Shown here in pieces: positions 1 to 25,130 of a DNA stretch of 25,130 nt. This DNA comes from a virus: IMG/VR virus record IMGVR_UViG_3300042383_000603, positions 1 to 25,130 of that record; one strand, given 5' to 3'. Under the pieces are notes generated by a model that searched no databases, was not told the DNA's origin, and saw only the letters and a program-made list of their open reading frames with translations. The position numbers and the translations under genes are program-made. How positions within the stretch are numbered: the stretch's first letter is position 1; each line of letters opens with the position of its first letter.

Positions 1-2140
1 CCATGGTCCCGGTGGCTATGTCGGGAATGCGTGAGCTGGTGACATACACGATGTCACCGTGCGCCCTCGAGGAGAACCGCAAGTCACTAGGGACGACCAC
101 GTGCGCGTATGGATAGGCGAACAGCGCGAACTGCCTCCGCGCGACCTCGACCACTTCGGAATACGACTCGACCGGAGTGATGAACGACTTGGGCTCGATC
201 TTGATCGACAGCGGACGCGGCGATTGGCCGAACGCTGCAACATCGCGCACCGTCACGGGTCGTTCGGCATAGTCATCGTCCTGCGACCGATACCCGCGCA
301 GCACAGTCACTTGGTTCGCCGTGCCGCGCCCCATCGGGGCCCACGAGACATCGCCGGTGGGCGAGCTGATGACAAAGCCCGTGGTGGTCAACGTGCCGGT
401 GACGATGCTGCCGGTGTTGGGCGGCTGCACCAGATAAAATCGGACCTTACCAGTCGGCGTCAGGCCGAGGCCATACCCGGCCAGCAAACACTCGGGCTTG
501 ATGATGTCCATCAAGTCCGATGAACCGAACGACGTATAGCTGCGGCCATTCACGATGCGGTCCGCAATGGCAGGAAACACCGCGGGCAACGTCTGCTCGA
601 AGTCATCAGAACGCAGCGGCGGAACCGCTCCAAGGTTCAAGCCGTTGGGCACCGCATCGACGATGCCCTTGAGGAACGTGCCCAGGTTGCCAGTGCCGTA
701 ATCGCGACCGAACCGAATCTCTGGCAGAAGCGCGGGCGTCCACCCGTACATGGACTCCGCGGCGCTGGTGTCGGTCCCTCGCGAGAAGTCGATATACCGA
801 GTGCCCGAGCTGTACGAAAGAACGCTATGGAAAGACTCGGTGCCTGAAAACGAGCCAAACTCCTTCCATTCGATCATGGCTCCGGTCAGCCCGGTCAGGT
901 CGAGCCCGCCTCCGAAGTAGATGCGAGTCTGCGGGTTGGTGCCGCCAGCAATGCCCGGAAGCGGGCGCCGGTTGTAGCCGAACACACCTCGAGGTACGCC
1001 GCCAGCGCCCGGCGTCGATGTCGTTTGCGGCAGCCAGAAATACGTGGTGCCGTTGACGTAGCCGCCCTCGATGGGCAGCGCGAACGGGTCGTCCGCATCA
1101 TCCACTGGCCATCGATTGAAGTCTGGCTCAATGGAGTTGGCGCCGTCGCGGAACAGTGATCCGATGCTGACGTTGACGTTGGCGCACCCCACGCTGGCCA
1201 GCATCTCGAGGTGCCACGACGAGTCACCGTCGGCCACCGCCGTCATGCGGCATCTGTTGTTTGCATCGAATGATGACGACGCAATAGCCGCGTTGATGTC
1301 GTCAACGAAGTCCTGATTGGTCTCCCAAAAGCCGGACAGGTTGATGCGCAGCGATCCGCTAATCGCGTCCGAAGTTAGGTAGAGGCTGAAGTAGGCATTG
1401 TCCGGGTAGTAGATACCTCGAGGCCGGGCCGAGTTGGCAATGTCCGCATTGACACTGCGCTCGAGCAGCACCGTGAGCGGCTCGATAGCCAGCGTCCACG
1501 TAGCACCATCGTACACCGGGTCTTTGGTGACGATTCCTCGCCAGTAAATCGTGCCGTCGCCTTGCGGGTCGTCCGTGGCCTCGTAGCGGTACAGCCATGC
1601 ACGGCAGCCCGCCATCGTCGGCGGACGGTTGGTGATCTCGGGGTAGCGCGTGTATCCGCCCGTCGAGACGTAGTGCTTCTGCAACTGCGAATCGAGCCGC
1701 GCACGGTTGGCGCCGCCGCATCCGGTGAATCGGTTGGGCGCAGTCGTGCGGCCGGTGTAGTTGATTGCCTCGCTGTTGACCCACAGCGTGCCGGTCGTCG
1801 GCCATCCATCGGCAATCGGATTCGCTCGACACAGGATGGTCGCAGCCGCAGTGGTGGCGTCGGAGGTCAGCCAGGTCTTTAGCGTCGGGCGCTGAGCGAA
1901 CGCGGCCGTTGCGCGGCCCAGAACGTCCGCGACGCGGCACGTTAGCGACGACACTTCGGCCTCAGCCGTAAGCGGGTTTGCGATGTGCTTGATCTTCGCT
2001 CCGCGGACGCTCAGGCCCATGTACCGCTTGGGCGTGACGGCAGCGTTCTCCATCGACTGATGCGTGACCCACGACTCGGGCCATCGCTCAATGACGAGCC
2101 TATAGGAGACCTCGCCGCTTCCTGTGACGGTGCTGGTCAT
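1..2140 (-). CDS. Large distal tail / tail-hub-like protein, 3' end outside window
   Basis: An uninterrupted reading frame starts at ATG 2140 and stays open for 713 codons to the window edge, so the C-terminus is missing. The start overlaps the stop of the upstream tail gene as TGATG. The protein begins MTSTVTGSGEVSYRLVIERW, is rich in Tyr, Trp, Thr and Gly, and has no signal peptide or membrane segment. Near the visible end it carries a short strand-rich stretch (VPSDLRFSSRAHGDIVYVT) of the kind found in tail-tip or baseplate-hub proteins, though that is a weak resemblance. Its place after the tape measure and one minor tail gene fits a tail-tip, hub or receptor-contact role. I recognise no specific family. 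Other minus-strand frames between 637 and 1940 are shadows of this gene. Confidence 0.8.
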   Translation of the reverse strand, partial: MTSTVTGSGEVSYRLVIERWPESWVTHQSMENAAVTPKRYMGLSVRGAKIKHIANPLTAEAEVSSLTCRVADVLGRATAAFAQRPTLKTWLTSDATTAAATILCRANPIADGWPTTGTLWVNSEAINYTGRTTAPNRFTGCGGANRARLDSQLQKHYVSTGGYTRYPEITNRPPTMAGCRAWLYRYEATDDPQGDGTIYWRGIVTKDPVYDGATWTLAIEPLTVLLERSVNADIANSARPRGIYYPDNAYFSLYLTSDAISGSLRINLSGFWETNQDFVDDINAAIASSSFDANNRCRMTAVADGDSSWHLEMLASVGCANVNVSIGSLFRDGANSIEPDFNRWPVDDADDPFALPIEGGYVNGTTYFWLPQTTSTPGAGGVPRGVFGYNRRPLPGIAGGTNPQTRIYFGGGLDLTGLTGAMIEWKEFGSFSGTESFHSVLSYSSGTRYIDFSRGTDTSAAESMYGWTPALLPEIRFGRDYGTGNLGTFLKGIVDAVPNGLNLGAVPPLRSDDFEQTLPAVFPAIADRIVNGRSYTSFGSSDLMDIIKPECLLAGYGLGLTPTGKVRFYLVQPPNTGSIVTGTLTTTGFVISSPTGDVSWAPMGRGTANQVTVLRGYRSQDDDYAERPVTVRDVAAFGQSPRPLSIKIEPKSFITPVESYSEVVEVARRQFALFAYPYAHVVVPSDLRFSSRAHGDIVYVTSSRIPDIATGTM

Positions 2141-2946
2141 CAGTTGTACCGGCCCAGCCAGCGCGCCTCAAAAGGCACGACCCACTGATCGTCATAGTCC
2201 GCGGTGACACGCTGCGGGCGGAAGCTAGCGCCCTTGGCCGTCAGCCGATACACCGCGCCGTTGGGCTCGCCCTCGAGCGTGTCGTTGACGTAGAACGGAT
2301 GCGTCCCGCGCGTGTGGCGAAACCACTGCTGCCACGACCACGGGATGCTCGAGGAGCTGGCCGCGACATATGCCGCCCATTCGTACACCGCCGAGCGCGG
2401 CTCCATGGTCTGCTGCCATGTCATCAGGAACTCGCCGCTCTTGCGCGTGATAACGAATGCTTCGCCGCCATCGGACACGGTTTCTTCGGCTATCTCGTCG
2501 GGCTCGACTTGGCCCATGACGTTCGACCGACCCAGAATTTCCGACCGACACACATAGGCCGGCACGACATCTGAGGTGTACGTGTTGGCTCCGGATTTGT
2601 TGCCAGTGAATCCCAGCGCGGCGCGCAACCGCAAGTCCGATGCGCTGCTGAATGACAGCGTGAACGTCGTGGCGCGGCTGATGGTGTAGAGGCCCGTGGT
2701 CGTGTTGAACGTGACGGTGAACGTCGTGGCCGTCGCGGCGTCAAACGCGGTCTTTACCGCCGTGGTGAAGTTGGTATACGCCGCGCCCGCGTAGGCCACG
2801 CCCGGCGTCGGATACACTAACGAGGTCTGCATAGCCGGCATGTAGTAGCCCGATGCGATGGTCGCAGCCGAGCCAGCTACCGTGGCAGTCATGGACGCAC
2901 TCGAGCTCACCTGGAAGCCCGCGCAATAGAGCAGACCGGCCGGCAT
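2140..2946 (-). CDS. Minor (distal) tail protein
   Basis: This 268-residue protein starts at 2946, overlapping the tape measure stop as TGATG, and ends in a TGATG overlap with the next tail gene, so it sits within a coupled tail operon. The N-terminal half is Thr/Ser/Ala-rich and beta-strand-like, with an 'LGFTGNKSGANTYTSD' segment at roughly residues 111-126. Similar LGF...S-G-A...Y-T stretches recur in phage tail structural proteins. The C-terminal half is rich in Trp, with a W-x3-W-W-F-like aromatic cluster. No catalytic motif is visible. Position directly after the tape measure suggests a distal tail or tail-tip component. The function is inferred from gene order rather than from a diagnostic motif. 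Confidence 0.7.
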   Translation of the reverse strand: MPAGLLYCAGFQVSSSASMTATVAGSAATIASGYYMPAMQTSLVYPTPGVAYAGAAYTNFTTAVKTAFDAATATTFTVTFNTTTGLYTISRATTFTLSFSSASDLRLRAALGFTGNKSGANTYTSDVVPAYVCRSEILGRSNVMGQVEPDEIAEETVSDGGEAFVITRKSGEFLMTWQQTMEPRSAVYEWAAYVAASSSSIPWSWQQWFRHTRGTHPFYVNDTLEGEPNGAVYRLTAKGASFRPQRVTADYDDQWVVPFEARWLGRYN

Positions 2947-4496
2947 CAGATACTCCCTGCCGCGCTGACCGCGGCCTGTAGCTCGCGGCCTAGCTCGGCC
3001 TGCGTGCCCGCCGTGATCACCGGCGAGTTCCAGTTGATGACGACATCGCCGCCTTGGGCTGCCTCGGTGCCGCCGCCAGCCTCGGGACGGGCAGGCGCGC
3101 TAGGTGCCGAGCCGATGGCCGCGGCGCCCACGCCAGTCGCGACAGCAATGGCTGTGAAGGCCACGCCGGCTCCGATATGAGCCGCACCACCGGCATAATC
3201 GTACTTCGCAAACGACGCCGCAGCGTCAGCAAACTCGGTCGCTGCTTTCAGCGTGGCGTACTGCGAGATCATCTCGAGGAACGCTTTGGCAAGGCCCTGG
3301 AAGGCTTCCTCTGCCGTCTGCTCGCCGGTAGCAATGGCGGCAAGCGACTTGCCGAACGCCATCGTGGCATCGCCAAGCAGGCCCATCAGCTCGCCATTGA
3401 GAGACCGCCTGCGCTCTAGGCTGCGCTCCTCGTCGGCCTCTTGGTTCTCTTTCATCGCAAGCTGGCCTTCTCGGATGCGCTCTTGCCGCTCATTCTCCAT
3501 CTCGGCCAGCGCCTCGTTGACCTCGCGCTGCCGCTCAAGCTCGGCGTCCTGCGCCTCGATGGCCATCTCCTTGAGAGCCTCATAATGGGCGTTGCGCTTC
3601 TCCTCGATTAGCGCGTTTGCCTCGGCCTCGCGCTCCGCGCGCTCTGCTGCCAGCCGCTCAAACTCGGCGCTGATTCCGGCGATGTCCTCGTTGCTGGCTG
3701 CGCCGCCGAGCATCTCAAATACGTCGCGCCCTCGACGGCCACCGCCGCCACCGCCGCGCCTAGCTGGCGCGGATGCGGCGGCTGGTTCGCCGAAAATCGT
3801 AGTTTCACTCTCTACAGAGGATAGGATTTCAAGACGGCGAATGTCCTCGCGCAATGCGGAGACACGCGTTCCGCTTTCAGCGGCAGCTCCATATTGGTCG
3901 ATTAGCTGATTGATCTCAGCTTCACGAGCACGGATTTCTGCTCGCAATTCTTCATTTGGGAGATTTAGCGCAGCCCAGTTTTCTCCACGAATGGCTCTTG
4001 CGCGTTCGGATCGCGCTGCCGCTTCGTCCTCTCCACGAACCAATGCCAGCGCAGCAGCATACCGATCTGCATCGGTGGTAGCGTTCTGCATGGTTTCGCG
4101 TAGCTGCTCAATCGCAGAGCGACTGCTATCCGATGCGGTGACGACGTTGAACAGGCCAGCCGCGAGTCCTGCAATGCCACCAACGACAGCGCCAGTCGGT
4201 CCGAGCATGGCGCCCATGGAAGCGAACTGAGCAGTTGCGCCGGCCACGCTAGCAACGAGACTTCCGGTTCTGTTCTCACTGCCGAATGTACTAGCCAGCG
4301 TTTGCACCGCTCCGGCTACACCCTGGATGCGTTGCGCCGTGTTCTGAAAGCCACGCGAGAACGACTCGATTGTGACGCCCGCTCGGTCCGCAGTCTGGCC
4401 GACGTTGGAGATACCTTGGCTGACGCGGCCCAGCTCGCGCGTCGCCTCGGATGCGCCGTCAAACGTGACCTCGATTTGAATCGGCTGCTCAGCCAT
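2946..4496 (-). CDS. Tape measure protein
   Basis: The protein has 516 residues. Features seen: a helical N-terminus, a hydrophobic Gly/Ala-rich segment at about residues 84-120 of the kind tape measures use for membrane contact, a Gly/Arg-rich linker (RRGGGGGGRRGR) near residue 240, a long charged coiled coil at about 270-375 dominated by Glu, Arg and Ala, and a second Ala/Gly-rich hydrophobic stretch near 420-460. It directly follows the frameshifted tail chaperone, the usual position. At about 0.15 nm of tail per residue the length predicts a short tail, near 75 nm. The start has GAGGG just upstream and overlaps the end of the frameshifted frame by 8 bases. The DNA for about residues 120-240 is less GC-rich than its surroundings. 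Confidence 0.88.
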   Translation of the reverse strand: MAEQPIQIEVTFDGASEATRELGRVSQGISNVGQTADRAGVTIESFSRGFQNTAQRIQGVAGAVQTLASTFGSENRTGSLVASVAGATAQFASMGAMLGPTGAVVGGIAGLAAGLFNVVTASDSSRSAIEQLRETMQNATTDADRYAAALALVRGEDEAAARSERARAIRGENWAALNLPNEELRAEIRAREAEINQLIDQYGAAAESGTRVSALREDIRRLEILSSVESETTIFGEPAAASAPARRGGGGGGRRGRDVFEMLGGAASNEDIAGISAEFERLAAERAEREAEANALIEEKRNAHYEALKEMAIEAQDAELERQREVNEALAEMENERQERIREGQLAMKENQEADEERSLERRRSLNGELMGLLGDATMAFGKSLAAIATGEQTAEEAFQGLAKAFLEMISQYATLKAATEFADAAASFAKYDYAGGAAHIGAGVAFTAIAVATGVGAAAIGSAPSAPARPEAGGGTEAAQGGDVVINWNSPVITAGTQAELGRELQAAVSAAGSI

Positions 4497-5429
4497 GGCG
4501 CCCTCGTTGTGCGTTCATCGTCGCCTGCTTGCGCTGGCGCTCGCGCTCGCGCTCCTCGTCGCGGATGCGCTGCTCGTCGGCCGTCGTGGCGACCTTGGCG
4601 CGCGTATACACGCCCAGCGCCACCATGAGCTTGTGGTCGGGGTCCGGGCCGACCACCGGGCCGAGTGCGTGCGCATCGCCAGTCGCCCACGACACGCCCA
4701 GTACATCGCGCACCACGGGCTCGTAGAAGGCCCGCCACGGGCACGTAGGAGGCCGGATGCCCGTCACCCGCTCCACCGCGACAAGCACGCCTCGAGCGGC
4801 ATCCTGAGCGCGCCCGTGGTCGAGCTGCTCAGGGCGCTCGATGCCGTCGCAGTCGCAGCCGTACACCTCGCGCCAGCCCTTTAGCCGCTCGTAGCTGGTG
4901 CCGGGTCGGCTGCGCTCTTGCTCGGGGCTGAGCTGGCAGCCTGCCCGCGCATCTGCTCCGCAAGGTGGAACGCGAGGGCCCCGACCGCGGATCGCGAGGT
5001 ATCCGGCAGCGGCCAAGCTGCCGGCCTCCCTTTTCCCAGGATGGATCTCCCGTAGATAGCCGCTCCCACCTCCTGCACCTCACCGTAATCAAATGTCGAG
5101 TCGATTACGCTGGATGCAACGGGCCGCTCGGGGTCAGGACGATGCCACTCCCGGCGATTACCGTTTTCCGAGTACAGGTCCTCGCACCGGAGGATTCCGC
5201 GTGCGAACGCAGCAGTCAGCCTGTCGGCCTCGGTCGAGTAGCTGTTGACAGCTTGCATCTCCGAGACCTTGAGTCGGCGGCAATGGTACACGGTCGGCCG
5301 CTCGCCCTCGCGAAACTGGGCGTGTGCAACGTCGCCAGTCTCGCGGAACTTGCGGACCGCATCCGGTCCCATTGCCTCGGGGTCAAGTGCCGGGTCGAAC
5401 CGGCACACTACGCGGAATCCGGTGTCCAT
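4489..5429 (-). CDS. Tail assembly chaperone, -1 frameshift product (gpGT-like)
   Basis: This is the predicted extended product of the tail chaperone gene, joining 5429-5032 in the first frame to 5031-4489 in the -1 frame. The first 133 residues are shared with the short product. Slippage on GGGAAAA (5031-5037) then continues for 180 residues in the other frame, giving about 313 residues. The -1 frame is open from the slip site to the stop at 4489 and has no convincing start of its own; the first possible initiator is a TTG inside the stem-loop. The T-like part ends in a charged helix (DEERERERQRKQA). In lambda the GT product links tail tube subunits to the tape measure during assembly. The position between tail tube and tape measure genes is exactly the expected one. 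Confidence 0.82.
4881..5429 (-). CDS. Tail assembly chaperone, short product (gpG-like)
   Basis: The zero-frame product has 182 residues, starting at ATG 5429, 18 bases after the tail tube stop. It opens MDTGFRVVCRFDPALDPEAM, has a mixed alpha/beta body with a Glu/Arg-rich middle, and ends in a low-complexity Ser/Ala/Pro tail that lies beyond the frameshift site. Such a dispensable-looking tail after the slip point is typical of chaperones of this class. Family assignment rests on gene order and on the frameshift signal rather than on sequence identity, since these proteins diverge fast. Most ribosomes are expected to make this form and a minority the extended form. Confidence 0.8.
   Translation of the reverse strand: MDTGFRVVCRFDPALDPEAMGPDAVRKFRETGDVAHAQFREGERPTVYHCRRLKVSEMQAVNSYSTEADRLTAAFARGILRCEDLYSENGNRREWHRPDPERPVASSVIDSTFDYGEVQEVGAAIYGRSILGKGRPAAWPLPDTSRSAVGALAFHLAEQMRGQAASSAPSKSAADPAPATSG
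5003..5037 (-). promoter_or_regulatory. Programmed -1 ribosomal frameshift signal
   Basis: On the minus strand the heptamer G GGA AAA (5037-5031) lies in the correct X XXY YYZ phase relative to the chaperone frame, whose codons begin at 5036 and 5033. A 6-base spacer GGGAGG (5030-5025) follows, then a perfect 8-bp stem CCGGCAGC / GCTGCCGG (5024-5017 and 5010-5003) closed by the loop TTGGCC. Slippage moves ribosomes into the frame that is open to 4489. The heptamer matches the lambda G/GT type (GGGAAAG) except for its last base. Confidence 0.88.
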
Positions 5430-5447
5430 CAGTCATCATCCCTTCTG

Positions 5448-6707
5448 TCAGGCCAGGTGAATGCGGAAAGGCGACTTGCCGATCTCGCTCGTGTCGGCGC
5501 CGACATCCGTATCGCGCCGGCCCTTCCACATGACAGTCTGCGCCGCGAGTCCGCCCGCGTCAGCCGCACGCTGCGGATTGAGCACCTGCAACGTCGGCGC
5601 GGACAGCACGACCGCCGAGCCAGCGGCCACGCCCATCGTGTACGTGCACGCGTAGTCCGTGCGGTTGTTGCGGCCAGTGAACCACGTGTTGTCCTGGTAA
5701 GGCAGGGTGAACTGGCCCTGTACCGGCGAGTCCATGTTCCTCGAGGCTACCCACTGCTTGACCGTATTGATGCCGTTCGGGCTCGTGTACGGCACGTAGG
5801 CAATGTGCGGCTCCCACGCCATCGCAGACACGTGGATTGACTGCGTGGTGGCGAACGTCGCCGCGCCCACAGTCCACACCTCGAAGTTGCCAGCCTCGCC
5901 GACGATGGGGTTGTAGTTGCTGTAGGTCGCAGTCCCGATGCTGCCGGTGAACGGCGTGCCGACTTCGCCGCTGTCATACCACCGCGCCGAGGTGATATTG
6001 AACGTGATTCGAGGCAGCGCCGCAGCCGTGGGGTCGACTGCGATGGTGATGCCGCCGACAGCCTGCGAGCCCGTCAGTAGCCAGCGGTCGTCAGACTCGA
6101 GGCCATACACCGCGAACGCCATCGACGCGGTGGGATTCTCGGTCATGAAGTAGGTAGCCGCGTTGAATAGCGCGTTGCCGTTCGCAGGCGCTCCGCTGAA
6201 TCCGCGCTTCAAGGTGATGGCGTCCGTGGAGCGCGACTCGACCTCGCGCCACTCGACCACACCCGCCGAGTTGGCCCAGCCCATGAGCTGACCCGGCGAT
6301 GCCCAGCGCGTGCCCGTTCCAGCCGACACGTTGACCACAGAGGCCGTCGAGCCCGCAGCGGCCGTCGAGCCGGTGCCCAGCGTTTCACCGCCCATGATGT
6401 TCTTGAGCAGCAGCCCGAGCCCGCCCTGGACCGCAGCTACCGCGTTGCCCGCAGCCGTGCCCGTGGGCGCGAGATTGAGCTGGAACGACAGCGTGGCCGA
6501 CCGCTTGCCAAGCACGCGCTCACGACCCTCAAGGCGCGACTGCACGAGCTGTCCAGGGTCAAGCTCGTCGCGAGTCAGCGTCACCGTCGCCGAGCCCTCG
6601 ACAATGGGAAGGTCGGTGAACGACGCAATCGAAGATGACGAGTCCGCACCGAACGTAACCTCGGTGAACACTCGGATGCGCTGGACTGAGTGGACTTCGA
6701 TGCTCAT
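5448..6707 (-). CDS. Major tail tube protein
   Basis: This 419-residue protein starts at ATG 6707, four bases after the stop of the upstream gene. It is rich in Thr, Ser, Gly, Ala and Val with many alternating beta patterns, has few charged runs and no membrane segment, as expected for a tail tube subunit. At 419 residues it is longer than a minimal single-domain tube protein, so it probably has an added surface or Ig-like domain. It lies just upstream of the frameshifted chaperone and tape measure, the standard siphovirus order. A sheath protein is the main alternative, but nothing else here suggests a contractile tail and there is no second, smaller tube gene. Confidence 0.75.
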   Translation of the reverse strand: MSIEVHSVQRIRVFTEVTFGADSSSSIASFTDLPIVEGSATVTLTRDELDPGQLVQSRLEGRERVLGKRSATLSFQLNLAPTGTAAGNAVAAVQGGLGLLLKNIMGGETLGTGSTAAAGSTASVVNVSAGTGTRWASPGQLMGWANSAGVVEWREVESRSTDAITLKRGFSGAPANGNALFNAATYFMTENPTASMAFAVYGLESDDRWLLTGSQAVGGITIAVDPTAAALPRITFNITSARWYDSGEVGTPFTGSIGTATYSNYNPIVGEAGNFEVWTVGAATFATTQSIHVSAMAWEPHIAYVPYTSPNGINTVKQWVASRNMDSPVQGQFTLPYQDNTWFTGRNNRTDYACTYTMGVAAGSAVVLSAPTLQVLNPQRAADAGGLAAQTVMWKGRRDTDVGADTSEIGKSPFRIHLA

Positions 6708-6710
6708 GGC

Positions 6711-7247
6711 TTAGCTCGTTGCTGGTGTCGACCGAGCGACACAGGTGAAGCGGTGATCCGTTTCGATGATGGATGCCCCATCATCCAGCGGCCCGCGGAC
6801 ATCGATGCTGCTGTCTACATAGGATAGCAGACCAGACACGATGCCGGTCGCAGTACCGGCAGTCGTCGTGCTGAGATTGCCTGGGAAGCCAAGCGCCTGT
6901 GCGAGTACGTCGGCGTCCTGAAAAGACAGGGCCTTGGCAGTGTCCCGCAGCGTGTCGTTGATCTGCGCCGTGCGGTCGATGAGCCGCTGCACACGCACGC
7001 GCACCTCGAGCTCGTACAGCGCGAGATTGCCGACCACAGGCGGGCTCGACGGCGACCGCTTGACCGATGTAACGCGCGCCTCGACGCGAGCGCCAGTGAC
7101 CACACCACGGGCGCTGCCCATGTCGTCCTCGCCCTCGGGGAAGTCGCCGAGATACGTGCCCGCCGTGATGGCGCGCAGCGAACCGGCCGCTTGCTCGAGC
7201 ACCTGCCGGATGCGCGTCTGGATCGGTCCTGCGGCGAGGTAGGCCAT
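6711..7247 (-). CDS. Tail terminator / neck protein candidate
   Basis: This 178-residue protein is coupled to the gpG-like gene by a TGATG overlap and followed closely by the tail tube gene. It opens with a helical stretch (IQTRIRQVLEQAAGSLRAI), then a beta-rich middle with 'LALYELEVRVRVQRLIDR', and ends in strands with 'IIETDHRFTCVARS'. That alpha-then-beta layout, its size and its position between the virion morphogenesis protein and the tail tube match tail terminator proteins (lambda gpU-like), which cap the tube. No diagnostic sequence motif is visible, so this is a positional call. Confidence 0.6.
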   Translation of the reverse strand: MAYLAAGPIQTRIRQVLEQAAGSLRAITAGTYLGDFPEGEDDMGSARGVVTGARVEARVTSVKRSPSSPPVVGNLALYELEVRVRVQRLIDRTAQINDTLRDTAKALSFQDADVLAQALGFPGNLSTTTAGTATGIVSGLLSYVDSSIDVRGPLDDGASIIETDHRFTCVARSTPATS

Positions 7248-7774
7248 CAGGTGTTCCGTCCGCTGCGGATGTACTCACGGACCATCTCGCGCACCTCGCG
7301 CCAGTGCTGCCCAGCAGGCCCGGTAGTCATCAACGCAAACTGCGGAGTGACCGGCAAGAACGGCCGCGCCGGCACCGAGTAACGCCACGGCGAGCCCGCT
7401 TCGCGGCGCGGATTGTACCGCGTCCGCTTGTATTGGCCGGTGCGCTCAAAGCCCATCTGATGCGGACGCGCGTAGATGACGTTCGTGCCAAACGAAAGCA
7501 CGACTCCGCGCGCTGTAGCTGTCACGGAGTTGCGCAGAATGGCTGTATCAATCAGCGGCTTGCTGCTGCCTTGACGCCGCTTGGCAATGGTCTTTGGCGA
7601 CAGCGCCTGCCAGCGCGTTCCATCGGGCGAATGGCTGCCATCAAACGCATCATCGATGAGTGTCTTTGTGTCCGCAGCCGCGACGGTCAGCACCGGATTC
7701 AGGTCGCGCGCACGGGCAATCGCGGCGTCAATCTCGCGCTTCGTCTGCCGTGCTCCGTTGACCCGGAATGTCAT
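7247..7774 (-). CDS. Phage virion morphogenesis protein (Mu gpG / P2 gpS-like tail completion)
   Basis: The protein has 175 residues. Characteristic family stretches are visible: 'SPDGTRWQALSPKTIAKR' near residue 50, 'KPLIDTAILRNSVT' near 72, 'FGTNVIYARPHQMGFE' near 95, and 'PARPFLP' near 135. This family, named virion morphogenesis protein, contributes to head completion and head-tail joining. Its start and the stop of the preceding connector gene share one base (TGATG), and it is coupled in the same way to the next gene, so expression is probably co-translational. The N-terminus is basic and helical. No anomaly seen. Confidence 0.86.
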   Translation of the reverse strand: MTFRVNGARQTKREIDAAIARARDLNPVLTVAAADTKTLIDDAFDGSHSPDGTRWQALSPKTIAKRRQGSSKPLIDTAILRNSVTATARGVVLSFGTNVIYARPHQMGFERTGQYKRTRYNPRREAGSPWRYSVPARPFLPVTPQFALMTTGPAGQHWREVREMVREYIRSGRNT

Positions 7775-8220
7775 CAGAACCCCTGCAGCTTGCCAGGGCC
7801 GAAGTAGCTCGGGCGCGCGTTGGTTCCAGTCGTCGGGCTGCTAATGTTGCCGCCGTACCCGGCCAGCGTGTCAGGCGTCATGCCGGGAATCGGCAGCTTC
7901 TTATTGTAGAGTGCGTCCAGCCGGAACAGCGCCTCGCTGATGGTGCCGCTCGGATCGAACGGAAGCCGGATGCCCTTCCGGAACTGGAAGGCATCGCGGA
8001 TCATGATACCGGCCACGAGCTGCGCCAGAAACGCGCCCTGGGGAGTCAGGTGATCGACCGTATCCGGCGGCGTGTAGCCGGCATACTGCATGGCCGAAAT
8101 CACCGTCCCCTGGGCGGCGTTCTGGTAGTGCGTGAACGTGTTGCCAGATAGACCGAGCGCCGTGCGGGCCGCGGTGCCGATCATCAGATTGATGAAGTTC
8201 GCATCGACCCACGCGGCCAC
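7774..8220 (-). CDS. Head-tail connector candidate
   Basis: This 148-residue protein starts at ATG 8220, three bases after the upstream stop, and shares a TGATG overlap with the gpG-like gene. It opens with a helix (MAAWVDANFINLMIG), continues mostly helical to about residue 110, and ends in a Gly/Ser/Thr/Pro tail. Size, helical content and position after the major capsid protein and before gpG fit a head-tail adaptor or head completion protein. I do not recognise a specific family motif. Confidence 0.55.
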   Translation of the reverse strand: MAAWVDANFINLMIGTAARTALGLSGNTFTHYQNAAQGTVISAMQYAGYTPPDTVDHLTPQGAFLAQLVAGIMIRDAFQFRKGIRLPFDPSGTISEALFRLDALYNKKLPIPGMTPDTLAGYGGNISSPTTGTNARPSYFGPGKLQGF

Positions 8221-8223
8221 GGT

Positions 8224-8826
8224 TCACCTCGATTGATTCGCTCGCGCTCCACTCGACTGCTGAGAAGCCGCCATGGCCTTGCCGAGAGTCTCGGCCAGCT
8301 TGGTCACTAGCCCCTCGAGGCGCGTGGCGTCGCGATTGGTCTCGGTCTCAGGCGCCTTGAGCTGTTCCACCTTGGTCAGCCGCGCAATCGGCGGCATGCC
8401 GCCAGGAAAGTTGCGCGAGAACTCGAGGCTCGGGGTGGTCTCGCCGAACATTTTGATCGCCTGCTCCTTGCGGAGCCGGTAGGCCTCGGAGCCATCGTCC
8501 TTGCCCACCGAGGAGATCACGAATCGGTCGAGGGCGCGGTTGAAGGTTTTGATGGCCTCCGACCACGCGCGCTTGTGCTCGTCGGTCGCGACACGCGCTT
8601 CAATGTCGGGAAGCTCGGTCTCATAGACCACCAGGCGATGCGTGCCCTGGCGGACATGCTGGCCACCGATGACGATGCCATTCGTCGGCGTAACCTCGAC
8701 CTCGATCAACACCCGCGCTTCGTCGCGAGTGGGAACGGAATGCTTGTACGTCTTACCGTCCGACTTGGCCGTGATCGGGTTGTCGGGCAGGCGCGCATAC
8801 AGAGAACCAAAGTTGCTGGACGACAT
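8224..8826 (-). CDS. Unknown structural-region protein
   Basis: I place the start at ATG 8826, giving 200 residues, because GGAG lies six bases upstream. Two earlier in-frame ATGs (8838 and 8892) have weaker sites, and using the farthest would force translation through the strong hairpin after the capsid gene. The protein begins MSSSNFGSLYARLPDN, has a beta-rich first half (VLIEVEVTPTNGIVIGGQ), a helical middle with 'EHKRAWSEAIKTFNRALDRF', and a helical C-terminus with 'TRLEGLVTKLAETLGKAMAA' ending in a Gln/Ser-rich tail. No family recognised. It sits between the capsid and connector genes, so a head accessory or neck role is plausible. Confidence 0.6.
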   Translation of the reverse strand: MSSSNFGSLYARLPDNPITAKSDGKTYKHSVPTRDEARVLIEVEVTPTNGIVIGGQHVRQGTHRLVVYETELPDIEARVATDEHKRAWSEAIKTFNRALDRFVISSVGKDDGSEAYRLRKEQAIKMFGETTPSLEFSRNFPGGMPPIARLTKVEQLKAPETETNRDATRLEGLVTKLAETLGKAMAASQQSSGARANQSR

Positions 8827-8853
8827 TATCAACTCCATGCCTCGCAAGGGGTC

Positions 8854-8889
8854 ATGCCGGCCGGTGGGGAGGCATCCACCGGCCGGCAT
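8854..8889 (-). promoter_or_regulatory. Perfect 14-bp hairpin after the capsid gene
   Basis: ATGCCGGCCGGTGG at 8854-8867 is exactly complementary to CCACCGGCCGGCAT at 8876-8889, with an 8-base loop. It begins 17 bases after the capsid stop and ends 27 bases before the preferred start of the next gene. No T-run follows on either strand, so it is not a canonical intrinsic terminator. It may stabilise the 3' end of capsid mRNA or attenuate transcription into the next gene. Confidence 0.75.
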
Positions 8890-8906
8890 CACTCACCGTG
8901 ATTTAC

Positions 8907-9860
8907 TCAGGCGACGCGGCCGTAGATGCAGTGCGGCGCGTACCCGGTAAGCGCGGCGCACGCGCTCACGTAGTACTGGTAGTTGGCGCGCTGGATCATG
9001 GCCTCGGACTGCGGGTCATCGACCACCACGCCCGAGGGCGCGATGAGCTGACCAACCGCGAGCGGGCGGACGTTCGGCTTCGACAGGTCGCAGAGCATCC
9101 AGTCGTTGTCGTTGGTGCCGTTCGCGAAGCGGTCGACGACGATCACCTGAAGGCGACCACCGACCCAGTTACGGAGCGCGATGGCCGCGACGACCGAGGC
9201 AGCCGCATCGGGCGCACCGGCGTTGCTGACGGGCATCATGCGGTCACCGCCCACGAGGTCGAGCGCCTCGCGCTCAAGCGCAGGGCCGACCACGAGATGC
9301 GTCGGGAAGAAGCCCGCGGGCTCGCCGTTCTCGAAGCGGAGGCCACGCATCGCGACGATGCCAGCCTCGAGCTCGGTCTGCGACAGCGCGTTGGTGGTGC
9401 GGTTATCCCACGTGCCGCCAGCCGCGCCGAACGGGTGCGAGTCGTTGAGCAGCGACACGCCGTCGATGCCGATGGGGTTGCTGAGCAGCAGGTCGATCAC
9501 CGGCTTCTCAAAGAAGTCGGCAGTCGAAGCGAGGTAGTCCGCGAGACGGCCGCGGACCATGCCGGACTTGTCGCCTTCGACCACCGAGCGCGGAAGCTCG
9601 AGGCCGTCCGCGGTGTACTCGACAGCCGGCGTGGGCTTGGAGTACGAGCGAAGCGAGGAGAACGGGCGCGAGCCGAGCATCTTCGACACAGCCGGGCTCG
9701 GGCCGATGGCGTCGAGCTCGAGGCTGCTGCCGCTGATCGGCATGACCTTGCAGAGCGCGGACCACGGGCCGTTGACGCGGCGGTTGAAGATGTCGTTCGC
9801 CATCGTCGTGAACTCGGTGTTCACGTTGATGGAGTTGAGCTGTCCAGTCAGAGCGGGCAT
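8907..9860 (-). CDS. Major capsid protein (Mu gpT-like)
   Basis: The protein has 317 residues and resembles the Mu-like major head subunit family. It opens MPALTGQLNSINVNTEFTTM. A long helix/strand backbone follows, with 'FFPTHLVVGPALEREALDL' near residue 180 and 'DNDWMLCDLSKPNVRPL' near 250, both typical of HK97-fold Mu gpT relatives. An AAGGGA ribosome binding site lies about 11 bases before ATG 9860. The gene follows the protease/scaffold and decoration genes, the standard order, and is followed by a strong hairpin that may shape its mRNA level. Codon use matches its neighbours. Confidence 0.9.
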   Translation of the reverse strand: MPALTGQLNSINVNTEFTTMANDIFNRRVNGPWSALCKVMPISGSSLELDAIGPSPAVSKMLGSRPFSSLRSYSKPTPAVEYTADGLELPRSVVEGDKSGMVRGRLADYLASTADFFEKPVIDLLLSNPIGIDGVSLLNDSHPFGAAGGTWDNRTTNALSQTELEAGIVAMRGLRFENGEPAGFFPTHLVVGPALEREALDLVGGDRMMPVSNAGAPDAAASVVAAIALRNWVGGRLQVIVVDRFANGTNDNDWMLCDLSKPNVRPLAVGQLIAPSGVVVDDPQSEAMIQRANYQYYVSACAALTGYAPHCIYGRVA

Positions 9861-9891
9861 TGGTGTTGGTCCCTTCTAGGTGGTAGTGGAA

Positions 9892-10368
9892 TCAGACCGC
9901 GTTGGTATCGCCGTACACGCGGAGGGCGAGCCACCCGAAGGTCTTGGCCGAGTTGATTTCGGTGAGAGAGCCGATGTTGACGCGCACGAGCGCGGTGCCG
10001 GCAGCGGTCGTGTCGGTGACGTTCTCATCATCAGCGATGAACACGTTACGGCCGAGGTTGACGAACGTGCGCGCCGCGGTGCGGATCGCAACGAACACCT
10101 CGTGTCCCCAGGCGATACGCGCGCGGACGGTGCCCGCGGCATTGCCAGTGGCCGCGCTGAGAAGCGCGCCGCTCTCGTTGAAGATTTCCTCGACCACGCC
10201 AGCCGGACGCAGGCCCGTGGCAGCCGCCGCAGCCTGGACACGGCCAATGGTCGTGAAGGCCGCAAGCGAGCCGATGTACAGCGTGCTCGAGGTGCGGATC
10301 GAGAAGGTCTCAGTCCGCTTGTTATTGAGCCCTCGCGAGGGCCGGGTGAAGTCTGCCGAAAGAGCCAT
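9892..10368 (-). CDS. Capsid decoration / cement protein candidate
   Basis: This 158-residue protein starts at ATG 10368 with a strong GGAG site 8 bases upstream, 11 bases after the protease stop. It is Ala/Thr/Gly-rich and strand-dominated with 'ARIAWGHEVFVAIRTAARTF' near residue 83 and 'IADDENVTDTTAAGTALVRVNIG' in pieces near 110-132. Small beta-rich proteins between the protease/scaffold and the major capsid protein usually bind the outside of the shell. The 'WGHEVFVA' and 'IADDE' patterns recall phage capsid cement proteins. Function is inferred from order and composition. Confidence 0.68.
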   Translation of the reverse strand: MALSADFTRPSRGLNNKRTETFSIRTSSTLYIGSLAAFTTIGRVQAAAAATGLRPAGVVEEIFNESGALLSAATGNAAGTVRARIAWGHEVFVAIRTAARTFVNLGRNVFIADDENVTDTTAAGTALVRVNIGSLTEINSAKTFGWLALRVYGDTNAV

Positions 10369-10379
10369 GTGCTATCTCC

Positions 10380-11345
10380 TCAGCCGCTGACCGGCTGCTC
10401 ACGACGAAGGTGGTTGATGACGGCGCGCTCGATTGCAGCCTCGCGCTCCGGACCGCTGGTGGGGAACAGCCGTGCATACGGGCTGCTCGCATCGCTGTAC
10501 TGACGATGCAGCGCAGCGAAACGGGGGTGCGACTTGTCGGGGTCTGCCGAACCGCCGTTAGGCGCAGTCGCGGGCGCCTCGACCGGAGCCTCACGGCCCA
10601 TCGGAACCGCACTCGGGAGCTTCGCCGCAAGCGCGCGGAACTCGGTGGGTGCCTTGCGAGCCAGGCTCACCCAGGTCTCACGACTGCCAGGCAGGATGCG
10701 CCCAGCGGTCACGTGCGCCTCGACCTCGGCCACAAGCGCGGCGTCCGCACGCTTGGCCTCGTCGGCGCGATGCCGGGCCACCTCGGCCGACAGAGCGGTG
10801 ATCGTGGCGTCCTGTGCCTCGAGCTTGGCAGACAGCGCCGTGGCCGGCAGAGCGCCGCCATTGGCCCCGAGGAATGCCGCCTTGATCGACTCCGCGTTGG
10901 CGTCGAGCGAGCCGATGATACTGGCCGTATCCAGGCCGGTCATCTCGGCGAGCTTGGTCAGCAGCATCGCCGCGGCGTCCTGCGTGGCCGCAGCGGCCGT
11001 GTCTGGCGCCAGCGCGGGCACGGGCTCGGCAGGCACCATCGGCTCGGCCATGGCCATCGCAGGCGGCGGCGGCGCGGCAAGCGCCTTCTTGCCCATCTCG
11101 CGCTCGCCCTTGGGGCCACACGCCATGTCGACCACCTCGGCCTCCTCGACCTCGCCAGCGGGCGGCGGCATCGATTCGGACTTGGCCTCGGCCGATTCCT
11201 CGGCGGCTTCCTCGGCAGCCTCGACCTCAGGGCCAGCCGACTTCTTGAGGAACTCGACGAGCGCATCGAGCTGCTCGCCAGTCACAGCCGGACCCGCGAC
11301 GAGCGCATCCAGCTTGGCCATCAGATCCTTCTTGCTGATCTCCAT
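10380..11345 (-). CDS. Nested scaffold protein (internal in-frame start, Mu gpZ-like)
   Basis: An in-frame ATG at 11345 (residue 196 of the protease) is preceded by GGGAGAG three bases upstream, one of the best ribosome binding sites in the window. It would give a 321-residue protein beginning MEISKKDLMAKLDALV, made only of the acidic Ala/Glu-rich scaffold region. Making scaffold separately from the 3' part of the protease gene is established for Mu (I/Z) and lambda (C/Nu3). Here the start falls exactly at the domain boundary. The evidence is the site and domain layout. Confidence 0.68.
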   Translation of the reverse strand: MEISKKDLMAKLDALVAGPAVTGEQLDALVEFLKKSAGPEVEAAEEAAEESAEAKSESMPPPAGEVEEAEVVDMACGPKGEREMGKKALAAPPPPAMAMAEPMVPAEPVPALAPDTAAAATQDAAAMLLTKLAEMTGLDTASIIGSLDANAESIKAAFLGANGGALPATALSAKLEAQDATITALSAEVARHRADEAKRADAALVAEVEAHVTAGRILPGSRETWVSLARKAPTEFRALAAKLPSAVPMGREAPVEAPATAPNGGSADPDKSHPRFAALHRQYSDASSPYARLFPTSGPEREAAIERAVINHLRREQPVSG

Positions 11346-11930
11346 AGTCTCTCCCGTAGAGAGCGCCCGGCGACTCAGCCGGATCGCATGCTGGCCGTCG
11401 ATGAACGGCTTGTTGGTCAGCCCGATAGAGTCGAGCTGGCAGGGAATCGGCTCACCAGTCTTACGGTCCGCCGCATCCCAAACGAACACACCGGAGCAGA
11501 ACCGGTACTCACCGCCGCGGATCATCTGCGCCGCGCTGGGCGTGAACTCGACGAGCGCATACAGCCCGTCACGGCGCATCTCGAGGTCGAGCACGTAGCC
11601 CGCAGCCGGCGTCGGCTGGCCGTCGAGCGGCCGCAGACTCGCATGGTCGTAATCGACCGGAGGCGGCGTAGCCGTCTGCCGCAGTGCAACAATGCACTGC
11701 TTGAACGTGTGGAGGTCGAGCGCGAATGGGCCGTTGGGATGACCTTCCCACTCGCCCTCGTTGGCGACATGAATCCAAGTCGTGCGCTGCTCGGGATTCG
11801 GTCCCGTCAGGCCCACGTGGCGCGAGCGCGCAACGGTGGTCTCGGCGAGCCCAACCGACATGACGGGCGCCGCGAGAGTCTTACTGCTGCCGGTTGCCTT
11901 GAGTGCGAAAGCCTCAAGGTGGTGGGGCAT
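10380..11930 (-). CDS. Head maturation protease with C-terminal scaffold (Mu gpI-like)
   Basis: The 516-residue protein begins directly after the stop of the minor head gene (TAA then ATG). Residues 1-190 form the protease: 'PPPVDYDHAS' at 89-98 and 'EYRFCSGVF' at 141-149 match the conserved D-x-D-H and Y-R-x2-S stretches of Mu I-like prohead proteases. Residues 196-516 are an acidic, Ala/Glu/Pro-rich low-complexity region with coiled-coil potential, typical of a fused scaffold. The C-terminus has 'HPRFAALHRQYSD'. The enzyme is expected to cleave scaffold and itself during prohead maturation. An internal start with a strong ribosome binding site lies at the domain border. Confidence 0.87.
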   Translation of the reverse strand: MPHHLEAFALKATGSSKTLAAPVMSVGLAETTVARSRHVGLTGPNPEQRTTWIHVANEGEWEGHPNGPFALDLHTFKQCIVALRQTATPPPVDYDHASLRPLDGQPTPAAGYVLDLEMRRDGLYALVEFTPSAAQMIRGGEYRFCSGVFVWDAADRKTGEPIPCQLDSIGLTNKPFIDGQHAIRLSRRALSTGETMEISKKDLMAKLDALVAGPAVTGEQLDALVEFLKKSAGPEVEAAEEAAEESAEAKSESMPPPAGEVEEAEVVDMACGPKGEREMGKKALAAPPPPAMAMAEPMVPAEPVPALAPDTAAAATQDAAAMLLTKLAEMTGLDTASIIGSLDANAESIKAAFLGANGGALPATALSAKLEAQDATITALSAEVARHRADEAKRADAALVAEVEAHVTAGRILPGSRETWVSLARKAPTEFRALAAKLPSAVPMGREAPVEAPATAPNGGSADPDKSHPRFAALHRQYSDASSPYARLFPTSGPEREAAIERAVINHLRREQPVSG

Positions 11931-12884
11931 TTACAGCCTTGGATTGCCGAACCCGGGATCGGGCTCGATGGGGAGTGTGGACGCGTCGACCACGCGAGTC
12001 AAATCCACATCACGCTCGCGCCGAGTGACTACGGCACAGCGGCACTGATAGCCGAGCGGCGGCGCGTATCGCTGCCACGCTGGGTCGGTCTGGCGGAACA
12101 CCATGCGATTGAGTGCCGCATGATTCGGGCGCACGCGGTTGTCACCAGCGGTGCGGTACTCGACAAACGGACGCGCGGCCATGACCTCGGGCGCGGTGAT
12201 CTGCCGCAATCGGCCAGCGCCATAGGCGGATTGCGTGTTCGTGCGGAAGATGTTTTCGAGGTAGTAGCTGCTCGTCGGAGTCACCCCGAGGTCGACTTCG
12301 CCCGCACGCACGGACGCAGTGAACTCGCGCAGACTGACGCCCTGATTGAGCTGGTCCGACAGAATCTCACGCACGCGCCGCACGAGCTCCGTGCTCGTCA
12401 TGTTGCTGACCGAGAATGCCCGCGCACGAGCCTCGGCGGACAGGCGCCGATACTGAGCCGGCGTGATGAGCCGCCGCGCCAAGAACTCGCGAATGGCCTC
12501 CTCGAAAGGCATCGCGAAGAACGCGTCACCAGTCACACGCGCAAGCGGCACGGAGCGCGGTGCAGACTCGGGTACCTCGACCGTGCGCACGACGAGCTGC
12601 CCGCCCATGTCGGCGGTCATCAGCGTCTGATAAACGAGCGCCGCAAACTCCGGATCTTTCTCAATGCCTGCGCCCCACTCGTCGAGCTTGTCGGACTCGA
12701 GGGCGCCTGCGAGTGTCTCCATCCATCGGTCTGCAATCGGCAGAGCCGCCACGACTCCCGCTCCGCTGACCTGCTGCGGGATACCGATGGTGGTCTGTGC
12801 GACTCGCTGGTCTGCATCGCTCAGGGCGTGGAAGTCGGCGTATCCTCGAGCATCTCGCTCGCTATCCGGTCGGCCATCTCCCAC
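11931..12884 (-). CDS. Minor head protein (Mu gpF / SPP1 gp7-like head morphogenesis)
   Basis: The C-terminal third carries the head morphogenesis domain: 'IFRTNTQSAYGAGR' at residues 212-225, 'DNRVRPNHAALN' at 248-259 and 'PPLGYQCRC' at 275-283, the hallmark R-T-x-T, R-x-x-H and P-P-x-G-x-x-C-R-C motifs. These proteins sit near the portal inside the prohead and aid assembly or DNA ejection. The assigned GTG start at 12884 overlaps the portal gene by 64 bases and lacks a clear ribosome binding site, so the true start is uncertain; an ATG at residue 55 is the next candidate. The stop abuts the protease start. Confidence 0.87.
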   Translation of the reverse strand: MGDGRPDSERDARGYADFHALSDADQRVAQTTIGIPQQVSGAGVVAALPIADRWMETLAGALESDKLDEWGAGIEKDPEFAALVYQTLMTADMGGQLVVRTVEVPESAPRSVPLARVTGDAFFAMPFEEAIREFLARRLITPAQYRRLSAEARARAFSVSNMTSTELVRRVREILSDQLNQGVSLREFTASVRAGEVDLGVTPTSSYYLENIFRTNTQSAYGAGRLRQITAPEVMAARPFVEYRTAGDNRVRPNHAALNRMVFRQTDPAWQRYAPPLGYQCRCAVVTRRERDVDLTRVVDASTLPIEPDPGFGNPRL

Positions 12885-14821
12885 GGAAAAGGGGAAGCCG
12901 CGGGCGCACCCCCGGACGCGTAGGTGGTCTGCGCGGGCTCCATCGCGAGCTGCCCCGCGATGCCCGCTGCCGCAGTCTCAGGCGATGCGCTCGGCGACGA
13001 CGCAGGCGGGATGCACCGCTCGGCGAAATGCTGCTCAGTCCACCGCCACTGTCGCTGCGGATTGGCATCGTCCAGGTCCGCGAAGTACACGTGCCCGCCG
13101 CCCACAGCCTTGACCTCGAGGCGATGGCCGTCCTGCGAGTCGTGCCACACCTCGCCGACGCTGGGCGCAGTTTTGTACTCGGCGGCAAGTGGCGTGGTCG
13201 CTGCGGGCGCCGCGGCTGCCGGCTGCGGCAGTAGCTCGGACGGGAGCACGATGGACGCCTGTGCCTGGACCATCGACGCGGCATCAGCATCGGAGATGGA
13301 CGGGAAGGCGTTGCGGATGGTGATGATCGCGGCTTCGGGCGCGAGCGTCTTTCCGCTGACAGCCGCGAGCAGCTCGGCGAGCGAGGCAATCTGGGCGCCA
13401 TTGAGCGCGGTATCGGCGACAGCCTCTGCGCCACCAACAGCCGGCGTGGCCGCAGCGGTGGGCATCATCGACGCAGCATCCGCAGCGGTGCGCGCCACGC
13501 GGTTGCCGCCGCGCTCAGGGCCCCACTCGGGCAGACCATCGCGGGCGCGCAGCTCGTCGATAGTCACGCCGCCCACGGTGATGAGTTCCGCGCTTGGCTT
13601 GGGCGACAGCTCCTCGGCAAAGCGCGTCGAGACCACCGGCAGCGCCGGCATACGCCCGCCGTATCGCCACGAGTTGAACTCGAGGAACGGCCGAATCAGG
13701 TCACGAGTCAGGGTGGCCCACAGACTCGCCGAGTCCTTCTTGATGCGCGGGTCGATGGTCGTCGCTGCCTGCGACTCGCCAAGCGCGCGGTTGCCGCCCG
13801 TCGCGCCGACCTCGGTGTTCAGCGTCGAGCCGAGCACCGCCTTGGTCATGCTGTCGTCGCACCACTGCTGAAGCGAGGACCACACCGACGATGCGCCCTG
13901 TGCCGAGGGATTCTGGATCTCGACCCGCACGCGCTCGTCAACCACCATCGTCCCGGTGGCAGACAGGTTTTGTAGGTCGTCAAACAGGTTCTGCCGAAGC
14001 GGCTGCGGCGTGTCGACTGGCACAAAGCCAATCGCTCGCGGATTGCCGCTCACCTCGGCGCCGCTGAGGTTGTAGCTCACGCACTGCCACTTGACCCACC
14101 ACGGGCGCACGCAGCTCCGCAGAATGCCCGAGCTGATGGCGTAGTCGGGGATGACTCGCGGCATGTGCACAATGAACTTGTTTTCGCGCAGCGGCTTGCC
14201 CATCAGGCCAATCTGCATGTTGGCGTCGATGTCGCCTCCGAGCCGGCCGTCGTCCCACAGATACGGATGGATGAGCCGGTCGAAGCGGAACCGATGCGGC
14301 TCAAGGATCTCCATGCCCTCAGGCCACACCCACGACCCGCGCACACCCCAGATGATCTCTTGCACCGAGTAGCCGACGAACACGGCGTCAAGCACGGCAT
14401 CAAGCAGCGTCGGAAGGTCGGGAATCGACCGCAGCATCAAGTCGACATCGCGCGCCGCCTGTGCGTCGATGGCCGATGCACCGCCCGGAGCAACGTCGAA
14501 GTCCGCTCCGCTGATGGGGTCGAGCCGCGTGCCGCGCAGCGCCAGCAAATGCGCGTCCTGGTACATGCGCCGAGTCAGCCGCGCCCAATCCTCGGTGGCG
14601 CCGGTGATCTCGGCATTCTGCATGATGCCCAGCAGGTCGGACCACGACAGCGTGCCCCACTGGCCACCGCGCCACCGCGTCAGCGTAGCGGGAGGGGCAT
14701 CGCGCCCAGCGTAGGACGCAAGCTCGAGCACGGGCGCCGGCTGCGGAACGCCGATGATCGGACTCGCATCAAGCGCCCGCTTGGACGCACGACGACTCAG
14801 CAGGTCAGACCCGGCACCCAT
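12821..14821 (-). CDS. Portal protein (DUF935 / Mu gp29-like) with C-terminal extension
   Basis: The protein has 666 residues. The first 450 fit the DUF935 portal family: 'VFVGYSVQEIIWGV' at 147-160, 'MEILEPHRFRFD' near 170-181, 'LRENKFIVHMPRV' near 211-223, and 'VLGSTLNTEVGATGGNRALGES' in pieces near 329-350. It forms the ring through which DNA enters the head. Beyond residue 450 are Ala/Pro-rich linkers, a helical region ('AQIASLAELLAAVSG', 476-490) and a small beta-like module at about 553-605 with conserved-looking Trp residues. The gene starts 65 bases after the glycosyltransferase-like gene; its GAGG ribosome binding site lies within potential RNA hairpins. Confidence 0.9.
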   Translation of the reverse strand: MGAGSDLLSRRASKRALDASPIIGVPQPAPVLELASYAGRDAPPATLTRWRGGQWGTLSWSDLLGIMQNAEITGATEDWARLTRRMYQDAHLLALRGTRLDPISGADFDVAPGGASAIDAQAARDVDLMLRSIPDLPTLLDAVLDAVFVGYSVQEIIWGVRGSWVWPEGMEILEPHRFRFDRLIHPYLWDDGRLGGDIDANMQIGLMGKPLRENKFIVHMPRVIPDYAISSGILRSCVRPWWVKWQCVSYNLSGAEVSGNPRAIGFVPVDTPQPLRQNLFDDLQNLSATGTMVVDERVRVEIQNPSAQGASSVWSSLQQWCDDSMTKAVLGSTLNTEVGATGGNRALGESQAATTIDPRIKKDSASLWATLTRDLIRPFLEFNSWRYGGRMPALPVVSTRFAEELSPKPSAELITVGGVTIDELRARDGLPEWGPERGGNRVARTAADAASMMPTAAATPAVGGAEAVADTALNGAQIASLAELLAAVSGKTLAPEAAIITIRNAFPSISDADAASMVQAQASIVLPSELLPQPAAAAPAATTPLAAEYKTAPSVGEVWHDSQDGHRLEVKAVGGGHVYFADLDDANPQRQWRWTEQHFAERCIPPASSPSASPETAAAGIAGQLAMEPAQTTYASGGAPAASPFPWEMADRIASEMLEDTPTSTP

Positions 14822-14828
14822 GGCAAAC

Positions 14829-14860
14829 CTCGCTGGCGTGTACTCGCACTGTCAGCGAGT
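14829..14860 (-). promoter_or_regulatory. Alternative hairpins at the portal ribosome binding site
   Basis: The spacer before the portal can form two exclusive stems on the minus-strand RNA. One is ACTCGC/GCGAGT (14860-14855 with 14847-14842, 7-base loop). The other is CTCGCTG/CAGCGAG (14859-14853 with 14835-14829), which buries part of the GAGG ribosome binding site at 14831-14828. Both use the same CTCGC strand. This could regulate portal translation, but the stems are short. Confidence 0.4.
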
Positions 14861-14886
14861 GTGTCCGATATCGGCCAGTCCGGCAA

Positions 14887-16080
14887 TCAACGGACCCACT
14901 CGGCAACTCGGTGCGCCGCCGACTCCCATGCTCGGCAGACAGCCGGCACGGTGACAGCAGGACCCCTGTTGCGCATCGTGCGCAACACCGTGAGCGTGTC
15001 GCCCGCTGCCGCATAGTCCACGATGGCGCTGCCCTCGAGCAAGCCCGGCACATCTACTGCCGGCGTGCCGTCGCCCATTGCTTTGACCATCGCCAGCGTG
15101 CGCTCTGTCTGCGCCTGTATGTCGGAGCGTGCGTCGAACGCCTCGGCCTGTAGTGACCGGCGCGGCGCGTGGCCCCAGCCGTCGATGGCTACGTCGGGCT
15201 CGTGCTGCCACAGGTCAAGCTCAGGCCGGCGCGCGGCGAAGGTGGCGAGCCACTCGCGGTCTCCCTCGAGGGTCTCGGGCGCCCACCGTCGCGAGCCGTC
15301 CACCGCGACCACAGGCACCATGCGCTCGACCCGCAGCGGCGGTCGCTGGCCCGATGCCAAGTGCAGCGCGTCCTTGGCCTCGAGGCCCGACACGTGCCCG
15401 AGGTAGTGATCGACCGTGCCATCGGGCAGGGTCGCCGCCTCGACGCGCTCAAGCTTGACCGTGGACCAGTCGGAGCCCGACGCATACGCCTGGCCGTCTG
15501 GTCCGAAGGCGCGCGTGCATCCGAGCAACTCGATGCGCTCAGCACCCCACCGCTCGGCAAGCGCCACCGCGGCGGTCACGTTGGAGGTGCCGCCATACAG
15601 CGGCTCGATGCCCGTATGCGCGGCCAGCCCGAACGTCTGCGTCGAGGCAGGCACGAACCATCGAACATCCGCGCAGACCTCCAAACAAGCGAGCCATGTG
15701 TCGTGGTGAGTGCCTACGTCGAGCACCGCAATCGGCCACTCCGAGCGCGGCATCTGGCGCCACACCTGGGATGCGCGGCGGATCTGCTCGGCCATGCTGA
15801 TCGACTCGCGGCACAGCAGCATGTCGGGCCAGAAGCCCCGCGACGCCAGCGGCAGAAGCGCGCTGTTGACTGCGATGGTCACTATTTCGCGCTCGTGCAG
15901 CAGCGTGGCGTGTACGTCATCCGGCAGCGTGTGACCGGCACCGATGACCATCACCGTGTCGGACGCGCGCAGCCGCGTGGAGCACTTGTCCAGCGTCATC
16001 ATCCGCGCGTTGCGCGCGATGGCCTCGGCAATGTGCGGCGCCTTGAACAGCGCGAATGCCTGGGATGTACGGTCCATCAC
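14887..16080 (-). CDS. DUF115 / Maf-like putative nonulosonic acid transferase
   Basis: The 397-residue protein resembles the DUF115 / flagellin-modifying Maf family: 'VMVIGAGHTLPDDV' at 43-56, 'VNSALLPLASRGFWPDMLLC' at 71-90 and 'YGGTSNVTAAVALAERWGA' at 162-180 followed by 'ERIELLGC'. These correspond to the nucleotide-binding GxGPSL-like loop, the conserved strand ending in P-D, and the G-G-[ST]-x2-[TS]-A helix. Maf proteins transfer pseudaminic or legionaminic acid to flagellin Ser/Thr. The start overlaps the methyltransferase stop as ATGA. With NeuB-, NeuA- and phosphatase-like genes upstream in the same coupled run, the best reading is a CMP-nonulosonate glycosyltransferase. Acceptor unknown. 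A distant alternative is another DUF115 activity such as a pterin pyrophosphokinase-like enzyme. Confidence 0.72.
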   Translation of the reverse strand: MMDRTSQAFALFKAPHIAEAIARNARMMTLDKCSTRLRASDTVMVIGAGHTLPDDVHATLLHEREIVTIAVNSALLPLASRGFWPDMLLCRESISMAEQIRRASQVWRQMPRSEWPIAVLDVGTHHDTWLACLEVCADVRWFVPASTQTFGLAAHTGIEPLYGGTSNVTAAVALAERWGAERIELLGCTRAFGPDGQAYASGSDWSTVKLERVEAATLPDGTVDHYLGHVSGLEAKDALHLASGQRPPLRVERMVPVVAVDGSRRWAPETLEGDREWLATFAARRPELDLWQHEPDVAIDGWGHAPRRSLQAEAFDARSDIQAQTERTLAMVKAMGDGTPAVDVPGLLEGSAIVDYAAAGDTLTVLRTMRNRGPAVTVPAVCRAWESAAHRVAEWVR

Positions 16081-17258
16081 TTCGACTCCACGGGCTTATT
16101 CAGATTCAGTCCAAGCTGGTTGTTGATGTGCGCGATGGCCGTGCCCATGCGCTGCCCCTCATAGATGCGGCCGGCGTAGAAGCCGCGCATCCACGGGTCA
16201 GCGTGCCAGTCGGGACGCTCGACCTCCTCGAGCATGCGGCAGAGCTTGGCCAGCGATACGCCAGCATCCGAGCCCATGCGGCGCCACCGCTGGAACTCGT
16301 CGGCCATGAAGTCGAGCGTCGCGCGGTTGTCCTCGCCCGACACGCGTGCGCGCCACTCCGCATCTAGAAAGCACTCGATATGGCGCTCGGCCGCGGCGGT
16401 CGCTGCACGCTGCCGCTCCCACGCCAGCAACTTGCCCACGACCTCGGGCGCAAGCGGGCCACCATGCGGCTCATACGCGCGCGGACCATCAGCCGAGCGC
16501 ACACCCCAGCCGAGCAGCACCGAGCCGTCGATGGCCGTGTGCACCTCCTTGAGCCCAGCCCGGCGCAGCGCCGCGGCCAGCGTGTGCGTCGAGTAGTTGA
16601 CCACATGCGGCTTCTGCAGGAAATGACTCAGGCTCACATACGGGCGCTCGACCGTGGGCACCTCGACGAACACAAGCCCGCCGACCTTGACCCGCCGCAC
16701 CATCGCCTCGAGCTCGCCCACGGGGTCCGCGAAGTGCTCGACCACCTGCAGCGCGTAGGCGATGTCGAAGCCGTCATCCTCGAGGCCGGCCAGCTCCGCG
16801 CCGCGCTCAACCGCCTCGGCAGCTAGCCGCGGGTCGTACTCCGCAGCGCGTACGTCGACGCCGAGCCGCCGCATGGCCGCTGCCACGCGCCCATCGCCGC
16901 AGCCCACCTCGAGCACGCGCACGCCCGCTCCGAGCCCCAGGGCATCGATTAGACGCCGCGCCGCGTGCTCGCCGTGCCGGTCCAGCGTGTCCGCGTAGTC
17001 GTCATCCTCGGGCCGCACCGTGCGCCCGGTCGGCTGTAGCTCGGCGTCCAGCTCCTCGCGTGGCAGCGCGGGGAACTCGCGCCGGTATTGCCCGGACCTG
17101 TAGTAGTCCGCCACCTCGGCCGCGGTTGGATGCGGGCTCGTCTGCAACAGCGAGCACTGCGAGCACGCTACGGTCAGTAGCGGTCCGGTGCGTCCCTGGT
17201 CGTGCACGTGCAGCGCATCGCCCAGCGTGTGCCCGCACAGATAGCAATCATCGGTCAT
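16077..17258 (-). CDS. Class I SAM-dependent methyltransferase with N-terminal zinc-binding motif
   Basis: The protein has 393 residues. Cys5, Cys8, Cys32 and Cys35 form a CxxC...CxxC zinc-binding knot. The Rossmann core follows with motif I 'VLEVGCGDG' at 115-123, an acidic 'AAEYDP' after strand 2 near 138-143, 'YALQVVEHF' at 168-176 and 'GGLVFVEVP' near 193-201, typical of Methyltransf_23-type enzymes. A zinc knot before this core is seen in sugar C-methyltransferases, but the C-terminal 130 residues here are helical and charged and do not look like that family's third domain. Coupled by ATGA at both ends within the sugar cassette, it probably methylates a sugar or glycan; the substrate is not known. 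Confidence 0.82.
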   Translation of the reverse strand: MTDDCYLCGHTLGDALHVHDQGRTGPLLTVACSQCSLLQTSPHPTAAEVADYYRSGQYRREFPALPREELDAELQPTGRTVRPEDDDYADTLDRHGEHAARRLIDALGLGAGVRVLEVGCGDGRVAAAMRRLGVDVRAAEYDPRLAAEAVERGAELAGLEDDGFDIAYALQVVEHFADPVGELEAMVRRVKVGGLVFVEVPTVERPYVSLSHFLQKPHVVNYSTHTLAAALRRAGLKEVHTAIDGSVLLGWGVRSADGPRAYEPHGGPLAPEVVGKLLAWERQRAATAAAERHIECFLDAEWRARVSGEDNRATLDFMADEFQRWRRMGSDAGVSLAKLCRMLEEVERPDWHADPWMRGFYAGRIYEGQRMGTAIAHINNQLGLNLNKPVESK

Positions 17259-17467
17259 GGCAACTCCACTCCGCTCTCGTCGAGAATCCGATACAGCAAC
17301 TCACGAGCCCATTCCGCGCGGTACGCCGCGGGCTCCTCGCCGTGCTTGGCAATGCTGCGTAGCTCGCGGTCCAGTTCAAGCACGACCTCGCGCCACAGGT
17401 GGCCTTCTAGCGCGGCGCGGTGGTCGTCGGCCTCCTCGGGCAGCGTGAATACCAGCGTGGCCTTCAT
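17255..17467 (-). CDS. Small phage protein inside the sugar cassette
   Basis: This 70-residue protein starts at ATG 17467, overlapping the NeuB-like stop as ATGA, and its own stop overlaps the methyltransferase start the same way. It begins MKATLVFTLPEEADDHRAAL and has a helical body 'WREVVLELDRELRSIAKHG'. A beta strand followed by 'F-x-L-P-E-E' and then a 'LDxxLR' helix is a pattern I associate with small conserved phage proteins of unknown function. The frame continues upstream to 18094, but that part is a shadow of the NeuB-like gene. Role unknown. Confidence 0.75.
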   Translation of the reverse strand: MKATLVFTLPEEADDHRAALEGHLWREVVLELDRELRSIAKHGEEPAAYRAEWARELLYRILDESGVELP

Positions 17468-18318
17468 GGCTTGCTCCACGACGACCGCCGCATGGTTTGG
17501 ATCTTGGCGTACTCGGCCGCATCGACCGGCCGCTCGGCGCCGGTAGTCAGCGCATCCTCGAGGCTGCGGATCTCGTACACGAGTGCCTGCAACTCGGCCG
17601 GCTCGAGGCTGGCTTTCTGGTCCGAGCCCCATTGCAGGCGCGAGAGGGTCACGTGGCGCTCGACCATGCACGCGCCGCGAGCCACGGCGCCCAGCGTCAC
17701 CGCGAGCGTGCCTGGGGCTTCGTGGCCGCTCCATCCGACCGGCAGCCCGTACCGCTGGCGCAGCTCGTCGAGCACTAGCAGCCGAGCCATGCGCGGCGGG
17801 TGCGGGTACACCGAGCACGTGTGCAGCAGCGTCAGCCGCACGCCCGCCGACAGCAGCCGCTCCACAGCCGCGTCGATCTCGGCCCACGTGCTGCCGCCCG
17901 TCGATAGCACCACCGGCACGCCCGAGCGCCCAGCTTCGTCGAGCGTGTCCGTGTCCGTGATAGCAGCGGACGGCAGCTTCAAAAACGGCAACTGCCATGC
18001 TCGCAGGAACCGCACGCTCGGCGGGTCGAATGCCGAGCTGGTCCACGGAATACCCAGGTCGCGCGATGCCGCTGCAAGCATGGCGAACTCGCACTCGCCG
18101 AACTCAATAGTCCGTTTGTAGTCGACGTAGCGCATCGGACCCCACGGGGTCGAGCGCATGTCATCGGCCATCTTCGGCGGGATGGCAAGCTCGAGGTCGC
18201 GCTTTTGCAACTTCACGACATCCGCGCCTGCCGCCTTGGCCGCGCGCATGAGGTCCACCGCGACGGCGATGCTGCCTTGGTGATTGATCCCGATCTCGGC
18301 AACGACCTGTACTCTCAT
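17464..18318 (-). CDS. NeuB-like nonulosonic acid synthase lacking the SAF domain
   Basis: The 284-residue protein is a TIM-barrel PEP-condensing synthase of the NeuB/SpsE family. Motifs: 'VAEIGINHQGS' at 6-16, 'AGADVVKLQKR' at 30-40, 'LKLPSAAITD' at 113-122, 'VVLSTGG' at 136-142, 'LLHTCSVYP' at 164-172, 'GWSGHE' at 195-200 (family usually G-[FY]-S-D-H-T) and 'VERHVT' at 219-224. His199 and His222 correspond to the metal-binding histidines. It would condense phosphoenolpyruvate with a hexose or N-acylmannosamine, or their 6-phosphates. Bacterial NeuB enzymes are near 340-350 residues with a C-terminal antifreeze-like (SAF) domain; here it is absent. ATGA overlaps at both ends. Confidence 0.85.
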   Translation of the reverse strand: MRVQVVAEIGINHQGSIAVAVDLMRAAKAAGADVVKLQKRDLELAIPPKMADDMRSTPWGPMRYVDYKRTIEFGECEFAMLAAASRDLGIPWTSSAFDPPSVRFLRAWQLPFLKLPSAAITDTDTLDEAGRSGVPVVLSTGGSTWAEIDAAVERLLSAGVRLTLLHTCSVYPHPPRMARLLVLDELRQRYGLPVGWSGHEAPGTLAVTLGAVARGACMVERHVTLSRLQWGSDQKASLEPAELQALVYEIRSLEDALTTGAERPVDAAEYAKIQTMRRSSWSKP

Positions 18319-18998
18319 GCTTCCTCTTGCCAGCGATGCCGCCGCTGGGCGCGCTCAAGCTCGGCCGGCGTGTCGATGTCGATGGCCGCGTCTACGTCCA
18401 TCTCCATCACGCGGCAGTCACCACCAGAACGGTCCTGGTACTTGCGCCAGCAGTCCGCGGAGAACGCGTACACCGCGCCGTTCTCCGCGACCAGCTTGGG
18501 AAGCTCCGAGGTGAACATCCGGTGTGCTGGCCGGTTGCGATGCCAGCGACCATCGGCGTCGTAGTAGCCCGCGAAATACACATCCTTCGTGACCTCGTGC
18601 ACCGAGATCACCGAGTCACAGCCGGTGCGCTCCATGATGGCCAGTGCCGAGGCTACGTGTCTGCGCTGGCGTAGTGGCGATGTCGGCTGCAACAGCACGT
18701 ATCGCCGCGCCGGATGCAGACTGACCACGTGCGCGATGACATCCTCGAGGTGCACGCGCTTGCCGGTCAGCGACTCGTCAAGCTGCACGCCGAAGCACCG
18801 CAGGCGCAGCCGGTCCGCGAAGGCCCTGCCGTGGCTGATGATGTCCGCGTCATCCGAGCACAGCGCCACCGCATCGCACGACACAGCCGAGTGGATAGCC
18901 CGCTCGACCAGCGTGTGCGCCCCCACCCGCTTGAGGTTCTTCGACGGCAGCCGCTCGGACTTGGCCTTGGCCGGGATGATAGCCAGCGTGCCGATCAT
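18315..18998 (-). CDS. NeuA-like CMP-nonulosonate cytidylyltransferase
   Basis: I set the start at ATG 18998, which overlaps the phosphatase stop as ATGA, giving 227 residues; the frame upstream is a shadow of the phosphatase. Motifs: the nucleotide-binding 'IIPAKAKSERLPSKNLK' at 7-23, 'LLQPTSPLRQ' at 102-111, 'ENGAVYAF' at 172-179 and 'VDAAIDIDTPAEL' at 202-214, whose Asp residues bind metal. This pattern marks CMP-sialic acid synthetases and relatives that activate nonulosonic acids with CTP; the 'QPTSPLR' stretch favours the NeuA side over the KdsB side of the superfamily. The length is normal for the single-domain enzyme. Product feeds a CMP-sugar-dependent transferase. Confidence 0.86.
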   Translation of the reverse strand: MIGTLAIIPAKAKSERLPSKNLKRVGAHTLVERAIHSAVSCDAVALCSDDADIISHGRAFADRLRLRCFGVQLDESLTGKRVHLEDVIAHVVSLHPARRYVLLQPTSPLRQRRHVASALAIMERTGCDSVISVHEVTKDVYFAGYYDADGRWHRNRPAHRMFTSELPKLVAENGAVYAFSADCWRKYQDRSGGDCRVMEMDVDAAIDIDTPAELERAQRRHRWQEEA

Positions 18999-19471
18999 GG
19001 CCGCTCCGGTACGGCAAGCGCGCCCGTGCGCGGCTGGGCCAGCAGTTGCCGCAGCACCTCGTACAACACGCCCTCGCCGCCTCGAGCGTGCGTGCGCTTG
19101 TGGTGGCCGGTCCAGCCTGCCGCATCGCACGGCATCCAGACCTCGTGGGCCAGCTCCATCGCGTCCATGTCGCCGCCCGTGCCGTCGCCGATGTAGACCA
19201 CGCGCCAGCCGTCCTCGAGGTGCAGGCGCACTAGCTCGGGCTTGTCGATGCCAGGGTGGTACTCGGCGCCGATCTTGGCCGCACGGCACTCGACCGGCGA
19301 GGTGTTGGGGTCGTCGGTAATCAGCGCCACATCGATGCCAGCGTCTTTGGCCGCCTGGATGAGCCAGCCGTCGCGCTTGTGGAATCGCAGGCTTTCATGG
19401 CCCGACTCGTTGACCCACACCGTCCCATCGGTGAGCGTCCCGTCTACGTCGCAGATTACCACTGTCCGCAT
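18995..19471 (-). CDS. KdsC-like HAD phosphatase (nonulosonate-9-phosphate phosphatase candidate)
   Basis: The start is ATG 19471 (158 residues) with AAGGA about 9 bases upstream; the longer frame to 19519 adds only a spacer translation. HAD motif I 'DVDGTLTDG' at 8-16 holds nucleophile Asp8 and acid/base Asp10. 'FHKRDGWLI' at 30-38 matches the KdsC 'F-x-v-R-D-G-x-x-I' stretch. Lys77 in 'GIDKPE' and 'YIGDGTGGDMDAM' at 93-105 fit motifs III and IV, and 'GGEGVLYEVL' at 131-140 matches the C-terminal KdsC loop. Such C0-type enzymes remove phosphate from KDO-8-P, KDN-9-P or Neu5Ac-9-P. Next to NeuB- and NeuA-like genes, a 9-phosphate sugar acid is the likeliest substrate. First gene of the cassette. 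Confidence 0.85.
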   Translation of the reverse strand: MRTVVICDVDGTLTDGTVWVNESGHESLRFHKRDGWLIQAAKDAGIDVALITDDPNTSPVECRAAKIGAEYHPGIDKPELVRLHLEDGWRVVYIGDGTGGDMDAMELAHEVWMPCDAAGWTGHHKRTHARGGEGVLYEVLRQLLAQPRTGALAVPERP

Positions 19472-19531
19472 CGAGGTTTCCTTTCGTGGCTGACGCCACA
19501 CTCGGCCACTAGCACGCACGCTCCGAGGCCG
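19472..19531. other. Short noncoding spacer between terminase and sugar cassette
   Basis: About 60 bases separate the terminase stop from the phosphatase start. On the minus strand it contains a small hairpin GTGGC-GTCA-GCCAC (19499-19486) immediately upstream of the AAGGA ribosome binding site. No promoter-like hexamers are convincing. With the 65-base spacer at 14822-14886 it marks the two ends of an otherwise overlapping gene block. Confidence 0.5.
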
Positions 19532-20926
19532 TCAATGGAATCCACCTCGAGGCCGCGACACGGCTCGGAAGCTCTGCATGTTGGCGCCACTCGGGCGGTG
19601 CAACTCAAGCCATGCGCGAGACACCGCATCAACCTTGTTGTCCTTGCCGCCCGATGCGCCGTCGAATCCGTCGAACTCACTCAGCAGCGCGTCGAGCCAC
19701 GGGCCGCGCACGACGTAGATGGGCGGGCCAGTCCCGAGTGCACCGTGCTCGGCTGCCGTGGCCCATGGACGCGCGTACTCGAGCTTGCTCGAGGATGCCC
19801 GCTCGGCGCGCACCGCATACGGCCTGAGCTGTTGCGTGGTCGTGTCCACGTCCACGATGCCGGCCTGCCCTGGGTCCTGCCAGATGCACTGCGGCACTGA
19901 TGCGCCGTCCGACTCCGCGCATGACCGCATGAGCGAGAACACCGATGCTGGCGTGCCGCGCACCGTGGCTACGTCGAGCACCACGTAGCCCTGGCCATCG
20001 CCGAGCATGCCGAGCTTGACGCCCACGGTCTCGTCTCCTCCGACAGTCGCGCCCTTGTCCCAGCCGCGCACGGTCATGCCGACCGGTCCGGGCGGCGCAT
20101 CGACCACGCGGAACCACTCGCGCCGAATCACGTTGCCGGCGCTGTGGCGGACGTTCCAGTTGCGACCCAACAACCGCTCCCGCTCCACGAACGGCAGCGC
20201 CTCGAGGCGCTCGCGATAACTCGGGTCACCCAGCCGGTTGTCCTCGAGCTTGGCGGATACGAAGGTCAACGACAGCGGCTTGCGGCCGGGAAACTCGGCG
20301 AGTGCATCGGCCTCGGTGTCGTACCACCGCAGCTCGTCACGGATGCGGATGAACCACCGGAGTTGCCCGCTGCGCTCCTCGATGGGCAAGCCATCGGGAC
20401 CGATCCACCAGTCGATGAGCTTGCGAACGAATGAGTCGCTGTCTGGGTTGCACGTGGCCCGGATATGCGCCCTGACGTTGGCATTGGTCCGCGCGCGGGA
20501 CAGCAGATACCAGAACTGCGACTCCTCGAACTGAGTCAACTCCTCAAATACGATGGTCGCGTATTGCTTGGACTGGTGGCCGTGTACGTCCCACGCGTGC
20601 TGCAAGTGGCGGAACTCCACGATGGCGCCGCTCGGAAAGCGCCAGTCGAGATTGGGATTCTGCCGCGGTGTACCGCCGAGGTTGCGGAACATCGTCTGCG
20701 ACTCCTCCCAGATGGAGCCGCCGCCCGTCAGCTCGGTCGAGGTGCGCCGGAACACGACCGCCGAATACCGCGGCAGGTCCACCAGCGAGGCAATCCACAG
20801 CAGCACCGAGAACGACTTGCCCGAGCCCGCCGCGCCGCCGAAAATAGCAACGTCCGCGGCCGATGCCATGAACGCCTCTTGCGGTCCCGGCTGCGGCGCG
20901 ATGGTGACTAGCTCACTCGTCGTCAT
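19532..20926 (-). CDS. terL: Terminase large subunit
   Basis: The 464-residue packaging motor protein has both expected domains. ATPase: Walker A 'GGAAGSGKS' at 30-38, 'VVFRRT' adenine-motif region near 57-62, Walker B 'TIVFEEL' at 124-130. Nuclease: 'RGWDKG' with Asp290, 'WQDPGQAG' with Asp351, and 'KDNKVDAVSRAW' with Asp429/Asp433, the metal-binding acids of the RNase H-like fold. It cuts concatemeric DNA and pumps it through the portal. The start overlaps the small terminase gene by 14 bases. It is followed by the sugar cassette instead of the portal, which is unusual. Length and motifs look intact. Confidence 0.95.
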   Translation of the reverse strand: MTTSELVTIAPQPGPQEAFMASAADVAIFGGAAGSGKSFSVLLWIASLVDLPRYSAVVFRRTSTELTGGGSIWEESQTMFRNLGGTPRQNPNLDWRFPSGAIVEFRHLQHAWDVHGHQSKQYATIVFEELTQFEESQFWYLLSRARTNANVRAHIRATCNPDSDSFVRKLIDWWIGPDGLPIEERSGQLRWFIRIRDELRWYDTEADALAEFPGRKPLSLTFVSAKLEDNRLGDPSYRERLEALPFVERERLLGRNWNVRHSAGNVIRREWFRVVDAPPGPVGMTVRGWDKGATVGGDETVGVKLGMLGDGQGYVVLDVATVRGTPASVFSLMRSCAESDGASVPQCIWQDPGQAGIVDVDTTTQQLRPYAVRAERASSSKLEYARPWATAAEHGALGTGPPIYVVRGPWLDALLSEFDGFDGASGGKDNKVDAVSRAWLELHRPSGANMQSFRAVSRPRGGFH

Positions 20927-21431
20927 CGTCGGTGGCCTTGGTCGGTGGCACCTTCACCAGCGGATTGACCGGCACGCGGAGCTGGTAGCGCACAACCTCG
21001 GCCTGCGTCTGCACCGGCCCGCCGTCCTTGCCGGTCAACTCGGTGGTCTGCTTGTCGCCGTACTCGTCGCGCTTCCACTTGCTGAGCAGCCACGTGGCCG
21101 CAGCGGTCTGCGCGCGGGCGATGGCCGGGTCCTCGATCTCGCCCGTCGCGATGCGCCGCAGCTCGCGCTCGACGCGCTCGACCTTCGTGGCCAGAGCGAC
21201 ATCAAGCGCCTTGCCCCATCGCTCCGGGTCACGCTCGCACCACCCCAGCAGTTGCCCGTAGGTGACACCGTACTTGGCCAGCAAAGGCACCGCTGCGCCG
21301 CGTTGCGTCTGGCCGTCTGCGATGGCCGAGACCCATGCCGACAGAGCCTCTTCGCGCGCGCGTACGTTTGCTTCGGTGAGGTGCTCTACCTTCCGCCCCT
21401 TCTTCTTCGTGATTGAGGTTGCCTTGGGCAT
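20913..21431 (-). CDS. terS: Terminase small subunit candidate
   Basis: I place the start at ATG 21431 (172 residues), four bases after the upstream stop, with GGGAG about 12 bases before; the longer frame to 21515 adds a Cys/Arg-rich peptide unlike a natural N-terminus. The protein opens with a basic stretch (KATSITKKKGRK), has a helix-turn-helix-like region 'VPLLAKYGVTYGQLLGWCERDP' in pieces near 55-75, a central helical block 'KVERVERELRRIATGEIED', and an acidic C-terminal tail (DDDDE). Small size, DNA-binding-type N-terminus, oligomerising helices and a gene overlap with terL support DNA recognition for packaging. Confidence 0.8.
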   Translation of the reverse strand: MPKATSITKKKGRKVEHLTEANVRAREEALSAWVSAIADGQTQRGAAVPLLAKYGVTYGQLLGWCERDPERWGKALDVALATKVERVERELRRIATGEIEDPAIARAQTAAATWLLSKWKRDEYGDKQTTELTGKDGGPVQTQAEVVRYQLRVPVNPLVKVPPTKATDDDDE

Positions 21432-21435
21432 GCGA

Positions 21436-21588
21436 CTACCGTGCTCCCGATTCCGGCCGATGCAAGTACAGGCGCGCGTTGCGTCCATCCGGCGACAGGT
21501 CGACGCGGCGCACACGCGCTCGTAGCCAGTCCGGGTATCCGTCGAGCTCGCTCTGTAGCGTGGTCGTCAGGGTGACGGTGCCGGTCAT
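21436..21588 (-). CDS. Small hypothetical protein
   Basis: The frame ends in TAG at 21436, four bases before the terminase small subunit start. ATG 21588 gives 50 residues beginning MTGTVTLTTTLQSELDGYPD, a beta-strand then helix with 'WLRARVRRVDLSPDG'. A GTG at 21654 would add 22 residues but overlaps the upstream gene by 53 bases and has no ribosome binding site. Third-position GC preference supports coding. No family recognised. Confidence 0.55.
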   Translation of the reverse strand: MTGTVTLTTTLQSELDGYPDWLRARVRRVDLSPDGRNARLYLHRPESGAR

Positions 21589-21601
21589 CGTCCAGTCCGG
21601 A

Positions 21602-21796
21602 TCATCGGCGGGCGGCACGGGACGCGCGCCACGCTTCGTCGTGGGCGCATTCACGTTGGAGCGCCGCTAGGACTCGCTGCCATCGTTGGGCGTGGCGACG
21701 GTGCAGGCGTTGAGCTAGCTCGATGGACTCCTCGGCTGTGCGGTGCGGCGTGTCCCACGACTCGAGTTGGTCCCACGGCTCGAGGTCGTCGGTCAA
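21602..21796 (-). CDS. Small hypothetical protein
   Basis: This 64-residue protein starts at ATG 21796, overlapping the helicase stop as ATGA, which supports translation. It is acidic at the N-terminus (MTDDLEPWDQLESWD) and strongly basic and helical afterwards (LAQRLHRRHAQRWQRVLAALQRE). No membrane segment or known motif. It bridges the replication and packaging modules. Confidence 0.6.
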   Translation of the reverse strand: MTDDLEPWDQLESWDTPHRTAEESIELAQRLHRRHAQRWQRVLAALQRECAHDEAWRASRAARR

Positions 21797-23094
21797 GTGA
21801 ACATGCTCGACTTGCCGACCGGCTCACGCCACTCGACCTCGTGGAGCACGCCACCGGGTCCGCGGGTGAACATCACTCGCGGGCGCTCTGGCGCCCGTTT
21901 GAGCTTGGCTACCTTGAGGCGGACAGGTGCGCTGGCCCACCCGTTCGACTCCGCGTCTCGCTTGTCGACCCAGACGAGCATGATGACCTGTGCGCCGTTT
22001 TCGAGGTCGCCCGATTCTTTGAGTCGCTTTACCGTGGGTTCGCGGTTGTCGTCCTCACCGCGGCTGAGCTGGCTGGTGAGCACCAGCGGCACCCCTAGGA
22101 GCCGCGCCGTGGCCTGCAAGCGGCGGTAGACGGTATCGACCTCCTGCTTGCGTGTGGCGCCCTTCATGGCGTGCTGGATGGCCTGGATGTAGTCCACGAA
22201 CAGGATGCGTGCGCCGTGCACTCGGACGAGCACGCTCATGGCCTGACAGACCTCCTCGAGCGTGCCGCTTTTGGCGACGGCCATGCGGGCGTGCTGTGGA
22301 CGGCTGGTGATCTGGTTGACCGCGTTGGTGGCTTGCAGCCATTCGTCGCGCGAGACCTTGCCGGCCCAGAAGGCCGTGGTGTTCATCTCGCCGAAGTGAC
22401 CGAGCGCCTTCGCGCCCCAGTCCTCTTTGGGGTCCTCGATGGAGACCAGTCCGCTCGGGATGCCGCGAGTCTCCAATGAAGCCACAGACGAGAACACCAA
22501 CGAGCTTTTGCCGGTGTTGGTTTCGGCCGCGATGATGACGGTATCGCCCGGTCCCACGGTCAGCAGGTTGTCCAGAGTCTCGCATAGCCCGAGTCGCAGA
22601 TAGCTTGTCTGTTGGGCGTTGACCACGCGCTCGAACTCCACGAAGGCGGACTCGACCGCTTGCCGGATGGAGAACACCTCGAGCGCGGATGTAGCGCCGA
22701 ATGCCGCTCGGGCCAATACGTCGCGAGCCTCGTCGACCTTCGCTTCGACGGCCAGCGATGCGCCGAGTGTCGCTTGCTCGTACAGCGAACGCTGCTCGTG
22801 CAGACCACGCAAGACCTGGGCGGCTGCCTTGGTGCTGACGAGCGGTGCTTGGCGGATGGCGTCGAACTGATGGGCCACCGAGCCGCGGTCGAAACCGCGG
22901 CGCTCGAGCTCGTGGCCCACGGTCACGGTGTCGAGCGGCTCGCCTCGCATCCGGACGGCAATCATGGCCGCGTGCGTGGCGCGGTTGATGGCCTCGGTCA
23001 TGTGCTCGGGAGACACCCCAGCATCCAGCGCTTCGGGCATGTCGAGCACGAGCTGTAGATAGCTCCGCTCGAGCTGCGGATTCGACAGGTTCAC
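21793..23094 (-). CDS. DnaB-family replicative helicase
   Basis: The protein has 433 residues. The N-terminal 110 form a DnaB-like helical domain ('LVLDMPEALDAGVSPEHMTEA' in pieces near 15-35). The RecA-like core has a Walker A at 189-198 (AAETNTGKSS, with Ala in place of the usual first Gly), Walker B 'ILFVDYIQ' at 297-304, 'LTSQLSR' at 339-345 and 'RLKESGDLENGAQVIMLV' at 357-374, the H4-type DNA-binding and arginine-finger region of DnaB. It unwinds DNA at the phage fork. Start and stop are ATGA overlaps with the organiser gene and the next small gene. RadA/KaiC-like ATPases are a less likely alternative because of the SQLSR...ESG order. Confidence 0.88.
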   Translation of the reverse strand: MNLSNPQLERSYLQLVLDMPEALDAGVSPEHMTEAINRATHAAMIAVRMRGEPLDTVTVGHELERRGFDRGSVAHQFDAIRQAPLVSTKAAAQVLRGLHEQRSLYEQATLGASLAVEAKVDEARDVLARAAFGATSALEVFSIRQAVESAFVEFERVVNAQQTSYLRLGLCETLDNLLTVGPGDTVIIAAETNTGKSSLVFSSVASLETRGIPSGLVSIEDPKEDWGAKALGHFGEMNTTAFWAGKVSRDEWLQATNAVNQITSRPQHARMAVAKSGTLEEVCQAMSVLVRVHGARILFVDYIQAIQHAMKGATRKQEVDTVYRRLQATARLLGVPLVLTSQLSRGEDDNREPTVKRLKESGDLENGAQVIMLVWVDKRDAESNGWASAPVRLKVAKLKRAPERPRVMFTRGPGGVLHEVEWREPVGKSSMFT

Positions 23095-23957
23095 GTTGGC
23101 ACTTTCAGCCCCAAGTATTCCTCGGGGCGTGCAGCTAGATACTTGATGTTGTGTTTGGCCGCGACGGTGCGCGGGTCGGTCGAGGCGTAGAACGCGCGAA
23201 CCATCTCACGGGCCATGTCTGGCTTTGAGTGCGACCAGCCTCGGAGCTTGTGCGCCTCGTGGAGCCACCGCGCCAGCTCGACCCACACAGCGTCATACGG
23301 GTCACGGCATACCTTGGGCGCCGGCAAGTTGGCTGCCCGGTAGCGCTGCTCAACGGCTGCACGGAAGGTGTCGGCCAGTGTCTGTTGGCCAGTCACGTAG
23401 GTCGTCCCACCCGGCGTGTGCGCGCGTGCGCTCTCGCCGGTCCGCGCTTCCGGCGCGGCCGGCTGTTCCGCCTCAGAGATCACACACGCTTTGGATTCTG
23501 TCTCGGGACGGGACGGGTCGGGTCGGGTCGGGGCATCCGTTCCGACGCCGTTCGGAACGGTGGGTGGAACGGCGTTCCGTTTGCGTTCCAGACGCTCTGC
23601 GTCCTTGCGTTCCTTCCACATATCCTTGCGTCTCTTGCCCTGTTCCGCCGCGCGTTCCAGGTCGGCGCGGAGCGGCTGGTGGTCGTCCCAATGGTGGAAA
23701 ATCCAGCCATCTTTGTCCGGCGCCAGCTCCCACAAGCCGACGCGAACGAGTGCAGCGGCGCCGCGCAATCGGTCTTTTTCTTTCAGAATGGCGCAGTGCC
23801 GAGCAAGCGCGACCGTCGTGACGCGGCCATCGGTCCGTGCCCTTGCCGAGCCGCATCCGCAAAGCAACCAAACGGTCAAAGCGACGGGCGTATCGGACCC
23901 CAGCGCATCCACCTTTGGATGCTCACCAAAGCCGTCGTCCACCTTGAACCAGGTCAC
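23091..23957 (-). CDS. Replisome organiser / replication initiation protein (phage O- or DnaD-like)
   Basis: The 288-residue protein opens MTWFKVDDGFGEHPKVDALG, a signature start of phage replication proteins with a winged-helix domain ('VALARHC', 'LRGAAALVRVGLWELA' near 66-80, 'GWIFHHWDDHQ' near 84-94). A charged, Pro-rich linker spans about 105-185. The C-terminal helical region ('DPYDAVWVELARWLHEAHKL', 'MAREMVRAFYASTDPRTVAAK' in pieces) probably binds helicase or DNA. The gene lies between a regulator and the DnaB-like helicase with ATGA overlaps on both sides, as expected for an initiator/loader pair. Its linker DNA contains repeats described separately. Confidence 0.78.
   Translation of the reverse strand: MTWFKVDDGFGEHPKVDALGSDTPVALTVWLLCGCGSARARTDGRVTTVALARHCAILKEKDRLRGAAALVRVGLWELAPDKDGWIFHHWDDHQPLRADLERAAEQGKRRKDMWKERKDAERLERKRNAVPPTVPNGVGTDAPTRPDPSRPETESKACVISEAEQPAAPEARTGESARAHTPGGTTYVTGQQTLADTFRAAVEQRYRAANLPAPKVCRDPYDAVWVELARWLHEAHKLRGWSHSKPDMAREMVRAFYASTDPRTVAAKHNIKYLAARPEEYLGLKVPT
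23465..23658. repeat. GTTCC/GGAAC repeat cluster and G-tract array: candidate replication origin
   Basis: Within the linker-coding part of the replisome organiser gene, GTTCC or its complement occurs nine times in 194 bases (first at 23465, last ending 23658), several extended to TTGCGTTCC, plus a palindrome GTTCGGAAC at 23550-23558. Embedded at 23505-23533 is a G-tract array of period 5. Lambda and relatives place their origin iterons inside the O gene. That role here is inference; no AT-rich unwinding region is obvious. Confidence 0.4.
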
Positions 23958-24178
23958 TTCCCGACCACCTTGGACCGCGCCTGCTTCTGCTCGAGCAGCA
24001 ACAGCCCGAGTCGCAGTACATCGGACATGGTGACTCGCACCTGCTTTTGCTCGGTCAACTCGGCCGACAGCCGATGAGCAAGAGCCAGATGGTCCTTCGA
24101 CAGACGAACTCCAACGGTAGTGTGCATGGCATCTTCCGTTCCATGCCTTGCATACGGTGTCAAGCGGTTTGCGGACAT
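23954..24178 (-). CDS. Small candidate DNA-binding regulator (ribbon-helix-helix-like)
   Basis: This 74-residue protein starts at ATG 24178 with GAGG about 8 bases upstream; a second ATG at residue 18 (24127) is possible. The core 'HTTVGVRLSKDHLALAHRL' followed by 'VTMSDVLRLGLLLLEQ' reads as one short beta strand and two helices, the layout of Arc/MetJ-type repressors in which the strand contacts DNA as a dimer. An 18-bp tandem repeat adjoins the start codon and may be its operator. The stop overlaps the replisome organiser start as ATGA, so it is likely to control the replication genes. Assignment is by pattern only. Confidence 0.62.
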   Translation of the reverse strand: MSANRLTPYARHGTEDAMHTTVGVRLSKDHLALAHRLSAELTEQKQVRVTMSDVLRLGLLLLEQKQARSKVVGK

Positions 24179-24215
24179 GATGTTACCTCGTGTGACTTGA
24201 TGTTACGTCGTGTGA
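24178..24215 (-). promoter_or_regulatory. Tandem 18-bp repeat before the regulator gene (candidate operator)
   Basis: TGATGTTACCTCGTGTGA (24178-24195) is repeated as TGATGTTACGTCGTGTGA (24198-24215), 17 of 18 identical, with a 20-bp period, close to two helical turns. The near copy contains the GAGG ribosome binding site and touches the start codon of the regulator gene. Each copy contains TAACAT on the minus strand, a weak match to a -10 hexamer. Autoregulation is inferred. Confidence 0.6.
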
Positions 24216-24227
24216 TGCCGAGTCCGA

Positions 24228-24431
24228 CTACCGCACTCGCCGCAGCAGCGGCTCGCGGTCTGGACGCCGCACCACGGGCCGCGCCGTCGATGCAGCTCGA
24301 GCGCGCCACACGGCAGCCGTCACGGCATCGCCCACCGCATCGGCGTGGTCTGCCTCGAGCAGCATGGCGCTGGGCTCGGCGTGGGCATGTACGTCATGCG
24401 TGAGCGCGCACGCGCGGCAGTAGGCCCTCAC
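24228..24431 (-). CDS. Small hypothetical protein with CxxC
   Basis: A GTG start at 24431 overlaps the upstream stop as GTGA and gives 67 residues beginning MRAYCRACALTHDVHAHAEP; a GTG at 24437 is an alternative. One CxxC pair and several His residues near the N-terminus could bind metal; the rest is Ala/Arg-rich helix. It ends 50 bases before the regulator start. No family recognised. Coding is supported mainly by coupling and strand consistency. Confidence 0.5.
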   Translation of the reverse strand: MRAYCRACALTHDVHAHAEPSAMLLEADHADAVGDAVTAAVWRARAASTARPVVRRPDREPLLRRVR

Positions 24432-24613
24432 AGCCACGGCATTTGCCTTCGCAAATCGCGCCGCGACTTGGCCTTGCGGTCAACCGGCTTCTCCCAGCCG
24501 ATGCACCAATCCCGTCCTCCGGTCCAGGTCGAGATCATGCCGCACCGGATGCACCGATGCCGCACCTGCCGGTCCTCGCCAAGCGAGGTCAATCGCCACT
24601 TGTGGGGCTTCAC
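24428..24613 (-). CDS. Small zinc-ribbon-like protein
   Basis: The preferred start is GTG 24613, overlapping the upstream stop as GTGA with AAGGA about 9 bases before it; the frame farther upstream is a shadow. The 61-residue protein has Cys21, Cys24 and Cys37 in the pattern H-x-W...C-x2-C-G-M-x3-W-x6-C, with His4 a possible fourth ligand, and a basic C-terminus. The same motif with identical spacing occurs in the neighbouring upstream protein. Likely a small metal- and nucleic-acid-binding protein; exact role unknown. Confidence 0.68.
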   Translation of the reverse strand: MKPHKWRLTSLGEDRQVRHRCIRCGMISTWTGGRDWCIGWEKPVDRKAKSRRDLRRQMPWL

Positions 24614-25130
24614 TTTGGTTTCCTTTCTGCGAACCGCTCGGCGCGCTCTGCTGCAATGCTCTGTCGTCGCTTCTCTTGTGCGGCCTGCTGCTTTTTCCAC
24701 TTCTGTTTGTGTTTCTTTGCCCGCTCCTCGGAGCCTGTGCGGATGGCGCCCGAGCACGGGCTGGTGGCGCCCGGCCACGATTGCAGCATGCCGCACCGCA
24801 CGCACCGGATGAGCCTGTCTCCACACTCGTCGCGGCCCTCAGCAAGCCACACGTGATTGTGCGCCAGTGATATGCGCCAGCCGCCTGGCTGGTTGGTCAA
24901 TGCGTCCTCAATTGACCAGCCGCATTGAATCCGGTTGCAGAATGTCCTCTTGCCGACGCCCCACGATTTGCACATCTCGGCGTGACTCTTGTACTTGCGC
25001 CCGAGGTGGTCCCAGCATGCGTTTGCCTTGGGTATCAGACGCCTCCCTGGTGGCCGCGTGGTGGCACGCCTGCCTTGCCATTCCGCCACGAACTCGCGGC
25101 CGTCGCCGCTGCCGTGCTGCGCTTGGCCCG
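24610..25130 (-). CDS. HTH-like plus zinc-ribbon protein, possibly 5' partial
   Basis: A GTG at 25089 gives 159 residues, but the frame is open to the window edge and reads plausibly (…HGSGDGREFV), with no strong ribosome binding site at the GTG, so the true start may lie outside. Numbering from the GTG: 'KSHAEMCKSWGVGKRTFCNR' at 34-53 followed by 'GWSIEDALT' is a small helix-turn-helix-like repeat common in phage proteins. Residues 79-112 carry H-x-W...C-x2-C-G-M-x3-W-x6-C (Cys96, Cys99, Cys112). The C-terminus is a Lys/Arg/Glu helix. Likely a DNA-binding accessory protein. Confidence 0.7.
   Translation of the reverse strand, partial: GQAQHGSGDGREFVAEWQGRRATTRPPGRRLIPKANACWDHLGRKYKSHAEMCKSWGVGKRTFCNRIQCGWSIEDALTNQPGGWRISLAHNHVWLAEGRDECGDRLIRCVRCGMLQSWPGATSPCSGAIRTGSEERAKKHKQKWKKQQAAQEKRRQSIAAERAERFAERKPK

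Follow-up and report, generated by a model that had tools for sequence, protein, structure and literature searches.

The cassette and its setting

The window, by which we mean the whole stretch of DNA analysed (IMG/VR record IMGVR_UViG_3300042383_000603, 25,130 bases), belongs to a virus known from environmental DNA, and nearly all of its genes lie on the minus strand. Their order on that strand runs from a DnaB-type helicase through terS, terL, a six-gene cassette, a Mu-type portal, MuF and the Mu I protease to the head and tail genes. Two overlapping open reading frames upstream of a tape-measure-like gene (4881-5429 and 4489-5016) resemble those of a tail assembly chaperone made by programmed frameshifting. 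The cassette occupies 14887-19471 on the minus strand, flanked by terL and the portal gene:

19532..20926, minus strand: terminase large subunit (terL), upstream flank (phrog_979, E=1.4e-123; PF03237)
18995..19471, minus strand: C0-type HAD phosphatase, probably a nonulosonate-9-phosphate (KDN-9-P) phosphatase (PF00702, 28 bits; KdsC and NF058599 below cut-offs; D/R/K)
18315..18998, minus strand: predicted CMP-nonulosonate synthetase, NeuA/PseF-like (PF02348; TIGR03584 below cut-off; PDB 6ifd, 1eyr)
17464..18318, minus strand: predicted short (SAF-less) NeuB nonulosonate synthase (PF03102; NeuB_NnaB below cut-off; active-site residues)
17255..17467, minus strand: 70-aa protein with no assigned function (84% match in contig L025; missing in L026 and L029)
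16077..17258, minus strand: SAM methyltransferase with N-terminal Cys pairs, CxxC...CxxC (PF13489, E=2e-17; alignment)
14887..16080, minus strand: DUF115/MptE-like protein, probable Maf-type nonulosonate transferase (PF01973, 41 bits; AF2 model matching Maf 5mu5)
12821..14821, minus strand: Mu-type portal protein, downstream flank (PF06074, E=4e-51)

All five junctions within the cassette are four-base overlaps of stop and start codons (ATGA, ATGA, ATGA, ATGA and GTGA), with 60 bp separating terL from the cassette and 65 bp separating the cassette from the portal gene. The Pfam matches of five cassette proteins all exceed the Pfam cut-offs. Domain matches and overlaps bear out the earlier note, which had described six coupled genes between terL and portal; all are present as listed. 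The minus strand from 12.7 to 21.7 kb yielded no consensus promoter or terminator, no likely membrane segment was found in any of the six proteins, and the cassette holds neither a flippase nor a polymerase gene. An anti-phage defence system was considered and rejected, PADLOC having given nothing over the cassette beyond a generic match of the methyltransferase core to mad2.

Recurrence and selection

The block recurs between terL and portal in five other virus contigs, as a search proposed in the earlier note has now revealed; two are near-identical to the window and three encode proteins about 49-66% identical. In 3300007735_000911 (L030), terL is followed by the phosphatase gene, the NeuA gene and the first part of NeuB, 94-99% identical to those of the window, and 3300012000_001059 (L025) carries the block from the 70-aa gene onward at 84-98% identity. 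The divergent cassettes are those of 3300042355_000858 (L026), 3300042879_002555 (L028/L037) and 3300021585_000069 (L029). The terL side of the block is visible in L028/L037 and L029, in the latter up to the methyltransferase, and the portal side is visible in L026, starting at the end of NeuA. These relatives are metagenomic contig fragments without known host, each showing part of the block and none all six genes. Apparent inteins, recognized by length and motifs, occur at the terL P-loop (L029, 2522-4021; L037, 7729-10290, an ORF of 854 aa) and, in L026, within the MuF-like protein (6508-8481).

Every cassette gene is under purifying selection. Measured against close relatives, dN/dS was 0.02 for the phosphatase, 0.10 for NeuA, 0.13 for NeuB, 0.27 for the 70-aa gene, 0.26 for the methyltransferase and 0.07 for the DUF115 gene, in the range of the flanking terL (0.06) and portal (0.20) genes. 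These ratios and the same gene order in other IMG/VR contigs exclude chance or an assembly artefact, and on sequence evidence we regard the cassette as real and conserved, with a well-supported predicted product.

The acidic 70-aa protein is encoded between NeuB and the methyltransferase, with a copy 84% identical in L025. Since the gene is missing from that place in the divergent lineage (L026, L029), it is not an essential part of the cassette; the small phage protein counted as a member by the earlier note is present in the window. The methyltransferase is of class I (Methyltransf_23, 64 bits), and its AlphaFold model (pLDDT 44) is too poor for interpretation.

The genes of synthesis

The phosphatase matches the KdsC (E=2e-13) and KDN-9-P phosphatase (NF058599, E=5e-13) models of NCBIfam near equally, in both cases below the curated cut-offs (49.5 bits against 180 for NF058599). 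In an alignment on BT1713, the KDN-9-P phosphatase of Bacteroides thetaiotaomicron with a solved structure (Glu56 to Ala variant also in the PDB, 4hgq), it keeps the HAD catalytic aspartates D10 and D12 together with R64 and K67. The position of Glu56 is occupied by Asp in the phosphatases of all cassette phages, and the phage triad at 56/64/67 is D/R/K. We take Glu56 and Lys67 of BT1713 to be determinants of KDN-9-P specificity. Bacterial phosphatases beside the nearest short NeuBs carry E56/R64/K67 in 56 of 58 scorable cases, a count biased towards the BT1713 type because the domains were gathered by similarity to BT1713. In the three KdsC-type PDB sequences position 56 is Arg and position 67 is not Lys, whereas the phage has Asp and Lys there, which weakens the case for a Kdo pathway with the phosphatase in the role of KdsC.

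The second gene is, as judged from domain and motifs, a cytidylyltransferase nearest PseF and NeuA, with the features expected of a CMP-nonulosonate synthetase. It matches CTP_transf_3 (E=4e-8, 34 bits), contains the motifs QPTSPLR and IDIDT, and scores 61.2 bits (E=1e-16) against the PseF equivalog TIGR03584, whose cut-off is 205.7; its PDB matches include the NeuA structures 6ifd and 1eyr, with the IDIDT motif aligned.

The NeuB-like synthase described earlier stands as a clear member of the NeuB superfamily (E=7e-59, 200 bits), in a short form of 284 aa that ends before the SAF domain. It keeps all residues aligned with E25, K53, Q55, K129, Y186, H215, E234, H236 and D247 of Neisseria meningitidis NeuB, and the 23 invariant columns of the NeuB alignment include the metal and PEP residues K36, Y171, H199, H222 and D233. 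The SAF domain of the meningococcal enzyme presumably provides the Arg314 contact to the N-acetyl group. Against NeuB_NnaB the phage protein reaches 209.6 bits (E=6e-62; cut-off 399.65), and with the SAF domain missing it falls outside the NnaB equivalog. Because their scores lie under the respective cut-offs, the cassette proteins are not filed under the KDN-9-P phosphatase, NnaB or PseF equivalogs.

The nearest bacterial NeuBs found, 39-48% identical to the phage protein, are also short: among 80 bacterial loci, 82 of the 85 scored copies extend less than 45 aa past the aligned region. Their genes usually directly follow a fused NeuA-phosphatase (as in Streptomyces, Aeromicrobium and Anaerolineae) or a separate phosphatase (as in Hymenobacter and Chlorobiaceae). 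In the phage, NeuA and phosphatase are two separate genes, joined to the methyltransferase and DUF115 genes. The cassette NeuBs form a single phage clade (support 100/100) on a long stem. A first tree nested the divergent phage NeuBs within Actinomycetota, and a smaller tree that included the window NeuB put them outside; tree evidence names neither the bacterial donor of NeuB nor the host of the phage.

The candidate transferase

The last gene encodes a protein of 397 aa with an MptE-like/DUF115 domain (41.4 bits). Its AF2 model is of low confidence (mean pLDDT 52, core 70-86) and finds the Maf glycosyltransferase 5mu5 as its top PDB match (E=1.9e-5), MptE structures as matches 2-6 (best E=1.2e-4), and human sialyltransferases further down the list without significance. 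WD40 matches of the DUF115 protein in a PDB search were spurious, one short motif having been added up over many repeats. Maf 5mu5 is longer (632 aa), and the two align structurally at 16% identity. The DUF115/PF01973 core appears to be common to the phage protein and the Maf flagellin nonulosonate glycosyltransferases, and no flagellin gene lies near the phage cassette. Maf enzymes attach nonulosonic acids to protein Ser/Thr by O-glycosylation, both CMP-Neu5Ac and CMP-KDO being accepted (PMC11339370). Structure prediction, which the earlier note had suggested, was thus of use for the DUF115 protein and failed for the methyltransferase. The Maf-like assignment survives only at the level of fold, with MptE a close second, and the DUF115 protein is probably a nonulosonate transferase.

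The DUF115 protein was not found in the four bacterial genomes searched nor in 50,697 phage records, and a profile search of viral contigs revealed no further members. Structure matches among viral proteins include several MptE-like proteins of uncultured phages; those of greatest length (685-714 aa), among them one with the name methyltransferase-domain protein, may, from length and name, be further methyltransferase-DUF115 fusions.

Related loci in other phages

An unrelated P22-portal phage (3300045051_000281, L003, 9992-17947; 3300044712_000830, L168, 5860-9698), which differs from the window in portal and terminase, is a second lineage pairing NeuB and cytidylyltransferase with DUF115. 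Genes for a short NeuB, a class IV aminotransferase, a SPASM protein and a cytidylyltransferase immediately precede terL; a methyltransferase-DUF115 fusion comes shortly after the major capsid protein, ahead of further particle genes. The aminotransferase and SPASM protein set it apart from the window, and no KdsC-like phosphatase was found there. A third phage (L013, 2537-15975) has a larger sugar-biosynthesis cluster directly upstream of terL, with nucleotidyltransferase, NeuA, NeuB and epimerase-like genes. In two marine phages (L005, 8712-10843; L006, 9684-11523) a HAD-like phosphatase of about 100 aa adjoins genes for an SpsF-like cytidylyltransferase and a short NeuB, and the three may be a further variant of the phosphatase-synthase-activator trio.

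NeuA is also present in 16 of 20 viral records with NeuB or the cassette locus. Among the 50,697 annotated phage records, relatives of NeuB occur in three, all distant and one of them a bacterial contig, and the other cassette genes were found only in bacterial contigs; PHROGs hold no family matching NeuB, NeuA or DUF115. One entry of the phage collection, FPLJ01000048.1, is a bacterial contig of Moritella viscosa with a sialic acid capsule cluster. No paper on such a cassette was found in the open-access literature, the coverage of which was incomplete. Capsid glycosylation has been reported for mycobacteriophages: the part of PMC11256854 available, citing Freeman 2023, ties phage-encoded glycosyltransferases to capsid-protein glycans in Che8-type virions and, unlike the window cassette, describes no nonulosonate synthesis genes.

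A proposed pathway and its target

From gene identities, coupling, conservation and intact catalytic residues, all established from the sequence along with the failure to find epimerase or DegT genes, we infer the exact sugar, its transfer by the DUF115 protein, the target and the methyltransferase substrate as parts of a late-expressed, phage-encoded sugar pathway. The short NeuB would condense a host sugar 6-phosphate, most likely mannose-6-phosphate, with PEP to a nonulosonate 9-phosphate; the HAD phosphatase would strip the phosphate to give KDN or a close relative; and the NeuA-like enzyme would use CTP to activate the sugar. In the cytoplasm, the soluble Maf-like DUF115 protein would then attach it to Ser/Thr of a concurrently made protein, most likely a phage head or tail protein, and the methyltransferase may cap or modify the sugar, or modify the acceptor. 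We give this account as a whole an even chance. Counting against it are the weak DUF115 model, with MptE (a pterin kinase) nearly as good a match, the NCBIfam scores below equivalog cut-offs, the Asp at BT1713 position 56, and the fact that every record is a fragment from metagenomes.

A virion protein is the leading guess for the target, at a probability that we put just short of even, because of the late-operon position and because in the P22-portal phage NeuB and NeuA precede terL and methyltransferase-DUF115 follows the capsid gene; such recurrence of sugar genes in head and packaging blocks favours a virion target. We consider it possible, though somewhat less likely than not, that in at least two unrelated lineages of tailed phages the packaging and head region holds genes for both KDN-type synthesis and a Maf-like transferase, and that these phages sialylate their virions, perhaps using a methylated sugar. 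Alternatively, the same CMP-KDN-type pathway could modify flagellin, pilin or another surface protein of the host, either at a late stage of infection or in lysogens, and thereby prevent superinfection or alter a receptor. Flagellins are the known targets of Maf (PMC11339370), and phages have been reported to alter host serotype and capsule nonulosonic acids (PMC6586298; PMC12619734). However, the cassette sits within the packaging and head operon and not in an accessory position, it lacks a flippase, a polymerase and any likely membrane protein, and the fusion of the second lineage again lies among capsid and tail genes; we consider a host target unlikely.

The sugar itself is best explained as CMP-KDN or a close nonulosonate, CMP-KDN from mannose-6-phosphate being the simplest reading. 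Neither epimerase (PF02350) nor DegT aminotransferase (PF01041) was found in the window or in six other phage records (five with the cassette and one other, all fragments), with control genomes positive, in agreement with the earlier note. Specificity residues, neighbourhoods of relatives and intact catalytic residues likewise support its three-enzyme pathway and its choice of KDN as the simplest product. We hold it very probable that the cassette makes a CMP-nonulosonate, and somewhat better than even that the nonulosonate is KDN. The same three enzyme types (KDN-9-P synthase, BT1713 phosphatase and CMP-KDN synthetase), without epimerase, make up the KDN pathway of B. thetaiotaomicron, with a phosphatase of the same C0 HAD group that shares R64 and K67 and has Glu in place of the phage Asp. 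The phage trio, known from sequence alone, differs in its late-operon setting and its order phosphatase-NeuA-NeuB; by analogy, the cassette may work like the Bacteroides pathway joined to a Maf-like transferase. The route from mannose-6-phosphate to CMP-KDN has been carried out enzymatically by B. thetaiotaomicron and P. parvum (PMC6200933). Streptomyces, several of which are among the bacterial short-NeuB loci, have been reported with a KDN-containing teichulosonic acid (PMC11481543).

That the trio makes a nonulosonate other than KDN, for instance Neu5Ac from ManNAc-6-P, or a sugar resembling Kdo, put to the same use, is rather unlikely. The best NeuB score is for NeuB_NnaB, the NeuA-like protein is nearest PseF, and the phosphatase scores for KdsC and KDN-9-P phosphatase are about equal; yet the specificity residues and the neighbourhoods of the nearest relatives resemble KDN-9-P phosphatase, the presumed source of the Arg314 contact is missing from the phage NeuB, and no epimerase was found.

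That the DUF115 protein is instead an MptE-like pyrophosphokinase or other nucleotide enzyme, the nonulosonate being released or used by host transferases, accords with the Pfam domain name and with the MptE structures that rank second to sixth. We judge it improbable, given that the top structural match is Maf, that DUF115 is coupled to NeuA and NeuB here and paired with them in the second lineage, and that no other cassette gene points to pterin metabolism. Phages commonly carry bacterial metabolic genes, but passively kept cargo with no virion role is very improbable in view of the purifying selection, the long-lived single phage NeuB clade and the fixed position of the cassette.

Implications

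If phage-made KDN-type sugars are indeed transferred to the virion, this would be a rare bacterial virus that builds its own sugar coat, an example among viruses of prokaryotes of a self-contained pathway for coating the virion. Starting from host mannose-6-phosphate, some phages would produce sialic-acid-like sugars and attach them to proteins independently of host sugar genes, which would account for the NeuB and NeuA genes that uncultured phages carry next to terminase and portal. The cassette would offer glycoengineering KDN enzymes and Maf-like transferases in compact, soluble form, and would provide a testable model of phage particle glycosylation.
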